A program made the translations under genes and the position numbers. DNA of 64,000 bases from Methylococcaceae bacterium (GTDB taxonomy: Bacteria; Pseudomonadota; Gammaproteobacteria; Methylococcales; Methylomonadaceae), in the NCBI GenBank assembly GCA_006844585.1, contig SPJM01000344.1, forward strand, positions 1 through 64,000. The letters are read 5' to 3'. A model generated the notes under the pieces. The model did no database searches and was not told the DNA's origin. It saw only the letters and a list, made by a program, of their open reading frames with translations. This document shows, piece by piece, positions 1 to 64,000 of this stretch. Position 1 is the first letter of the stretch; each line of letters starts with the position of its first letter.

Positions 1-2
1 GG

Positions 3-1298
3 CCCGCCACCCAAGAGTTAGGCGATAAAGCTTATAAAGCATTAAAACTGCAAGGTTTCGGCGACCACCATATCCACTATTTGAGCGCCGACCCAAGTGA
101 ACGAGATGCAGATGGCGACGGGATTAATGATATTGACGCGGAAGCGACATTGGAGAATTTGCAATCAGCTATTACTGAATGGGCGCTAGATGTAGAAGAT
201 GTTGTCGTTTTCCTAATCGGCCACGGCGGTCAACAATCCTTACACATCAATCGTGATTTTGTGTTGTCGGCAACACAGCTAAATTCATGGCTTGATGATT
301 TACAATCACAAATATCAGGCAAACTCAGCGCTATTATTGATGCTTGTTATTCCGGTAGCTTCATCCCTGTTTTAGCCGCCCAAGATCGTTACATACTCAG
401 CAGCACCAGCAGCGATTCTTTAGCGATTATTGCCAATAAAGGCGGCACCACTTCCTTTTCATATTATTTTTGGGATGAAGTTGTTTTTAGCGGACGTTTA
501 GGTTTTGCCTTTAGCAGCGCCCGGCAATCTATGAGTCGGCAATTGGTTGGCGGAGGCAAAACACAAAAAGCAGTGCTCGATACCAATGGCGACCGTAGCG
601 AAACCAAAGAGGATTACACACTTATCAAAAAATATTGTTATGGATTATGTAATAGCAAAGCTTCCGTTGCGCCCGAAATTGAAAGCGTTGCGCCGCAGGA
701 TGAGTTAAACGGTCAGTTAAAAGCGACCTTAAGCTTAACTATTTCAAATTCCAGCAATGCTATCGCAGACGCCTGGGCCACCATACAACGGCCTGATTAT
801 CATTTTCCATCCGACGACAGCGCCGTGAACAGCCTGCCTCAAATCAAGCTAAATTGCCAAGGAAAGCAATGCGAAGGCGTTTATGATAATTTCAATTTAA
901 ATGGCGAATATCAAGTTACGTTTTATGTGGAGGATACGGAAAACAACACTTCCTTACCGCGCAGCGTTAAATTACATCAAACCGGCAGAGATGATCGAGA
1001 GTGGGATGCGTCATCCGTATTTGAATCAACGACAGGTTTGTTAACGCTTAAAGACATTGAGGTAGGCGGTCAACATTATTATGTGGAGCTAAAAGACCAA
1101 GGCGATTATGTTTTTAGCGTTCATTATGTTCAACCTTTAGCAGGTTCAACCCATACCAAACTATCTAAATTTGACGGCCAAAAAGTTATAATTCCCAGCG
1201 TTTTAGCATTGGGCAATTTTTATTCGCTCAATCTGTTACTGCAAGACGGATTTTTGTTTCAACTGGATTTCGGCAGCATTGCAATTGCCGACGAATAA
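3..1298 (+). CDS. C13-like (legumain/caspase-fold) peptidase, 5' truncated
   Basis: The reading frame is open from the left edge of the window, so the true start lies outside; the TTG at position 81 is not a convincing start. The visible protein carries a His-Gly-Gly motif (His codon 222-224) and an Asp-Ala-Cys-Tyr-Ser-Gly motif (Cys codon 345-347), the catalytic His/Cys dyad arrangement of clan CD peptidases such as family C13. Ahead of it is an Asp-rich DADGDGIND stretch resembling a calcium-binding loop. The C-terminal 200 residues look like beta-rich, Ig-like or accessory domains. The substrate is unknown. It is convergent with the next gene, separated by a hairpin. Domain assignment is from motifs only. 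Confidence 0.75.
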   Translation, partial: PATQELGDKAYKALKLQGFGDHHIHYLSADPSERDADGDGINDIDAEATLENLQSAITEWALDVEDVVVFLIGHGGQQSLHINRDFVLSATQLNSWLDDLQSQISGKLSAIIDACYSGSFIPVLAAQDRYILSSTSSDSLAIIANKGGTTSFSYYFWDEVVFSGRLGFAFSSARQSMSRQLVGGGKTQKAVLDTNGDRSETKEDYTLIKKYCYGLCNSKASVAPEIESVAPQDELNGQLKATLSLTISNSSNAIADAWATIQRPDYHFPSDDSAVNSLPQIKLNCQGKQCEGVYDNFNLNGEYQVTFYVEDTENNTSLPRSVKLHQTGRDDREWDASSVFESTTGLLTLKDIEVGGQHYYVELKDQGDYVFSVHYVQPLAGSTHTKLSKFDGQKVIIPSVLALGNFYSLNLLLQDGFLFQLDFGSIAIADE

Positions 1299-1358
1299 AT
1301 TTCCAGACATATTTGTCTCCACTGTATGGAACATCTATCTCATCCCTCTAAAGCGGTA

Positions 1359-1387
1359 GCAGCTCAGATTTCAGTCTGAGCTGCTTT
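1359..1387. terminator. Hairpin, possible bidirectional terminator
   Basis: A perfect 10-bp stem (GCAGCTCAGA at 1359-1368 with TCTGAGCTGC at 1375-1384) encloses a 6-nt loop and is followed by a short T run on the + strand. It lies between two convergent genes, where a shared terminator is expected. The T tract is weak. Confidence 0.55.
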
Positions 1388-1456
1388 GGGATTACCCAAG
1401 TCTCTTGCTTAATGGGGTAAATATCCCGTCTGTTTCAAATAGAAAACCATTCCCGC

Positions 1457-1879
1457 CTAAAAGAATACATAATAAATCAACCCCAACCCCGCCAAAGTCA
1501 TAATGGCGCCGACAATTGAAGCTGCGACCGGAAACACCATCAAATCAGAACTCAATTGATATGCCTCACTATACTCATCAGGGTTGACCAAAATATCCAC
1601 CCATTCATTGCGTGAGACAGACTTTTGACTGGAAGATATCCGAGCGATAAAACGATAGTTCTGATTTAAGACTTTGTATTCAATCACCGGCGCATACATC
1701 TCAGTAGATCTGCCGGAAGATGTGCTGTGAGTGACTTCAAAATCGACAACCTGACCTTTTTGGCGCATAAAACCGCGTTTTATGCGGCGCACTTTGAATA
1801 GTTCGCTAAGCCCCCATTTCGAAAAGGCTATTCCGGCAAACAACAATAAGAACAGGGTAAAATTTTCTAATTCGTACAT
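1457..1879 (-). CDS. DUF3592-like membrane protein
   Basis: A 140-residue protein with a hydrophobic N-terminal segment (about residues 7-25), a central soluble region and a C-terminal hydrophobic segment (about 115-138). This two-membrane-segment layout with a small beta-rich domain between is typical of DUF3592 proteins of unknown role. An upstream in-frame start exists at 1945, but the ATG at 1879 is preceded by a strong GGAGGAG ribosome-binding site about nine bases away, so that start was chosen. The next gene upstream on the same strand is a UPF0158-like protein; with the start at 1879 the gap is 67 bases, so co-transcription is possible. The family call is by resemblance. Confidence 0.65.
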   Translation of the reverse strand: MYELENFTLFLLLFAGIAFSKWGLSELFKVRRIKRGFMRQKGQVVDFEVTHSTSSGRSTEMYAPVIEYKVLNQNYRFIARISSSQKSVSRNEWVDILVNPDEYSEAYQLSSDLMVFPVAASIVGAIMTLAGLGLIYYVFF

Positions 1880-1946
1880 CCGTCTCTTCTCCTCCGTTGA
1901 ATGAAATATTTTGGGTTCAATCGAGAAGTGATTCGGAACTCGCACA

Positions 1947-2363
1947 TTAGTCCTGAAACTTTATCTCATTTTCCTTACACCATCTTTTTAATGCGCTTTC
2001 TTGTGCCTGCAATTCAAATTCATACCATTTTTCTAAAATCCCTTTTCTTTCCAGTAGCGCCTTAAATTCCGCATAAGCCCCCCTTCTTCTAAAAATCATC
2101 TCAATATCATCTACCTCATTTGCTAAGTGTTGGTAGGCAAAATCAAGCACAAGTTGTTTACCTAATTCCAGTTCATTCTTGTGAGGAATTTCAATATATT
2201 TTTTATCTTCAATATCTTCAGGTAATTCGTCTTCCGTGTCCCCAAAATCGGAATGCCAATAAATTTTTCCAGTTTCCTTATTCAAGAAAGCCTGGTTTGT
2301 ATACATTTGACCACAACTCACAAAATCATTTGCATCCACTATATCTTCGAATTTTACTGTCAT
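1947..2363 (-). CDS. UPF0158 family protein
   Basis: A 138-residue acidic cytoplasmic protein with no membrane segment. It starts with a short strand-forming region (VKFEDIVDA), then a stretch around residues 30-70 rich in Asp, Glu and aromatic residues, then a helical C-terminus ending in ALKRWCKEN. This pattern matches the UPF0158 family, whose biochemical role is not established. The start is supported by an AGAGAA element just upstream. It is transcribed away from hisE, and the 145 bases between them must hold both promoters. It may be co-transcribed with the DUF3592-like gene. Confidence 0.7.
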   Translation of the reverse strand: MTVKFEDIVDANDFVSCGQMYTNQAFLNKETGKIYWHSDFGDTEDELPEDIEDKKYIEIPHKNELELGKQLVLDFAYQHLANEVDDIEMIFRRRGAYAEFKALLERKGILEKWYEFELQAQESALKRWCKENEIKFQD

Positions 2364-2508
2364 AGCGTTCTCTTATAAAACATTTCACACAGTGTAGGCC
2401 GGTTGTTGAAATGAAACGACCCAAACATTTTTTGAAAATTTTCCAGCTCGGATATTGATTCGCATTATAATAGTTAGTCATTCGCAAATACTGAAAAAAT
2501 AACTTAAC

Positions 2509-2832
2509 ATGAATGACATTATCCAACAATTGGCGGACGTTTTGGAACAACGCAAACAGGAAGCCGCTGATAAATCCTATGTCTCCAGCCTTTACCATAA
2601 AGGACTGGATCATATCCTCAAAAAACTGGGTGAAGAGGCGACTGAAACCGTAATCGCCGCCAAAGGCGGAGATAAAGATCAAATAATTTATGAAACGGCG
2701 GATTTATGGTTTCATAGCATGGTCTTATTAGCGCATCAAGGTTTGAAACCGGATGATGTTTTAAAAGAACTGGAAAGACGTTTCGGCTTATCCGGCCTGG
2801 AAGAAAAAGCGCAGCGTCAACAATCGAATTAA
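2509..2832 (+). CDS. hisE: Phosphoribosyl-ATP pyrophosphohydrolase
   Basis: HisE hydrolyses phosphoribosyl-ATP to phosphoribosyl-AMP and pyrophosphate, the second step of histidine synthesis. The 107-residue length is that of a stand-alone HisE. The helix with the metal-binding acidic cluster is visible ([17 protein letters not shown], about residues 38-54), followed by a second acidic helix (ETADLWFH). It is the first gene of a rightward group with tatA, tatB and tatC, with 12 bases to tatA. The partner hisI and the other his genes are 8 kb away on the other strand, so hisE is uncoupled from the main operon here. The hisE-tat linkage is common in proteobacteria. Confidence 0.95.
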
Positions 2833-2844
2833 TCAGGAGGCCTT

Positions 2845-3063
2845 ATGGGCATCAGTATTACGCAATTAGTCATTATTTTGCTTATCGTCATTGTCTTATT
2901 CGGCACTAAGCGTCTAAAAAACATAGGCGCGGATTTGGGCGGGGCGATAAAAGGTTTTAAAGCCGCCGTTAAGGAAGGTTCTGAAGAAGAGCCTGCATTA
3001 TCTGAAAAAGACGATGATGTTATAGAAGGCAATACCGTTTCCAAAGAAAAAGATAAGGCTTAG
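2845..3063 (+). CDS. tatA: Sec-independent translocase subunit TatA
   Basis: TatA forms the protein-conducting assembly of the twin-arginine pathway in the inner membrane. The 72-residue protein has one N-terminal membrane helix (about residues 5-20), the hinge [14 protein letters not shown] and an amphipathic helix with GFKAAV, then a charged tail. A strong AGGAGG ribosome-binding site sits just before the ATG. The gene lies between hisE and tatB with very short gaps, so the Tat subunits are made from one transcript. Confidence 0.96.
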
Positions 3064-3068
3064 ACGCA

Positions 3069-3374
3069 ATGTTTGATATTGGATTCTGGGAATTATGCCT
3101 GGTGGGCTTAATCAGTTTATTGGTCATCGGCCCGGAAAGACTGCCGAAAGCCGCTCGCATCGCGGGTTATTGGCTAGGCAAATCCCGCTCCATCGTTGCT
3201 AACGTCAAGTCCGAAATCAAAGAAGAGCTGCAGGCTGAAGAAATGCGTCAGATAATAAAGCAACAATCTGAGCTGGAAGAATTTCATAAAGCCTTGCAAC
3301 AAGGCGAAAATATGATCAAGGATGTTGCAAGCTCAGTGACTGAAACAGGTAAAACCAATAAAAAAAGCGATTAA
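3069..3374 (+). CDS. tatB: Sec-independent translocase subunit TatB
   Basis: TatB joins TatC in the receptor complex that recognises twin-arginine signal peptides. The 101-residue protein starts MFDIGFWEL, the usual TatB opening with a Glu in the membrane helix, then has VIGPERLPKAAR at the hinge and a long amphipathic, highly charged helix. TatB is told from TatA by the longer C-terminus and the GPERLP hinge. It lies 5 bases after tatA and 3 bases before tatC, so translation is probably coupled. Confidence 0.95.
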   Translation: MFDIGFWELCLVGLISLLVIGPERLPKAARIAGYWLGKSRSIVANVKSEIKEELQAEEMRQIIKQQSELEEFHKALQQGENMIKDVASSVTETGKTNKKSD

Positions 3375-3377
3375 GGA

Positions 3378-4133
3378 ATGGGCAACGAGGATATAGAAGT
3401 CGAGGAAGAACAAACCTTAATCAGCCATTTGATTGAGTTGCGTCAACGGCTGTTATGGTCAGTATTATTTGTGTTAGTGGTTTTTCTGGCGGCTACGCCC
3501 TTTGTCAACGAGATTTATGAGTTCGTTTCCGAACCGTTGATGAAGCATTTGCCGAAAAACAGCTCGATGATCGCCATTGATGTGGCATCGCCTTTTTTCA
3601 CGCCGTTTAAATTAACCCTGGTCGTCTCGATTTTCGCGTCCATGCCGTTTTTGCTTTATCAGTTCTGGGCGTTTGTGGCGCCAGGGCTTTACCAACATGA
3701 AAAGCGGCTGATTTTTCCTTTGTTATTCGGCAGCACAGTCTTATTTTTTGCCGGTATCGCTTTCGCTTATTTCGTAGTATTCCCACTGGTTTTTATGTTT
3801 TTATCATCGGCCGCGCCTGAAGGGGTAACGATGATGACCGACATCAGCAAGTACCTGGATTTTATCTTAACCTTGTTCTTCGCTTTCGGACTGGCCTTTG
3901 AAGTGCCTATTTTCACCATTTTACTGGTCTGGACCGGCATCACCACGCCTCAAAGCCTGGCGGAAAAGCGTCCTTATGTGATTGTCGGCGCGTTTATCGT
4001 CGGCATGTTTCTAACCCCGCCGGACGCCATTTCCCAAACCTTATTGGCGGTGCCTATCTGGTTGTTGTTTGAAATCGGATTGCTGTTTTCCCGATTTTTT
4101 AAACGCGGCATTGAGAATCAGGAGATAGTTTAA
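3378..4133 (+). CDS. tatC: Sec-independent translocase subunit TatC
   Basis: TatC is the polytopic core of the twin-arginine translocase and binds the signal peptide. The 251-residue protein has six predicted membrane helices. Near the N-terminus is [13 protein letters not shown], the conserved cytoplasmic segment with the functional Glu and Arg, and in the first periplasmic part is [15 protein letters not shown] with the family FxxPGL motif. The start has a short AAGGA only two bases upstream, so translation is probably coupled to tatB. It is the last gene of the hisE-tatABC group. Confidence 0.96.
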
Positions 4134-4171
4134 ATTACTTCTCAGAATGATGTTTACCCGGCAAATCAATA

Positions 4172-4765
4172 ATGTTAGCTAAAAAAAACAGTCAAAATGA
4201 AACCATCAGTGTAGATGCCTATTTAGAAAGCGAATCAGTCGCTGAAATCAAACATGAATTGATTGATGGTAAAATCTACGCAATGGCGGGAGCCAGCAAG
4301 AATCATCAACGCATCGCCGGCAATTTTTATGCTGGGTTAAGAAATCATCTTGTTAACCAACCTTGTGAAGCTTTTGGGTCGGATATAAAAGTTAAAGTTG
4401 GCGATAATTTCTTTTATCCGGACGCAATGGTAGTTTGCAACGACGATGAAGAGAATGATTATTACACTGATTCACCCGTCATTATTATTGAGGTGTTATC
4501 CAAATCAACTCGAAAAAACGACAAAACCAGCAAATTAATTGCTTACCTGAATATCCCAAGTCTTCAAGAATACGTGATGATTGAACAAGATTTTGTAGGC
4601 ATTGAAATACTCAGAAAAAAAGATCATTGGTCTCCAAGGAATTATTTTTTAGGCGATGAGGTCAACTTTGAATCCATTAATTTAACGCTGAAAGTTGAAG
4701 AGATTTATCAACGGGTAAACAACGAAGATATGCTGGAATGGTTAGCATCAAAACAGCCGATTTAA
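4172..4765 (+). CDS. Uma2 family (DUF820) restriction-endonuclease-fold protein
   Basis: A 197-residue protein of the Uma2/DUF820 type, which has a PD-(D/E)XK nuclease-like fold but no firmly known function. Seen in the sequence: an N-terminal SVDAYLESESVAEIKHELIDGKIYAMAGAS segment (start of this motif at about residue 14), the FYPDAMVVCNDDEENDYYTDSPVIIIEV core with candidate catalytic Asp and Glu, and a following KSTRKNDKTSKLIAYL motif typical of the family. It begins 38 bases after tatC and overlaps the stop of the convergent SGNH gene by four bases. Members are most common in cyanobacteria and scattered elsewhere, suggesting transfer. Confidence 0.85.
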   Translation: MLAKKNSQNETISVDAYLESESVAEIKHELIDGKIYAMAGASKNHQRIAGNFYAGLRNHLVNQPCEAFGSDIKVKVGDNFFYPDAMVVCNDDEENDYYTDSPVIIIEVLSKSTRKNDKTSKLIAYLNIPSLQEYVMIEQDFVGIEILRKKDHWSPRNYFLGDEVNFESINLTLKVEEIYQRVNNEDMLEWLASKQPI

Positions 4766-5364
4766 ATGCCTCCTCTCTGTTTAAGCAATTCAGCAATGTT
4801 TTCAGCCATCACTCGATAACCTTCATCATTCGGATGCACCCTATCCGATTTCAAGTCCGAATCAGCCAAAATAGTCGGCAAAGTCTCTAAATCCGCGACG
4901 ACCTGCATTTCTTCTGCAATTTGCTGGTAAACAGGCGCGCTTTCCATCATCAATAATTTAGGTTTGGGTACGCCCACTATCATCACTTGCGATCCCTGCT
5001 CCCGCGCTAATTGAATCATTTGCCGCAAATTCTCGATGCTCTGCCGTTCAGGTACTTGTCGGAGTATATCATTGCCGCCATGGATCAATATTAACAAATC
5101 GGGCTGTTCCAATTCCAAAAGCTCGGGCAGGCGTTGTAAACCCCGGCTGCTGATTTCACCGGGAATGCCTTCGTTTATCACGGTCAAACCGGTTAATTCC
5201 TGTAAGATAGCCGGATAATCATTATCCTCCGTTGCTCCGGTTCCATAGGTTAAACTGTCGCCGAACGCTAAAATAACGGCATCTGCGGGTAATTTTTGCA
5301 ACTGCGGTTGATCCGAACCGCAGGCGGTTAAAAAACAACAAACTATTATAATTATTCGCATCAT
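4762..5364 (-). CDS. SGNH/GDSL esterase lipoprotein (TesA-like arylesterase)
   Basis: A lipid-anchored hydrolase of the TesA/arylesterase group. With the start at 5364 (or 5361, two ATGs in tandem) the N-terminus is a short hydrophobic signal ending in a lipobox LTAC, so it is probably a lipoprotein. The SGNH blocks are visible: FGDSLTYG (block I, nucleophile Ser), GGND (block III) and DRVHPNDEGY (block V, Asp and His), with a block II Gly in GIPGEISSRG. A TTG start further upstream at 5397 is not credible because the lipoprotein signal would be buried. The start region overlaps the start codon of folM on the other strand; neither gene has a clear ribosome-binding site. Confidence 0.88.
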   Translation of the reverse strand: MMRIIIIVCCFLTACGSDQPQLQKLPADAVILAFGDSLTYGTGATEDNDYPAILQELTGLTVINEGIPGEISSRGLQRLPELLELEQPDLLILIHGGNDILRQVPERQSIENLRQMIQLAREQGSQVMIVGVPKPKLLMMESAPVYQQIAEEMQVVADLETLPTILADSDLKSDRVHPNDEGYRVMAENIAELLKQRGGI

Positions 5365-6094
5365 GTCTAAAAACGTATTGATTACCGGCGCCGCCAAACG
5401 ATTAGGAGCGGCAAACGCCGTTATGTTACACCAACGGGGCTGTAATATTGTTTTGCACTATCATCATTCCGAACAGCAGGCGCTTGAACTGTGTCAACAA
5501 CTCAACCGCATCAGAGCTGATTCCGCCGTCCCTCTTCAAGCTGATCTGCTCGATTTAAAAGCGGTCAAGTCTTTGGCCGAATCCGCTATGCAGGCATGGG
5601 GGCATATCGATGTGTTGATTAATAATGCTTCAGGCTTTTACCCAACGCCCATCAACAAAGCCACGGAACAAGACTGGGAAAGCTTAGTGGGCGGTAATTT
5701 AAAAGCGCCTTTTTTTCTGGCTCAGGCGTTGCTGGAATCCTTACAACAACATCAAGGCTGCATTATCAATATGATAGATATTCATGCCGAACGCGGTTTG
5801 CCGGATCATCCCATTTACACAATCGCCAAAGCCGGCTTGGCGGCGATGACAAAAAGCCTGGCCAAAGATCTGGCGCCGGATATACGAGTCAACGGCATCG
5901 CCCCCGGCGCTATTTTATGGCCCGAACAATCTTTGCCGCCTCAACAACAAAACGCCTTAATCGAGCGCATCGCTTTAAAAAAGAAAGGCGATGCTTGCGA
6001 TATCAGCAATGCCGTTGAGTTTTTAATTTTTCATGCGGATTATATGACCGGGCAAATAATCACTGTCGATGGGGGGCGGACGCTTTATTGTTGA
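5363..6094 (+). CDS. folM: Pteridine reductase / dihydromonapterin reductase (FolM-type SDR)
   Basis: A 243-residue short-chain dehydrogenase that reduces dihydropterins. The nucleotide motif is TGAAKRLG, where the Arg in place of the usual Gly pattern marks the pteridine reductase subgroup with NADPH preference. NNASGFYPTP follows, and the catalytic YTIAK (Tyr and Lys) with DIHAERGLPDH upstream. The C-terminal part has RVNGIAPGAILWPE, again typical of this subgroup. The convergent neighbours are folK and folB, so this locus concerns pterin or folate metabolism. The ATG overlaps the divergent lipoprotein start by two bases. Confidence 0.9.
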   Translation: MSKNVLITGAAKRLGAANAVMLHQRGCNIVLHYHHSEQQALELCQQLNRIRADSAVPLQADLLDLKAVKSLAESAMQAWGHIDVLINNASGFYPTPINKATEQDWESLVGGNLKAPFFLAQALLESLQQHQGCIINMIDIHAERGLPDHPIYTIAKAGLAAMTKSLAKDLAPDIRVNGIAPGAILWPEQSLPPQQQNALIERIALKKKGDACDISNAVEFLIFHADYMTGQIITVDGGRTLYC

Positions 6095-6095
6095 T

Positions 6096-6115
6096 ATGAA
6101 TGTCATCGCATTCAT
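6096..6115. repeat. Small hairpin between folM and folK
   Basis: ATGAATG (6096-6102) and CATTCAT (6109-6115) form a perfect 7-bp stem with a 6-nt loop between two convergent genes. No T run follows, so terminator function is uncertain. Confidence 0.4.
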
Positions 6116-6133
6116 GTAGGGCTTACGACTGCT

Positions 6134-6631
6134 CTACACAGATAACCAATCAACCTTGATTTTTTTTTGCTGTAGCCCTGATTTATCGAATTGCCGCCAC
6201 ATGTCCGCATAGTTTTTTTTGCTGACCGGGTGTTGCGAAGCGCCTGCAACTTCAGCTAAAGGCTCCAGCACAAAGGCGTAATGTTCAATTTCATCACGGG
6301 GAATTTGCAATCGCCCTTCATGAATGATTTGATCGCCATACAAAACTAAATCCAAATCCAGTGTGCGCGATGAAAATTTTTGGCTATTATGCGTCCGGCC
6401 GTGATCCAGCTCAATTTGCTTTAATTGTTTAGCGATCGCCTTGGCCTCTAACTGCGATTGAAAACCCACAATCAAATTATAAAAGTTATCGCCGTCAAAA
6501 CCGACCGGCGCCGTTTCATAGACGCTGGATACAATGATATCGCCAAACAATTGTTTGATCGCATTGAGGCTGGAAGGAATATTTTTATCCCTGTCGATAT
6601 TACTGCCTATGCTGATATAGCCGGTGGTCAT
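6134..6631 (-). CDS. folK: 6-hydroxymethyl-7,8-dihydropterin pyrophosphokinase
   Basis: FolK transfers pyrophosphate from ATP to hydroxymethyl-dihydropterin, giving the substrate of dihydropteroate synthase. The 165-residue protein has the family signatures: YISIGSNIDRDKNI at the N-terminus, VYETAPVGFDGDNFYN, and the core RTLDLDLVLYGDQ with the metal-binding Asp pair, then IPRDEIEHYAFVLEPLAEV. It is directly downstream of folB with a 3-base gap, so the two are co-transcribed. Confidence 0.95.
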   Translation of the reverse strand: MTTGYISIGSNIDRDKNIPSSLNAIKQLFGDIIVSSVYETAPVGFDGDNFYNLIVGFQSQLEAKAIAKQLKQIELDHGRTHNSQKFSSRTLDLDLVLYGDQIIHEGRLQIPRDEIEHYAFVLEPLAEVAGASQHPVSKKNYADMWRQFDKSGLQQKKIKVDWLSV

Positions 6632-6634
6632 AAA

Positions 6635-6988
6635 TTATCTTTCGCCTCGTTCGATGATAATCCCTACATCTTTAGCGCGGCTGATGGCGCCGCGCTTGTT
6701 CAACATTATTTTGATCCAGGGGATGGAAAATTCCTGTCGCAAAACCTTAGCCAGCTCTTCTATAAGCGTTTCGACCAAAAAAAATTCACTTTGTTCGACA
6801 AATTCCACAATGCGTTCGGAAACTGTCTTATAATCCAAAGCATAACTAATATCGTCGGTTTCCGCCGCCCGCTTAATATCATTGGCCATTTCAATGTCAA
6901 AAACAAGCGTTTGCTTGATTTCCCTTTCCCAGTCATAGATACCGATGACGGCATTGACTTCTAATCCTCTCAAAAAGATGATATCCAT
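6635..6988 (-). CDS. folB: Dihydroneopterin aldolase
   Basis: FolB converts dihydroneopterin to hydroxymethyl-dihydropterin, the step before FolK. The 117-residue protein begins with the typical MDIIFLRGLEVNAVIGIYDWEREIKQ, followed by DISYALDYKTVSERIVEFVE and ETLIEELAKVL, where the Glu and Tyr expected in the active site are present. It is the first gene of a two-gene leftward operon with folK. It is divergent from plsY, with 85 bases between the two starts. Confidence 0.95.
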   Translation of the reverse strand: MDIIFLRGLEVNAVIGIYDWEREIKQTLVFDIEMANDIKRAAETDDISYALDYKTVSERIVEFVEQSEFFLVETLIEELAKVLRQEFSIPWIKIMLNKRGAISRAKDVGIIIERGER

Positions 6989-7073
6989 TTTTAATTTTCC
7001 GGTTATTATATTATCTAAAATCGTACAGTATCGTGGAAACGATGTTGAGTTACAAGTCTAGTAAGAGGTAAAA

Positions 7074-7646
7074 ATGATTGATTGGTTACTTGTGCCGTTA
7101 GCCTATTTATGTGGTTCTGTTTCCAGCGCCATCATCGTCTGTCGGGTCATGGGTTTGGAAGATCCCAGAAGCCAAGGGTCAGGCAATCCCGGGGCGACGA
7201 ATGTCATGCGCATAGGCGGTAAAAAGGCCGCCGCCATCACTTTGTTGGGCGACGCCTTAAAAGGATTCATCCCTGTGCTGGCCGCCAAATTGCTTGGCGT
7301 TGACAGTTTGATATTATCTTGTGTGGTAATGGCCGCATTTCTGGGCCACCTTTATCCTATCTTTTTCGGCTTTAAAGGCGGTAAAGGGGTCGCCACTTCT
7401 TTCGGCGTAACGCTAGGCGTTACCTGGTTGCTGGGTATTATTGTTTCCGGCACTTGGTTATTAGTCTATAAAATCGGCAAAATATCATCTTTATCCGCAT
7501 TAGTCGCCGCCGTTTTAACCCCCGTCTATGTTTGGTTTATCATTGGCGATATCTATCTGGTTATCACTTTTGTGTTGATTTCCATGATTTTACTGTGGCG
7601 TCATCGCAGTAATATCCAGCGATTAATCAGCGGGGAGGAAACCTGA
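7074..7646 (+). CDS. plsY: Acyl-phosphate glycerol-3-phosphate acyltransferase
   Basis: PlsY is the inner-membrane enzyme that moves an acyl group from acyl-phosphate to glycerol 3-phosphate, the first step of phospholipid synthesis. The 190-residue protein has five hydrophobic segments and the three family motifs: SGNPGATNVMR (motif 1, about residues 37-47), LGHLYPIFFGFKGGKGVAT (motif 2, His and GGKG) and the C-terminal WRHRSNIQRL (motif 3). An AAGAGG element precedes the ATG. Genes of the HupE group follow with a one-base gap, so they may share a transcript. The usual tsaD or folB neighbour is present in divergent form as folB. Confidence 0.96.
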   Translation: MIDWLLVPLAYLCGSVSSAIIVCRVMGLEDPRSQGSGNPGATNVMRIGGKKAAAITLLGDALKGFIPVLAAKLLGVDSLILSCVVMAAFLGHLYPIFFGFKGGKGVATSFGVTLGVTWLLGIIVSGTWLLVYKIGKISSLSALVAAVLTPVYVWFIIGDIYLVITFVLISMILLWRHRSNIQRLISGEET

Positions 7647-7647
7647 A

Positions 7648-8337
7648 ATGGGTTTATTTCGATTAACCCTGCTACTCGCAGCAACGCTGTTATTATTTAG
7701 CGAGCCGGGCTTGGCTCATGGCGTAGATCAAAGCACCCGGCAATTTTTAGTTAACAGCCAAGGCGTAGCGATAGCGCCGTTTATCTATATCGGCGCTAAA
7801 CATATGGTCACCGGCTATGATCATTTACTTTTTTTAGTGGGCGTCATTTTCTTTCTGTACCGAACCCGCGATGTTTTGGTCTATGTCAGCCTGTTCACGC
7901 TAGGCCATAGTTTGACGCTGTTAACCGGCGTTTTAGCACATATCAGCGTCAACGCATATTTAATCGACGCCATTATCGGTTTATCGATTGTTTATAAAGG
8001 TTTCGATAACCTGGGAGGCTTTAAAAAAATTTTCGGCTTCCAACCCAACACCCGCATCGCGGTGATGATTTTCGGTTTATTTCATGGTTTCGGCTTAGCA
8101 ACCAAACTTTTAGATTTTCAGCTTCCGGATCAAGGCTTATGGAAAAATCTTCTCGCCTTTAATATCGGCGTTGAACTAGGGCAATTTTTCGCTTTATTAT
8201 TTATCGTTATCGCCCTAAATGTCTGGCGCCGCTCGCCCAGCTTTTACCGATTTTCAACCACAACCAATACCGGATTAATGGCGGGCGGCTTCATTTTATT
8301 CGGTTATCAAATGACAGGCTATTTCATCGCCAGCTAA
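7648..8337 (+). CDS. HupE/UreJ-like membrane protein
   Basis: A 229-residue inner-membrane protein with a cleavable-looking signal (hydrophobic residues 4-17, LAHG near residue 24) and about six further hydrophobic segments. HMVTGYDHLLFLVGVIFF and LGHSLTLLTG are the His-containing motifs of the HupE/UreJ family, thought to move nickel or cobalt. No urease or hydrogenase gene is near, so the metal is not shown here. A GGGAGGAAA ribosome-binding site overlaps the end of plsY. The next gene starts one base after its stop codon, implying co-translation with the anchor protein and perhaps the TonB-dependent receptor. Confidence 0.8.
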   Translation: MGLFRLTLLLAATLLLFSEPGLAHGVDQSTRQFLVNSQGVAIAPFIYIGAKHMVTGYDHLLFLVGVIFFLYRTRDVLVYVSLFTLGHSLTLLTGVLAHISVNAYLIDAIIGLSIVYKGFDNLGGFKKIFGFQPNTRIAVMIFGLFHGFGLATKLLDFQLPDQGLWKNLLAFNIGVELGQFFALLFIVIALNVWRRSPSFYRFSTTTNTGLMAGGFILFGYQMTGYFIAS

Positions 8338-8338
8338 T

Positions 8339-8884
8339 ATGAGCAATCAAGACACCCAAACACCTTCCACCCAATCATTAATTATTTCCAGCCTGTGCGC
8401 CGTAGTGTTAGCGACAGTCGTGCTGTTTCTGTTTATATTACCGGCCGAATACGGTATAGACCCAAGCGGACTGGGCAAAAAAATCGGCCTGACCGCTTTA
8501 GCGGAGGCATCATCAAACGCTAATGCCAAACCAACCATCATGTCTTGTAATCAGCGCCTGGATAACTGGCAAGATGCTATCAGCATAGAAATTCCGGCCA
8601 ACCAGGGGGTGGAATATAAATTTCTGCTGGATAAAGGCGCTAAAATAGAATTTGCCTGGCATACTCAAGGCGGCGAATTATATTTCGACTTCCACGGCGA
8701 ACCTAAAGGCGATACCAGCGGTTATTTTCAAAGCTTTAAAGAAGCTACCGATCTAAAAAATAGCGGCGAATTGACTGCGCCTTTTAGCGGCTCGCATGGT
8801 TGGTATTGGGAAAATCGGCAAAACCGCCCGATTACCGTGCAACTCAGTACACGCGGTGAATACCAAATTCTTGGAATCATGTAG
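8339..8884 (+). CDS. Single-span membrane anchor protein of unknown role
   Basis: A 181-residue protein with one membrane segment near the N-terminus (about residues 14-34) and a periplasmic remainder of about 145 residues containing YKFLLDKGAKIEFAWHTQGGELYFDFHGEP and a C-terminal SGSHGWYWENRQNRPITVQL. Similar proteins are seen with HupE/UreJ-like genes, which suggests a periplasmic partner of that transporter. His, Trp and acidic residues in the domain could bind a metal, but that is inference. It is tightly linked to the gene before it (one base) and 73 bases before the receptor gene. Confidence 0.65.
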   Translation: MSNQDTQTPSTQSLIISSLCAVVLATVVLFLFILPAEYGIDPSGLGKKIGLTALAEASSNANAKPTIMSCNQRLDNWQDAISIEIPANQGVEYKFLLDKGAKIEFAWHTQGGELYFDFHGEPKGDTSGYFQSFKEATDLKNSGELTAPFSGSHGWYWENRQNRPITVQLSTRGEYQILGIM

Positions 8885-8957
8885 TATACTACTGACAAAT
8901 AGTTGTGAAACTTAAGCAACGCTTTAGTTAAACCATTCCTGATGTATTTTTGAAATT

Positions 8958-11057
8958 ATGGCCTCCCAACAAAACTCGGAATTTTCCAGCGCAACTCAAC
9001 TGATCAAAACAGCAATACACCACTTCAAGCTTAATTATTCGTCACCAGCATCTTTAATCAATAATAAAACGAAATCAGCGGCTTTAGCGCTACTCATAAC
9101 CCCGCTGGTCGGCCATGCTGAATTGATTCCGGAAGATTTGGTCTCCATGTCTCTGGACGAATTATCGCAATTGGATGTCATCGTCACTTCGGTCAACAAA
9201 AAACCGGAGCCCTTATCTAAAACAGCCGCCGCGATTCATGTCATCACTCACCATGACATCCGCAAATCAGGGGTTACCACTATACCGGATGCGCTGAGAA
9301 TGGCTCCCGGCATCCAAGTCGCCCAAATCGACCAAAACAAATGGTCAGTCACGGCCAGAGGCTTCAGCGGTCGTTTCGCTAATAAATTATTGGTGATGAT
9401 CGACGGTCGTACTGTCTACAATCCGTTTTTTACCGGCGTCTTTTGGGAAATGCAAAACGCCCAAATCGACAATATTGACCGCATCGAAGTGGTGCGCGGC
9501 CCAGCCGCCGCTTTATGGGGCGCCAACGCCGTTAACGGCGTTATTAATATCATCACCAAGCCGTCTGATAAAACTCAAGGCGGCGTTGTATCGGCGGCTG
9601 TCGGCAATATGCTTAAGCAAGGTTTTATGCGTTACGGCGGACGCATTGCCGATCAAGCTCATTACCGCTTGTATGCGGATTATCAATACCATGACGACGG
9701 TATTGATGATTTTGGACAAGACACTTCTGATCATTGGGATCAAGGTCAGGGCGGAGCGCGAATTGACTGGCAACCGAATCAACAAAATAAATTCACCCTA
9801 CAAGGCGATTATTCAAAGGGAAATTCACGCCATACCGATACCCCACCCCCGGGAGCAATTCCGCCTGTTGCAGATCTTAAAGATGTACAAGTAAAGTTTA
9901 GCGGCGGCAATCTGATTGCCGATTGGACACACCAGCAAGATCCGGATAATACCTTTTATTTAAAAATGTATTATGATCATTTTGAAAGGAAAGATCGAAG
10001 CATCAAACAAATTTATCAAACTTTTGATATGGAATTAAGGCATCGCAGCCTACCAGTCCAAAATTATGAAATAAATTGGGGACTCGGCTATCGCCTTATT
10101 GCAGACAGTGTGTATGGAAAAGCCGGTTTAACTTTAGTTCCCCCTGAACGCTCAACACAAGTATTTAGCGGATTCATTCAAAATGAATTGACTTTTATTC
10201 CCGATCAATTAAAAGCCATTATCGCCATGCGCCTGGAGCATAATGATTATACGGGGCTGGAATTTCAACCGACAGCGAGATTAATGTGGACGCCTAATCA
10301 AAATCACAGTTTTTGGGCTTCTTTTTCCAGAGCTGTGCAAGCCCCTTCGCGAAATACTTCCGATATCCGCCTAAATTTAAAAAGCATACCCGGAACCCCT
10401 CCCGTGTTAGTCGCTTTAGTCGGCAATTCAGAAGCCAACTCGGAAGAAGTTTTTGCATATGAAACCGGTTATCGATTTCAATTTTCCGATAAATTCAGTT
10501 TGGATTTAGCTGCTTTCTACAACATTTACGATGAACTAAGAACCATTGAACCCGGAACGCCCATTCTGGAATTAGACCAACAGCCCGTACGCATTCTGGC
10601 TCCGCAAAATGTGGATAACAAATTAGAAGGCGAGACCTATGGATTTGAAGCCGCTCTATTCTGGAAAGCCCATGACAAAGTCAAATTTCATGCCGCATAC
10701 ACATATACTAAACTGAACCTGCACTACAAAGATAACAGCCTGGACACCATTTATGAGGCCGCCGAAGGCGAAACGCCACAACAACAAGCTTCGTTACGCA
10801 CAGATTTAACGCTTAGCGAACAAATTAACACTCACTTATGGCTTCGCTATGTGGACAGCCTACCGGCGCAACAAATCCCTGATTATATAACTTTAGATGC
10901 TCGAATCTCCTGGCAAGCGCATCAATCCTTAGAAATATCCGTTACCGGGCAAAACTTGCTGGACGGTCGACATCCGGAATATAAACCGGAATTAATCGGT
11001 CTCACCACCAGTCAAGTCGAACGCAGTATTTTAGGCAAAATAGAATGGCGGTTTTGA
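8958..11057 (+). CDS. TonB-dependent outer membrane receptor
   Basis: A 699-residue receptor. The plug domain is clear (about residues 75-195): LDVIVTSVNKKPEPLSKTAAA, DALRMAPGIQVAQID, SVTARGFSGRFANKLLVMIDG and RIEVVRGPAAALWGANAVNGVINIITK. The remainder is a beta-barrel with alternating patterns ending in the aromatic terminal residue Phe (KIEWRF). The signal peptide is unusual: about 40 polar residues come before the hydrophobic core ALALLITPLVGHA, so an internal start may be used, although no good ribosome-binding site was found. The substrate is not known; adjacency to a HupE-like gene hints at a metal or metal complex. It is convergent with hisI. Confidence 0.9.
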   Translation: MASQQNSEFSSATQLIKTAIHHFKLNYSSPASLINNKTKSAALALLITPLVGHAELIPEDLVSMSLDELSQLDVIVTSVNKKPEPLSKTAAAIHVITHHDIRKSGVTTIPDALRMAPGIQVAQIDQNKWSVTARGFSGRFANKLLVMIDGRTVYNPFFTGVFWEMQNAQIDNIDRIEVVRGPAAALWGANAVNGVINIITKPSDKTQGGVVSAAVGNMLKQGFMRYGGRIADQAHYRLYADYQYHDDGIDDFGQDTSDHWDQGQGGARIDWQPNQQNKFTLQGDYSKGNSRHTDTPPPGAIPPVADLKDVQVKFSGGNLIADWTHQQDPDNTFYLKMYYDHFERKDRSIKQIYQTFDMELRHRSLPVQNYEINWGLGYRLIADSVYGKAGLTLVPPERSTQVFSGFIQNELTFIPDQLKAIIAMRLEHNDYTGLEFQPTARLMWTPNQNHSFWASFSRAVQAPSRNTSDIRLNLKSIPGTPPVLVALVGNSEANSEEVFAYETGYRFQFSDKFSLDLAAFYNIYDELRTIEPGTPILELDQQPVRILAPQNVDNKLEGETYGFEAALFWKAHDKVKFHAAYTYTKLNLHYKDNSLDTIYEAAEGETPQQQASLRTDLTLSEQINTHLWLRYVDSLPAQQIPDYITLDARISWQAHQSLEISVTGQNLLDGRHPEYKPELIGLTTSQVERSILGKIEWRF

Positions 11058-11078
11058 TGCGAAGCGAAAAACGATTAC

Positions 11079-11471
11079 TTACCTTTTCTGATAAATTTCT
11101 TTCGGGTCTTTAAGCACCCCTTCTTTTGCTTGCCATTGCCCATCGGCCAAACTACGATAAAAACAACTCTGGCGACCGGTGTGGCAAGCAATGCCGCCTT
11201 CTTGCTCAATCTGTAGCAAAATCACATCTTCATCACAATCCAATTGGATATCCAACACTTTCTGCCGATGTCCGGACTCCTCGCCTTTCCGCCATAATTT
11301 GTTCCGCGAGCGCGACCAATATATCGCGTAGCCTTGTTCCGCCGTCAGTCGCAACGACTCTCGATTCATCCAGGCGAACATCACCACTCGGCCGCTATCA
11401 GCCAACTGGGCGATGGCGGGAACCAGCCCGTCGTCAGTCCAGCGAATTTCATCCAGCCATTGTTCAGTCAT
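11079..11471 (-). CDS. hisI: Phosphoribosyl-AMP cyclohydrolase
   Basis: HisI opens the adenine ring of phosphoribosyl-AMP, the third step of histidine synthesis. The 130-residue, single-domain protein has the usual [30 protein letters not shown], the metal-binding [13 protein letters not shown] and [11 protein letters not shown]. It carries no HisE domain, consistent with the separate hisE at 2509. Its start overlaps the stop of hisF by one base, so it is the last gene of the leftward his operon. Confidence 0.96.
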
Positions 11472-12232
11472 TACAAACGCACCTCTATGCCTTGGCTCTG
11501 CATATGCTTTTTAGCCTGTTCGACGCTATATTCGGCAAAATGAAAAATACTGGCCGCCAAAACCGCATCCGCCTTACCTTGCAACACGCCTTCCGCCAAA
11601 TGATCTAAATTACCCACCCCGCCGGATGCAATCACCGGCACCGAAACCGCTTCACTGATCTTACGGGTTAACACCAGATCAAACCCTTCACGAGTGCCGT
11701 CTCTGTCCATACTGGTCAATAAAATCTCTCCGGCGCCGTAATCCACCATTTGTTTCGCCCACTCTATGGCGTCTATACCGGTCGGCTTGCGCCCGCCATG
11801 GGTAAAAATCTCCCATTGATTTTCGCCGGTTTGTTTGGCGTCTATCGCCACCACAATACATTGCGAGCCGAATTTTTCCGCCGCCTCGCGAACGAAATCC
11901 GGATTAAATACCGCTGCGCTGTTAATACCGACTTTATCGGCCCCGGCATTCAGCATGGTGCGGATATCATCAACCGTTCGAATGCCGCCGCCTACGGTTA
12001 AGGGAATAAACACCTCACTGGCGACCTGCTCCACCACATGCACGATGGTATCCCGATTATCATGGGTGGCGGTAATATCCAAAAAGGTGATTTCATCAGC
12101 GCCCTCTTTATCATAACGCCGCGCAACTTCAACCGGATCGCCCGCATCGCGAATATCAACAAATTGGACGCCCTTAACAACGCGCCCATTATCAACATCC
12201 AGGCAAGGAATAATTCGTTTAGCTAAGCCCAT
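11471..12232 (-). CDS. hisF: Imidazole glycerol phosphate synthase, cyclase subunit
   Basis: HisF is the synthase subunit that uses ammonia from HisH to form imidazole glycerol phosphate and AICAR. The 253-residue (beta/alpha)8 barrel shows the N-terminal [12 protein letters not shown] with the catalytic Asp, the phosphate loops around VGGGIRT and [10 protein letters not shown], and the second catalytic Asp in VVAIDAKQ. It lies directly after hisA with no gap and overlaps hisI by one base. Confidence 0.97.
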
Positions 12233-12967
12233 TTATGCAAAACTCTCCGCTAATTTTTCCGCTTCCGCAAAATCTAAAGTACCCTCGTAGATTGCTCTAC
12301 CGGTAATCGCGCCCATAATGCCTTCATCAGCCACCGCGCCCAATGCTCGAATATCATCCAGATTGGTAATCCCTCCGGAGGCAATCACCGGAATGTGTAT
12401 GGAACCGGCTAATTTAGCAGTCGCCTCTACATTGACCCCTTCCATCATGCCGTCACGGGAAATATCCGTGTAAATAATCGCCTCCACGCCTTGGTCTTCA
12501 AATTTCTGAGCCATATCGATAACATCATGACGAGAAAGTTTGGACCAGCCGTCAATCGCGACTTTTCCATCTTTGGCATCCAAACCAACAATGATATGTC
12601 CAGGAAACTCAACCGCTACATCGGCGACGAAATGCGGCTCGCTAACCGCTTTGGTGCCGATAATGACATATTGCACCCCAGCATCTAAATAACCCTGAAT
12701 GGTGTCTTCATCCCGAATGCCGCCGCCGATTTGTACAGGCACATCCGGGAAAGCCTCTGCAATCGCTTTGATCACACCGGCATTTTTCGGCTTACCCGCA
12801 AATGCGCCGTCTAAATCCACCAAATGGATTCTTCGGGCGCCGGCTTCCACCCATTTGCCCGCCATGGCTACCGGGTCATCCGAAAAAACAGTATTATCAT
12901 CCATGCGCCCTTGGCGCAATCTTACACATTTCCCTTCTTTTAAATCAATTGCAGGTATTAAAAGCAT
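12233..12967 (-). CDS. hisA: ProFAR isomerase
   Basis: HisA isomerises the aminoaldose ProFAR to the ketose PRFAR. The 244-residue barrel has the N-terminal [19 protein letters not shown] with the catalytic Asp, [22 protein letters not shown], the second Asp in [15 protein letters not shown], and [11 protein letters not shown] near the end. It is related to HisF by the same fold, but the [10 protein letters not shown] start distinguishes it. It is 42 bases after hisH and abuts hisF. Confidence 0.97.
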
Positions 12968-13009
12968 AGCGATTTCTCTGTATTTATAATAATTTTTAGA
13001 AAACCTGAT

Positions 13010-13651
13010 TTAAACTTGGCCATCCCAATGTAAAAAATTTTTCAACAACTGCAAACCCATGGTTTGACTTTTTTCAGGATGAAACTGCACGGCAAAGATA
13101 TTATCCTTGGCCAAGGCGCAGGCAAACTCATCCGGGTAAAAACTACTTGCGCTCAAGTACTGTTGTTGAGCCGGAACGGCATAATAGCTGTGAACAAAAT
13201 AAAAACGGCTGAATTGAGGAATATTCGCCCATAAAGGATGCGAAGCTTGTTTAACTTGATTCCAGCCCATATGCGGAATTTTCAAAACCTCGCCATCGTC
13301 GCCCCGCAAACCGTCTGCAAAATGCACCACTTTGCCGGGTATCAAATCTAGGCACTGAGTATGATCATTTTCTTCGCTTTCGCTCAATAATGCCTGCATG
13401 CCCAAACAAATACCCAATAAAGGACGCTGCCCGGCTATTTCAGAGATTACTTCAGCCAAACCGGTCTGTTGCAAAGCGCTCATGCAATCGCGAATAGCGC
13501 CGACGCCGGGAAACACCACCCGGTCCGCCTTTTGAATAGCGTTTTTATCGGAAACAATTTGAACATTGACGGATGAATCGGCATGTTGCAATGCCTTGGC
13601 GATTGAATGAAGGTTGCCCATACCGTAATCAATAACAGCAACTGATGACAT
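13010..13651 (-). CDS. hisH: Imidazole glycerol phosphate synthase, glutaminase subunit
   Basis: HisH is the class I glutamine amidotransferase that feeds ammonia to HisF. The 213-residue protein opens with VAVIDYGMGNLHS, has the nucleophile elbow GICLGMQALL, and the His-Glu pair in FHPEKSQTMG. An upstream in-frame start at 13762 would add 37 residues and would overlap hisB; the ATG at 13651 was chosen because the family N-terminus starts there. It lies 55 bases downstream of hisB in the same operon. Confidence 0.96.
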   Translation of the reverse strand: MSSVAVIDYGMGNLHSIAKALQHADSSVNVQIVSDKNAIQKADRVVFPGVGAIRDCMSALQQTGLAEVISEIAGQRPLLGICLGMQALLSESEENDHTQCLDLIPGKVVHFADGLRGDDGEVLKIPHMGWNQVKQASHPLWANIPQFSRFYFVHSYYAVPAQQQYLSASSFYPDEFACALAKDNIFAVQFHPEKSQTMGLQLLKNFLHWDGQV

Positions 13652-13706
13652 AACTGATTTTTTTCGTTCGTTGATGAAACGGAGTTTGTTGATTCCGATT
13701 TTGTTG

Positions 13707-14300
13707 TTATAACATTCCTTTAGTAGACGGTAGTATACCCGCCATTCTTGGATCTTCCGCAATAGCCATGCGAATTGCTCGACCCAAAGCCTTAAAAATG
13801 GTCTCGGCTATATGATGAGCATTGCGGCCTTTCAAGCTATCGATATGCAAAGTCACATGCGCATGATTAACGAAGCCTTGAAAAAACTCGACGAACAAAT
13901 CCACATCAAAAGCGCCGATCATAGAGCGGCTAAATTCAACATCATAGCTTAGCCCCGGCCTTCCGGAAAAGTCGATGACCACCCGCGATAAAGCTTCATC
14001 CAAGGGCACGTAGGCATGACCATAACGGGTAATCCCTTTTTTGTCGCCTAAGGCCTGAGTAAACGCCTGCCCCAAGGTAATCCCCAAATCTTCAACCGTA
14101 TGATGGGCGTCAATATGCAAATCACCCTGCGCTTTAATATCCATGTCGATCATGCCGTGCCGTGCCACTTGATCCAACATATGGTCCAAAAAAGGCACGC
14201 CGGTATTAAATGAGGCAGCGCCTTGTCCGTCCAAATTGATGCTGACGCTAATCTGGGTTTCTAAAGTATTTCTTTCGACCGTAGCCGTTCTTGCTGTCAT
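13707..14300 (-). CDS. hisB: Imidazoleglycerol-phosphate dehydratase
   Basis: HisB removes water from imidazole glycerol phosphate, a Mn-dependent step. The 197-residue protein is the single-function form without the N-terminal phosphatase of enteric HisB. Metal-binding His clusters are visible: [23 protein letters not shown] and [16 protein letters not shown]. It is the first gene of the leftward operon hisB-hisH-hisA-hisF-hisI, so the operon promoter must lie in the 138 bases between it and typA. Confidence 0.97.
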
Positions 14301-14407
14301 GTTATTTCAAAGAAATTGAATATTTCAATCGGGCGCTATTTCGAGCTTCATAGCGTTATAAAACGCCATTCTACTATGAATTTTAAAACCCTGCTGAAAA
14401 CAATATA

Positions 14408-14431
14408 CTTCGCATGGTTACCAAGGCGAAG
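14408..14431 (-). terminator. Hairpin downstream of typA, possible terminator
   Basis: CTTCGC and GCGAAG form the outer six pairs of a near-palindrome of 24 bases that begins just 8 bases past the typA stop codon. No clear T run follows, so it may be a transcript-end hairpin rather than a classic terminator. Confidence 0.4.
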
Positions 14432-14438
14432 TCTGTTC

Positions 14439-16247
14439 TTATCTCGACGCTCTTTTGCGTTCGATCTCAGTGAGCAGTTTTTTACGCAGACGAATTGACT
14501 GCGGCGTCACCTCGACCAGCTCGTCATCGCCAATAAACTCCAGCGCTTGCTCCAAAGTCATTTTCTGAATTTTAGTCAAAATCATGTTTTCATCACTGCC
14601 AGCGGCTCTGATGTTGGTCAATTGCTTGGCCTTAGTCGGATTGACCACCAAATCATTGGAACGCGAATGGATGCCGACCAACATGCCCTCATAAACCTCT
14701 TCGGCATGGGTAATAAACAACTCGCCTCGGTCTTGCAAATTGAACAAGGCAAAGGCCAAAGCTTTACCTTTCACCATAGAAACCAAAACGCCGCGATTAC
14801 GTTCGCCCACGCCGCCTTCTTTCATAGGACCATAGTGATCAAAAACATGATACAACAAACCGGAACCGGAAGTGCTGGTCATAAATTCAGTTTGAAAACC
14901 AATCAGCCCCCGCGAAGGCATAATGTATTCCAGACGAATCCGTCCTTTGCCGTCGGGCACCATATTTTGTAAATCGCCTTTTCGCTCCCCCAGCTTTTCC
15001 ATGATCGCGCCTTGGTGATCTTCTTCCACCTCAATCGTGACCATTTCAAAAGGTTCGCACATTTCGCCGTCAATTTCCTTAATAATGACTTCCGGCCTGG
15101 AAACACCCAGCTCATAACCTTCCCGGCGCATATTTTCAATCAACACTGATAAATGCAACTCGCCGCGACCGGACACTTTAAATTTATCCGGGTCATCGGT
15201 ATCTTCCACCCGCAAAGCCACATTATGCTGCAATTCTTTATGCAAGCGATCACGAATCTGTCGGGAAGTCAAAAACTTCCCTTCGCGACCGGCAAAGGGC
15301 GACGTATTAACCTGGAAAGCCATACTGACTGTCGGCTCATCCACCGATAAAGGGGGCAAGGCTTCAACCGCCTCCGGGTCGCATAAGGTATCGGATATTT
15401 GTAATTTATCAATGCCGGTAAAGGCGATAATATCGCCCGCGCGCGCTTGTTTTACCTCAACTCTTTCCAAGCCGTGAAAGCCGAATATCTGTAACATTCT
15501 TCCACTACGGGTTTTGCCCTCCATATCGACAATCGTCAACGGCATATTGGTTTTTACCACGCCGCGCTTAATCCTGCCGACGCCGATTACGCCCACATAG
15601 GAATTATAATCCAGACTGGTCACCTGCATTTGAAACGCCCCGTCCAAGTCAACATCCGGCGGACTGACCTTTTCAACAATGGTTTCAAACAAAGGCTCCA
15701 TATCGCCGTCAAAAACATCATCTTGCAAACTGGCGTAACCATTCAGCGCGGAAGCGTAAACAATGGGAAAGTCCAACTGATCATCGGTTGCCCCCAAGCG
15801 ATCAAACAGGTCAAAAGTTTGATCAATCACCCAATCGGGTCTGGCGCCCGGCCTGTCAACCTTGTTGATCACTACAATAGGGTTCAATCCTAAAGCGAAG
15901 GCTTTCTGGGTGACAAAACGGGTTTGCGGCATGGGGCCGTCAACCGCATCAACCAATAATAAAACCGAATCGACCATTGACAACACACGCTCAACCTCGC
16001 CGCCGAAATCAGCATGCCCCGGCGTATCAACAATATTGATGTGATAGTCTTTCCAATCAATGGCGGTATTTTTCGCCAAAATAGTAATGCCCCGCTCTTT
16101 TTCCAGGTCATTGGAATCCATCACCCGCTCATCCACCTTTTCATGCGAAGCAAAGGTGCCGGATTGTTGTAAAAGTTGATCAACCAATGTAGTTTTCCCA
16201 TGGTCGACATGTGCAATAATGGCAATATTTCTAAGTTTTTCGATCAC
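14439..16247 (-). CDS. typA: Translational GTPase TypA/BipA
   Basis: A ribosome-associated GTPase needed for growth under stress and low temperature. The 602-residue length with the chosen start matches the family. The G motifs are clear: AHVDHGKTT (G1), [14 protein letters not shown] (G3) and NKVDRPGA (G4). Then come domains II and III similar to EF-G and the TypA-specific C-terminal domain ([14 protein letters not shown] and beyond). The GTG at 16247 gives the usual start [17 protein letters not shown]; the extension to a TTG at 16283 lacks support. It is transcribed alone toward the his operon. Confidence 0.96.
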
Positions 16248-16447
16248 TGTATTAGAATGATAAGTTAATATTCGGAGTAACAATCCGCCCGCAAAGCATT
16301 ACAAAAGACAAAGCCGACCCAATATCGAAGGACTGTTATCTGTAAAAAAATGGGAAGATTGAAGGAATGCGCTGTCTTCTATCAGCTAAAGGTTGGTGTT
16401 GTTACATTCAAGAAAAATATCTCTGTAGAAATTCAGCGTCCTGTTGA

Positions 16448-17029
16448 TTAAACGGACGTAATTTTCTGACCAATATAATAAGCTTCGTTGCGGTCGCCGG
16501 ATTGCAAATCGCCAATCCGAGCATTTTCTTGATAATAAACCGTCTTTAATGCTTGAAACATCTGCAACAATTCATTTTCTTGCAATAGAAAGTCAGGATT
16601 ATTCGGGCCGACGGCATTCGGTTTATCTTGAATGAATGTTTGATAGAAAAGCAGCCCTTTTGGTTTTAAAGCGGCCATTATCTCATGACTCAGCCGACGG
16701 TCAAGGTAGCGACTGATAATTATCACGTCAAATGTATTGTTCGGCAGTAAATCAGGCGTAATGTCGACTTGCTTTGAGGCAATTTGCAACTGATTGCTTT
16801 TTGCATATCGGTCTAAAAAAGCTAAAGCGACATCGGAAAAATCCCATGCTTGAACTGAAAGCCCTTTTTCAGCTAAAAAACAAGCATTGGCTCCTGCTCC
16901 GCAAGCCAAATCCAAGGCTAATCCCGAGTCCGGCAATAAGAAATCATTTTCAAACAAAACCTTTGCAGTTTCGGGCATTGCCGTTTGCCCTCGATATTTG
17001 GCATTCCATTTTTCTCGGTTACTACCCAT
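16448..17029 (-). CDS. Class I SAM-dependent methyltransferase
   Basis: A 193-residue methyltransferase of the small TehB/UbiE-like type. Motif I is LALDLACGAGANACFLA with the SAM-binding Gly-rich loop, then WDFSDVALAFLDRYA for the acidic residue that contacts the SAM ribose, and FDVIIISRYLDRRL for motif IV. The substrate cannot be told. The start could also be the ATG at 17071, which adds 14 residues (MTRRLHAIKNNDKL); MGSNREKWNAKYRG is the typical N-terminus of this kind of enzyme, so 17029 was preferred, though no clear ribosome-binding site marks either. A 47-base gap separates the longer form from the LysR regulator upstream on the same strand. Confidence 0.85.
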   Translation of the reverse strand: MGSNREKWNAKYRGQTAMPETAKVLFENDFLLPDSGLALDLACGAGANACFLAEKGLSVQAWDFSDVALAFLDRYAKSNQLQIASKQVDITPDLLPNNTFDVIIISRYLDRRLSHEIMAALKPKGLLFYQTFIQDKPNAVGPNNPDFLLQENELLQMFQALKTVYYQENARIGDLQSGDRNEAYYIGQKITSV

Positions 17030-17118
17030 CAGCTTGTCATTGTTTTTTATGGCGTGTAAGCGCCGGGTCATGGTATGGCTAAAATCGTATCAACAATTGG
17101 CGAAAGGCTCATCGTAAA

Positions 17119-18018
17119 CTATTGCATACCTGTTCTGGCCGGCAGCCACTCTTGGGCAAAATCAATAAAAGAGCGTACTTTGGCTGATAAATATTTACGG
17201 TGCGGATAAACAACATGAATATCCAAGGGATCAATAGAATAATCCTGCATCACAGGCACTAATTTACCTTTTTCCAAATCCCGCCCGACAATATAATTTG
17301 GCAACATCACCAAGCCCAAGCCATTCACAGCCGCCACTCTGATCGGATCAGCCATATTCGCCTGCATTCTACCAACCACATTCACTTCCCGGGGCCCAAG
17401 AATACCTTTAAAGCGCCATTTATTAAACGGCGGGATCGCCCAGTTCACCAAACAACTATGATCTTCCAAGTCTTCAGGATCATGAGGTTCGCCATGCTGC
17501 TCCAAATACTCCGGAGAGGCGCAGATTATCAATGCCGATGTAGCCAACTTTCTAGCCACCAAACTGGTATCGCTGATTGAGCCCAAATAAATGGCAATAT
17601 CAACGCCTTCATCAATCAAGTCAACTTGACCGCCTTTAAGAATCATCTCGACTTGCAAATCAGGATAAATTTTCAAATATTCAGTCAACGCGGGCGCAAT
17701 CTGAGTGGCGCCTAACACCGGCGGCGAACTGATCTTTAATACCCCGCGCGGTTCACGCTGGAGATGGGTGACCGCCGCCTCCATCTCTTCCACATCCAGC
17801 AAAACCTGCTGACAACGCTCCAAATAAGACTCGCCTACCTCGGTTAAACTCAAGCTTCGGGTTGTCCGATTAAATAATCGTATATTCAGCATGCTTTCCA
17901 ATTGCATAATATGCTTGGTCGCCATCGCTCTGGAAATGCCTAAATCTCTTGCCGCGCCAGCAAAGCTCCCCGCTTTTGCAACCCTGACAAAAACGCCCAT
18001 ACTTGTCAATTTGTCCAT
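17119..18018 (-). CDS. LysR family transcriptional regulator
   Basis: A 299-residue regulator with an N-terminal winged helix-turn-helix (FVRVAKAGSFAGAARDLGISRAMATKHIMQLESMLNIRLFNRTTR, about residues 10-54) and a C-terminal effector-binding domain. The sequence after the DNA-binding part (VLLDVEEMEAAVTHLQREPRGVLKIS) is of the CrgA/AaeR-like LysR subgroup. No clear target operon lies next to it; the region 18019-18303 is the likely promoter region and holds no gene. Effector unknown. Confidence 0.92.
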   Translation of the reverse strand: MDKLTSMGVFVRVAKAGSFAGAARDLGISRAMATKHIMQLESMLNIRLFNRTTRSLSLTEVGESYLERCQQVLLDVEEMEAAVTHLQREPRGVLKISSPPVLGATQIAPALTEYLKIYPDLQVEMILKGGQVDLIDEGVDIAIYLGSISDTSLVARKLATSALIICASPEYLEQHGEPHDPEDLEDHSCLVNWAIPPFNKWRFKGILGPREVNVVGRMQANMADPIRVAAVNGLGLVMLPNYIVGRDLEKGKLVPVMQDYSIDPLDIHVVYPHRKYLSAKVRSFIDFAQEWLPARTGMQ

Positions 18019-18303
18019 TCACCCTTCTCCACTATCGTTCTCCCCGCCACAGCTCGCTGCCATCCCAAAAAAAGCATTTCAACACCCGAGCCGACCACAG
18101 GCAATCGCATAAAACCATCAATTTAAAATTATCTCTTATTAGTTTACAATTTATTAACTATAACCGCTATTGTAAACTTTTTATTTGCAGGTATAGTAGA
18201 GACCTTAGTAACAGCATCAAGTTCTTGACTGTCCGTCATACTTTTTAGCTAGTAGCTAATATTTGTAATCCTCCTTACTCCTTAGCTTCCATCGTGCAGA
18301 TTT

Positions 18304-20178
18304 CTATAGCGCGGTGGAAGTTTTTTTGGAATCCTCTTCATATTCGTTCAAAAACTCCGGCACCAATTGCGTCAATAAATATTTAATCCGTGCGTTATCA
18401 TATTCATCGCAAGCGGATTCGATACTATCCAGCTTTTCAAACCAATCGCTACGATCAACAAATTGCGCTTTGGCTAGTTGCAGTTTATCATAACCTGTTT
18501 CCACCAAACTTTCTTGCTGATAAAACAGTTCCTCATAGAGCTTTTCGCCTTTCCGTAAACCGATAAATTCTATCGCAATATCCTGATTAGGCCGTTTACC
18601 GCTTAACCTGATCATTTGCTCGGCTAAATAAGCAATTTTAATCGGCTCGCCCATGTTCAAAACAAATATCTCTCCGCCCTCACCCACCGATTCAGCTTGA
18701 ATAATTAAACGGCATGCTTCAAGTATGGTCATAAAATAACGTTCGATTTCCGGATGAGTGACTGTAACCGGCCCACCCCGCCGAATCTGTTCTCGAAACA
18801 ACGGCGCCACGCTGCCGGCGGAATCCAATACATTGCCGAAGCGCACGGTGATAAATCGGGTTTCAGCCGATTGATCAAAATTTTGACATAATATTTCCGC
18901 CGCCCTTTTTGCCCCTCCCATAATATTGGTTGGATTAACCGCTTTATCGGTAGAGATCAGGACAAAACATTCAACATTCGCCGCCAAAGCCTCTTCCGCC
19001 ATCACCTTGCTGCCGATCAAATTATTATGCACCGCCTCTCTCACTTGGCTTTCCAATAAGGGCACATGTTTATAGGCGGCGGCGTGGAAGATCACTTCCG
19101 GTCCATAGTCCTCCATAACCTTCCTAACCGATAAACGATTGGTAATATCGCCCAACACCGGGCGATAATCCAATTCCGGAAATTGATCACTTAGGGCCCG
19201 GTCAACGTTATATAAATTGAATTCGGATTGATCCAGCACAATGAGCAACCTGGGCCCGATCTCCGCCAACTGCTTACATAACTCAGAGCCGATAGAACCG
19301 CCTCCGCCGGTTACCAATACTACTTTATTTTTCAAACTCCTTTTAATGCCTTTCCAATCCAAATGCACCGGCTTGCGTCCTAAAATATCCTCAATCGCTA
19401 CATCGCGCAGACTCTCCCGAGTCACTTTTCCGGCCAATAAACTTCTTACCGACGGCAAAGTTTGGAAAGGCACTTGGCAAGCCTCGCAGATTTCCACAAT
19501 GCGGCGCATTTCCAGATCAGTCGCTGAAGGAATGGCGATTAAAATCACATCGATTTCCCAAGAAATGACCTGATGTTGTAATTCATCTATACCGCCGACC
19601 ACCCTTATTCCTCGAATCTCACGATTTATTTTACTTTTGGTATCGTCCACAAAAGCGACCGGAATATAGCCGGAATCAATATCCGAGAGTAAATCTCTAG
19701 CCAGTAATTCGCCCGCCGAACCGGCGCCGACGATCAGCGCCCTGTCACCTTCTCTTTCGATAAAAATTTTTTCTTTCCAAAACCGATAGACAAAACGGGG
19801 AACGCAAAGCAATAACAACAACAAACAAACATATAAAGGCACAACCGCGCGCGGAACGCCATCCAAGCGGTCAAACAAAAACAATGTAGTCGCCACTAAA
19901 AAGATGCCTAACAATACCGATTTGGTAATGCGGATTAAATCCGGCAGCGAGGAAAAGCGCCAAACGCCGCGATATAGGCCATAAACCCAAAACATAGCGA
20001 CCTGAACGGCCATGACATAAGGTAAAAACAAAAAGGCGGGATACCAGAAAGAATCAGGAATGGTTTCCAAATTAAAACGCAGCCAATAGGCTCCAAACCA
20101 AGCAACCGGAATCATGATCAAATCATGAATCAAGATCGTCGTTCGCGAACGAAATTTAATATTCATTTGACGAAGCAA
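18304..20178 (-). CDS. Membrane NDP-sugar dehydratase/epimerase, WbpM/CapD/FlaA1 type
   Basis: A 624-residue inner-membrane enzyme of the WbpM/PglF group, which converts UDP-GlcNAc to a 4-keto-6-deoxy sugar used in O-antigen or capsule glycans. Four membrane helices occupy about residues 10-125. A CoA-binding-like domain follows (ALIVGAGSAGELLARDLL), then the catalytic SDR domain with VTGGGGSIGSELCKQL and STDKAVNPTNIMGGAKRAAE, where the usual Tyr of YxxxK is replaced by Met as expected in this subfamily. It overlaps the end of the WbpL-like gene and is the last gene of the leftward glycan group, so it is probably made with it. Confidence 0.9.
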   Translation of the reverse strand: MLRQMNIKFRSRTTILIHDLIMIPVAWFGAYWLRFNLETIPDSFWYPAFLFLPYVMAVQVAMFWVYGLYRGVWRFSSLPDLIRITKSVLLGIFLVATTLFLFDRLDGVPRAVVPLYVCLLLLLLCVPRFVYRFWKEKIFIEREGDRALIVGAGSAGELLARDLLSDIDSGYIPVAFVDDTKSKINREIRGIRVVGGIDELQHQVISWEIDVILIAIPSATDLEMRRIVEICEACQVPFQTLPSVRSLLAGKVTRESLRDVAIEDILGRKPVHLDWKGIKRSLKNKVVLVTGGGGSIGSELCKQLAEIGPRLLIVLDQSEFNLYNVDRALSDQFPELDYRPVLGDITNRLSVRKVMEDYGPEVIFHAAAYKHVPLLESQVREAVHNNLIGSKVMAEEALAANVECFVLISTDKAVNPTNIMGGAKRAAEILCQNFDQSAETRFITVRFGNVLDSAGSVAPLFREQIRRGGPVTVTHPEIERYFMTILEACRLIIQAESVGEGGEIFVLNMGEPIKIAYLAEQMIRLSGKRPNQDIAIEFIGLRKGEKLYEELFYQQESLVETGYDKLQLAKAQFVDRSDWFEKLDSIESACDEYDNARIKYLLTQLVPEFLNEYEEDSKKTSTAL

Positions 20179-21172
20179 CCTCTCTTCCTGCTCTCATTTG
20201 ATTCACAAACCATAACAAAGGCGCATAAGCAAGCAACAACCCTATCATTCCGGTGTCCGGCATATAAAAAGTCCCTATTGCAAACGGCAGCAGCCAAAAT
20301 AAATTAATCGCCCAAACGCCCCATAACACTTTGTCATGTCCATATTTACGCGCCGCATATTGATACGCATGGGTACAATGCGCTTGATGCCATTTTTGGC
20401 CGCTCAACATTCGATAAACCAAGGTAAAACTTGCATCGACAATAAAAACTCCCATTAAAATCAATCCTGGGATCATCAAATTAGGCAAATGCTTTACGCC
20501 TATTAATATAATGACGGCAATTTGCAATCCAAGAAAGCAGCTCCCGGCATCGCCCATAAATATACGCGCGCGCGGCCAATTCCAAAACAAAAAACCCAGC
20601 GTGGATACAGCCAAACACAATGCAGCATTCGCCAACGACGGCGCACTCCACTGTAAAAAACCAGCCAAGGCCGACAGTACGAAGATGGCTTCTGATCCGG
20701 CTATACCATCCGTTCCATCCATGAAATTGAATAAGTTTAACATCCAAATTAAATATATAAGACCCAATAAATAACCCGGCCAAGCCAAATCAATGGTAAA
20801 CGGCCCCACTGTAAACTTCGGCAAACCGTTCAACATAAGCATTATCAACCCCGCAACCAGCAGCTGAAACAGCAAGCGAATACTTGCCGACAGATTATGT
20901 TTATCATCCCAAAAACCTAAAACCGCGACAGCTAAGGCTAGCGCTAAGATCACGCCCTCCGCTGAGCGCCAATAAGCATTCGCAATAAAAACCAAAAGAG
21001 CAAAATAGAAACAAATGACCACGGCCAAACCGCCGCTTTTCGGCGTGGGCGTTTGATGTGAACTACGCTGGTTGGGGATATCCAATAATTCAACCTTTAA
21101 TGCATAAAAGCGCACCAACCCAGTGAAAGCTAAAGCGAACAGTAATAGGATAAAAAATTCATATATTTCCAT
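20156..21172 (-). CDS. WecA/WbpL-like glycosyltransferase 4 (MraY family)
   Basis: A 338-residue polytopic enzyme that transfers a sugar-1-phosphate to undecaprenyl phosphate, starting a lipid-linked glycan. Around ten membrane segments are visible. The polyprenyl-phosphate transferase motifs are present: the first loop DIPNQRSSHQTPTPKSGGLA, NLFNFMDGTDGIAGSEA with the catalytic Asp pair, and NWPRARIFMGDAGSCFLG. This arrangement next to a WbpM-like gene matches the wbpL-wbpM order of Pseudomonas O-antigen loci. It overlaps the next gene by 23 bases. Confidence 0.92.
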   Translation of the reverse strand: MEIYEFFILLLFALAFTGLVRFYALKVELLDIPNQRSSHQTPTPKSGGLAVVICFYFALLVFIANAYWRSAEGVILALALAVAVLGFWDDKHNLSASIRLLFQLLVAGLIMLMLNGLPKFTVGPFTIDLAWPGYLLGLIYLIWMLNLFNFMDGTDGIAGSEAIFVLSALAGFLQWSAPSLANAALCLAVSTLGFLFWNWPRARIFMGDAGSCFLGLQIAVIILIGVKHLPNLMIPGLILMGVFIVDASFTLVYRMLSGQKWHQAHCTHAYQYAARKYGHDKVLWGVWAINLFWLLPFAIGTFYMPDTGMIGLLLAYAPLLWFVNQMRAGREVASSNEY

Positions 21173-21255
21173 AGCTTACTACCATCTTCCGTTGAGAACC
21201 CTTCCCTAAAAAATAGTCGTTCGGCAACGAAGGAACGGGGATTAAATTCACCTTC

Positions 21256-22140
21256 CTAAGGTTCAACGCCTTCCCAAAAAGAACGTTGTTGCGGGCTGTA
21301 TCCAAAATCTTCCTGCGCCGGTTGCGAGCTGAAGGCCATATTTTGATTCATGCGCTCAATCATCGCCAGGGACGCTGAAGAAAAACGGGGGAAGCATTTT
21401 AAAAACATCACGCCTAAGCGAAAAAGCCACAGCGGTAAACGAATAATTCGCGTTTTCCTGCCCATATCGTCAAAAACTTTGGCCACCATTTGGCGATAAC
21501 TCATTTCCTCAAAACCGGATAAAGTATACGCTTTATTACAACTTTTCTCATGCTTTAATGCGAGGATGCAGCCCCGCGCAATATCGTCAGCATGCACCGG
21601 CTGACGCAAGCCCTTGCCTCCCCCCAAGATAGGAAAAAAACCAAATCGTTGAATAAAAAAGGCAATTCGGCTTAAATTTTGATCGAAGCCTGGCTTATAA
21701 ATCAAAGTGGGACGAAACAAAGTCCAGTCTATTTCATTTCGCTGCGCCCAGTTGATAAAGCTCTCTTCGCCGCGCCGTAAGTTTTGAACAACTTGCAAAT
21801 CCTCAGTATTTGAAGAGTCAACTTTGGTAAAGATACTGCTTGAACTTAATGCGATAATGCGCTTTTTTTTACAATGATTTTCTAAGCATTGAAAATATCC
21901 CGGCAATACCCAAATAGGCGCCAATGAAATCCAAACATCAATACGACACTCCGCCCGCCAAAAATCAGCATTCTCCCAATTCATCCATTTAATGGGTTCA
22001 CCCGTCGGCTCCGAAATTATTTTTTTTCGCGTGAATGCGTAAACATCAGCGCCCTGTTGCGCCAACAACGGCAATAAACTTCCGCCAACCAGGCTATTAG
22101 CGCCTATCACCCCAACAGTTAACGACAAGGCTTCATTCAC
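21256..22140 (-). CDS. NAD-dependent epimerase/dehydratase (extended SDR)
   Basis: A 294-residue sugar-nucleotide or NAD(P)-binding enzyme with GVIGANSLVGGSLLPLLA at the N-terminus for cofactor binding. In place of a classic YxxxK there is no clear Tyr-Lys pair; FINWAQRNEIDWTLFRPTLIY resembles the atypical SDR group that lacks the strict dyad, and VHADDIARGCILAL is also typical of it. It may be an epimerase, a reductase or a structural SDR. It overlaps the GT2 gene by 8 bases and precedes the WbpL-like gene by 83 bases, so it belongs with the glycan genes. Confidence 0.75.
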   Translation of the reverse strand: MNEALSLTVGVIGANSLVGGSLLPLLAQQGADVYAFTRKKIISEPTGEPIKWMNWENADFWRAECRIDVWISLAPIWVLPGYFQCLENHCKKKRIIALSSSSIFTKVDSSNTEDLQVVQNLRRGEESFINWAQRNEIDWTLFRPTLIYKPGFDQNLSRIAFFIQRFGFFPILGGGKGLRQPVHADDIARGCILALKHEKSCNKAYTLSGFEEMSYRQMVAKVFDDMGRKTRIIRLPLWLFRLGVMFLKCFPRFSSASLAMIERMNQNMAFSSQPAQEDFGYSPQQRSFWEGVEP

Positions 22141-23074
22141 GAGATTTTTTCAGCATTCTTTTTAATTGTAAGCCCGTCATTAACAAAGCAAACCGCAGCC
22201 AAATTGCGCTGATGATCAATAGTGTCAACACACTCGGATAACGATGCCAAAAAAACTTTTTATAAAAGCGCGTCATGCCCTTATGTTTATGCCACTCCAC
22301 CATTATTTTCCGGTCGCGACTACACCAACCCAGCTCATGCACCAGCACGGCATCCGGCACAAACATTATCATCCACCCGCCTTCCATAAAGCGTTGACAC
22401 CAATCTAAATCTTCGCAATGCAGAAAGTAGCCTTCATCCCAAACGCCAATGTCTTCTATCGCCGCCCTTTTCACCATCATGCAGGCGCCGGAAATCGCCT
22501 CAACCTCAACCGCTTTTTCAGGCAAAGGTTGCTGATGCAAATTAAAATCCACCAGCAATCCGGGAAACCATTTTGCAAACCGGTTTAATTTAAATATTCG
22601 CACTAAGGCTCTAGCCGGGGTAGGAATCAAACGCCTGCCGCCCGCTTGCTCCCTGCCGTCCGGAAAGGTCATCAATGGCCCTGTCATGCCGATTTTCGGC
22701 GCTGAATGCAAAACACCCAGCAGGCTCTCCATTGCTCCGTTCTGTAATTGAGCATCCGGATTCAAAAATAAAATATTGTCGAAACGCGCCAAGGACAAGC
22801 CTATATTACACGCTGCCGAAAAGCCCTGGTTTTGTTGGTTTTTATGTATGCGTAATCGCTCATCCATCCCGAAGGCGATATTCAAATCACCTATGCTATT
22901 ATCAATTGATGCATTATCGACCACAATCACTTCCGCCGCCGAATAATACTCAAACACCGATTTAACACAGGCAATCAACTTATCACCGGCGTTGAAATTA
23001 ACGATAACAACAGAAACCGGTCGAAGATCAACCGAACCAGCCACTATACTTCCTTCAGCAATAATACTCTGCAA
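22133..23074 (-). CDS. Family 2 glycosyltransferase (rhamnosyltransferase-like)
   Basis: A 313-residue transferase with a GT-A domain and a single C-terminal hydrophobic segment. The donor-binding motifs are visible: SVVIVNFNAGDKL, VIVVDNASID, FLNPDAQLQNGAM (the Asp equivalent of the DXD motif), and GYFLHCEDLDWCQRFMEGG with the acidic ED pair often seen in rhamnosyl transferases. It starts 15 bases after the TolC gene and overlaps the epimerase, so it connects the secretion genes to the glycan genes in one transcript. Confidence 0.88.
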   Translation of the reverse strand: MQSIIAEGSIVAGSVDLRPVSVVIVNFNAGDKLIACVKSVFEYYSAAEVIVVDNASIDNSIGDLNIAFGMDERLRIHKNQQNQGFSAACNIGLSLARFDNILFLNPDAQLQNGAMESLLGVLHSAPKIGMTGPLMTFPDGREQAGGRRLIPTPARALVRIFKLNRFAKWFPGLLVDFNLHQQPLPEKAVEVEAISGACMMVKRAAIEDIGVWDEGYFLHCEDLDWCQRFMEGGWMIMFVPDAVLVHELGWCSRDRKIMVEWHKHKGMTRFYKKFFWHRYPSVLTLLIISAIWLRFALLMTGLQLKRMLKKSRE

Positions 23075-23089
23075 AACCAGAAAACCGCC

Positions 23090-24400
23090 TTACTGCTCAG
23101 CAGCCTCTTTTTCCAACCAGTTATTCACCGTAATCAACCACTCCTCGTTAATGCCACCGACCAATCGTTCAAAAAACAATCTGTTTTTGATGTAAGTATA
23201 ACGAGCTTGCAGCAAATCGCGTTTGGCGCGGAACTCCCTGGCCTGCGACAACACCACATCATTAATGGTTTGAACCCCGTATTTAAAACCTTTCTCCATC
23301 GCTTCACGCGATTTGGTGGAGGATTCCAGGGCTTTTTGCGCTGCCTTAATGCGCTTTAAACTGGCGTTGCTACTTAAGTAAAAATCCCGGGTATCTTTAA
23401 CGATTTTCCGCATTGAGGCAATGCGCTCCTGTTTGGAGATTTCCAAACCATAAGCAGCCTCATCAATCCGCCGGGTCGTGCTGCCGCCGGTAAAAATCGG
23501 TAAGTTTACATTGACTGCCGCTACCTGCGTTTCAGTGCGCGGCGTTTCGGAGTTTTGGAAGCCGGTATTACTGATATAGTAATTCAATTGAATATCTACC
23601 ACCGGCAAACGCCGAGATTTCTGCTGAGCCAAATCATTTTTGGCTGCGTCGATTGATTTATCCTGGGCGGTAATCGCCGGGTTTCTATTTTTCGCCTGAT
23701 CGATCCAGTTTTGAATATCGCCTTCTATCGGCTGATAATCAACATCCTGTTTTAAAGAATAAAGCAATTGGTGCTGCTGTCCGGTTAATTCACTCAACGT
23801 TTCGCGAGCCACTACATATTCAGTTTCCGCTTCAATTTCATCGGCAACCAAGGCGTCCAGCTTCGCTTCAATTTCATACACATCGGTGATTTTATTAAGC
23901 TGTTTTTTATATTGCTTAGTCACCTGCTGTAATTGCTTAAGGGTGGATTCTTTTTCCTGGCGCACCAAAAACAAATTATCTTTGGCTTCCAGCACATTGA
24001 AATAACGCTCAACCACATCCGCCATTAAACTTTGGCTGCTGTCGTTATATTCCGCTTCCAACTGTTTGGTCAATTCCTGATGTTTTTTCCAATCCCAGTA
24101 TTTGGGCAAATCAACCACTGATTGAGACAGGGAAATATTATACCTTTGCCCCCGATAAGCATCTTCGGCATTACTGCCCGAACGATAAGCGTCATTAAGC
24201 GATAAATTGGCGCTGGCGTTAATCTGCGGCAACAATGCGCCTCCTGCTTGGCCCTGTCGAGCTTTGCCCTGCTCAACTCTCAACTTAGCCATGGTTGTAT
24301 TAGGATCCGCCAATACCGCCAGCCGATAAATCGCCAATAAATCTTCCGCCCACGCTGACTGACTAGTCAGCATAAGCCATACAAAAAACAATTTTTTCAT
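23090..24400 (-). CDS. TolC family outer membrane channel protein
   Basis: A 436-residue protein with a cleavable signal peptide (MKKLFFVWLMLTSQSAWA) and two long helical repeats characteristic of TolC: coiled-coil-rich helices around residues 30-80, 95-230 and the second half, with QSVVDLPKYWDWKK and NVNLPIFTGGSTTRRIDEAAY at the equivalent beta-strand positions. It forms the outer membrane duct of a type I secretion system. Its start overlaps the stop of the HlyD-family gene by one base, so the adaptor and the channel are made together. Confidence 0.92.
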   Translation of the reverse strand: MKKLFFVWLMLTSQSAWAEDLLAIYRLAVLADPNTTMAKLRVEQGKARQGQAGGALLPQINASANLSLNDAYRSGSNAEDAYRGQRYNISLSQSVVDLPKYWDWKKHQELTKQLEAEYNDSSQSLMADVVERYFNVLEAKDNLFLVRQEKESTLKQLQQVTKQYKKQLNKITDVYEIEAKLDALVADEIEAETEYVVARETLSELTGQQHQLLYSLKQDVDYQPIEGDIQNWIDQAKNRNPAITAQDKSIDAAKNDLAQQKSRRLPVVDIQLNYYISNTGFQNSETPRTETQVAAVNVNLPIFTGGSTTRRIDEAAYGLEISKQERIASMRKIVKDTRDFYLSSNASLKRIKAAQKALESSTKSREAMEKGFKYGVQTINDVVLSQAREFRAKRDLLQARYTYIKNRLFFERLVGGINEEWLITVNNWLEKEAAEQ

Positions 24401-25713
24401 CAGTCCTCTATAAACGCTCTGGCGAAAGCATCAGTCACCGGCTGGGTTAAATATTCAAATAAGGTGCGCTCGCCGGTATTAATCAGCACTTCAGCCGGCA
24501 TACCCGGCAGCAATTCCAATTCCGCCATTTCCTGGATACTTTCCGGCGTTAACTCCACTTTAGCCTTGTAATAGCTCATCCCGCTCTGTTCATCGATTAA
24601 GCTATCCGCCGATAAATTAATCACCTTACCTTCGACCACCGGAGTAATACCCTGTTTGAAGGCGCTGAAACGGACTTCCGCAGTCAAGCCTATATGCACT
24701 CGATCTATATCCAAAGGCGAGACTCTGGCGTCAATCACCAACTCTTCATCATCAGGCACAATATCCAATATCGGCGTTCCCGGCATAATAACGCCGCCCT
24801 CGGTATGAACTGCTAATCCTAAAACAGTTCCTTGAGCCGGCGATTTAATTTCAGTTCTATCCAGCTTATCTTGAATAGCAATCATCCGCTCACTTAAATC
24901 ATAGAGCTTGGATTGAGTCTCACTCAATTGATTAACCACTTCTTCTAGGAATTGTTTTTTCAATTGCAATATCTGCAAACGCGTTTCGCCAATTTGAATT
25001 TCACTACCCGCTATTGAAGAAGTCAATTCCGCAATTTCGCCGTCAATTTGAGCGTTACTGCGCTGCATATCGCGTAATCGCTGCTTGTCAGCAAAACCCT
25101 CCGCCAACAATTCTTTTAAATCAGCAATTTCTTCCTTATAGGAAGCTGCTAACACTCTTTTACTTTGCTGCTGGCCCCGCAGACCTCTGATCGTTGCCTG
25201 TAATTGGCTGATTCTTTTCTTAAGTACGGATATTTCGCCTTGGTGTGAACTTTTCCGCGCGGCAAATATCTGTTCTTGCCCGGCCTTCATTTCCACCAAC
25301 CGGTGATCATCCATTTGCTTTAAACGCTGACTATAAAAAACCTGTTCTTTACCGTCTCTTTCCGACAATAAGCGAGACTCCAAAGTCAGCAAAGTCGCTA
25401 ATTGAGATTTAATGATTTCCAGCTCCGCTTTAATTTGGGTATCATCCAAAATCAACAAGTCATCATCAACATTAACCTGATCGCCTTCTTTGGCAATCAA
25501 TTTTTTGACAATGCCGCCATCTAAATGTTGAACGGTTTTGCGATGCGATTTTACCGTCACCGTACCCGGCGCCAGCGCCGAACCATCAATCGGCGCCAGA
25601 AAGCTCCACACCCCGAACACGCCGACTGTAAGACACAGCACCGCAAAACCGATATATCGAATCGGCTTATCATCAGTCGGTAAATCATCTACAGTCAAAG
25701 ATTCCTGATTCAT
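24400..25713 (-). CDS. HlyD family type I secretion adaptor
   Basis: A 437-residue periplasmic adaptor. One membrane segment lies near the N-terminus (about residues 20-45), then LAPGTVTVKSHRKTVQHLDGGIVKKLIAKEGDQVNVDDDLLILDD (motifs of the lipoyl domain, split here by one copy), a long helical hairpin (about residues 90-300) and the second lipoyl half and beta-barrel (RTEIKSPAQGTVLGLAVHTEGGVI). It is the typical membrane fusion protein of a type I exporter. A GGGAG ribosome-binding site precedes the ATG. Confidence 0.93.
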   Translation of the reverse strand: MNQESLTVDDLPTDDKPIRYIGFAVLCLTVGVFGVWSFLAPIDGSALAPGTVTVKSHRKTVQHLDGGIVKKLIAKEGDQVNVDDDLLILDDTQIKAELEIIKSQLATLLTLESRLLSERDGKEQVFYSQRLKQMDDHRLVEMKAGQEQIFAARKSSHQGEISVLKKRISQLQATIRGLRGQQQSKRVLAASYKEEIADLKELLAEGFADKQRLRDMQRSNAQIDGEIAELTSSIAGSEIQIGETRLQILQLKKQFLEEVVNQLSETQSKLYDLSERMIAIQDKLDRTEIKSPAQGTVLGLAVHTEGGVIMPGTPILDIVPDDEELVIDARVSPLDIDRVHIGLTAEVRFSAFKQGITPVVEGKVINLSADSLIDEQSGMSYYKAKVELTPESIQEMAELELLPGMPAEVLINTGERTLFEYLTQPVTDAFARAFIED

Positions 25714-25726
25714 CTCACTACTCCCT

Positions 25727-27454
25727 TTATATGGTGACCGTTTGAGGCGCTACCGTTTTAACCGGCTGCTGCGCTTGAGCTGCTTTTTTAAACTGCCCCA
25801 ACACATCGTTTCTATCACCGAAAGTGGCCAGCGCCCCCTCATTTAAAACCAGCATTTTATCCACAACAGCCAAAATGTTTTGCCTATGAGTAATAATCAC
25901 TACAGTTGTACCTTGCTCTTTTAAACGCTTAAGCGCATTCGCTAACGCCAACTCACCTTGATCATCCAGATTGGAATTCGGCTCGTCCAAAACCACCAAA
26001 GCAGGCTTACCATATAAGGCTCTAGCCAAACCGATGCGTTGCCGTTGTCCGCCGGAAAGGGTGCCGCCGGCCGGACCGATAATAGTGTCATAACCTTCCG
26101 GCAAGCGTAAAATCAATTCATGCACATCGGCCATTTTCGCCGCCGCCACCACTTTTTCAGAATCAACCTCACTAAAACGCGCGATATTCTCGCTAATGGA
26201 ACCCTCAAACAGCTCAATATCTTGCGGTAAATAACCAATATAAGGCCCTAAAGCTTCGCGATCCCAAGTAAACACATCCGCAGAGTCCAAACGAATTTTC
26301 CCATTGGCGGCCGGCCAAATACCCAGTATGCCTCGCGCCAAAGTAGATTTACCAGCCCCGCTAGGCCCGATAACGGCAAGCGACTCGCCTTTGTCTATAT
26401 GAAAATTAACGCCTTTAATCGCTGGAGTTTTAGCGCCGGGCGGATAAATTACCGCATTCTCTACCTGCAGTTTACCCTCCGGAGCCGGTAAGGCCATTCT
26501 ATCCTTGTCTTCAGGAATTTTTTTCAACATCTCATTGAGCCGAGTATATTGTGACCTGGCTGCGACGAATCCTTTCCATGTGCCGATCAGCAAATCAATC
26601 GGCGCTAAAGCTCGGCCTAATAATACGGAGCCTGCAATCATCAATCCTGCGGTTAATTCCTGCTGAATAGTCAGGTAGGCGCCTATCCCTAAAATTAAAG
26701 ACTGAGACGACATTCGAATGACTTTGGATAAAGAACTCAATAAGCCAGCTTTAGAACTGGCGGATGCCTGTAAATCTAAAATATCATAGGAGCCCCTAAT
26801 CCAGCGCTGCCGAATGGCGTTTAACATCCCCATCGATTCAATAACCTCCGCATTACGCAGACTTTTATTGACGATGGAACGCCCCGCCACCGATAAAGAG
26901 TTAGCTTGTTTTAAAGGCTTACTGGTAAGCTTTTCATTGATAACAGCCAGAATCAGTAAAACAATAGCGGCAAATACCGCAGTCCAGCCATACCAGGGGT
27001 GAAAGAGGAACATGACGGCGATATAAAACGGCAACCAGGGCGCATCGAAAAAAGCGAATAAGCCATTGCCGGTCATGAATTGTCTTAACGCCGTTAAATC
27101 ATCCAAAGGCTGAGAAGATAAGTTTTGACCTCCGGAATATAAAGACTGTTTATAGGCGACGTTAAATAAACGGGTATTCAACAAGGTCTCCAACCGGGTA
27201 CTGACCCTGACTAAGATTTGCGAACGCACCCACTCTAAAAAGCCCAAAGTAATGAACAACGCCAACATAATCAGCGTCAACATTATTAGGGTTGATTCGT
27301 TTCCGGTAGGCACGACCCGATCATATAACTGCAACATATAGATCACCGGAACCAGCATCAAAAAGTTGATTACCATACTAAAACCAGCCGCAGCCAAGAA
27401 CGAGCTTTTACACAAAGTTAAAGCTTCTTCCAAACTGGATTTAACTGAACCCAT
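25727..27454 (-). CDS. Type I secretion ABC transporter (PrtD-like)
   Basis: A 575-residue fused permease and ATPase that powers type I secretion. The first half has six membrane helices; the nucleotide domain has GPSGAGKST (Walker A), LSGGQRQRIGLARAL (signature) and ALVVLDEPNSNLDD (Walker B). There is no N-terminal C39 peptidase or CLD domain, so its substrates should be proteins with C-terminal signals, as for PrtD. No substrate with RTX repeats is in this window. It is the first gene of a leftward operon with HlyD and TolC. Confidence 0.93.
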   Translation of the reverse strand: MGSVKSSLEEALTLCKSSFLAAAGFSMVINFLMLVPVIYMLQLYDRVVPTGNESTLIMLTLIMLALFITLGFLEWVRSQILVRVSTRLETLLNTRLFNVAYKQSLYSGGQNLSSQPLDDLTALRQFMTGNGLFAFFDAPWLPFYIAVMFLFHPWYGWTAVFAAIVLLILAVINEKLTSKPLKQANSLSVAGRSIVNKSLRNAEVIESMGMLNAIRQRWIRGSYDILDLQASASSKAGLLSSLSKVIRMSSQSLILGIGAYLTIQQELTAGLMIAGSVLLGRALAPIDLLIGTWKGFVAARSQYTRLNEMLKKIPEDKDRMALPAPEGKLQVENAVIYPPGAKTPAIKGVNFHIDKGESLAVIGPSGAGKSTLARGILGIWPAANGKIRLDSADVFTWDREALGPYIGYLPQDIELFEGSISENIARFSEVDSEKVVAAAKMADVHELILRLPEGYDTIIGPAGGTLSGGQRQRIGLARALYGKPALVVLDEPNSNLDDQGELALANALKRLKEQGTTVVIITHRQNILAVVDKMLVLNEGALATFGDRNDVLGQFKKAAQAQQPVKTVAPQTVTI

Positions 27455-27534
27455 TATCTAAACCATAATTAATAAAACTTTCTATTATAGCATATGGACA
27501 TTCCAACAAATGTGATGCGGCAAAATTAAGCCAT

Positions 27535-27571
27535 AAAAAAAACCGCAGTAATCATGAAAGATCAATGCGGC
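27535..27571 (-). terminator. Rho-independent terminator after the HbpS-like gene
   Basis: On the minus strand GCCGCA and TGCGGT form a stem around an 18-nt loop, followed by eight T residues. It lies 66 bases past the stop of the HbpS-like gene and before the ABC transporter gene, so it separates the two transcripts. Confidence 0.8.
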
Positions 27572-27636
27572 TTCATCAACCATTAAAAACTAAAGGAATA
27601 AAAAACATTCCTCTATTCAATCAGGTCAGATAATGA

Positions 27637-28437
27637 TTATTCCGCCGCCGCAGCATCGCCGGAATCAACAGTCCTGGTAGCAGGCAAAGCAGCCGTAACA
27701 TCCGCTACCGTATCATTACAAGCCGGATGTTCAAAACCGGAACTGCTGGTGTCGTTATAAATGATCTGATCATTACCATCGGCATGAGGCCCTGCCGGCA
27801 CATAGTCCAATTCAGCAGCATTACGAATGCGCCAAGCAATATTATGATCAGCGCACGATGAGTCTCCGCTCACACCGACTGCGCCTAAAATATTACCGCT
27901 ACTGTCATATAGAGCTAACCCCCCACCAAACACATTGACGCCGCCAACTTTATTACCCGCTAACGGGTCAGAGGCTGCGCCATAATTTGCTGAAGGCCCT
28001 GCATAAGCAGCAGCGGTATCAACCGGATTACTAAACTGTAATCCATATAGACTACCGCCATCACGCGTGGCTTCATGTAAGTTAGCAGTTGACAAGGCAA
28101 AACCCGGTAAACTGAACGCATTCGCAGTATTCGCTTTTTGAGCGGAAATCACCCGACTGCCCGGCCACTGATCGCCACGCTCGTCTCCCGAACTAGCAAC
28201 CGCGCAAACAATGCCATCTCTATTGACGATAGTCGCCCACATTTCAAAACCAAAGCCGCCGTTGCCATCGACATGCGTTTGCGCATCTTTCAACAACCCC
28301 TCCAAAATGCCATGAATAGCAGCGCGAGACTCCGCATTCGGACAAATATCAACAACATCTTGCGCTAATACATTTGTCGAAGCGACCCCCATAAGCGCAG
28401 AGATTAATACCGGCTTAATCATTTTCTTTATCTTCAT
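27637..28437 (-). CDS. GlcG/HbpS family heme-binding-like protein
   Basis: A 266-residue protein with a Sec signal peptide (cleavage near VLAQ, about residue 26). The body resembles the GlcG/HbpS fold: AQTHVDGNGGFGFEMWATIVNRDGIVCAV, then SAQKANTANAFSLPG, GVNVFGGGLALYDSSGNILGAVGVSGDSSCADHNIAWRIRNAA. HbpS proteins are secreted or periplasmic and bind heme in some cases. A GGAGGG element precedes the ATG. It is followed by a terminator and then the type I secretion genes. Its role with them is not shown; it is exported by Sec, so it is not an obvious type I substrate. Confidence 0.8.
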   Translation of the reverse strand: MKIKKMIKPVLISALMGVASTNVLAQDVVDICPNAESRAAIHGILEGLLKDAQTHVDGNGGFGFEMWATIVNRDGIVCAVASSGDERGDQWPGSRVISAQKANTANAFSLPGFALSTANLHEATRDGGSLYGLQFSNPVDTAAAYAGPSANYGAASDPLAGNKVGGVNVFGGGLALYDSSGNILGAVGVSGDSSCADHNIAWRIRNAAELDYVPAGPHADGNDQIIYNDTSSSGFEHPACNDTVADVTAALPATRTVDSGDAAAAE

Positions 28438-28568
28438 TTACACCCTCCAAACAGGATTTCATTAATAGAACAATGGCCGGGCACAACATTGTTTTGCCCC
28501 CTCTTTGACCACTACCACTATTGAATTTAGTCTACTATCAAAACCCTGTCAACAGTTCATTAATGAAT

Positions 28569-28615
28569 AAAAAAGACAAGTCAAATGTTCAAGTTAATTC
28601 ATGTACGTTCTTTAA
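28569..28615 (-). repeat. Half copy of palindromic repeat family A
   Basis: 47 bases that match the left half of the family A element after pilI (39137-39298), with a run of 28 identical bases; the second arm and central hairpin are absent. The repeat starts at the stop codon of the neighbouring 179-residue gene, and even the sequence CGGTGC before it is shared with the pilI copy. Confidence 0.8.
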
Positions 28616-29151
28616 TGCACCGTCTTTTGCGACTCTTCATGCACAGCGAGAGCATGCCGCCAGGGATTTGGGACTTGCCAGTTAGCAGCATCGCTCAAGC
28701 GCAATAACTCGCCTATTATCTTATGAATTTCAGGAACCGACATCACCGAAATGACTTCAACGCTGTTTTTATCATCAAGCAGAATAAGCTTAACTTTTTG
28801 ACTACGGGTAATCGCCAACTTTACCGAATTAACCAGGAATTCGGCCTCAAATATTCTTTCACGGGGCAATACATCTTGAACAATAGGTACTTGCTGCTGC
28901 GCAGCTTCATGCTCAAATTGCTGATAACGTTTTTTTTCGGTTTCCGCCACCCTATCCCCTGACAAAGCATCCGCCGAAACACCGCCCGTTTTTTCCAGCC
29001 ACTCAGCCAATTGCGGCATCACAATCAATAATACGCGACGAGCAAACCAAACAGAAACCATTTGCTTTTCAGCACAATGACTTATCCACTGCAGTCTATC
29101 CTGAGCAGGGTCATATCGCAGCGAAACTGACTTCGAAATAAATTGCTTCAC
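28612..29151 (-). CDS. Hypothetical protein next to the type I secretion locus
   Basis: A 179-residue soluble protein with no signal peptide, no membrane segment and no family that I recognise. It is moderately hydrophilic; the middle (about residues 60-110) is charged and probably helical, and PEIHKIIGELLRLSDAANWQ near the C-terminus may form an amphipathic helix. The stop codon TAA lies at the edge of a repeat that also ends pilI. It follows the small DUF6447-like gene by 24 bases on the same strand, so the two form a pair upstream of the HbpS-like gene. I suggest a cytoplasmic helper for the secretion locus, but nothing in the sequence proves it. Confidence 0.55.
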   Translation of the reverse strand: MKQFISKSVSLRYDPAQDRLQWISHCAEKQMVSVWFARRVLLIVMPQLAEWLEKTGGVSADALSGDRVAETEKKRYQQFEHEAAQQQVPIVQDVLPRERIFEAEFLVNSVKLAITRSQKVKLILLDDKNSVEVISVMSVPEIHKIIGELLRLSDAANWQVPNPWRHALAVHEESQKTVH

Positions 29152-29175
29152 AAATTAACCGGCGACAATACTAAA

Positions 29176-29379
29176 TTATTCAGCGGGCAATTCGTTCGCC
29201 AATGCCGTTTGATAAGCATTCCGCGCCGTTTTGGCAATGGCTAATTGCATGTTCAGACGCTGTATTTCCGCATCGGTATAACGTAAACTTTGCAATTGGG
29301 CCTTGGCGTTATCTGATAAATCTGCGACTTTATACTCTTTATCATTGAACTTAATTACAGCTTCTTGTTGTTCGCTCAT
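29176..29379 (-). CDS. Small DUF6447-like protein
   Basis: A 67-residue protein with the pattern KFNDKEYKVADLSDNAKAQLQSLRYTDAEIQRLNMQLAIAKTARNAYQTALANELP, which matches small proteins annotated as DUF6447. A short beta region (residues 8-18) is followed by a long helix with heptad-like Leu/Ile spacing. Such proteins are often found near type I secretion genes, and this copy sits upstream of them; its role is unknown. An AAGG element lies upstream of the ATG. It is the first gene of a leftward pair with the 179-residue protein. Confidence 0.7.
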   Translation of the reverse strand: MSEQQEAVIKFNDKEYKVADLSDNAKAQLQSLRYTDAEIQRLNMQLAIAKTARNAYQTALANELPAE

Positions 29380-29688
29380 TGCTTAACCTTTTTCATTGTA
29401 AAAAATCATTTCAACTCAAACTCAACTTAGCCATCGCCATCCGAACATATGTCCGCCGAAAACGACAAGCCATAGCCAATTAAATGGGTATCAATATAAT
29501 AAACTCAACCCCATCCATAATAATTATCCCCCAGCCTTACGCTAATAATAGCTTTTAAGCAAGCACCTCGACTGCTAAACTATACTTATTCAACAAATTC
29601 AGCTGAGCTTTGCATTATCATGCCCCCATAATATACATCCAATTAAAATCATTTCAGCAAAAACCCGACAAAGGAAAGCCTATCATCA
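29380..29688. other. Intergenic region, no gene seen
   Basis: This AT-rich stretch between divergent genes holds no open frame of note and no clear repeat. It must contain promoters for the DUF6447-like gene and for the membrane protein at 29689, but no convincing -35/-10 pair was recognised. Confidence 0.6.
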
Positions 29689-30171
29689 ATGAAACCCAAA
29701 ATCCGCTCCCTACCTATATTCTTTACGGTTGTTATCAGCTTCATACTCTCGTTTTTTAAACATTTTTCGGTTTTGCTTTACCCGCTCAGCGGCATCATTT
29801 TTTATTTTTATCTACCTATCTTTTACGCCACATCCCGAATGAATATCATTCGCTATCAAGTGAACGGCGAGTACCCCCATATCCGCCTCTATTTAATGGA
29901 GCTGAGCATTTGGTTTTTCAGCACATGCTTTTTTTCCTTTATTCTGGCTCACTTTCTGGCGGATCTCTTTTTTGATCACCAAGCCGCCATTTATCATTTT
30001 TCATACTTTCTACTCACTGTAGGCGTCGTAGGCATTGCCGTTTCCGAATATTACGCCAACAAAAACAAAGCCGAATATGAATCTGCTAAAAAATTCTTTG
30101 AAATACAGGGCTTATTTTACGGTGCAGAAATCATTACCTTAATATTGATTGTATTAATGCTTCATCATTAA
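29689..30171 (+). CDS. Hypothetical inner-membrane protein
   Basis: A 160-residue protein with about four hydrophobic segments (near residues 5-20, 25-45, 65-90 and 95-115, with a further one at the C-terminus). It has no motif I can link to a family. An AAGGAAAG ribosome-binding site precedes the ATG. Its stop lies 22 bases before the convergent end of the kinase gene. A role cannot be inferred. Confidence 0.6.
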   Translation: MKPKIRSLPIFFTVVISFILSFFKHFSVLLYPLSGIIFYFYLPIFYATSRMNIIRYQVNGEYPHIRLYLMELSIWFFSTCFFSFILAHFLADLFFDHQAAIYHFSYFLLTVGVVGIAVSEYYANKNKAEYESAKKFFEIQGLFYGAEIITLILIVLMLHH

Positions 30172-30192
30172 AATCAAATGATAAGCACCCAA

Positions 30193-31896
30193 TCATAAAA
30201 CAACACCCTTATGGTAAAGCCCGGCAACCGCTAATGCGGACGCCACCCCCAACATCAGCAATACTTTATTAAGAAGCTGACGCCGCCGAATCTTCGCCAA
30301 ACGCTTTGCTTCCTGCTCCAACTGTTTCTGCTCAGCCCATTTTTGAGCCTGAACTTCTTCGTCCAATAACCGCTGATGATAAACCAATAAATCATCAATT
30401 TGCTCAACAAGCTCTTTGATCGATTTTTGTCGGGACAAGGAAGATAACGACAGCATCGTCAACAGCATTTTTTGCAGACTCTCAGGCAAACCATCAAAAA
30501 CATCATTGTCGACAATTTTTTTATTTTTCCAACGCGGTAGAACGCCGGTAATCATTTCATACAAAATGACGCCTATCGAGAAAATATCCGTCCTTTTGGT
30601 TTTTTCTTCACTTCTTAATTTATACCAATTTTGCTCAACGCCTTCCCGGTAATGCTCATCCAACCCAAAGTCGGCCACTTTTGCCCGCCCATATTGATCA
30701 AATAAAATATTCGTTGGCCTTAAGTTGCCGTGAACAACTTGATGCTGATGCGCACAGACCACCCCCTGACAAACCTGGCGCATTATTTTCAGCGCCTCGC
30801 CCCATTCCAGCGGCACAATCATGCGATCTCTCAAAGAACCGCCGTTCATATACTCCAGCACAATAATAAACATGCGTTCGTTCTTGGAAGTACCGTAAAT
30901 TTTCACGATATGCGGATGCGTCAACGCTTTGATCATATTGCTTTCATGCCACCCCTTACTCCACACCGGTCTTTTTTTAATGACCAATAACGACTGATCG
31001 CTACGATTCTGATACAAGTAAACTGCGCCATGCCGCTCTTCCTTGATAATATCCAACACAACAAACTTATTTTTTAACTTGGTCACGCCTTGTTCGGCGC
31101 GTTCTTTCTGAGCCTGATTAAGATGCGTTCCTTGCACGATTTTTAACAAGCCGTCTTTGACCTCATCCGCTGAAGTCGGCCTCAGCTTAGGATCAAGCCT
31201 TAAGCATTGTAAAATCAATTGATCCAAAGCTGGCTCTATACCACTTGCCAGCGTTGAAGGGCGAATTTCACCAGCCTGCGGCTTTTGGCCGGTACATAAG
31301 ACGAACATCAAAACGCCCAATGAATAAATATCGCTTAACGGCGTTACATTATCCGCCGAAATACGCTGCTCCGGGGCCATATAAGCTAAAGTGCCGACTA
31401 GCGCCTCCTCCTTTCCTTGTTCAGCATGAGAACCGCAAAACCGGGCAATGCCGAAGTCCAGCACATGCGCATGACCTTCGTTATCGATCAAAATATTAGC
31501 GGGCTTGATATCCCTGTGTATTACACCGTTCCGATGCGCATACCCCAAAGCCTTACATACCTGAATTAAAATTTCCAGTTTGCGTTTATGGCTTAATTCG
31601 CCTTGCGCCGTTAATTTAGCCAAATCCATGCCTTGCAAATATTCCATGATGAAATAAGGCGTTTTGTCTTCCAATAACCCCCTATCGATAATATGGATAA
31701 TATGCGGATGGTTTAAGCGGGCGATAATATAAGACTCTCGTTCAAACAACTGCAAAGCCATGGAATGATTTGTCAATTGCTGATGAATGACCTTAATCGC
31801 CACTTCTCTATTCAATGAATCCTGCGTCCCTTTATAAACAGTCGCCATCCCTCCAGAGCCAATGGTGTCTGTAATCGTGTATCCCGGAATGAGCAT
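30193..31896 (-). CDS. Tandem Ser/Thr protein kinase with an apparently inactive second domain
   Basis: A 567-residue membrane-bound kinase. Domain 1 (about residues 1-255) has all key residues: Gly loop GSGGMATVYKG, ATP Lys35 in VAIK, HRD with catalytic Asp129 and DFG Asp147, plus MAPE. Domain 2 (about 270-500) has no Gly loop, HGN in place of HRD, so Asn391 replaces the catalytic Asp, and RPTN replaces KPAN, while DFG (Asp409) and the Lys of LVIKK remain. A charged helix (500-540) is followed by a C-terminal membrane segment. This points to an active kinase fused to a pseudokinase. No phosphatase or FHA partner is near. Confidence 0.93.
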   Translation of the reverse strand: MLIPGYTITDTIGSGGMATVYKGTQDSLNREVAIKVIHQQLTNHSMALQLFERESYIIARLNHPHIIHIIDRGLLEDKTPYFIMEYLQGMDLAKLTAQGELSHKRKLEILIQVCKALGYAHRNGVIHRDIKPANILIDNEGHAHVLDFGIARFCGSHAEQGKEEALVGTLAYMAPEQRISADNVTPLSDIYSLGVLMFVLCTGQKPQAGEIRPSTLASGIEPALDQLILQCLRLDPKLRPTSADEVKDGLLKIVQGTHLNQAQKERAEQGVTKLKNKFVVLDIIKEERHGAVYLYQNRSDQSLLVIKKRPVWSKGWHESNMIKALTHPHIVKIYGTSKNERMFIIVLEYMNGGSLRDRMIVPLEWGEALKIMRQVCQGVVCAHQHQVVHGNLRPTNILFDQYGRAKVADFGLDEHYREGVEQNWYKLRSEEKTKRTDIFSIGVILYEMITGVLPRWKNKKIVDNDVFDGLPESLQKMLLTMLSLSSLSRQKSIKELVEQIDDLLVYHQRLLDEEVQAQKWAEQKQLEQEAKRLAKIRRRQLLNKVLLMLGVASALAVAGLYHKGVVL

Positions 31897-32090
31897 AGCT
31901 TTATTTAATTTCCATAAACCAATAACAGCTTTGAGTATAGTTCAATGAATTCATTTTCAACTTATTCATTAATTTTCATCAAAATGCCCTTGCATATTTT
32001 GAGAAATGGATTATCATAAATTACACTTATTTTTTAATTGTTTATAAAACAATACTAAAGCTAATTATAAGTTTGATTTAAGGAGCGGCC

Positions 32091-32381
32091 ATGCTACACA
32101 TATATAACCAATTCCCCATCTCCGAATCCACGCTCACCCAAACAAGCGCAGGCGACACGATTTTATTTACCGATAACGCAGTATATGCGCTACAACAATC
32201 GGAAACCGCGCGACGACTTATTCATAACACCCTAAAACATATCAATTTATGCGCCAGTAAAGCCGATTTACTGATGCGCAATATTGCGCTTAAAGATATT
32301 TTTAAAGAAGTGGCTATTATTGACGATGTTGAACCGGTTTTATTGACCGACGATAACCCTGCGGTAAAATCCTGGAACTAA
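32091..32381 (+). CDS. tusB: TusB/DsrH family sulfur-relay protein, orphan
   Basis: A 96-residue protein that starts MLHIYNQFPISESTLTQTSAGDTILFTDNAVYAL, the usual N-terminus of TusB/DsrH (hydrophobic strand, Gly-Asp, ILFTDNAVYA), and ends in VKSW, also conserved. TusB joins TusC and TusD in the complex that passes sulfur to TusE for tRNA 2-thiouridine. No tusC, tusD, tusE or dsr genes are near, so it is an orphan here, which is unusual. The ATG follows an AAGGAG ribosome-binding site. Confidence 0.8.
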   Translation: MLHIYNQFPISESTLTQTSAGDTILFTDNAVYALQQSETARRLIHNTLKHINLCASKADLLMRNIALKDIFKEVAIIDDVEPVLLTDDNPAVKSWN

Positions 32382-32469
32382 GTAAGCTATTTGCTCAGAG
32401 AGACCTCCTCTTTCTCCTTCAAAACAGGGACGTTTGATTTTTTTCAGATTCAATGAACCTCTGCTGAAC

Positions 32470-33534
32470 TCAAGCTAACGCCATGCCGCCATTCTTCCCT
32501 CCCATCAAACCGACTTTTTGCGGCACCACCACCCGAAAATTCCGCTCCCCCGGCAAAGGCGCAATATCAATCTTAACCCCGGTCATTTGCTCAATCACCG
32601 CAATATTTGTGAAACAATGCTCGGTCAAGCGCGTTGTCACAAACGAACCGCCGCCGCCCACCAACAAAGGCAATAATAATTGATCAGCTAAATGCTGACT
32701 GACCGGCGCGCCGCCGGACTGATACCGCCGCAATAAATCCACCGCGTTTTTCGCCACCCGCTCGGCGCCGACGCCCACAGAACCAATACAAGCCGTCACT
32801 TCACAAATGCGCTCATATTCCGCTTGCAACAAAACTATATTGCCCGCGCCTAATGAATCCACCTGTTTAGCGACCACATTGTCCGGATTCAAATCCAAGG
32901 ACTTGATCAACTGCTTGCGTTCGCGCTCGACGACATGCTCAGGAATCTTGGCGCTCAAACAAAACCCTTTAATAAAAACTAAGCGCCCGCGATCTTCAAT
33001 ACGCCACTGTTGATAATGCTGCGGCGGCGTCAAGTTAATCCGCCAAGCGCCTGCGCCCACCGGATAAAAGCCGTAACGCTCTATGGCCATTTCATAACGC
33101 AATCCTTTCTGCATCAATACCGGCATGAAAGCCCGCTCAATGAAGTGATAACTGGGCGCCAATGGGTTATGAGTGCCGCCTTCCAGCACGATAGTTGACG
33201 ACTTTCCAGATTGCATTAACGCTGGCAGCACCGTCTGCAACACCAGACAAGTGCTGCCAGCACTACCCACCGAAAACCGGTAATCGCCCGCCGCAATCAC
33301 ACCCGGCTCAAACAATAATTCCCGCGAGCCGATGGATGCGCCCTGCACCCGCCCATTGCACACTTGCCGAATGGCGTTCACGCAAGCCAGATGCTGACGC
33401 ATCAAACCCGGCTTTTTACGCCCCTGTCGAATATGCCGAATACGCACCGCTTTCCCGATACAGGCCGCCAACGACAACGCGGTTCTGACAATTTGCCCGC
33501 CGCCTTCGCCCTGACTGCCGTCAATTTCAATCAT
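32470..33534 (-). CDS. rtcA: RNA 3'-terminal phosphate cyclase
   Basis: RtcA converts an RNA 3'-phosphate to a 2',3'-cyclic phosphate using ATP through an enzyme-AMP intermediate. The 354-residue protein opens with EIDGSQGEGGGQIVRTALSLA and includes GSAGSTCLVLQTVLP and GGTHNPLAPSYHF; the adenylated His is expected near FTNIAV with EHCFTN preserved. It begins 4 bases after the rtcB stop and is therefore the second gene of a leftward rtcBA operon, which is controlled by RtcR at the sigma-54 promoter upstream of rtcB. Confidence 0.95.
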   Translation of the reverse strand: MIEIDGSQGEGGGQIVRTALSLAACIGKAVRIRHIRQGRKKPGLMRQHLACVNAIRQVCNGRVQGASIGSRELLFEPGVIAAGDYRFSVGSAGSTCLVLQTVLPALMQSGKSSTIVLEGGTHNPLAPSYHFIERAFMPVLMQKGLRYEMAIERYGFYPVGAGAWRINLTPPQHYQQWRIEDRGRLVFIKGFCLSAKIPEHVVERERKQLIKSLDLNPDNVVAKQVDSLGAGNIVLLQAEYERICEVTACIGSVGVGAERVAKNAVDLLRRYQSGGAPVSQHLADQLLLPLLVGGGGSFVTTRLTEHCFTNIAVIEQMTGVKIDIAPLPGERNFRVVVPQKVGLMGGKNGGMALA

Positions 33535-33538
33535 TTTG

Positions 33539-34765
33539 CTATCCTTTTACGCAAACCACTTGCTTTAATGTATAAACAATTTCCACCAAATCCTGTTGCG
33601 CCGCCATCACCCGTTCAATCGGCTTGTAAGCGGCCGGGGTTTCATCAATCACCGACTGATCCTTTCGGCACTCCACCCCGCGAGTTGCTTCTTCATGCTC
33701 GGCCAGGCTGATTTTTTTCTTGGCGGCATTGCGCGACATCACTCTCCCCGCCCCATGACTACAGCTGCAAAAACTTTCCGCATTGCCAAGCCCCCTGACA
33801 ATAAAAGACTTAGCGCCCATGCTGCCGGGAATAATGCCGAAATCGCCTAATCCGGCGCGCACTGCGCCTTTGCGCGTCAACAACACTTCTTGCCCGTAAT
33901 GCAGTTCGCGAGTGACATAATTATGATGGCAATTCACCGCTTCCAATCGAGCGCTGAAATCCAGCTTCAAAGTCTGAGACAAGGCCGCCAACACTTTCCC
34001 CATCATCAATTCGCGATTGATTCGAGCAAACTGCTGCGCCCACTCTACCGCTTCCACATAATCATCGAAATATACCGAACCTTCCTGCAAATACCCCAAA
34101 TCCCGATCCGGCAATTGAATCTGTAAACGCTCCATTTCTTTTTGCGCCAACTCGATAAAATAGCTGCCGATGCGATTGCCGACTCCGCGCGAACCGCTAT
34201 GCAGCATCACCCACACCGCATCCTGCTCATCCAGACAGACCTCGATAAAGTGATTACCGGTTCCTAATGTGCCCAAGTGATGCAGATTATTGGTGTTTTT
34301 CAAGACCCCGTGTTTATCGCATAAGCGCTCAAAAACCGGATTCAACAAGCTCCAGCCGGCCTCAACATCCGCCGGAATTTCACCCCACGCGCCTTTATCG
34401 CGCTGTCTGCGGCGCAGGCGTTTGCTGCGTCCATGCGGTATTGCACGCTCTATGGCGGAGCGCACTTCAGATAAATGATCCGGCAATTGCTCGGCGCGAA
34501 TTTCGGTTTTCACCGCCATCATGCCGCAACCAATGTCCACACCGACCGCTGCCGGAATAATCGCCCCCACAGTCGGCACCACGCTGCCGATGGTCGCGCC
34601 TTTACCCAAATGCACATCCGGCATCGCGGCAATCCAGCGATAAATAAACGGCAGCCGGGACAAATTAATTAACTGCTGCCTGGCTTGTTCTTCAAACGGT
34701 ACGCCCCGAGTCCAGGATTTAATCGGTACGCCGCTTTCTACTTGTGTGACTTCATAAGCTTTCAT
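33539..34765 (-). CDS. rtcB: RNA 3'-5' ligase RtcB
   Basis: RtcB joins RNA ends with 2',3'-cyclic or 3'-phosphate to 5'-OH using GTP and Mn. The 408-residue length fits the E. coli type. Metal-binding residues are seen in AAVGVDIGCGMMAV, LGTGNHFIEV, LHSGSRGVGN and CHHNYVTREL, and the histidine that forms the GMP link is in CSCSHGAGRVMSR. The upstream region carries a sigma-54 promoter, as expected for RtcR control. It is the first gene of rtcBA. Confidence 0.97.
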   Translation of the reverse strand: MKAYEVTQVESGVPIKSWTRGVPFEEQARQQLINLSRLPFIYRWIAAMPDVHLGKGATIGSVVPTVGAIIPAAVGVDIGCGMMAVKTEIRAEQLPDHLSEVRSAIERAIPHGRSKRLRRRQRDKGAWGEIPADVEAGWSLLNPVFERLCDKHGVLKNTNNLHHLGTLGTGNHFIEVCLDEQDAVWVMLHSGSRGVGNRIGSYFIELAQKEMERLQIQLPDRDLGYLQEGSVYFDDYVEAVEWAQQFARINRELMMGKVLAALSQTLKLDFSARLEAVNCHHNYVTRELHYGQEVLLTRKGAVRAGLGDFGIIPGSMGAKSFIVRGLGNAESFCSCSHGAGRVMSRNAAKKKISLAEHEEATRGVECRKDQSVIDETPAAYKPIERVMAAQQDLVEIVYTLKQVVCVKG

Positions 34766-34800
34766 AATCGTTTCCTTTCAATACATTTCCATTACCCATA

Positions 34801-34817
34801 AAGCAAAGCCTAGACCA
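34801..34817 (-). promoter_or_regulatory. Sigma-54 promoter of rtcBA
   Basis: On the minus strand the sequence TGGTCT-N5-TTGC-TT gives GG and GC exactly ten bases apart, the -24/-12 spacing of sigma-54 promoters. Transcription would start about 25 bases before the rtcB ATG. A sigma-54 activator of the RtcR type is encoded next to it on the other strand, which supports this call. Confidence 0.85.
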
Positions 34818-34938
34818 ACCTCAACAAAACACTCCTTATCCAATATTTTTCAATCACTTAAATAACAGCATCCAAATTTTATAAAAAATCTGCTACATTA
34901 ATAGCTATCTAAAATAATAGTTAATTATCAAAATTGAT

Positions 34939-36513
34939 ATGAAAACCGTAGCCATCAGTCTGCTCGGCACTTCTTTGGATAATCGCGGCAAAGGCAATAA
35001 ACGCTGGCAACGTTGGCGTCCGACCCTTTCGCTTTGCCAACATGAAGATTTATTGATCGACCGCCTGGAATTATTATTCCAACCGCAATACCAAGCGCTG
35101 GCGGATGAATTAAGTCGTGATATTCAAACGGTGTCCCCGGAAACCCGAGTCCGCCATCACCCTATTCAACAACCCGATCCATGGGATTTTGAAACCGTTT
35201 ACGCCGAATTATTAGACTTCGCTCGCAGCTACCCCTTCAATCCCGAACAAGAGGATTATTTAACCCATATCACCACCGGTACGCATGTGGCGCAAATCTG
35301 CCTGTATTTATTGACCGAAGCTCATTATCTGCCGGGGCGCTTGGTTCAAACATCGCCGCCACAACCCAGAAAACCTTCACAAGGCCAATATCAAATCATT
35401 GATCTGGATTTATCCAAATACGACCAGATCGCCAGTCGCTTCGCCAAACAGCATAAACAAGATAAACAGTTTCTGAAAGGCGGCATCGCCACCCGCAACC
35501 CCGCATTCAATCAGCTCATCACGCAACTGGAAAAAGTCTCAATACGCTCCAAACACCCCATCTTATTGACCGGGCCTTCCGGCGCGGGCAAAACAGTCTT
35601 AGCCAAACGTATTTATCAGCTTAAAAAACTGCGCGGACAAATTCCAGGTAAATTGGTGGAAGTCAACTGCGCTACTCTGCGCGGCGATAACGCCATGTCA
35701 GCGCTGTTCGGCCATCACAAAGGCGCATTCACCGGCGCCCACGCACAGCGAAAAGGACTGTTAGCGGAAGCTGACAACGGGCTATTATTTTTAGATGAAA
35801 TCGGTGAATTAGGATTAGATGAACAGGCCATGCTGTTGCGCGCCATTGAAGATAAAAGCTTTCTGGCCTTGGGCGCAGACCAGCCCAGCCACAGCAACTT
35901 CCAACTCATCGCAGGCGCCAATCGAGATTTATTTTCACAAGTTGAAATAGGCGAATTCCGCGAAGATTTACTATCGCGCATTAACCTCTGGACTTATCAA
36001 CTGCCGTCACTGAAGCAACGGCTGGAAGACCTGGACGCCAATATTGACTATGAATTAGAAAAACAAGAACAACAAACCGGCAACCGCATTAATTTCACCC
36101 AAGCCGCTCGCCACCGCTATTTGCAATTCGCCCAATCCCCGCAAGCTGAATGGCGCTGTAATTTTCGCGATCTCAACGCCAGCATTACCCGCATGGCGAC
36201 ACTGGCCGACCAAGGCCGGATTAATGAAATGCTGGTTGAGGAAGAAATTCAGCGACTCCAGCTCAACTGGCGCAGCGCAGCTTCCAAGCAAGCCTCTATA
36301 TCGACACAATGGCTATCCGAACCGATTGATTTATTTGAACGACAGCAATTGGATTTTGTCATCAATATATGTCGACAATCCAATTCAGCGGCTGAAGCCG
36401 GTCGCCGCTTATTTAATATCAGTCGCTTAGAAAAAAAATCTAATAACGACAGCCACAGAGTCAGCCAATTTTTAAATAAATATCAGTTGGACTTTAAACA
36501 AATAAAAAAATAA
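34939..36513 (+). CDS. rtcR: Sigma-54-dependent activator RtcR
   Basis: RtcR senses RNA damage ligands and drives the rtcBA promoter. The 524-residue protein has the N-terminal CARF-like RtcR domain (about 1-185), a AAA+ domain with GPSGAGKT (Walker A, about residue 211), the sigma-54 contact motif GAFTGA (about 262) and LLFLDEIGEL (Walker B), and a short C-terminal helix-turn-helix (about 455-520). It is divergent from rtcB with 173 bases between starts. Binding sites in the AT-rich spacer were not identified. It is known that the E. coli CARF domain responds to RNA with 2',3'-cyclic phosphate ends. Confidence 0.95.
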   Translation: MKTVAISLLGTSLDNRGKGNKRWQRWRPTLSLCQHEDLLIDRLELLFQPQYQALADELSRDIQTVSPETRVRHHPIQQPDPWDFETVYAELLDFARSYPFNPEQEDYLTHITTGTHVAQICLYLLTEAHYLPGRLVQTSPPQPRKPSQGQYQIIDLDLSKYDQIASRFAKQHKQDKQFLKGGIATRNPAFNQLITQLEKVSIRSKHPILLTGPSGAGKTVLAKRIYQLKKLRGQIPGKLVEVNCATLRGDNAMSALFGHHKGAFTGAHAQRKGLLAEADNGLLFLDEIGELGLDEQAMLLRAIEDKSFLALGADQPSHSNFQLIAGANRDLFSQVEIGEFREDLLSRINLWTYQLPSLKQRLEDLDANIDYELEKQEQQTGNRINFTQAARHRYLQFAQSPQAEWRCNFRDLNASITRMATLADQGRINEMLVEEEIQRLQLNWRSAASKQASISTQWLSEPIDLFERQQLDFVINICRQSNSAAEAGRRLFNISRLEKKSNNDSHRVSQFLNKYQLDFKQIKK

Positions 36514-36542
36514 ATTGAACCAAGAAGCCGCTAAGCAATAAT

Positions 36543-36570
36543 TTGACAAAGAAAAAAAGCAACATATGAT
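36543..36570 (+). promoter_or_regulatory. Sigma-70-like promoter for the Arg-rich small gene
   Basis: TTGACA (36543-36548), a 16-base spacer and TATGAT (36565-36570). A transcript from here would have a leader of about 100 bases that includes a TTCCAT/ATGGAA hairpin at 36605-36623. Confidence 0.6.
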
Positions 36571-36675
36571 GAACCGTTTTTTCACAATTCATTTTCTGTA
36601 AAGCTTCCATATTTATGATGGAAACCTTCAGGCAAAAACAATCTTTGAATACCCATAGATATCGTATTATTCAAC

Positions 36676-36987
36676 ATGCATGCTAACGAACCCCGCCAAA
36701 ATGCCCGCAGAAAAACCGAACGCCGACAAAACGAACGTAGAGTGGTCGCATTTTCGTTCGGCAGCAACGAATGGAGGGAAGAGATCCAGCAGCACTATTT
36801 ATTGTGGCCCAAGCAAGATCGTCGTTCGCAAGAACGCAGAATGGAAGACCGTAGACGCAGCGCAAGACGTCTAGCCAATATCTGCACACACAAAAAACCA
36901 ATACGCCCCCAACGTCTTGATGAAATTCTGACTGAAGACGAGAAACAAATGCTGAATGAGCTCAGTCGTTCAGATGATATCCTATAG
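36676..36987 (+). CDS. Arg-rich small protein of unknown function
   Basis: A 103-residue strongly basic protein. Two Arg-rich segments, about residues 6-22 (ARRKTERRQNERR) and 49-67 (DRRSQERRMEDRRRSARR), repeat an RR or ERR unit every four to five residues; between and after them are helical, more acidic parts (LTEDEKQMLNELSRSDDIL). This is no family I recognise. RR-rich helices could bind nucleic acid or contact an acidic partner. A good sigma-70-like promoter lies upstream, and the pil-chp genes follow in the same direction, but a separate promoter stands between. A weak ribosome-binding site leaves the start uncertain. Confidence 0.6.
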   Translation: MHANEPRQNARRKTERRQNERRVVAFSFGSNEWREEIQQHYLLWPKQDRRSQERRMEDRRRSARRLANICTHKKPIRPQRLDEILTEDEKQMLNELSRSDDIL

Positions 36988-37175
36988 CTATTCCGCCTTC
37001 TAACAAATCCATACTTTTCCGTTTTTTTCAACCTTCATAATCTTGTAAGACCTCTAGCCTATCCTATCGCCATGAAATACCGACTTTATTTTCAAGAGAC
37101 GCTTTCCTAATAGCGAAAATGTATCGAGTCGAAAACTATTGATTTTAATGAGCAATTTGTTAATTTAAATTGCTA

Positions 37176-37204
37176 TTGCTATTGCTAACAAATTTGGTAT
37201 CATC
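37176..37204 (+). promoter_or_regulatory. Candidate sigma-70 promoter before pilG
   Basis: TTGCTA (37176-37181) and TATCAT (37199-37204) with a 17-base spacer inside a run of ATTGCT repeats. The start would fall at about 37211, inside the FNR-like box. Match to consensus is moderate. Confidence 0.45.
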
Positions 37205-37209
37205 GCCTT

Positions 37210-37223
37210 TTGATCTAAATCAA
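37210..37223 (+). promoter_or_regulatory. FNR/Anr-like box
   Basis: TTGATCTAAATCAA is a perfect match to the FNR consensus TTGAT-N4-ATCAA and part of a longer palindrome. It ends 8 bases before the pilG ATG, where bound protein would block transcription or overlap the start. It is the best site of this type that I noticed in the window. Confidence 0.55.
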
Positions 37224-37231
37224 AAACAACT

Positions 37232-37999
37232 ATGTCATCAGAACCTGTCTTAAACTCAAACACCGCCATTCAAATCAGCGTTCAATTTCAAGAAGTTTCA
37301 AACCTTGAAGAAAACAAATTAGCGAAAATTTTTAAATTATCCGCTAATCGCAGTCGGCAATATCAATTAGTTGAGGTTGAGGCCAATGCCGATATCATTA
37401 TCACCGCCAACCCCGAACTAAAACCACAACAAGCCACGCCATTTGTCGTGATCGGTGCGCCGACTGAAGGCTCCAAAGCCATTGGCTTTATCAAACCGCC
37501 ATTAATCAGCATCCGCGTTCTAAAAACTCTGGACGCACTCGAATTTGACGCCGCCGCCAATCAAGCGCTGCACCAAGATCCTGCGGAAACGCTGCAAGCT
37601 GATGGACTGCAAGCTTACAATGTTTTAGTGGTCGATGACAGCGTATTAATACATAAAGCCTTACAACTGGAATTAGAAAAAGCCGAATTCAACAGTCATA
37701 TTGATTACGCGGAAAGCGGCGAAGAATGCTTGGCTAAAATCACCGACAAGCAATACGATCTGATTTTTTTAGATGTCATGATGCCGGGCATAGACGGCTA
37801 TGATACCTGTGGTGAAATCCGCAAAAACGCCGCCTTTAAAAAAACCCCGGTGATCATGTTATCCGCCAGGACATCGCCACTGGATGAGGTTAAAGGCGTC
37901 ATTGCCGGTTGCACCACCTATTTAACCAAGCCTATCAAACATGATGATTTTCAAAAGATGTTGCAGCGAATGGATAAGTGGCTAACTGAAAAACAGTAA
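37232..37999 (+). CDS. pilG: PilG-like response regulator with an extra N-terminal domain
   Basis: A 255-residue protein. The C-terminal 120 residues are a receiver domain: VLVVDDSVLIHK with the acidic pair, DLIFLDVMMPG with the phosphorylated Asp, and LSARTS and YLTKPI. The first 125 residues form a separate region (IQISVQFQEVSN ... ANADIIITANPELK ... VLKTLDALEF) not found in standard PilG, which is about 135 residues. The gene leads the pil-chp cluster, so it most likely controls twitching or surface responses. It lacks a clear ribosome-binding site; an FNR-like box is just ahead of the ATG. Its stop is 63 bases before pilH. Confidence 0.8.
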   Translation: MSSEPVLNSNTAIQISVQFQEVSNLEENKLAKIFKLSANRSRQYQLVEVEANADIIITANPELKPQQATPFVVIGAPTEGSKAIGFIKPPLISIRVLKTLDALEFDAAANQALHQDPAETLQADGLQAYNVLVVDDSVLIHKALQLELEKAEFNSHIDYAESGEECLAKITDKQYDLIFLDVMMPGIDGYDTCGEIRKNAAFKKTPVIMLSARTSPLDEVKGVIAGCTTYLTKPIKHDDFQKMLQRMDKWLTEKQ

Positions 38000-38062
38000 T
38001 TCACCTACCCCTTGCTCATTTCCTGTTATAGATAATAAAACAAAATAAGAGAAAACACTCGC

Positions 38063-38419
38063 ATGAAAAAAGTATTAATTTGTGACGACTCGGAAACTGA
38101 TTTGTTAAATCTGGCCGCTATTTTACAAACCGCCGGTTGCCAAGTTTTAAAAACCAACGACTCTAGCCAAATGATTTCCTTGGTCGAAGATAATCAACCC
38201 GACCTGGTTTTTCTGGATATCGTCATGCCGGAAAAAGACGGCTACGCTATTTGCCGCGAATTGACCAATAATGAAAAAACCAGCGCTGTACCCATCATTT
38301 TTGTCAGCAGCAAAGGCAAAAAAGCCGACCGCATGTGGGCGCAAATGCAAGGCGCTAAAAGCCTGGTGCAAAAACCCTATAGCGAAAATGATATTTTGGA
38401 GCAGTTAGCTGCTTTTTAA
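38063..38419 (+). CDS. pilH: PilH-like response regulator
   Basis: A 118-residue stand-alone receiver protein: VLICDDSETDLLN with the acidic pair, DLVFLDIVMPEKDG with the phospho-acceptor Asp, FVSSKGKKADRMWA and VQKPYSE with the conserved Lys. The short MWAQMQGAKS segment after the fourth strand is typical of PilH. In the Pil-Chp system PilH and PilG compete for phosphate from ChpA. The gene is followed by the family B repeat and then pilI. Confidence 0.88.
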   Translation: MKKVLICDDSETDLLNLAAILQTAGCQVLKTNDSSQMISLVEDNQPDLVFLDIVMPEKDGYAICRELTNNEKTSAVPIIFVSSKGKKADRMWAQMQGAKSLVQKPYSENDILEQLAAF

Positions 38420-38465
38420 CTGCTTTATTGTTAACACGCTTTATAAGCACCCAAGCACACATAGA

Positions 38466-38627
38466 TTAACCCAGCCTTCGAATATAGTGATCAATATTTG
38501 AAATTCTGCATAACAAATTGAAATATAAGAATTAAAACTCATACCAAAACATGCCATGTAGTGTCATAATATTTATTTTTACATGTATATCAATTGGTTA
38601 TGAAATTAAAATCGAAAGCTGGGTTAA
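38466..38627. repeat. Palindromic repeat family B, copy 1
   Basis: A 162-base AT-rich element bounded by inverted 16-base arms that differ at one position (TTAACCCAGCCTTCGA on the left, TTAACCCAGCTTTCGA on the complement of the right). It lies between pilH and pilI and holds no gene. A related pair of ends is found near gltA (46233-46488). MITE-like. Confidence 0.7.
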
Positions 38628-38683
38628 GCCCGCTTCCTTGATAAACCAGTACCCGTCATTGAGAAACACTTGTTATCAATCAG

Positions 38684-39157
38684 ATGACTGCACAAATCCA
38701 TACTTTGAATAATTGCAACGCTCCCGCATCCGCCAACCCAGATCGTCACTACCGTTACGGCTTTCAAGTGGCGGAATACCGCTTTCTTATCCCTGAGCAA
38801 TCCAGCGGCTCATTACTCGAATCTCCGCCGATATTTCCCTTGCCGAATACTGTTTCCTGGCTATTAGGCTTAGTCAATGATCGCGGCAACCTTGTCCCTG
38901 TTTATGACTTGGGCGCCATGTTGAATATGAATATCAGAGCGGGCAAAAAAATGGTGATGACAGTTGTGATCGAGGGAAAATCAATGGGGTTTCGCTGCGA
39001 CGGCGGACTATCGGCGGACATTGCTGAATTAAAAGCCGCCCGACAACCGAATCTGCCTAAAGCGCTGGCGGAATTTACCTCAGCCATCTATCAAAACCAA
39101 CACAACACCTTACTGGAGTTTGATTTTAAGCGGTGCTTAGAAACGTACATGAAATAA
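38684..39157 (+). CDS. pilI: CheW-like coupling protein PilI
   Basis: A 157-residue CheW domain protein, which links the receptor to the kinase ChpA. Features: GFQVAEYRFLIPEQSSGS near residue 27, LPNTVSWLLGLVNDRGNLVPVYDLGAML (the CheW core) and a terminal helix. The C-terminal residues LETYMK and the stop codon are encoded by the left end of repeat family A, so an ancestral C-terminus may have been replaced. Spacing to pilJ is 203 bases, mostly repeat. Confidence 0.85.
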   Translation: MTAQIHTLNNCNAPASANPDRHYRYGFQVAEYRFLIPEQSSGSLLESPPIFPLPNTVSWLLGLVNDRGNLVPVYDLGAMLNMNIRAGKKMVMTVVIEGKSMGFRCDGGLSADIAELKAARQPNLPKALAEFTSAIYQNQHNTLLEFDFKRCLETYMK

Positions 39158-39298
39158 CTTGAACATTTGACTTGTCTTTTTTCTCGTCTTCGGCGTTGCA
39201 CAAACAGTTACATAGCCTGCTATGCGCCTGTTTGTGCGCCTTGAATACGAAAAAAAATTCTACGCCAAATGCCCAATTTATTTCATTCCCGTTCCTTA
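39137..39298. repeat. Palindromic repeat family A, copy at pilI
   Basis: A 162-base imperfect palindrome centred at about 39217.5. The central hairpin is GCACAAACAG with CTGTTTGTGC (around CATAG-CCTG-CTATG), and the outer ends pair too: TTAGAAACGTACATGAAATA on the left against TAAGGAACGGGAATGAAATA on the complement of the right. It is in the opposite orientation to the copy after gltA. The left end encodes the last six codons and the stop of pilI. Confidence 0.85.
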
Positions 39299-39360
39299 CA
39301 ACAACTCGAACAATCTATTTCCGCTTAAACTACACGCATTACCTCAAAGGAGATTGAATT

Positions 39361-41868
39361 ATGAAAATGAAGCCTAAAATGCTTTTAGGTTCCGCCGCCA
39401 TGTCGGTGGGCGCTGTACTCTTGACCACCATCGGTATCGTCTTGGTAGTCGGCAACCTGACCCGTTCATCATTAGAAGCGGAAGTGACCAACAGACTGAT
39501 TTTGCAGCGCGATATGCAAAAAGACCAAATTGAGAACTACATGGCGGCGGTCAGCGCCGAAGTGACCGAGTCCGCCAATCTGGACGGCGTCTTTACCAAA
39601 GCGTTAATGGACTTTAAAAAACCATTTTTCAATTTCCAACGACAAACGCCTAGAAAAAAAGAAACCTACTATAGCAATGTTGCTGATTACTACACTCAGC
39701 AGTTTGAGACTCAATACAAACAGCGTAATGACAGTGAGCCGACTCCGGTCGCCAACGTTATGGCCAAGTTAAACGAAAACAGTTTGGCGCTGCAAAATTA
39801 TTATATTGCTGAAAATCCCAGTCCGCTGGGCAAAAAGAATGAATTGTCCAAACCCGCGCAGACCGCCGCCGAATACGACAAAATCCATGCGAATTACCAC
39901 CCGCAGTTTAATGATTACCTAAACAAATGGGGGTTTTACGATGTATTCCTAGTCGATGCGGAAAGCGGTTTTGTCATTTATTCAGTCTTTAAAGAATTAG
40001 ACTTTGCAACGTCTTTACGCGACGGCGCTTATGCCGAATCCGGATTGGGCGAAGCTTATCAACAAGCTTTAACAAAACAAGCAGGCGAACACGCATATAC
40101 CACCCATATGCAACCGTACTACCCCAGTTACAATGATTATGCGGCTTTTGTATCAGCGCCGCTGTATGTCAACGGTCAACTGGAAGGGGTTTTCATCATC
40201 CAAATGCCTTTGGATAAAATCAATCAGGTTATGACCTTTGAGCAACGTTGGAAAGATTATGGTTTGGGCGATTCCGGGGAAACTTATATCGTCGCTGACG
40301 ATTTCACTATGCGCAACGACAGCCGCTTCCTTATTGAGGATAAGACAAACTATTTTACAGCGCTGAAAAAAGCCGATTTGCCCCCGCAAATGATTAACAG
40401 CATTACCAAAAAAGGCACCACTATCGGTTTGCAGGTCGTTAAATCACCTGGTTCAATTGCGGCGCTACAAGGCGAAACCGGCTTCAAGATCTTCCCGGAT
40501 TACCGCAATATCCCGGTTTTATCAGCCTACGCGCCGCTACAAGTAGCCGGCCTGAACTGGGCGATTCTGGCCGAGATTGACGAAGCGGAAGCTTTCGCTT
40601 CAGTAGACGCGTTGATTTTCGATATCATCGAAACAGCAGTTTTAGTCGGGTTGGCGCTGGTATTGATCAGCACCATCATCAGCTTGTTCTTTGTGAACAC
40701 GGTGGTAAAACCGATCACCTACTTAAAAGACGTAATTGATCGCTTTAAGGCTGGCGAAGAAGACGCCCGGGTTCACTCCAGCGCCGATGATGAAATCGGC
40801 GAATTGGCGACGGCTTTCGACAACTTATTGGATGAACGGGCGCAAACTCTGGAGCAAATCACCCTGGAAAACGATCAGTTGAATGAGTCCGTCATCAATA
40901 TGTTGCAGGTCTCCATGCAATTGAGTCAAGGCGATATGACCGCAAAAATGACCGTGACCGAAGATGTTACCGGCCCTTTAGCGGATAGTTTGAATTTAGT
41001 GACCGACCAAACCGGCAAAACCCTGACTCAGGTTAAGCAAACCGCTGTCGATGTAGAGCAATCCGCCAATACAGTGAAACAAAAATCCGATACGGTGATT
41101 CAGGTGTCGCAAGAAGAATTTGATGTGGTTAACAACACCGTCGCCCAGTTGGCGGAAGCTTCTCGTGCGCTCGGCAACATTGTGGCGCTGGCTCAACAAT
41201 GCAATGAAGCCGCCGATGAAACCATTGCCACCACTGATAAAGCGCAACAAACCGTTACCGACTCCATCCACGGCATTAACAGCATTCGTGAAAACATTAG
41301 TGAAACCGAGAAAAGGATCAAGCGTTTGAGTGAGCGTTCTCAAGAAATCGCCGGGGTGACCAATATTATTAACGGCATTGCCGAAAAAACCCACGTACTA
41401 GCCCTGAACGCCAGCATGCAGGCGGCTTCTGCCGGTGAAGCCGGGCGCGGTTTCGCAGTGGTCGCCACGGAAATTCAACGATTGGCGGAAAACGCTTCCG
41501 ATGCAACCGTTGAAATCGGCGCATTGATTAAGAACATCCAGGTCGATACCGCCGATACCATTACCACCATGAACAAAGCGATCTCTCAGGTTGTCGATGG
41601 CACCCGAATGGCGGAAAGCGCCGGTGCGCAAATGGAAGAAACTCGCGGCAAATCACACGAACTGGTCAAACTGGTGCAACAAATCGCACATAATTCAGAA
41701 AACCAGGCCTCGATGTCTTTATTGCTGCAAAAACAGGCTGAGGAAATTCAGCAAAGCAACACCCAGACAGCCAAACAATTGGCGGAACAGTCTCAAGAAA
41801 CCAATAAATTGGTGGACTTTTCCAGCCGCTTGTTAAACGCCATCAGCGCTTTTAAATTGCCGGCTTAA
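39361..41868 (+). CDS. pilJ: Methyl-accepting chemotaxis protein, PilJ position
   Basis: An 835-residue receptor. Membrane segments lie near residues 12-32 and 422-447, with a periplasmic sensor of about 390 residues between them that looks like a double-Cache type (FYDVFLVDAESGFVIYSVFKELD, LGDSGETYIVADDFTMRNDSRFL) rather than the PilJ repeats of Pseudomonas. One HAMP follows (PITYLKDVIDRFKAGEED), a second HAMP-like part (SMQLSQGDMTAKM), then the signalling hairpin NGIAEKTHVLALNASMQAASAGEAGRGFAVVATEIQRLAE. It likely senses a small ligand, feeding ChpA through PilI. Confidence 0.85.
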   Translation: MKMKPKMLLGSAAMSVGAVLLTTIGIVLVVGNLTRSSLEAEVTNRLILQRDMQKDQIENYMAAVSAEVTESANLDGVFTKALMDFKKPFFNFQRQTPRKKETYYSNVADYYTQQFETQYKQRNDSEPTPVANVMAKLNENSLALQNYYIAENPSPLGKKNELSKPAQTAAEYDKIHANYHPQFNDYLNKWGFYDVFLVDAESGFVIYSVFKELDFATSLRDGAYAESGLGEAYQQALTKQAGEHAYTTHMQPYYPSYNDYAAFVSAPLYVNGQLEGVFIIQMPLDKINQVMTFEQRWKDYGLGDSGETYIVADDFTMRNDSRFLIEDKTNYFTALKKADLPPQMINSITKKGTTIGLQVVKSPGSIAALQGETGFKIFPDYRNIPVLSAYAPLQVAGLNWAILAEIDEAEAFASVDALIFDIIETAVLVGLALVLISTIISLFFVNTVVKPITYLKDVIDRFKAGEEDARVHSSADDEIGELATAFDNLLDERAQTLEQITLENDQLNESVINMLQVSMQLSQGDMTAKMTVTEDVTGPLADSLNLVTDQTGKTLTQVKQTAVDVEQSANTVKQKSDTVIQVSQEEFDVVNNTVAQLAEASRALGNIVALAQQCNEAADETIATTDKAQQTVTDSIHGINSIRENISETEKRIKRLSERSQEIAGVTNIINGIAEKTHVLALNASMQAASAGEAGRGFAVVATEIQRLAENASDATVEIGALIKNIQVDTADTITTMNKAISQVVDGTRMAESAGAQMEETRGKSHELVKLVQQIAHNSENQASMSLLLQKQAEEIQQSNTQTAKQLAEQSQETNKLVDFSSRLLNAISAFKLPA

Positions 41869-41887
41869 TCATAATCCGCCACCCTAT

Positions 41888-41918
41888 GTAGATGGCGGCG
41901 TTTACCCCCGTCATCTAC
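41888..41918 (+). terminator. Hairpin after pilJ
   Basis: GTAGATGGCGG and CCGTCATCTAC pair over 11 positions, one as a G-U pair in RNA, with a 9-nt loop. No T run, so it may be an mRNA processing or attenuation hairpin between pilJ and chpA. Confidence 0.45.
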
Positions 41919-41981
41919 AAATAACGCACTCCCGGTTAACTGGAAAAACTATCGCCAGCGGCGATTGGATAGGAAACGACG

Positions 41982-44900
41982 ATGAATGAACAAATCAGTC
42001 CTATAAAAACAAACTTGGCTGATGAAATCGACCAGATTTTAAGCTCATTTCCTGAGCAAGGACTCGATAACTTACACGATTTACTGTTAATGCTACAAGA
42101 ATATTTGCAGGAATCTGACCAGCCATCTGAATTAATCGCCTATCAACAACAATACCAAAAAACCCTGGCGACAATTCGGCAGTATCAAAGCTGCGCTCCC
42201 GATCCGGACATCGCTGAACGCTTATTGAAGGAATTTAAACAACTGCCGGTCGCTGCGGAATTGGACGAAGAAGACTATACTTCTCTTTTTGAAGCGCTGA
42301 TGCTGGATGAAGCCAATAATCTTGAGTCGGCTTTAGATCTTGCAACACAATGCGAAATTTACCTGGAAAATGCGGAAGCGCTGGAATTAAGCGGCCTGCA
42401 AGACATTCTGTATTTAATGCTCGAAGCTGTAGCGAACCCGCAGCACAGCGACTCAGAGCAAGTCACAGCAGCTATCGATTCTACCCTGCAACAATACTTG
42501 CCGCCACACAACAACCCCGAATCCATCCCTGTATTATTGGATTTGCTAAACCAATTGCTAGCGGAAAACAGCCTTGAAGCCGATGACCGCGCTTTATTGG
42601 AACAAGCTTTGAGGGAGGAACTAAACAATAGTGAAGACAGCTCTCCAAGCGTACAAACCCATTTACCGGAAACCCAAGTCACAAAATGGCGTGAATTTAG
42701 CCCTGATCTGTCCTTGGCTCCGGAATCATTAAAGGACTATATCAGCCTATTAAGCCAATCCTACCAACCTTTAAAGCAGTCCCTACAACAAACGGTTGAG
42801 GCTCTGGAAACGGAAAACTCAACCCAACTGAACCACTGCCAGGAGACCTTGCTCGAACGCTTAGAACGATTCGCGCTCATCAGCCAAACTGCCGAGTTCT
42901 TTGGTTTACATCTGACCTTAAACCATTTGCAGCAAAATATAAATCACCTCTCCCTGCTCTCAACCGCTCAATACAGCGACCTCGCCGAATTGTTAAGTCA
43001 ATGGCACTTCGCCCTGCAACATTATTTTCAATCGCCGACGGACAACAAGGTCATCAACGAACTGATCAGTCTGCACTGTTCCCCATTATGGCCTCAAACC
43101 ATATCAGAACTCAATGCGGAACAAATGCTGACCGCTTTACGGCGACTGATTGAAGATACCGAAGAAAACGAAGCCGATACCGATCTCATTGCCCCTAGCG
43201 AAGAAGATGTTTGTTTAACATTGCCCGATGATGTCGCTGAAGAACTCATCGAAAGCTTATTGCACGAACTTCCCGAGCAAACCGCTACATTTTCAGCCGC
43301 CATTGAAAAGCTCCATTCCGGCGGCGGCCTGGAAGATATTATTATCGCCCAACGTTCCGCGCATACCTTAAAAGGCGCAGGCAATACGGTCGGCGTCAAA
43401 GGCATCGCCAACATTACCCATTATCTGGAAGATATACTGACCGCCTTGGCCAACGAAGAATGCCTGCCGAACCAAACTATCTTACAAACCTTACAACAGG
43501 CGGCGGACAGTCTGGAAGAAATCAGCGAAACGCTGAGCGGGCAAAGAGATAAACCGGACAATTTATTGGCGGTATTAGCGGATATTCTGCAATTATCCAA
43601 ACAAATCAAACAACAAGGCATTTCCAGTTTTATCGCCCAACACTCTGCCGCGCCACAAACTACGGAAGTTCAAACGGAAAAAACGGACGCGCAAACACAA
43701 ACAGCGACCGAACAAAGCGAACAAATGCTACGCCTACCGGTTTCAATGATCGACAAGCTTTTGCAGTTTTCCAATGAACTGCTGATCAACAATGGTCTGT
43801 TACGCGAAAAACTGAAAGAGTCGGCCAAGCAGTCGCGCTCTTTACAAAAACACCTTGATCAATTTCAGCATATCGGCGAACAAATGCTGGATCTGGTCGA
43901 CAAACAGACTTTTCAGCAACGCCAAGCCCAGGTTTCGGCCGATGTTTACAAGTTCGACTCGCTGGAAATGGATCAGTACAACGAATTGTATTCAGCCAGC
44001 CGACGTATTCATGAAATGACCGTAGACGCTCGCGAAATGAACCGTCATTTTGCCTCGGAACTACGTGAAATTGACGGCCTGGTTATCGAACAAGGTTATT
44101 TGAATGAAATAACTCAGCATGAGCTACAGTCCATCCGCACCATTCCCGCCCGCAACATTATTTCGCGTTTACAACGCGGGGTTAGGCAAGCCGCCAGAAT
44201 GACCGGAAAGCCTGTTAATTTAACGATTACCGGAGAAGACACCCAATTCGACCGCGACATCGTTAACGGCCTGTTGGATCCTCTTATGCATATTCTCAGA
44301 AATGCCGTAGATCACGGCATCGAAGATGAATCCATCCGCGCCGAACAAGGCAAATCAGAAACCGGGCAAATCGAACTCAGTTTCCGCAAGCAACAAAACA
44401 GCATTGTAGTAGATATTCAGGACGACGGCGCCGGACTGAACTACCCGGCGATTCAGGATAAAGCCATCAAACTTGGAATGATTGGAGGCAACGAAAGTTT
44501 GAGTGAAGAAGAGCTCAAAATACTGATCATGCAACCCAATTTTTCCACCCAAAGCACTGTCTCGCATATTTCCGGTCGCGGCGTCGGCATGGACGCAGTC
44601 AATTCAGGCATCAAAGCATTAGGCGGCGCAATGCAACTGGAATCCAAAAGCGGCGAAGGTTGTCATTTTTCAATTCAACTGCCGACTAGCTTGGCGCATT
44701 ATCAAGCCATATTGGTCCGCCTTGGCGATCAAGTGCTAGCTGTTTCAGAGTTAGGCTTTGAACAAATCTTATTGCCGGAATCCGGCGCTCTTATTCAGGA
44801 AAATGAACAAGAATATTTTGAATTTGAAAATAAACGTTATAAAGTCATAACTCTTGCTTCATTATTAACCCGTGTGCAGGTTAACCCAGATTTAAATACT

Positions 44901-45521
44901 CGCAAGCAAACTTTACTATTGCTTAATCATCAGCATGAACACTACGCTATTGCCGTTGACAAGGTGCTGTCGGTTAAAGAACTGGTGATTAAGGACTTAA
45001 GCGCCAGCCTCCCGAATATTCACGGCATTATCGGCGCAAGCCTGTTGCATGACGGCAGCATTGCGCCGTTATTGGATATGCACGAGTTATTACAACAACC
45101 CGCGCATCGGCATGGCTTGAAAGCAGGCGAACTGGAAAGTCAACAAAACCCACTGCCGTTCGCCCTGGTCGTCGATGATTCCTTAAGCGCCAGACGTTCG
45201 CTGGAACAGTTTTTTTCGGATATGGGTTATCAAATCATGGCGGCCAGAGACGGCCTGGATGCGATTGAACAATTGGAAAAAAGGCAGCCTCATATCATCA
45301 TCACCGACCTGGAAATGCCGCGAGTCAACGGCCTGGAACTCACCGAGCATATCAGACGCCAACCAGAAACGCAGAACACGCCGGTTATCATGATCACCTC
45401 GCGAGCCACCGCCAAACACAAACAGTTAGCGGAAGAAAAAGGCGTAGATGCTTACTTAACCAAGCCGTTTTCAGAAGAAGAGTTATCCGAGAAAGTTATG
45501 CAATTACTTCAAAAGGATTAA
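41982..45521 (+). CDS. chpA: ChpA-like hybrid sensor kinase
   Basis: A 1179-residue CheA-type kinase. The first 400 residues are helical and may hold degenerate Hpt modules. One clear Hpt domain has SAHTLKGAGNTVG (phospho-His about residue 460). The dimer helix (MLRLPVSMIDKLLQFSNELLI) is followed by the ATPase domain with RNAVDHGIEDESI, DDGAGLNY and GRGVGMDAV, a CheW domain, and a C-terminal receiver (VVDDSLSARR, DLEMPR with Asp about 1108). Pseudomonas ChpA is about twice as long with several phospho-transfer domains, so this is a shorter form. The end overlaps the convergent vapC by 26 bases. Confidence 0.9.
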   Translation: MNEQISPIKTNLADEIDQILSSFPEQGLDNLHDLLLMLQEYLQESDQPSELIAYQQQYQKTLATIRQYQSCAPDPDIAERLLKEFKQLPVAAELDEEDYTSLFEALMLDEANNLESALDLATQCEIYLENAEALELSGLQDILYLMLEAVANPQHSDSEQVTAAIDSTLQQYLPPHNNPESIPVLLDLLNQLLAENSLEADDRALLEQALREELNNSEDSSPSVQTHLPETQVTKWREFSPDLSLAPESLKDYISLLSQSYQPLKQSLQQTVEALETENSTQLNHCQETLLERLERFALISQTAEFFGLHLTLNHLQQNINHLSLLSTAQYSDLAELLSQWHFALQHYFQSPTDNKVINELISLHCSPLWPQTISELNAEQMLTALRRLIEDTEENEADTDLIAPSEEDVCLTLPDDVAEELIESLLHELPEQTATFSAAIEKLHSGGGLEDIIIAQRSAHTLKGAGNTVGVKGIANITHYLEDILTALANEECLPNQTILQTLQQAADSLEEISETLSGQRDKPDNLLAVLADILQLSKQIKQQGISSFIAQHSAAPQTTEVQTEKTDAQTQTATEQSEQMLRLPVSMIDKLLQFSNELLINNGLLREKLKESAKQSRSLQKHLDQFQHIGEQMLDLVDKQTFQQRQAQVSADVYKFDSLEMDQYNELYSASRRIHEMTVDAREMNRHFASELREIDGLVIEQGYLNEITQHELQSIRTIPARNIISRLQRGVRQAARMTGKPVNLTITGEDTQFDRDIVNGLLDPLMHILRNAVDHGIEDESIRAEQGKSETGQIELSFRKQQNSIVVDIQDDGAGLNYPAIQDKAIKLGMIGGNESLSEEELKILIMQPNFSTQSTVSHISGRGVGMDAVNSGIKALGGAMQLESKSGEGCHFSIQLPTSLAHYQAILVRLGDQVLAVSELGFEQILLPESGALIQENEQEYFEFENKRYKVITLASLLTRVQVNPDLNTRKQTLLLLNHQHEHYAIAVDKVLSVKELVIKDLSASLPNIHGIIGASLLHDGSIAPLLDMHELLQQPAHRHGLKAGELESQQNPLPFALVVDDSLSARRSLEQFFSDMGYQIMAARDGLDAIEQLEKRQPHIIITDLEMPRVNGLELTEHIRRQPETQNTPVIMITSRATAKHKQLAEEKGVDAYLTKPFSEEELSEKVMQLLQKD

Positions 45522-45909
45522 TTACCCTAAGCGGAAACGCCTTGAAATCATTTATATTACGCGTTGCGATAGTCAAATCACAATGAGCTGCTGTTGCAGC
45601 AATTAAACTGTCCATAACAGCAGTCTTATTACCTTCTGTCTCCGCCATTGCCGAAAATTGAGCCCATTCTTCATCATTGAGCGGTAACGTTCTTTGCGAA
45701 AAACTTAATTCAAGTTTATCTAACCAATTTTGCAGTCTTAAAGCTTTTTCCGGCTGGGAAAATTTTATTTTGTAAATCCCTTTTTTAATTTCAGCAATGC
45801 TGATAAATAAATTCGTTTCTATTTGTTGATTAAACCAATATCTAACTTTATCATTTGGTTTTCTTTTTACAAATTCCGAAATAACACATGTATCAATTAG
45901 ATACCTCAT
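45496..45909 (-). CDS. vapC: VapC-like PIN-domain toxin
   Basis: A 137-residue PIN domain ribonuclease, toxin part of a type II toxin-antitoxin pair. Acidic catalytic residues are visible: Asp and Glu in MRYLIDTCVISEFVKRK, and Asp in AVMDSLIAATA and ATRNINDFKAF. The gene starts within the stop codon of the antitoxin gene (ATGA overlap) so the pair is co-translated. The stop lies inside the end of chpA on the other strand. Confidence 0.88.
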   Translation of the reverse strand: MRYLIDTCVISEFVKRKPNDKVRYWFNQQIETNLFISIAEIKKGIYKIKFSQPEKALRLQNWLDKLELSFSQRTLPLNDEEWAQFSAMAETEGNKTAVMDSLIAATAAHCDLTIATRNINDFKAFPLRVINPFEVIA

Positions 45910-46133
45910 AAATCCAACGTTCTACTTGAATCTTTATCGCGTTTAAATAGACTGTCTATTTCATCATCATTCATTTCCAAATCTAAACAGAGCTTATCAA
46001 ATGCAGTCGCCTGTTTCTGATGGACTTGTAAATAATCAAATAAAATAGAATCAACAGCGTTTTGAGCATCTTGATAATGCCCAATTTTTATGACTTTACG
46101 AATTAACTTATCACTTATTTCTATCGTCGCCAT
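45906..46133 (-). CDS. Antitoxin of the VapC-like pair
   Basis: A 75-residue protein with an N-terminal short strand and helix (ATIEISDKLIRKVIKIGHYQDAQ) that resembles ribbon-helix-helix antitoxins, then a helix and an acidic tail (LEMNDDEIDSLFKRDKDSSRTLDL) suited to wrap the toxin. The ATG at 46133 was preferred over a TTG at 46136. An AGGGG element lies upstream. It would also act as repressor of its own operon, as is usual for this class. Confidence 0.75.
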   Translation of the reverse strand: MATIEISDKLIRKVIKIGHYQDAQNAVDSILFDYLQVHQKQATAFDKLCLDLEMNDDEIDSLFKRDKDSSRTLDL

Positions 46134-46194
46134 CAATAACCCCTTAACTTCCAGTCAAAACCGATTATAGCCTCATTTCACGAAATTTGGAGCA

Positions 46195-46223
46195 CAAAAA
46201 AGCCCTCATTAAGAGGGCTTTTT
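46195..46223. terminator. Bidirectional terminator
   Basis: AAAAAAGCCCTC and GAGGGCTTTTT form a stem with an ATTAA-type loop and A/T tracts on both sides. It serves as the likely terminator for gltA on the minus strand and would stop rightward transcription as well. Confidence 0.85.
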
Positions 46224-46232
46224 CTTTAAACC

Positions 46233-46488
46233 TTAACCCAGCCTTGATCTAGGGCTGACAATAAAATTAATTATTTTCATACTGTTAAGGAACGGGAATA
46301 AAATAACATCCGCAACTGGCGCAGGATTTCTGTTCATATTCAAGGCGCGGAAACAGGCGCATAGCAAGCTATGTAACTATTTCCGCAACGCCGAAGATGG
46401 ACAGAAAGACCAGTCAGTTTCGGATGTTATAAAATTCACGTTCCTTAAGTTAAACCAATCCATTTACCCCTTCAAAAAGCTGGGTTAA
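46233..46488. repeat. Palindromic repeat family B, copy 2 (interrupted by family A)
   Basis: Ends TTAACCCAGC and GCTGGGTTAA match the arms of the 38466-38627 element. Without the 164-base family A copy inside it (46285-46448) it would be about 92 bases. The right end includes the TAA stop codon of gltA. Interior similarity to copy 1 is weak, so the family relation rests on the ends and on the location after a gene. Confidence 0.55.
46285..46448. repeat. Palindromic repeat family A, full copy downstream of gltA
   Basis: A 164-base imperfect palindrome centred at 46366.5. Terminal inverted repeats of 28 bases (TTAAGGAACG at both ends as read inward) differ in four positions. The central hairpin is GCGGAAACAG against CTATTTCCGC around CATAG-CAAG-CTATG. 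Possible target duplication TTAA. No gene. Inverted relative to the pilI copy. Confidence 0.85.
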
Positions 46489-47795
46489 CGCTCTTCAGTA
46501 GGAATATAGTCTCTTTTTTCATACCCGGTGTAAATCTGTCGCGGCCTGCCGATGCGATGCGAAGGCTCTGCCATCATCTCAAGCCAATGAGAAACCCAGC
46601 CAGCCGTTCTGGCAATCACAAACATAACGGTAAACATTTCTTCCGGAATTTTTAACGCTTTGTAAATAATGCCGGAATAAAAATCCACATTCGGATAGAG
46701 TTTTTTCTCGATGAAATACTCATCTTTCAGAGCATATTGCTCTAACGCTAAAGCCAACTCAAAAAGAGGCTCGTCATTATCGGAATATTTTTCCAACACC
46801 TCATGACAAGTTTCCCGAATTAATGTAGCGCGTGGATCGAAGTTTTTATAGACCCGGTGACCAAACCCCATTAAGCGGAACGGATCATTCTTATCTTTGG
46901 CTTTAGCGATGAATTCAGGAATTCGGTCTACACTGCCGATTTCCGAGAGCATGCTTAAAACCGCTTCATTAGCGCCGCCGTGCGCCGGCCCCCATAAAGC
47001 GGAAATTCCCGCCGCTACGCATGCATAAGGGTTTGCCCCGGTGCTACTCGCCAACCTGACCGTTGATGTACTGGCGTTTTGCTCATGGTCGGCATGCAGA
47101 ATAAACAGTATATTCAGCGCTTTTACAGCAACCGGATCAATATAATGATCTTTACCGATAAATTTTTGCGAAGGCAAGGAAAACATCATATTCATAAAGT
47201 TTTCACAATACCCCAGGTCAACCCGTGGGTAAACAAATGGCCAGCCGACCGAATGCCGGTAACAAGCCGCCGCGATAGTCGGCACTTTAGCCAACATGCG
47301 CATCGCTGAAATACGACGATGCTCAGGGTCTTCCATATTCAGCTCACTGTGATAAAAAGCCGATAATGAACCCATTACCCCAACCATCATCGCCATTGGG
47401 TGCGCATCATAATGAAAGCCGTCGAAAAAGCTACGCAAGGCTTCATGCAACATGGCGTGATGATTGATTTCATCGGTAAACGCCAACAATTCATCATCGC
47501 CGGGCAATTCGCCGTTCATCAACAAATAAGCGACTTCAAGAAAACTGCTTTGCTTTGCTAACTGCTCAATGGGATAGCCACGATACAATAAAATACCGTT
47601 TTCACCATCAATATAAGTGATAGCGCTTTTGCAGCTTGCAGTGGACATAAAACCCGGATCATAAGTAAAAACGCCTAATTGTTTATACAATGATCCAATA
47701 TCAATAGCCGGCACTCCCTGAGAACCATCCAACAAAGAAAACTCGGCGGCACGGCCTAACGATTCAAGATTAATCGCAACCTTATCTTGTGGCAT
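46485..47795 (-). CDS. gltA: Citrate synthase
   Basis: The TCA-cycle enzyme that joins acetyl-CoA and oxaloacetate. The 436-residue protein is of the hexameric, Gram-negative type. Active site regions are clear: [21 protein letters not shown] (first His), [12 protein letters not shown] (second His) and YPNVDFYSG (Asp). The N-terminal part with [22 protein letters not shown] is typical. Leftward gene; its stop codon TAA overlaps the right end of the family B repeat, and the terminator lies beyond the repeats, so the repeats would be part of the mRNA. Confidence 0.97.
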
Positions 47796-47854
47796 ATTTT
47801 AACAATCCTGTAATTGGCAATAGACCGCCCAAGCTTACCATATCTTTATGGATT

Positions 47855-48055
47855 TTACTTTCCGAATTTCTTACGGAATTTGTCTACACGTCCCGCAGTA
47901 TCAACAACTCTTTGTTTACCGGTATAAAAAGGATGACAAGAAGAGCAAACTTCCACATGCAAATCTTTCGCTAACACCGAGCCTGTTTCAAACGAGTTTC
48001 CGCAACCACACGTCACTGTAATTTGTTTATATTCTGGATGAATTTCTGGTTTCAT
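47855..48055 (-). CDS. rpmE: Ribosomal protein L31
   Basis: A 66-residue protein with the zinc-binding Cys pattern of the C+ form (CGCG, then [10 protein letters not shown]) and the end typical of L31 ([11 protein letters not shown]). It binds the 50S subunit near the central protuberance. It is upstream of gltA on the same strand with 59 bases between, and it is divergent from xthA. Confidence 0.95.
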
Positions 48056-48147
48056 ATCTTTAACACACTGCCCGTCAGGGGATACATAATTAAAAGAGAA
48101 CTGCGTATAATACGACTTCCTAAGCTATAACGCAATACAAAAATATC

Positions 48148-48921
48148 ATGCGCATCATTACTTTAAATGCAAACGGCATCCGCGCGGCGGAGCGCAAAGG
48201 CTTTTTCAACTGGCTGCCCTCCCAAGAAGCCGATTTTGTCTGTATCCAAGAAACAAAAGCGCAAACCGAACAGCTCAGCGCCCCCGCGTTTTGGCCGGAA
48301 GGCTACCATTGTCATTATCATGACGCCGAAAAAAAAGGTTACAGCGGCGTCGCAATATACAGCAAAAAACAACCCGATCAAATCATCAAAGGCATCGGCT
48401 GGGACGATGTCGATAGCGAAGGCCGCTTTATCGAAGCCCAATTCGGCGACTTAAGCATTATTTCCCTATACCTGCCCTCAGGTTCCTCCAGCGAAGAACG
48501 CCAGGCTATCAAATTCAAATTCCTCGACAGATTCATGCCCTACCTCAAGGAACTGAGTGAAAATAATCGCCACTATGTCATTTGCGGCGACTGGAACATC
48601 GCCCACAAAGAAATCGACTTAAAAAACTGGAAAGGCAACAAAAAGAACTCCGGTTTTCTCCCTGAAGAACGCGCCTGGATGGACGATTTATTCGCCGACC
48701 GAATCTGGCTGGACGCATTCAGAGAAATCAATCAACAGGAAGATCAATACACCTGGTGGTCCAATCGCGGCCAAGCCTGGGCCAAAAATGTGGGTTGGCG
48801 CATAGATTACCATGTCGCCAGCAAGCATTTTGAAAACCGCATACAATCAGCCAATATATATAAAGATGAACGTTTTTCCGACCATGCCCCGCTGATTATG
48901 GATTATGACTATCCTTTTTGA
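48148..48921 (+). CDS. xthA: Exodeoxyribonuclease III / AP endonuclease
   Basis: A 257-residue Mg-dependent DNA repair enzyme of the XthA group. Motifs: ITLNANGIRAAERKGFF at the start, VCIQETKA with the catalytic Glu, YSGVAIYSKK, CGDWNIAHKEIDL with the Asp and Asn, and SDHAPLIMDYD with the Asp-His pair at the end. It is divergent from rpmE. Confidence 0.96.
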   Translation: MRIITLNANGIRAAERKGFFNWLPSQEADFVCIQETKAQTEQLSAPAFWPEGYHCHYHDAEKKGYSGVAIYSKKQPDQIIKGIGWDDVDSEGRFIEAQFGDLSIISLYLPSGSSSEERQAIKFKFLDRFMPYLKELSENNRHYVICGDWNIAHKEIDLKNWKGNKKNSGFLPEERAWMDDLFADRIWLDAFREINQQEDQYTWWSNRGQAWAKNVGWRIDYHVASKHFENRIQSANIYKDERFSDHAPLIMDYDYPF

Positions 48922-48958
48922 CATGCTCGTCTTTTTTAGGCTAAAAAGCCAAGGGCAG

Positions 48959-48992
48959 CCAACTTGACCTACCCTAATGCAAATCAAGTTGG
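48959..48992. repeat. Inverted repeat after xthA
   Basis: CCAACTTGA (48959-48967) and TCAAGTTGG (48984-48992) form a perfect 9-bp stem with a 16-base loop, 38 bases past the xthA stop. A C-rich stretch follows, not a T run. Confidence 0.5.
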
Positions 48993-49000
48993 CCGCCCCC

Positions 49001-49027
49001 CTTGAAACTCTTGAAACTCTTGAAACT
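49001..49027 (+). repeat. Tandem repeat of a 9-base unit
   Basis: CTTGAAACT repeated three times without interruption, just downstream of the integrase gene's 3' end. Function unknown; may be slippage-prone. Confidence 0.6.
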
Positions 49028-49076
49028 AAAGCAAAACAACTATTCTCGCGCGTTGAACACTATAGCAGCAAACAAC

Positions 49077-50066
49077 TTAAAACTTATCCAGATCATCCAG
49101 CGGACTCAACACGCCCTCGCCACCTTGCTTTAGGACATGCGTATAAATCATCGTCGTTTCTAAATCATTATGTCCCAACAATGATTGAATCGTTCTAATA
49201 TCCGTACCCCGTTGCAACAAATGCGTCGCAAAACTATGTCGAAAGGTATGCGCACTCACTTTTTTGACAATACCCGCTTTTTTCACCGCTTGCTTAATCG
49301 CCTTATTAACTACGGACGGGTCTATATGATGCCTGCGTTTAATCCCGCTGCGTGGATCAACAGATAACTTGCGACTGGGAAAAACATACTGCCAAGCCCA
49401 CTCCCGCTCAGCCTGTGGATATTTACGCGCCAGCGCATGAGGTAAATAGACAGAACCATAACCCGCCGCCAAATCCTTATCATGTATAGTTTTAACGCGC
49501 TGCAAATGATTCTCCAACAAAACGGCCACAGCCTCGGGTAACGGCGTTACCCGATCTTTATCGCCTTTACCACTACGCACGGTGACCTGTTTAAAACCAA
49601 AATCAATATCCTGCGCCCGCAAACGCACCGCCTCGCTAATACGCAGCCCGCAACCATACAATAATTTCACCAATAACTCAGGCGCGCTTTCCAACAAGGC
49701 CAGAACCTCTTTAACCTCCTCACGCGTTAACACCACGGGAATAGACTTTTCTTTTCGTGAACGCGTTGCCTGCACACCTTCCAGTGGTTTTTGCAAAACC
49801 TGTTTATACAAAAACACCAGCGCATTAAACGCTTGATTTTGCGTCGAAGTCGCCACATTCCCCTGCACAGCCAAATGCGTTAAAAAAGCCTCCACCTTTT
49901 GTTCAGGGTTAATCAGCAAAGTCTCCTTTGACTTGGCATGATGGAAACGCACATAGCGAGTTATCCAATCACAATACGCCCGTTCTGTATGAATGGAATA
50001 ATGTAATCGACGCAAAATTTCACGCGTTTGTTGCAGCAAATTTTGTTTAGGCGGGGTTGTTGACAT
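49077..50066 (-). CDS. intI: Integron integrase IntI
   Basis: A 329-residue tyrosine recombinase. The catalytic residues are visible: Arg in [18 protein letters not shown], His and Arg in [12 protein letters not shown], His in LLGHNDLET and Tyr in TMIYTHV. The segment [20 protein letters not shown], and RRHHID after it, are the extra IntI-specific region that separates integron integrases from XerC and XerD. The ATG at 50066 was preferred to the TTG at 50072. It is divergent from the FRG cassette, as expected for an integron, with an attI region between. No LexA box was recognised at its promoter. Confidence 0.93.
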
Positions 50067-50301
50067 AAGCAAAAAAAAGAATTATTCTTCGAGCTAGCTA
50101 TTGATAAACAGGATAATATCAATTATCAGGGCTATTCGACAGGATAAATTACATAGCAGGCAAACTTGCCTGATTTCACGGCCAATACTGTGGAATAGCA
50201 AGGCAAAAGTTCAGGATATTAATATCCTGTCAAAGTTGCCTGATTGTTCTGTCAATATCTAGAATATCAGGGCGAATTTGCCTGATAATAATAAGTTATG
50301 C
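50067..50301. other. attI-like region of the integron
   Basis: 235 bases between the integrase start and the cassette. They contain a perfect 18-base palindrome CAGGATATTAATATCCTG (50212-50229), a palindrome CAGGCAAACTTGCCTG (50157-50172), and three direct copies of TTGCCTGAT (50166-50174, 50236-50244, 50278-50286). The 3' end reads GTTATGC (50295-50301), a core-like sequence shared with the right end of the attC. I infer that the cassette joined here. Confidence 0.7.
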
Positions 50302-50318
50302 TTTCAAGAGGCAAGGCA

Positions 50319-51362
50319 ATGCATATAGGGGAAGTTAGTTTCGCAACTCTTTCGAGATGGATTGAAGAGCAAGGCTGCATTGGAAGGGTTAAACGTAAAT
50401 GGGGTTGGTGGCACAATCCTGACGGAACAAAAGGGCTCGGTCCAATTCACGGAACCAGATATTTATACCGTGGCCAAAATAGACGCTACTGGTCCTGCCC
50501 TCCTACTATTTCGCGCAATGTATACACGCGGGCACATTCATTAAACGATCTAGAGTCGATTGAGCAATACAAAATACTTGATTCACTGGTGCGCTCTGAT
50601 TGGTATTGCGAGATTATCAAATCTCACCCAGCATTTCGGTGGGCAAACAACGAAAATTTCTCAATAGACAGGATGAGTCTTGCGCAACACTATGAGTTGC
50701 CTACTGGATATATAGATTTGACGGAGTCAATTGAAGTTGCCTTGTTCTTTGCGTGCTGTACCTTTACAGAAGGGGAATGGACTCCAAAATCCAAGGGGAA
50801 AGGTATTCTATATCGCCTTGATTGGGTTGAGTCGCCAGACAACATAAGATCAAGGATAAAAGCAATAGGTTTTCAGCCATTTGCTAGACCGTATGCGCAA
50901 TGGGCTTGGACAGCGGAAATGATATTGGGCGAAGATTTCGAGGATATTCCTGGTGTAGAAGCGGTTCTTTTCGATCATAACGAAGCGCTTGGAGAGAGGT
51001 TGTTGGATATGTTCAATGGTGGAGAAGTACTTATGTGCGGAGATCCGGTTTTTGACTGGGCATCAAATATAAAACACTCTAACGAATTACCCAGATCTAA
51101 TGGACTTGCTATCGTCGATGATATTTCAAACGATCCAATGGCGCTGCTTCCAAATGATCCAGAACTGGTATTGCGTGAAATTGAAAAGGCCAATGACGTA
51201 TCGTTTGTCGACAATCCTTCGTTTAGAATAAGTAGGTCAGAGATAGAAATACTGCAAAAGGAATGGGACTCAAAAGAGGAAGAATTTCTTGATTCTCTTA
51301 TAAACGATACTCAAGTTCAGCTTGTAAGGACTCGCAAAACAAACAATGAAAATCAAGCATAA
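50319..51362 (+). CDS. FRG domain protein, integron cassette gene
   Basis: A 347-residue protein with an FRG domain: LYRGQNRRYWSCPPTISRN (about residues 49-67), then HYELPTGYIDLTESIEVALFFACC (about 124-147). FRG proteins occur in many phages and defence islands; function is not defined. The ATG at 50298 falls inside the core recombination site, and the second ATG at 50319 has AAGAGG upstream, so the latter was chosen. The C-terminal 120 residues hold a helical, acidic region (EKANDVSFVDNPSFRIS, LQKEWDSKEEEFLDSL). The intron begins directly past the stop codon, on the opposite strand. Confidence 0.8.
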   Translation: MHIGEVSFATLSRWIEEQGCIGRVKRKWGWWHNPDGTKGLGPIHGTRYLYRGQNRRYWSCPPTISRNVYTRAHSLNDLESIEQYKILDSLVRSDWYCEIIKSHPAFRWANNENFSIDRMSLAQHYELPTGYIDLTESIEVALFFACCTFTEGEWTPKSKGKGILYRLDWVESPDNIRSRIKAIGFQPFARPYAQWAWTAEMILGEDFEDIPGVEAVLFDHNEALGERLLDMFNGGEVLMCGDPVFDWASNIKHSNELPRSNGLAIVDDISNDPMALLPNDPELVLREIEKANDVSFVDNPSFRISRSEIEILQKEWDSKEEEFLDSLINDTQVQLVRTRKTNNENQA

Positions 51363-51991
51363 GGGGGATAGGAAGGGGTTTCTAACCCCTCCCTCCCACA
51401 CCACCCGGCATGCGGGTCCGCACCGGGCGGTTACCAAGAAAGCCGGACCGTAGTCGGACAAGTTAACCAAAGGCTAACTCTGAAAGTTTCAGATTCCATC
51501 ATCGCGCCTACCAACTCTTACGTGAACCGGTCGGCTCAAACTGAGAGATAGAGCATAATGGTAAACTTTCTTCCTTGGCTTCAGGCCTTCACTTCATCAA
51601 ATATGATTCCGCTACTATGCCGTCTGCTGACTTCTGCCCAATCACCTCATGCATTACTACATGAAGCGCTACCACCTGTGGTGGTCGCAAAGCCGGGCAG
51701 ATCTCCCCGGGTAAGAACATGATCTTTCCCTATACAACCGCTGCATTTACCATCCCCCAGAGATCTGGATGGGCTTCGTCATGTTGTGCTGACTCGCCCT
51801 GGGGTTCGGCCTTATATGCAATTTCTGTCCGTCGGCTCATAGGTTTGCACTTAGGCTTCTTTCAGACGGTCGGTCACCCTTCCGCCCTTGCCCTCGGCTA
51901 GTACTTTTTGAAGTTGCCAAATATGACCACTTCCCAGATAATGTACAGGGGACTTACACCCCATAAGATCATGCCCATGCCGGGCACACAC
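51363..51991 (-). mobile_element. ORF-less group II intron (attC-inserting IIC type)
   Basis: On the minus strand the element starts with a GTGTG-like 5' end before CCCGGCATGGG and ends with a domain V-like hairpin (arms around CCCGGTGCGG and CCGCATGCCGGG) and a domain VI stem (GGGAGGGAGGGG with CCCCTTCCTATCCCC). These are standard 3' elements of a group II intron. At 629 bases it is far shorter than an intron with a reverse transcriptase, and I see no such gene. It lies between a cassette and an attC, in the orientation opposite to the cassette, as IIC-attC introns do. Confidence 0.8.
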
Positions 51992-51993
51992 AA

Positions 51994-52077
51994 TGCCATA
52001 AACGCGGACGTCAAAAAGCTGCGCCGCTCGTACCTCACTCTGCAGCTTTTTGACGCCGGTTATGGCTGGCGTTATGC
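51994..52077 (+). other. attC-like recombination site
   Basis: A hairpin with 13-base perfect arms GTCAAAAAGCTGC (52010-52022) and GCAGCTTTTTGAC (52042-52054), flanked by GCCATAAACGC on the left and GGCGTTATGC on the right, which can pair with bulged bases in the manner of attC. The right core GTTATGC equals that in the attI region. Left core variation may result from the intron insertion. Confidence 0.75.
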
Positions 52078-52287
52078 GTTTCAAAACTCTCCTCAGCAGT
52101 CGCGTAAAAAAGGCGCTGCCTAATCGGAAACGAACTCATGTTTCTTTTCTTGGCAAGTCCACCCCTCATCCATTATTTGAAGGGTTGGGTTGGTGGTAAC
52201 AGGGCGGGTTTCGTTCAGCATTTTTCAGGAAACAGTGTTCAGCTTATCCAGGTCATCGGGTATTTGGAACCAATGGGGTCAACCAAT

Positions 52288-53090
52288 GGGGTCAGACTCG
52301 ATTGTTATCAATACTATCCTTATACTTCTGAGACCTCTTATCTCCGCCACGCGCTTTTGGTTGTACTTGTCTATTTATTAATGCCTCTATTTTATATTTA
52401 AACCGGTCATCTCCAAGCACCCATGCTTTATTTGTCGCATTCCGAATTTCTTCTAATGTTTGCTTTGGAATGTGATGATCAAATAATGCAAAATAATTAG
52501 CCTGACGTTGAGAAAAATCACGCCCCAAACTTTTATAGGTACCATGTGGCGTTAACAACTTATTCTCTTTTCCTAGAGCATTATAATGGAAACTCGACCA
52601 AGGATAGTCTCCTGGACTTTTAACCATTTTCGCACGCACTGGGTTTAATTCGATATATCGGCTACAGGTCAATAAATAGCTTTCACTATCAAGCAGTGTA
52701 GCTTTATAACGACCTTCCCATAACGTACCTGTTCGCTGATATTGAAAATTAAAATACTGCACATAATACCGACCTATGTACTGCATAACCTTGCTAATTC
52801 CATTTTCTGACGTGGGGGTCATCAATAAATGCACATGGTTGCTCATTAAAACATAAGCATGTAGTTCACAGTGATATTTGTTGCACCCATCATATAGTTT
52901 TTGTAAGTAGTAATGATAATCTTCTTCTGCTGCAAATATTATTTCACGATTATTACCTCGTTGAATAACATGTTGTGGTTGCCCAGGTATTACATAACGC
53001 GGAAGTCTAGCCATTGGATATAATTGTTATAGTGATTTCTATAATAAATGTAGGATACCACATTTTACCAATTCAATCGAGTCTGACCCC
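52288..53090 (-). mobile_element. RAYT transposase element with terminal inverted repeats
   Basis: GGGGTCAGACTCGATTG (52288-52304) is repeated in perfect inverted form at 53074-53090. Between them is one Y1-type transposase gene. The left repeat encodes the last codons and stop of the transposase. A direct repeat CCAATGGGGTCA occurs twice before the left end (52270-52281 and 52283-52294). Confidence 0.85.
52292..53014 (-). CDS. REP-associated tyrosine transposase (IS200-like)
   Basis: A 240-residue Y1 transposase of the RAYT group. The N-terminal MARLPRYVIPGQPQHVIQRGNNRE, the HUH-type metal motif HVHLL (about residue 61) and the region with the catalytic Tyr (MQYIGRYYVQYFNFQYQRTGTLWEGRYKAT) are intact, as is SRYIELNPVRAKMV. 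It cuts single-stranded DNA at REP-like hairpins. It is probably functional, as no frameshift is visible. It lies next to the integron and faces away from fusA2. Confidence 0.9.
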   Translation of the reverse strand: MARLPRYVIPGQPQHVIQRGNNREIIFAAEEDYHYYLQKLYDGCNKYHCELHAYVLMSNHVHLLMTPTSENGISKVMQYIGRYYVQYFNFQYQRTGTLWEGRYKATLLDSESYLLTCSRYIELNPVRAKMVKSPGDYPWSSFHYNALGKENKLLTPHGTYKSLGRDFSQRQANYFALFDHHIPKQTLEEIRNATNKAWVLGDDRFKYKIEALINRQVQPKARGGDKRSQKYKDSIDNNRV

Positions 53091-53313
53091 TTTGTAAGAT
53101 TATTGCTTAAACCAACATTTTTTCTGACTTTTCAAAAATATGAGTTACAATAGGAAATTTTTTAAAGCTTTTAGTTGGGCTTTAAAAGCGCAGCAAAATC
53201 ACGAAAAGGGCGCGGAACGAACGATTCTCGTTAGTTTATTGCCATTACATAGTTCTCTGCAAGCTTGCATGAGGTTTAAAACAGTTTTTTATGTCCATTT
53301 TTAGAGTACAAAC

Positions 53314-55398
53314 ATGACAGATCTATCGCTATATAGAAACATCGGCATCTTCGCTCACGTTGATGCGGGTAAAACAACAACTACCGAGCGTATCCTTAAG
53401 CTGACTGGTAAAATTCATAAAATCGGTGAAGTGCATGACGGCGCAGCGACTACAGACTTCATGGAGCAGGAACAAGAGCGCGGTATCACTATTCAATCTG
53501 CTGCAACTACTTGTGAATGGAATAATCACAGACTTAACATCATCGATACGCCGGGACACGTCGACTTCACTATCGAAGTTTACCGCTCATTGAAAGTTTT
53601 GGATGGCGGCGTCGGCGTTTTTTGCGGCTCCGGCGGGGTTGAACCTCAATCAGAAACTAACTGGCGTTACGCCAACGATTCGGAAGTTTCCCGCATCATT
53701 TACATTAATAAACTGGATCGTTTAGGCGCTGACTTTATGCGCGTGGTTAAGCAAGTAGAAGATGTTTTAGGCGCCAACCCATTAGTCATGACTTTACCTA
53801 TCGGACGCGAAGATGATTTTGTTGGCGTGGTTGATCTATTAACGCGTAAAGCATGGGTGTGGGATGACTCCGGCGATCCGTTAAAATACGAAATTCAAGA
53901 TGTCCCTGCAGATATGGTTGACGATGTTGAAGAATGGCGTGAAAAATTGATTGAAACTGCCGTTGAACAAGATGACGACGCCATGGAAAAATATCTGGAC
54001 GGCGATGAGCCTGATATGGAAACCATTAAGAACTGTATCCGCAAAGGCACGATTGACCTGTGTTTCTTCCCGACTTATTGCGGCTCATCATTCAAAAACA
54101 AAGGCGTACAATTAGTATTGGATGCGGTTGTTGACTATTTGCCTAACCCAACTGAAGTTAAGCCGCAACCGGAAGTTGACTTAGAGGGTAACGAAACAGG
54201 CGAATTTGCTGTTGTTGACGAAACCAAACCTTTGCGCGCCCTGGCTTTTAAAATTATGGACGACCGTTACGGCGCATTGACTTTCATGAGAATTTATTCC
54301 GGTAAAATGGATAAAGGCATGACTGTTTTAAACACTTTCACCGGCAAAACCGAAAGAATCGGCCGTATTGTTGAAATGCATGCCGACTCCCGCGAGGAAT
54401 TGGATTCCGCTCAAGCCGGCGATATCGTTGCGGTTATCGGCATGAAAAATGTCCAAACCGGACATACGCTATGCGACCCGAAACAACCAGCCACATTAGA
54501 ACCGATGGTTTTCCCTGATCCGGTTATCTCAATCGCTGTTGCGCCTAAAGACAAAGCGGGCGCTGAAAAAATGGGCATCGCCATCGGCAAAATGGTTCAA
54601 GAAGATCCTTCTTTCCGCGTTGAAACCGATGAAGACAGCGGCGAAACCATCCTGAAAGGCATGGGCGAATTGCATCTTGATATTAAAGTCGACATCTTGA
54701 AAAGAACCCACGGCATTGATGTTGAAGTCGGCAAACCTCAGGTGGCATATCGCGAAACCATTACCCAACAAATTGAAGATAGCTACACCCATAAAAAGCA
54801 ATCAGGCGGTTCCGGACAATACGGTAAAATTGATTACACCATCGAGCCGGGCGAGCCAGGCAGCGGTTTTGTATTTGAATCCAGCGTGACCGGCGGCAAC
54901 GTGCCTAGAGAATTCTGGCCAGCCGTTGAAAAAGGCTTTAAAAACAGCATGAATATCGGTGTATTGGCCGGCTTCCCTTGCATGGATGTTAAAGTTAATT
55001 TACTAGACGGCGCATTCCACGCTGTTGACTCCTCTGCTGTTGCTTTTGAAATTGCAGCAAAAGCCGCTTACCGTCAATCGATTCCTAAAGCTGGCCCGCA
55101 GTTAATCGAGCCTATCATGAAAGTGGACGTGTTCACGCCTGAAGACAATGTCGGCGATGTTATCGGCGACCTTAACCGTCGTCGCGGCATGATTAAATCG
55201 CAAGAAGCCGGCCCAACCGGCGTACGCATTAAAGCAGATGCGCCTTTGAGTGAAATGTTCGGCTATATCGGCGACCTAAGAACCATGACTTCAGGACGCG
55301 GCCAGTTCTCTATGGAGTTCTCTCACTATATGCCATGCCCCAAAAACGTGGCCGATGAAGTGATTAAAGAAGTTCAGGAACGCAACAAAAGCAAATAA
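53314..55398 (+). CDS. fusA2: Elongation factor G, second type
   Basis: A 694-residue translocase GTPase. G motifs are intact: [33 protein letters not shown] and [37 protein letters not shown] resembles the EF-G2 group rather than the str-operon fusA. The ribosomal operon at the right end of the window does not include fusA, so another copy is expected elsewhere. The 5' region has an inverted repeat TTTAAAGC/GCTTTAAA at about 53161-53186. It is convergent with sodB. Confidence 0.93.
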
Positions 55399-55424
55399 TA
55401 TTTACAGTTACGCACAAACAAAAA

Positions 55425-55450
55425 AAAGGGGCTTTTTAGCCCCTTTTCTT
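55425..55450. terminator. Bidirectional terminator between fusA2 and sodB
   Basis: AAAGGGGCT and AGCCCCTTTT form a perfect stem with a short T loop, and A and T runs flank it. It fits convergent genes. Confidence 0.9.
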
Positions 55451-55489
55451 TTTCAGCATTAAATAGTAAATATTTAACTTATTACTTAC

Positions 55490-56071
55490 TTATGCTGCAT
55501 AATTTGCGCTGGCAAATTCCCAATTAACCAAAGCCCAGAAAGCTTCCAAATATTTTGGACGCGCATTGCGGTAATCAATATAATAAGCATGCTCCCACAC
55601 ATCGCATGTTAATAAAGGCGTTTGCCCTTCAGTTAAAGGACAACCCGCATTACTTGAGCTGACCAACTCCAAACTACCGTTTGAATTTTTCACCAACCAA
55701 GCCCAACCTGAGCCGAAAGTCGTTACCGCGCATTTTGTAAAGGCTTCTTTGAACTCAGCGAATGAACCAAAAGTTCGGTCTATCGCATTAGCCAAATCAC
55801 CCGCTGGTTCGCCACCGCCATTTGGCGATAAACTATTCCAATAAAATGTGTGATTCCAAATTTGCGCTGCATTATTAAACACGCCACCAGAAGAGCTGGT
55901 AATAATTTCTTCTAAACTTTTTCCGTCAAACTCAGTACCTGATGCCAAGTTATTCAAATTTGTTACATAAGTTTGGTGATGCTTGCCGTAATGAAATTCT
56001 AAAGTTTCTTCAGAAATATGCGGCGCCAATGCGTCTTTAGCGTATGGTAAAGCCGGTAATTCAAAAGCCAT
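55490..56071 (-). CDS. sodB: Iron superoxide dismutase
   Basis: A 193-residue Fe-type dismutase. Metal-binding residues are visible: His in [13 protein letters not shown], His in NHTFYWNSL, and Asp and His in [13 protein letters not shown]. The [13 protein letters not shown] start and [10 protein letters not shown] with the Gln before are typical of SodB rather than Mn SodA. A CAGGAGAG ribosome-binding site precedes the ATG. Confidence 0.96.
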
Positions 56072-56259
56072 AATACTCTCCTGTAAAATTAAAAAATAAA
56101 CGTTAAACTATCAATTTTATTTGCAATACAACACCGGCACAACAGACGATAGCTCAATATCCGTATGCCGCCCACACTCACTACTATCAACCCTATAAAT
56201 ACCTAGTATTATAATAAAGAATTATACTATCATCCACAAGCGCAAAAAAACGATACACT

Positions 56260-56727
56260 ATGGCCACAGAAATTGAACATAAATTCCTTTTGAAAAATGA
56301 CAATTGGAGAAAAGAAATCTATAAATCAGTCTATTACAAACAGGGCTATTTAAGCAGTACAGACAAAAATTCAATACGCATTCGCATTTCCGATTCAAAC
56401 GCCTGGATCAACATAAAAAGCCCGGTAGTCGGTCGCCAACGCCAGGAATTTGAATACGAAATCCCCTTATCAGACGCTGACGAAATTCTGGAAACTTTAT
56501 GCCACCACCCATTGATAGAAAAAACACGTCATTTTGTCAATCACCAAGGACATGTCTGGGAAATCGATGAATTTAGAGGCGACAATGCCGGGCTTATTGT
56601 AGCGGAAATTGAATTAAGCAGTCTTGAAGAAGAATTTACTCTCCCCGAATGGGCTGACCAAGAAGTCACTCACGAATTACGCTATTACAATAACCAACTA
56701 TGTAAAAACCCATACAAAAACTGGTAG
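56260..56727 (+). CDS. CYTH domain phosphatase-like protein
   Basis: A 155-residue single-domain CYTH protein: EIEHKFLL at the N-terminus carries the ExExK-type motif, and later charged residues (IRIRIS, INIKSP, EFEYEIP, WEIDEFRGDNAGLIVAEIEL) line the tunnel of the triphosphate tunnel enzymes. This group includes inorganic tripolyphosphatases such as YgiF and thiamine triphosphatase. The gene is divergent from sodB and transcribed alone. Confidence 0.9.
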   Translation: MATEIEHKFLLKNDNWRKEIYKSVYYKQGYLSSTDKNSIRIRISDSNAWINIKSPVVGRQRQEFEYEIPLSDADEILETLCHHPLIEKTRHFVNHQGHVWEIDEFRGDNAGLIVAEIELSSLEEEFTLPEWADQEVTHELRYYNNQLCKNPYKNW

Positions 56728-56923
56728 GCAGCCCGACCATAATTACCATTTTTACAACAAAATAAACAGCGGACTATTCCGAGCTAATTTTAACAACTTA
56801 ATCCAAATATATTTCAGGTTATATTTCAATAAGTTACAACAGACATTTGTTCAATCAAACAAATACCCTCTTTTTAGCAAAAAATAAATTGAAAAAAAAA
56901 CAACATTGGATTATATTTGTTGT

Positions 56924-57622
56924 ATGAAAAAAACGACACTTGTTGCATTTTTGCTTATTTTCAGCCATTTGGTCTCAGCGAATACGCTTTCACAAAAACT
57001 ACATGAAATCGAAAAAGCATGGGCCACCAATTACTATGAGAAAAGCACTCGTCAACAATCCCAAAATTATCCAAACTTGATCGATAAAACACAAAAATTA
57101 TTATCAGAAAATCCGGATAATGCTGAAATCAAAATTTGGCTGGCTATTTTGCTTTCTACTTATGCTGAATTTCAAGATCCGTTCAGCGCCTTATCCTCCC
57201 TAGATAAGGCCAAATCGTTATTGGAAACAAGCATCAGGGAAAAGCCGGGGGCGCTAGAAGGCGCTGCATATATTACCTTAGGCACTCTGTATTATATGAC
57301 TCCGAGCTGGCCTATTTCTTTCGGTAACGATGAAGTTGCCGAATCTTTACTGAAAAAAGGCTTAAAACACAGCCCTTACGGCTTAGACTCCAATTATTTT
57401 TACGCTGACTTTCTGTTAAACCAAAATAGAAAAAAAGAAGCGATAAAATACTTTATTAAAGCCAGCCAAGCTCCGATTAGAGCCGAGCAAGCCTATCATT
57501 ACAAGCAATTAAGAAAAGACGCCGTAATCGCTTTAAACAAAGCCGGCAAACGCAATTCAATCCGAAGCAAACAACGCTTCCTGTCCAACTTTTCCACCGC
57601 CAAAAACAACATAAATAATTAG
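56924..57622 (+). CDS. Exported TPR-like protein of unknown function
   Basis: A 232-residue protein with a signal peptide (MKKTTLVAFLLIFSHLVSA). The rest is helical with TPR-like pairs: LSENPDNAEIKIWLAILLSTYAEF, SLDKAKSLLETSIREKPGALEGAAYITLGTLYY, ESLLKKGLKHSPYGLDSNYFYADFLLNQNRKKEAIKYF. The ATG at 56924 was used; a TTG at 56906 in the same frame would hide the signal. Such TPR proteins often assist protein complexes; a role is not known. Separate from the CYTH gene by nearly 200 bases. Confidence 0.65.
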   Translation: MKKTTLVAFLLIFSHLVSANTLSQKLHEIEKAWATNYYEKSTRQQSQNYPNLIDKTQKLLSENPDNAEIKIWLAILLSTYAEFQDPFSALSSLDKAKSLLETSIREKPGALEGAAYITLGTLYYMTPSWPISFGNDEVAESLLKKGLKHSPYGLDSNYFYADFLLNQNRKKEAIKYFIKASQAPIRAEQAYHYKQLRKDAVIALNKAGKRNSIRSKQRFLSNFSTAKNNINN

Positions 57623-57893
57623 AATCTTAAGTACAGAAATCATTCAGATTCTGCTACCATATCTACCTATCCCAATTAGCACACCCTATTAAACGTAGCT
57701 TTTAAAAGGGTTTTCTCGCTATTTCGGAATAAAATAATGTTGAAACCGCATCAAGGCGACGAAGAAAAAAAACTTTCACAATGCTCACATCGCTTCCAGC
57801 AACCTCAACAAATAATCATGGCAAACCTAATTTTCAAGTCGCTAATAATGACTTAATTAGGTTTTTTACAATCTTAATTACTGGTATAAGAAC

Positions 57894-58217
57894 ATGACCT
57901 TTGTAGTCACTGAAAATTGTATTAAATGTAAATATACTGACTGCGTCGACGTTTGCCCTGTCGATTGCTTTCATGAGGGACCTAATTTTCTGGTCATCGA
58001 TCCGGATGAATGCATAGACTGCACCTTATGCGAACCAGAGTGCCCAGCCAACGCCATTTATGCAGAAGACGAACTTCCCGAAGGCCAAGAACAATTTATT
58101 GAAATTAACGCCGAACTCGCTGAAAAATGGCCCGTTATCGATACCGTCAAGGATCCCCTCCCTGATGCAGACGAATGGGTGGACAAACCCAATAAGATTG
58201 ACTCATTAGAAAAATAA
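57894..58217 (+). CDS. fdxA: 7Fe ferredoxin FdxA
   Basis: A 107-residue ferredoxin with two cluster motifs: [14 protein letters not shown] at the N-terminus, whose spacing fits a [3Fe-4S] cluster after loss of one Cys role, and [12 protein letters not shown] for the [4Fe-4S] cluster. The long C-terminal tail with [15 protein letters not shown] is characteristic of the FdxA group. It carries electrons; a partner is unknown. It is a single rightward gene convergent with the rplQ-end of the ribosomal operon. Confidence 0.95.
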
Positions 58218-58229
58218 TAAGCGCGCCCA

Positions 58230-58285
58230 GGCCATTGAATAATATTCGGATGAGCTAAATAGCAAGTCAAATGAGTTCAATGGCC
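58230..58285. repeat. Inverted repeat after fdxA
   Basis: GGCCATTGAA (58230-58239) and TTCAATGGCC (58276-58285) are perfect 10-base inverted arms separated by 36 bases. It lies 12 bases past the fdxA stop and could act as a transcript-end structure. No copy was seen elsewhere. Confidence 0.55.
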
Positions 58286-58473
58286 ATTACTAAAATCTAC
58301 CGCAGCCAAAATTTTCGAGTCTAATCCAACTTTATCGCATTAACTGCGACCCCGAGCCACCCTCTATCCAATCGATCAAGAGATCAACATCCTCTTTTTC
58401 CAACTGCAAGCACTATTACAGCAAAAAACACAATACGCTATTAAAAATTTCTCTTCAGAAATTGTTAATGCGC

Positions 58474-58504
58474 AAAAAAAAGCCGGTATATAACCGGCTT
58501 TTCT
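58474..58504 (-). terminator. Rho-independent terminator of the ribosomal operon
   Basis: On the minus strand AGCCGGT and ACCGGCT form a 7-bp stem with a 5-nt loop followed by a run of T residues. It follows rplQ. Confidence 0.93.
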
Positions 58505-58894
58505 TTAATCTTCGTTTTCGTCTTCCGTCGCTAATTCCGGCCTATCGACCAGCTCGACATAGGCCATAGGCGCATCATCGCCCGACCTGTATCCGCACTT
58601 GATGATTCTCAAGTAGCCGCCTGTGCGCTCTTTATATCTTGGACCCAATTCGTTAAATAACTTAGTTACCACATCACGATCACGCAACTTGGCAAAAGCT
58701 CTTCTACGTTTTGCAACCGAATCCTCTTTAGATAAAGTGATTAATGGCTCAGCTACTCTACGCAACTCTTTTGCTTTCGGCAATGTTGTTTTAATTAACT
58801 CATGACGAAACAAAGAACCAGCCATATTGCTAAACATAGCTTTTCTATGACTGCTGTTTCTATTTAATTGTCTACCAGACTTACGATGCCTCAT
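58505..58894 (-). CDS. rplQ: Ribosomal protein L17
   Basis: A 129-residue protein opening [32 protein letters not shown], the standard L17 N-terminus, with [15 protein letters not shown] and [18 protein letters not shown] further on. It binds near the exit tunnel of the 50S subunit. The C-terminal acidic tail ([10 protein letters not shown]) is common in gammaproteobacteria. It is the last gene of the operon, 24 bases after rpoA. Confidence 0.98.
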
Positions 58895-58918
58895 TCTGAA
58901 ACGAACCTTTGTTGTTTT

Positions 58919-59926
58919 TTAAATTCCTGCTTGAGATTGATCAATTAAATTTTCCGGCGGCCAATTCTCAAGACGCATACCTAAAGACAACCCTTTTGTT
59001 GCCAATATATCTTTGATTTCCGTAAGGGACTTTTTCCCTAAATTAGGCGTTTTCAACAACTCAACCTCAGTCCGTTGAATTAAGTCGCCTATGTAAAAAA
59101 TATTCTCAGCCTTCAAACAATTCGCCGATCTAACCGTCAATTCCAAATCATCTACCGGTCTAAGCAAGACGGGATCAAAGACCTCTGGAGGCTCTACATC
59201 CGGCTCTTCAACCTGCTCATTTACTTTTTCAAAATCAACAAAAACGGAAAGCTGATCGTGTAGAATTGTAGCGGCAAGCTTGATTGTTTCTTCCGGATCT
59301 ACAGTTCCCTTAGTTTCCAATTCGATAACCAAGCGATCCAAGTCAGTTCTCTGCTCAACCCGTGTACTTTCAATATGATAAGCCACTCGCTCAATCGGAC
59401 TAAAAGCCGCATCAACCATTAATACGCCAACAGGAATGCTCTCCATACTTTCTTTTCGAGCGTTAGCTGGCACATATCCTCTTCCGCGCTCAATTTTCAA
59501 TTTAATATTGAGACTGCCTTCTTGGGTTAAATTAGCGATCACCAAATCAGGATTAACAATATCAACATCATGAGGCAAGGTAATATCGTTAGCAGTTACA
59601 GGGCCTTCTCCTGTTTTGCTAATTTCTAACACAACCTCATCTTTAGAATGCAGTATTACTGCCAATTTCTTTAAATTCAGCAGGATATCGATAACATCCT
59701 CATGAACGCCTTCAATCGTAGTGTATTCATGAACGACGCCGTCAATTTCAACCTCAGTAACCGCACATCCCGGGATAGAAGACAACATGACGCGTCTTAA
59801 GGCATTCCCTAAGGAATGACCAAACCCGCGCTCAAGAGGCTCTATTACAATCCTAGAATGATTTGCCGTGTGACTAACAACTTCTACCAGCTGTGGTTTT
59901 AATAAGCCAGCAATGGAACTCTGCAT
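58919..59926 (-). CDS. rpoA: RNA polymerase alpha subunit
   Basis: A 335-residue subunit that starts assembly of the polymerase core. The N-terminal domain (about 1-235) has [31 protein letters not shown] and the C-terminal domain (about 250-335) has [54 protein letters not shown], which binds UP elements and activators. It is 16 bases after rpsD and ahead of rplQ. Confidence 0.98.
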
Positions 59927-59942
59927 ATTATGTACTCAGATA

Positions 59943-60563
59943 TTATTTCGAATAAAGCTCAACAACCAATTGCTCATTCATATCGGCGCCTAATTCAGCA
60001 CGATCAGGCAAAGACTTGAATGTACCGCTCATTTCCTTGGGATTAACATCTACCCAGTTAGGAAAGCCATATTGTTCCATGATGGACAAGGAGTCGATAA
60101 CGCGTTGTTGTTTTTTCGCCTTTTCGCGAATAGCAACTATGTCTCCCGGCTGTACTTGATAAGAAGGGATATTGCTTATAGTATCGTTAACAACAATCGC
60201 TTTATGCGAAACCAACTGTCTCGCTTCTGCGCGTGTAGAAGCATAACCCATTCGATATACAACATTATCCAACCGGCTTTCCAACAGATGCAATAAATTT
60301 TGGCCTGTTGCGCCTTTTTTCAGATCAGCAGACTTATAGTAGTTTCTAAACTGCTTTTCTAAAACGCCGTATATTCTACGGATACGTTGTTTTGCCCGCA
60401 ACTGCATCGCATAATCAGAATTACGCGTGCGTTTTGTACCATGCTGCCCCGGTCTTTGCTCTAACTTGCACTTCCCTTCTAAAGATTTGCCTCTGCTTTT
60501 CAGCAACAAATCAGCGCCTTCTCTACGGCTTAACTTACAAGTAGGTCCTAGATATCTAGCCAT
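59943..60563 (-). CDS. rpsD: Ribosomal protein S4
   Basis: A 206-residue RNA-binding protein of the 30S subunit, a primary 16S binder. [27 protein letters not shown] is the typical start; the S4 RNA-binding domain is [45 protein letters not shown]. No zinc Cys cluster is present. It is 16 bases after rpsK. In E. coli S4 also represses this alpha operon; whether that holds here was not tested. Confidence 0.98.
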
Positions 60564-60579
60564 TCTTCTTCACCAACCC

Positions 60580-60966
60580 TTATACTCTACGTTTTTTCGG
60601 CGGACGACAACCATTATGTGGAATCGGCGTCACATCAACGATATTTGCAATCTTAAAACCCAAATTGCTCAACGAGCGAACCGCCGACTCTCTTCCCGGC
60701 CCAGGCCCCTTGATCATAACATCCAAGTTCTTCATACCGAATTCTCTAGCAACTGTACCCGCCCTTTCCGCAGCCACCTGAGCCGCAAACGGGGTGCTTT
60801 TTCTTGAGCCGCGAAAACCGGAACCACCGGAAGTCGCCCAAGACAAAGCATTACCTTTTCTATCAGTAATTGTTACAATGGTGTTATTGAAAGAAGCATG
60901 AACGTGCGCTACGCCGTCAGCGACTTCTTTCTTAACGCGTTTCTTTGATCGATTTTGAGTTGCCAT
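60580..60966 (-). CDS. rpsK: Ribosomal protein S11
   Basis: A 128-residue platform protein of the 30S subunit. [47 protein letters not shown] and [17 protein letters not shown], then [17 protein letters not shown] at the end, are the universal S11 signatures. It follows rpsM by 23 bases. Confidence 0.98.
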
Positions 60967-60989
60967 TCTATTGTCTCTTTAGGAATATC

Positions 60990-61346
60990 TTATTTTTTTA
61001 TCGGCTTGCGCGGCCCTTTTCGAGTGCGCGCATTGGTGCGCGTTCTCTGCCCTCTCAAAGGCAAACCGCGTCTATGCCTAATACCGCGAAAACAGCCCAG
61101 ATCCATCAATCTTTTGATATTCATTGATACTTCTCTGCGCAGATCACCCTCAACCGTCATTCCAGATATTACTTTACGAATAGACTCTAGCTGATCTTCT
61201 TCCAAATCTTTTATCTTACTGGAAGGCTCAATTCCAACTTCTTTGCAAATATTAATTGCTGTTTGCCGACCAATACCGTAAATAGCGGTTAATGCAATCT
61301 CTGCATGCTTATGGTCTGCTACGTTTATCCCGGCAATACGTGCCAT
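60990..61346 (-). CDS. rpsM: Ribosomal protein S13
   Basis: A 118-residue head protein of the 30S subunit that contacts the 50S subunit and t[42 protein letters not shown] at the start and [36 protein letters not shown] at the end are standard. It begins 74 bases after rpmJ and 23 bases before rpsK. Confidence 0.98.
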
Positions 61347-61420
61347 CTAGATACCCCACATCAGTACTCTAAAGTTAAGCGCGAAATTATAGCATCCCAC
61401 CAAATCCAGCGCAACAAAAA

Positions 61421-61534
61421 TTATCCTTGACGTTGCTTATGTCGCCCATCCTTGCAGATAACACGAACAACACCGTTTCTTTTTACAACTTTACAATTTC
61501 TACAAATTTTTTTTACAGAAGCGCGAACTTTCAC
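61421..61534 (-). CDS. rpmJ: Ribosomal protein L36
   Basis: A 37-residue protein that is easily missed. Translation from a GTG at 61534 gives [20 protein letters not shown], with the zinc-binding Cys pair CRNC, a later Cys and a His ([12 protein letters not shown]). This is the C+ form of L36. It sits between secY and rpsM in the usual place. Confidence 0.93.
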
Positions 61535-61557
61535 GGCTATCTCCAATAAATTATTAA

Positions 61558-62880
61558 TTACCTTTTAAGGTTGGCTTTTTTCATCAAGCCTTCATATTGC
61601 TGCGACATCAAATGAGTCTGCATTTGTGAAATAAAATCCATCACAACAACCACAATGATCAACAATGACGTTCCGCCAAAGTAAAAAGGAACATTCCAAT
61701 ATACGATCAAGAATTCCGGCAACAAACAAACCAAAGTAATATAAAAAGCCCCAACTAAAGTTAACCGAGTCATTACTTTGTCGATATAAGCAGTGGTTTG
61801 AGCTCCAGGTCTAATGCCCGGCAGAAAAGCACCGGATTTCTTTAAATTATCAGCTGTCTCTTTTGAATTAAAGACCAATGCTGTATAGAAAAAACAAAAG
61901 AAAATGATCGCTGCCGCATAGAACATCACATAAATCGGCTGTCCCGGCGATAACACAGTTGAAATATCCTGCAGCCAGGTCATACCTTCAGCATTACCGA
62001 ACCAGCCTGCGATAGTGGCCGGAAACAGGATAATACTGGAAGCGAAAATAGGAGGAATCACGCCCGCCATATTCAACTTCAAAGGCAAAAAGCTGCTTTG
62101 CCCGGCAAACATACGCCTACCCTGCTGTCTTTTTGGATAGTTAATAATAATCCGTCTTTGACCGCGCTCAACGAAAACAACCAAAGCGGTAACAGCAATA
62201 GACAACAAGAATAATAAGATAATAAAAGCGCTATTCATTTCACCGGTGCTGGCCAATTCCAAAGTACCACCGATTGCTGACGGCAGTCCGGAAACAATAC
62301 CTGCAAAAATGATCAATGAAATACCATTGCCAATACCACGCTCAGTAACTTGTTCACCCAACCACATCAAAAAGATAGTGCCAGTCACCAAAGTCGTTGC
62401 AGTGATTACCACAAAGCCAAGCCCGGGACTGATAACAACAGGCAGCCCGCCTGCGGTCTGATCCTGTAACGCCACCGATATGCCAATCGCCTGGAATGTC
62501 GCTAAGACAACCGTTCCATAACGCGTATACTGGGAAATTTTACGACGCCCGGACTCACCCTCTTTTTTAACTTGCTCTAAAGCAGGAACAACAACGGTCA
62601 TTAATTGCATAATGATCGATGCGGAAATGTAAGGCATAATCCCTAATGCGAATATACTCAATCGCATCAAGGCCCCACCCGAGAACATGTTAAACATATC
62701 CAATATTGATCCGCTTTGCTGCTCAAACATAATGTTTAAAGCTTTTGGATCAATTCCGGGAACCGGAATATGTGCGCCTACGCGATAAACGAAGAAAGCT
62801 CCAAGAACAAAAAGCAATCTTGTTCTAAGCTCAGCAAACCCGCTCATTCTACTTGCCATTTCAGCTCTTGAAGTGCTCAC
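61558..62880 (-). CDS. secY: Preprotein translocase subunit SecY
   Basis: A 440-residue, ten-helix core of the Sec channel. [17 protein letters not shown] in the first helix region, [19 protein letters not shown], the plug area after it and [23 protein letters not shown] are typical; [28 protein letters not shown] lies in the cytoplasmic loop used by SecA. It follows rplO by one base and precedes rpmJ by 23 bases. Confidence 0.98.
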
Positions 62881-62881
62881 G

Positions 62882-63316
62882 TTATTCCTCTATTTTTCCG
62901 CCTGCAGCTTCAATGGCTTTTTTGGCGCCTTCAGTCACCGAAATACCTTTAATTGTCACTGCTTTTGAAATTTCACCTGAACTAATTACTTTTACTTTTT
63001 TGGTAATTGCAGGCACAAGATTTTGCTCAACCAACGCATCTAAATCAATAACATCAGCAGCGACAATCGCCAATTCATTCAAGCGTAATTCTGCAGAATG
63101 TTTTTTAATTCGTGATGTAAAACCTACCTTAGGCAAGCGTCTCTGCAACGGCATTTGTCCGCCTTCAAAACCTACTTTGTGGAAACCGCCGCTACGCGAT
63201 TTCTGGCCTTTATGACCTCTTCCGCAAGTTTTACCTAAAGTTGACCCAATGCCGCGGCCTACTCTTTTTGATTTTTTTCTTGAGCCATAGGTTGACTGTA
63301 TACTATTCAAGTACAT
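62882..63316 (-). CDS. rplO: Ribosomal protein L15
   Basis: A 144-residue 50S protein with [31 protein letters not shown], the basic Gly-rich extension that penetrates 23S rRNA, and [18 protein letters not shown]. The C-terminal half has [22 protein letters not shown]. Its start overlaps the stop of rpmD by one base. Confidence 0.98.
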
Positions 63317-63501
63317 TAGACTTCCTCAACTTTAAGCATATAAGATATTTTATTAATCATCCCGCGATTTTCAGGAGTATCAATAACTTCAACAGTTTGA
63401 CGTATCTTACGCAAACCTAAGCCTTTCAAACATTGCTGATGGCTTTTCAATCGACCAATTTTACTTTTGGTCATTGTGACGCTTAATTTTTTTTCCGCCA
63501 T
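63316..63501 (-). CDS. rpmD: Ribosomal protein L30
   Basis: A 61-residue short L30: [52 protein letters not shown]. The [17 protein letters not shown] segment is the characteristic region. It starts 5 bases after rpsE and overlaps rplO by one base. Confidence 0.97.
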
Positions 63502-63506
63502 AATGA

Positions 63507-64000
63507 TTACCCGGTAATTTCTTCTACTGTTAAACCGCGTTTAGCAGCAATTGATTTAGCATCATGCATACCGGCCAAGCCTTCGATTGTTGCTCTTACA
63601 ACATTGATAGGATTGTTTGTTCCTATACACTTAGCCAATACATTATGCACGCCGACTACTTCGAAAACCGCTCTCATTGCGCCGCCGGCGATAATACCGG
63701 TACCCTCTGAAGCAGGTTGCATATAAACTTTAGCGGCGCCGGTGTTTGACATAACCGAATATTGTAAAGTATCGCCTTTCAACGCAACATTCTTCATGTT
63801 TTTACGCGCTTGCTCCAAAGATTTTTGGATTGCGATAGGCACTTCTCTCGCTTTACATACGCCATAACCAACCTTGCCCTGACCATCGCCGACAACAGTT
63901 AAAGCTGTAAAACCGAAAACTCTACCGCCTTTTACTACTTTTGCGACGCGACGAACGGAAACTAACTTTTCTTGTAATCCGTCAGTACTACCTTGAGATG
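63507..64000 (-). CDS. rpsE: Ribosomal protein S5, 5' part outside the window
   Basis: The frame stays open to the right edge, giving the N-terminal portion [18 protein letters not shown] and [18 protein letters not shown], the double-stranded RNA-binding region of S5. An internal ATG at 63842 would remove this conserved part and is not the true start. It precedes rpmD. S5 acts in translation fidelity at the decoding region. Confidence 0.97.

Follow-up and report, generated by a model that had tools for sequence, protein, structure and literature searches.

A structurally complete IIC-attC intron without a reverse transcriptase gene in a Methylococcaceae integron, probably of a non-autonomous lineage

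The 64,000-nucleotide stretch of Methylococcaceae DNA analysed here (the window) carries, inserted in the attC site of an integron, a structurally complete group II intron of the IIC-attC type that is devoid of a protein gene. We consider it probable that this element belongs to a non-autonomous lineage of introns, which would have lost the gene of their reverse transcriptase (RT), kept the domain on which the RT probably docks and come to use an RT supplied in trans. An earlier note on this DNA had hesitated between an ORF-less intron needing a helper in trans and a dead remnant; the former is favoured by the intact domains, including domain V (D5), by the full pairing of the EBS1 and IBS1 target-recognition sequences, by widespread ORF-less relatives and by a covarying domain IV (D4). 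It is possible that the window copy itself is inactive or dead.

Anatomy of the intron and of its attC site

The intron occupies positions 51362..51989 of the minus strand (628 nt), its boundaries being set by Rfam matches and by alignment with relatives. The latter gives the junctions TTGT/GTGTGCCC...CCCCCT/TATGC, with a 5' exon ending in ...GGCATTGT and a 3' exon beginning with TATGC. The GTGTG start reported previously was thus retained, at 51989, and the ends of the element, formerly given as 51363-51991 (629 bases), were slightly shifted. Three Rfam models are matched over their full length and in the canonical order D1, D2-D3, D5-D6, all on the minus strand: the 3' part of domain I (group-II-D1D4-3, RF02001; 51716..51883, 134.1 bits, model positions 1-170), the domain II/III core (group-II-D1D4-1, RF01998; 51584..51668, 67.8 bits, model positions 1-84) and D5/D6 (Intron_gpII; 51363..51432, 43.5 bits, model positions 1-77). 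Domain V (51400..51431, minus strand) has a CGC triad and retains every pair, and domain VI (51362..51397, minus strand) forms a hairpin with a bulged A at 51369, in agreement with the domain V-like hairpin and domain VI perceived from the sequence beforehand. With regard to domain I, the window intron has the fifth highest score of all the matches obtained from 251 genomes of the order, indicating that the ribozyme core is not degraded. The D3-D5 pattern is matched once in the window and was absent from each of 100 shuffles, which excludes chance. The ordered domains I to VI and the catalytic hairpin of D5 identify the element as a group II intron, while its intact ribozyme, its lack of an ORF and its retained domain IVa place it in the ORF-less class.

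No ORF of at least 90 aa overlaps the intron, confirming that it is a group II intron without a protein gene, and its six-frame peptides contain no convincing RT remnant; the sole match of the D4 peptides to RTs was gapped, with E=0.03, and was judged to be due to chance. The class C RT/maturase without En domain which known IIC-attC introns encode in D4 is therefore absent. When plasmid and E. coli collections were searched with blastn, no record was found to cover 80% of the intron.

The R'' box of an integron attC is interrupted by the insertion. A single-cassette integron lies next to this site and is composed of the integrase gene intI (49077..50072, minus strand; TIGR02249, 446 bits) and a cassette gene for an FRG-domain protein of 354 aa (50298..51362, plus strand; Pfam PF08867, 53.9 bits). 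The attC body lies at 51990..52077 on the plus strand and includes the R' box GTTATGC (52071-52077); the first five R'' bases are found across the intron at 51357-51361. When the flanks are joined, they form an R'' box GCATAAC complementary to R' and a perfect-ended attC, GCATAACAATGCC...GGCGTTATGC, which as single-stranded DNA folds into a long hairpin (z -5.8, equalled by none of 200 shuffles). The placement at an attC proposed earlier is thereby upheld. The accompanying proposal that splicing restores the attC on the opposite strand is valid for the bottom-strand RNA only; the DNA site remains split, and cassette excision through it would hence still be broken. The intron is located on the attC bottom strand, in the R'' box, at TTGT/T, and its IBS1 (TTGT, the 5' exon end; 51990..51993, minus strand) equals the target published for IIC-attC introns (PMC7923331), namely TTGT/T in the R'' box on the bottom strand, with the cassette gene in the opposite orientation. 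Strict R''/R' complementarity over all relatives (7/29 versus 3 by chance) proved too noisy a test and was replaced by the TTGT/T rule and by EBS1 pairing.

A gene for a REP-associated Y1 transposase (52292-53014, minus strand) is also present in this part of the window. Within 52284-53094, it lies between the arms of an inverted repeat of 21 nt, CAATGGGGTCAGACTCGATTG / CAATCGAGTCTGACCCCTTTG, of 95% complementarity, and a comparable motif is located close to an intron of another genome (G002, L037).

Conserved domain IV and recognition of the target

The non-coding domain IV (51432..51589, minus strand) is structured and conserved among ORF-less relatives. It includes a domain IVa-like arm (51502..51554, minus strand), with CCGACCGG at 51527-51534 and a GGCGC motif, homologous to the RT start and putative docking region of ORF-bearing introns. 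An alignment of 40 ORF-less attC introns through D3-D4-D5 yielded 41 consensus pairs with RNAalifold, 25 of them with compensatory changes. The covariation score was 0.460, against 0.178 +/- 0.008 for 500 shuffles and 0.07-0.12 for slid partners; as the structure was taken from the scored alignment, the contrast with the slid versions (in cells paired) is inflated, that with the shuffles less so. Most of the covariation resides in the basal helix (8/8 pairs) and in the CCGACCGG arm (6/7 pairs, plus a 3-bp tip), and the window intron retains 18/18 of the D4 pairs.

A covariance model built on the ORF-less D4 (R1) gives the window intron 71.2 bits, the latter being one of its training rows, and E=1.8e-13 in a search of its own genome. 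The model also recognises RT-bearing attC introns from outside its training set (L060 and L008, E~1e-11; L166, 3e-8; L007, 1e-5), where the match spans the ribosome-binding site, the start codon and the first codons of the RT. As judged from these alignments, the ORF-less D4 block is homologous to domain IVa of RT-bearing IIC-attC introns. By analogy with group IIA introns, in which DIVa is a critical region for binding of the intron-encoded protein (IEP) (PMC2882425), domain IVa is likely the RT-docking site in class C introns, and the overlap of the conserved D4 arm with the RT start in ORF-bearing introns points to RT binding.

The EBS1 of the window intron (ACAA; 51784..51787, minus strand) pairs with its IBS1 at 4/4 positions. 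Across 31 ORF-less attC introns the two elements covary, 110/124 cells being paired and 21 introns fully so, while none of 5000 shuffles reaches 110 (mean 81.7, maximum 101). Switched combinations were encountered in Thiorhodococcus (ACGA/TCGT), Glaciecola (CAAA/TTTG) and Endozoicomonas (CAAG/CTTG). The many insertions at TTGT/T with a covarying EBS1 point to retrohoming.

These characteristics outline a possible mobility cycle. The RT/maturase gene would have been lost and the domain IVa handle kept inside a short conserved domain IV; the intron would be transcribed on the integron bottom strand, and the RT/maturase of a related class C intron would bind domain IVa in trans. Splicing would proceed through recognition between EBS1 (ACAA) and IBS1 (TTGT), and the resulting RNP may then insert into single-stranded attC bottom strands.

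ORF-less relatives, potential helpers and origin of the lineage

The ORF-less nature described in the earlier note stands, with the correction that the element is one member of a lineage rather than an isolated oddity. A scan of 85,000 species genomes with a pattern in which 176-236 bases separate the D3 and D5 cores, a spacing too short for an RT, uncovered 54 further stretches, whose match lengths cluster near 222-239 nt (228 in the window). About 45 of these 54 loci are of the attC type, distributed among Gamma-, Beta- and Alphaproteobacteria, Cyanobacteria (Leptolyngbya PCC 6406 alone has three copies), Desulfobacterota and others; as several of the loci come from MAGs, single phylum labels need care. 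The closest kin of the window intron, from Methylococcales (L146) and Hyphomicrobiales (L139), are complete, ORF-less and located at attC-like sites. In the family of the window organism, another genome (G091) harbours a different complete ORF-less intron, and a further one (G013) has ORF-less copies inserted in two attC sites whose 3' flanks are unlike, one of the copies having a small D3 deletion. These two copies retain the first and last RT codons, suggesting a recent internal deletion followed by at least two insertions. The copies of G040 and G203, cut short by insertion elements or by the ends of contigs, were set aside. With no domain missing, no D5 pairing broken and ORF-less copies present elsewhere, none of the observations named in advance as able to overturn the initial interpretation was made.

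The nine remaining loci form a separate set of ORF-less introns of class C, which begin with GTGCGCCC and mostly lie directly after intrinsic terminators (L111, L122, L123, L124, L127, L129, L149 and L158). Their hosts include Azospirillum, Chlorobaculum and Chitinimonas, two copies occurring in one Chlorobaculum. Head-to-tail ORF-less introns, with domain VI of one adjoining domain I of the next, were observed in Rhabdochromatium marinum (L152, 6146-7124) and Allochromatium palmeri (L113, near 423-647). ORF-less attC-type introns were also noticed on two IMG/VR viral contigs (L205, 13647-13876; L029, 1395-2040), one as a pattern match and the other as a partial copy at the contig end.

The window intron is present as a single copy in its genome, and no intact RT of the right kind was found among the 376 contigs of the assembly. 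One related RT-bearing intron is cut by the start of its contig (C170), and its RT is split into two ORFs, as assembled, by a frameshift near 1137; a truncated RT fragment with a TAG stop (C228) and a short D6-like stretch (C286) were also detected. Considering the number of contigs and that both RT copies touch contig ends, further or intact copies may be unassembled. The nearest RT-bearing intron of the genus (L036 in G002) was evaluated as a simple parent, its first 296 nt being 86% shared, and was rejected since D2/D3 differ and the RT start is present.

The single copy and the absence of an intact helper RT from the assembly would fit with a remnant undergoing decay in its attC after loss of the ORF, and deletion remnants of this class of introns do exist, for example on a Citrobacter plasmid (L007, 3003-3580) and in G052 (L038). 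We nevertheless regard this explanation as unlikely, as true remnants are without EBS1 or D3 and contain pieces of RT coding sequence, whereas the window intron has all its domains, its full set of D4 pairs, a fully paired EBS1/IBS1 and exact boundaries, and its nearest relatives in other genomes carry the same ORF-less D4. The Citrobacter plasmid, pLNU-11, also has a full-length RT-bearing copy (4208-6130), and its internally deleted intron lies about 650 bp upstream of this copy; the deleted intron has kept the RT C-terminal codons and lost the EBS1 region.

The co-residence of ORF-less D4 and RT was evaluated in 320 evenly drawn Gammaproteobacteria, the genome of the window being excluded, with thresholds of >60 bits for the D4 model and at least 45% identity for an attC-type RT. 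The D4 was found in 5 genomes, the RT in 17 and both in 3, so that the RT is present in 3/5 D4-bearing genomes versus 14/315 of the others (Fisher p=0.0012), a result relying on small numbers, on an identity cut-off of our own choice and on the scoring of RT fragments as presence. A close class C RT, or a fragment of one, was identified in about half of 40 ORF-less host genomes, many of which are drafts; its absence from the other half speaks against the model of an RT acting in trans. It would rather suit an autonomous, self-splicing RNA without RT, whose D4 would be kept for ribozyme folding only and which would be spread by homologous recombination and cassette movement. A gammaproteobacterial genome (G370; L195, L204) that the ORF-less D4 model matches six times, and in which an attC-type RT is absent at E 1e-60, goes in the same direction, as does the ability of IIC introns to splice by hydrolysis (PMC7923331). 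Such autonomy seems very unlikely to us, given that the conserved D4 arm is the one overlapping the RT start in ORF-bearing introns, that RT and ORF-less D4 co-occur above expectation and that insertions at TTGT/T with a covarying EBS1 are numerous. The use of an RT in trans remains our preferred reading.

Two histories could account for the ORF-less introns as a group. In a tree of D1-D3 (+D5), ORF-less and ORF-bearing introns are mixed, with 12 label changes, at least 9 of them forced by supported branches, as would be expected if the ORF-less introns resulted from many independent ORF deletions and their D4 likeness only reflected parts that RT-bearing introns also retain. The G013 copies, with their N- and C-terminal codon remnants, represent one such recent and independent RT deletion. 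As a general history we find this doubtful, because ORF-less introns of different genera and classes share 72-90% ungapped identity over the 3' half of D4, against only 43-50% of matching columns with the nearest RT-bearing introns compared, several of which are siblings from the same genome. The simplest reading of these sequences would be a single old non-coding D4, combined with exchange of the ribozyme body between ORF-less introns and RT-bearing partners. On balance, a SINE-like non-autonomous IIC-attC lineage across several phyla, with its own RT-docking D4 and with D1-D3 repeatedly replaced or homogenised by the local RT-bearing partner, appears to us about as credible as not. In Photobacterium and Oceanospirillum, an ORF-less intron shares 97% and 95% identity, respectively, over D1-D3 with an RT-bearing intron of the same genome, their D4 being unlike; the pattern seen in such pairs (L114 and L162; L142 and L161) suggests recombination or template switching between introns.

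Relation to known introns and significance

IIC-attC introns (Quiroga 2008, Leon and Roy 2009, as cited in PMC7923331 and PMC4424553) and ORF-less introns are already known, and so, for IIB introns of Thermosynechococcus elongatus, is the mobilisation of ORF-less introns in trans. With S.ma.I2 and its relatives, the window intron shares its insertion site (TTGT/T in R'', on the bottom strand of the attC), its orientation opposite to that of the cassette gene, as well as a class C core, the CGC triad in D5 and the ACAA EBS1. It differs from them by its D4, a 150-nt structured non-coding region where these introns encode a class C RT of ~1.3 kb. The ORF-less TeI3 family of T. elongatus similarly lost its ORF and retained DIVa, has well-matched EBS/IBS at most sites and is moved by the RTs of other, related introns (PMC2882425); it is however of the IIB type, confined to one genome and endowed with readable ORF ends, whereas the present lineage is of the IIC-attC type, extends over several phyla and mostly lacks readable ORF ends in D4. 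Circularly permuted group II RNAs (PMC8637638) are also ORF-less ribozymes spread over bacteria, but their D5-D6 precede D1-D4, unlike the canonical order of the window intron; in the tandems mentioned above, D6 precedes D1 by juxtaposition only. An RT acting in trans has also been proposed for the ORF-less introns of phage genomes (PMC12350094), where the hosts differ and attC is unmentioned.

We found no description of an ORF-less IIC-attC lineage in the open-access literature. ORF-less introns have been called rare in bacteria, with the reservation that RT-based surveys could miss them (PMC4424553); that one strict pattern yields 54 loci indicates that such surveys miss a whole class. If these introns are moved in trans, they would constitute a bacterial counterpart of SINEs next to LINEs, and their natural covariation would make the RT-docking role of domain IVa testable. 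They would also be mobile elements that disrupt attC sites, with the potential to freeze integron cassettes.
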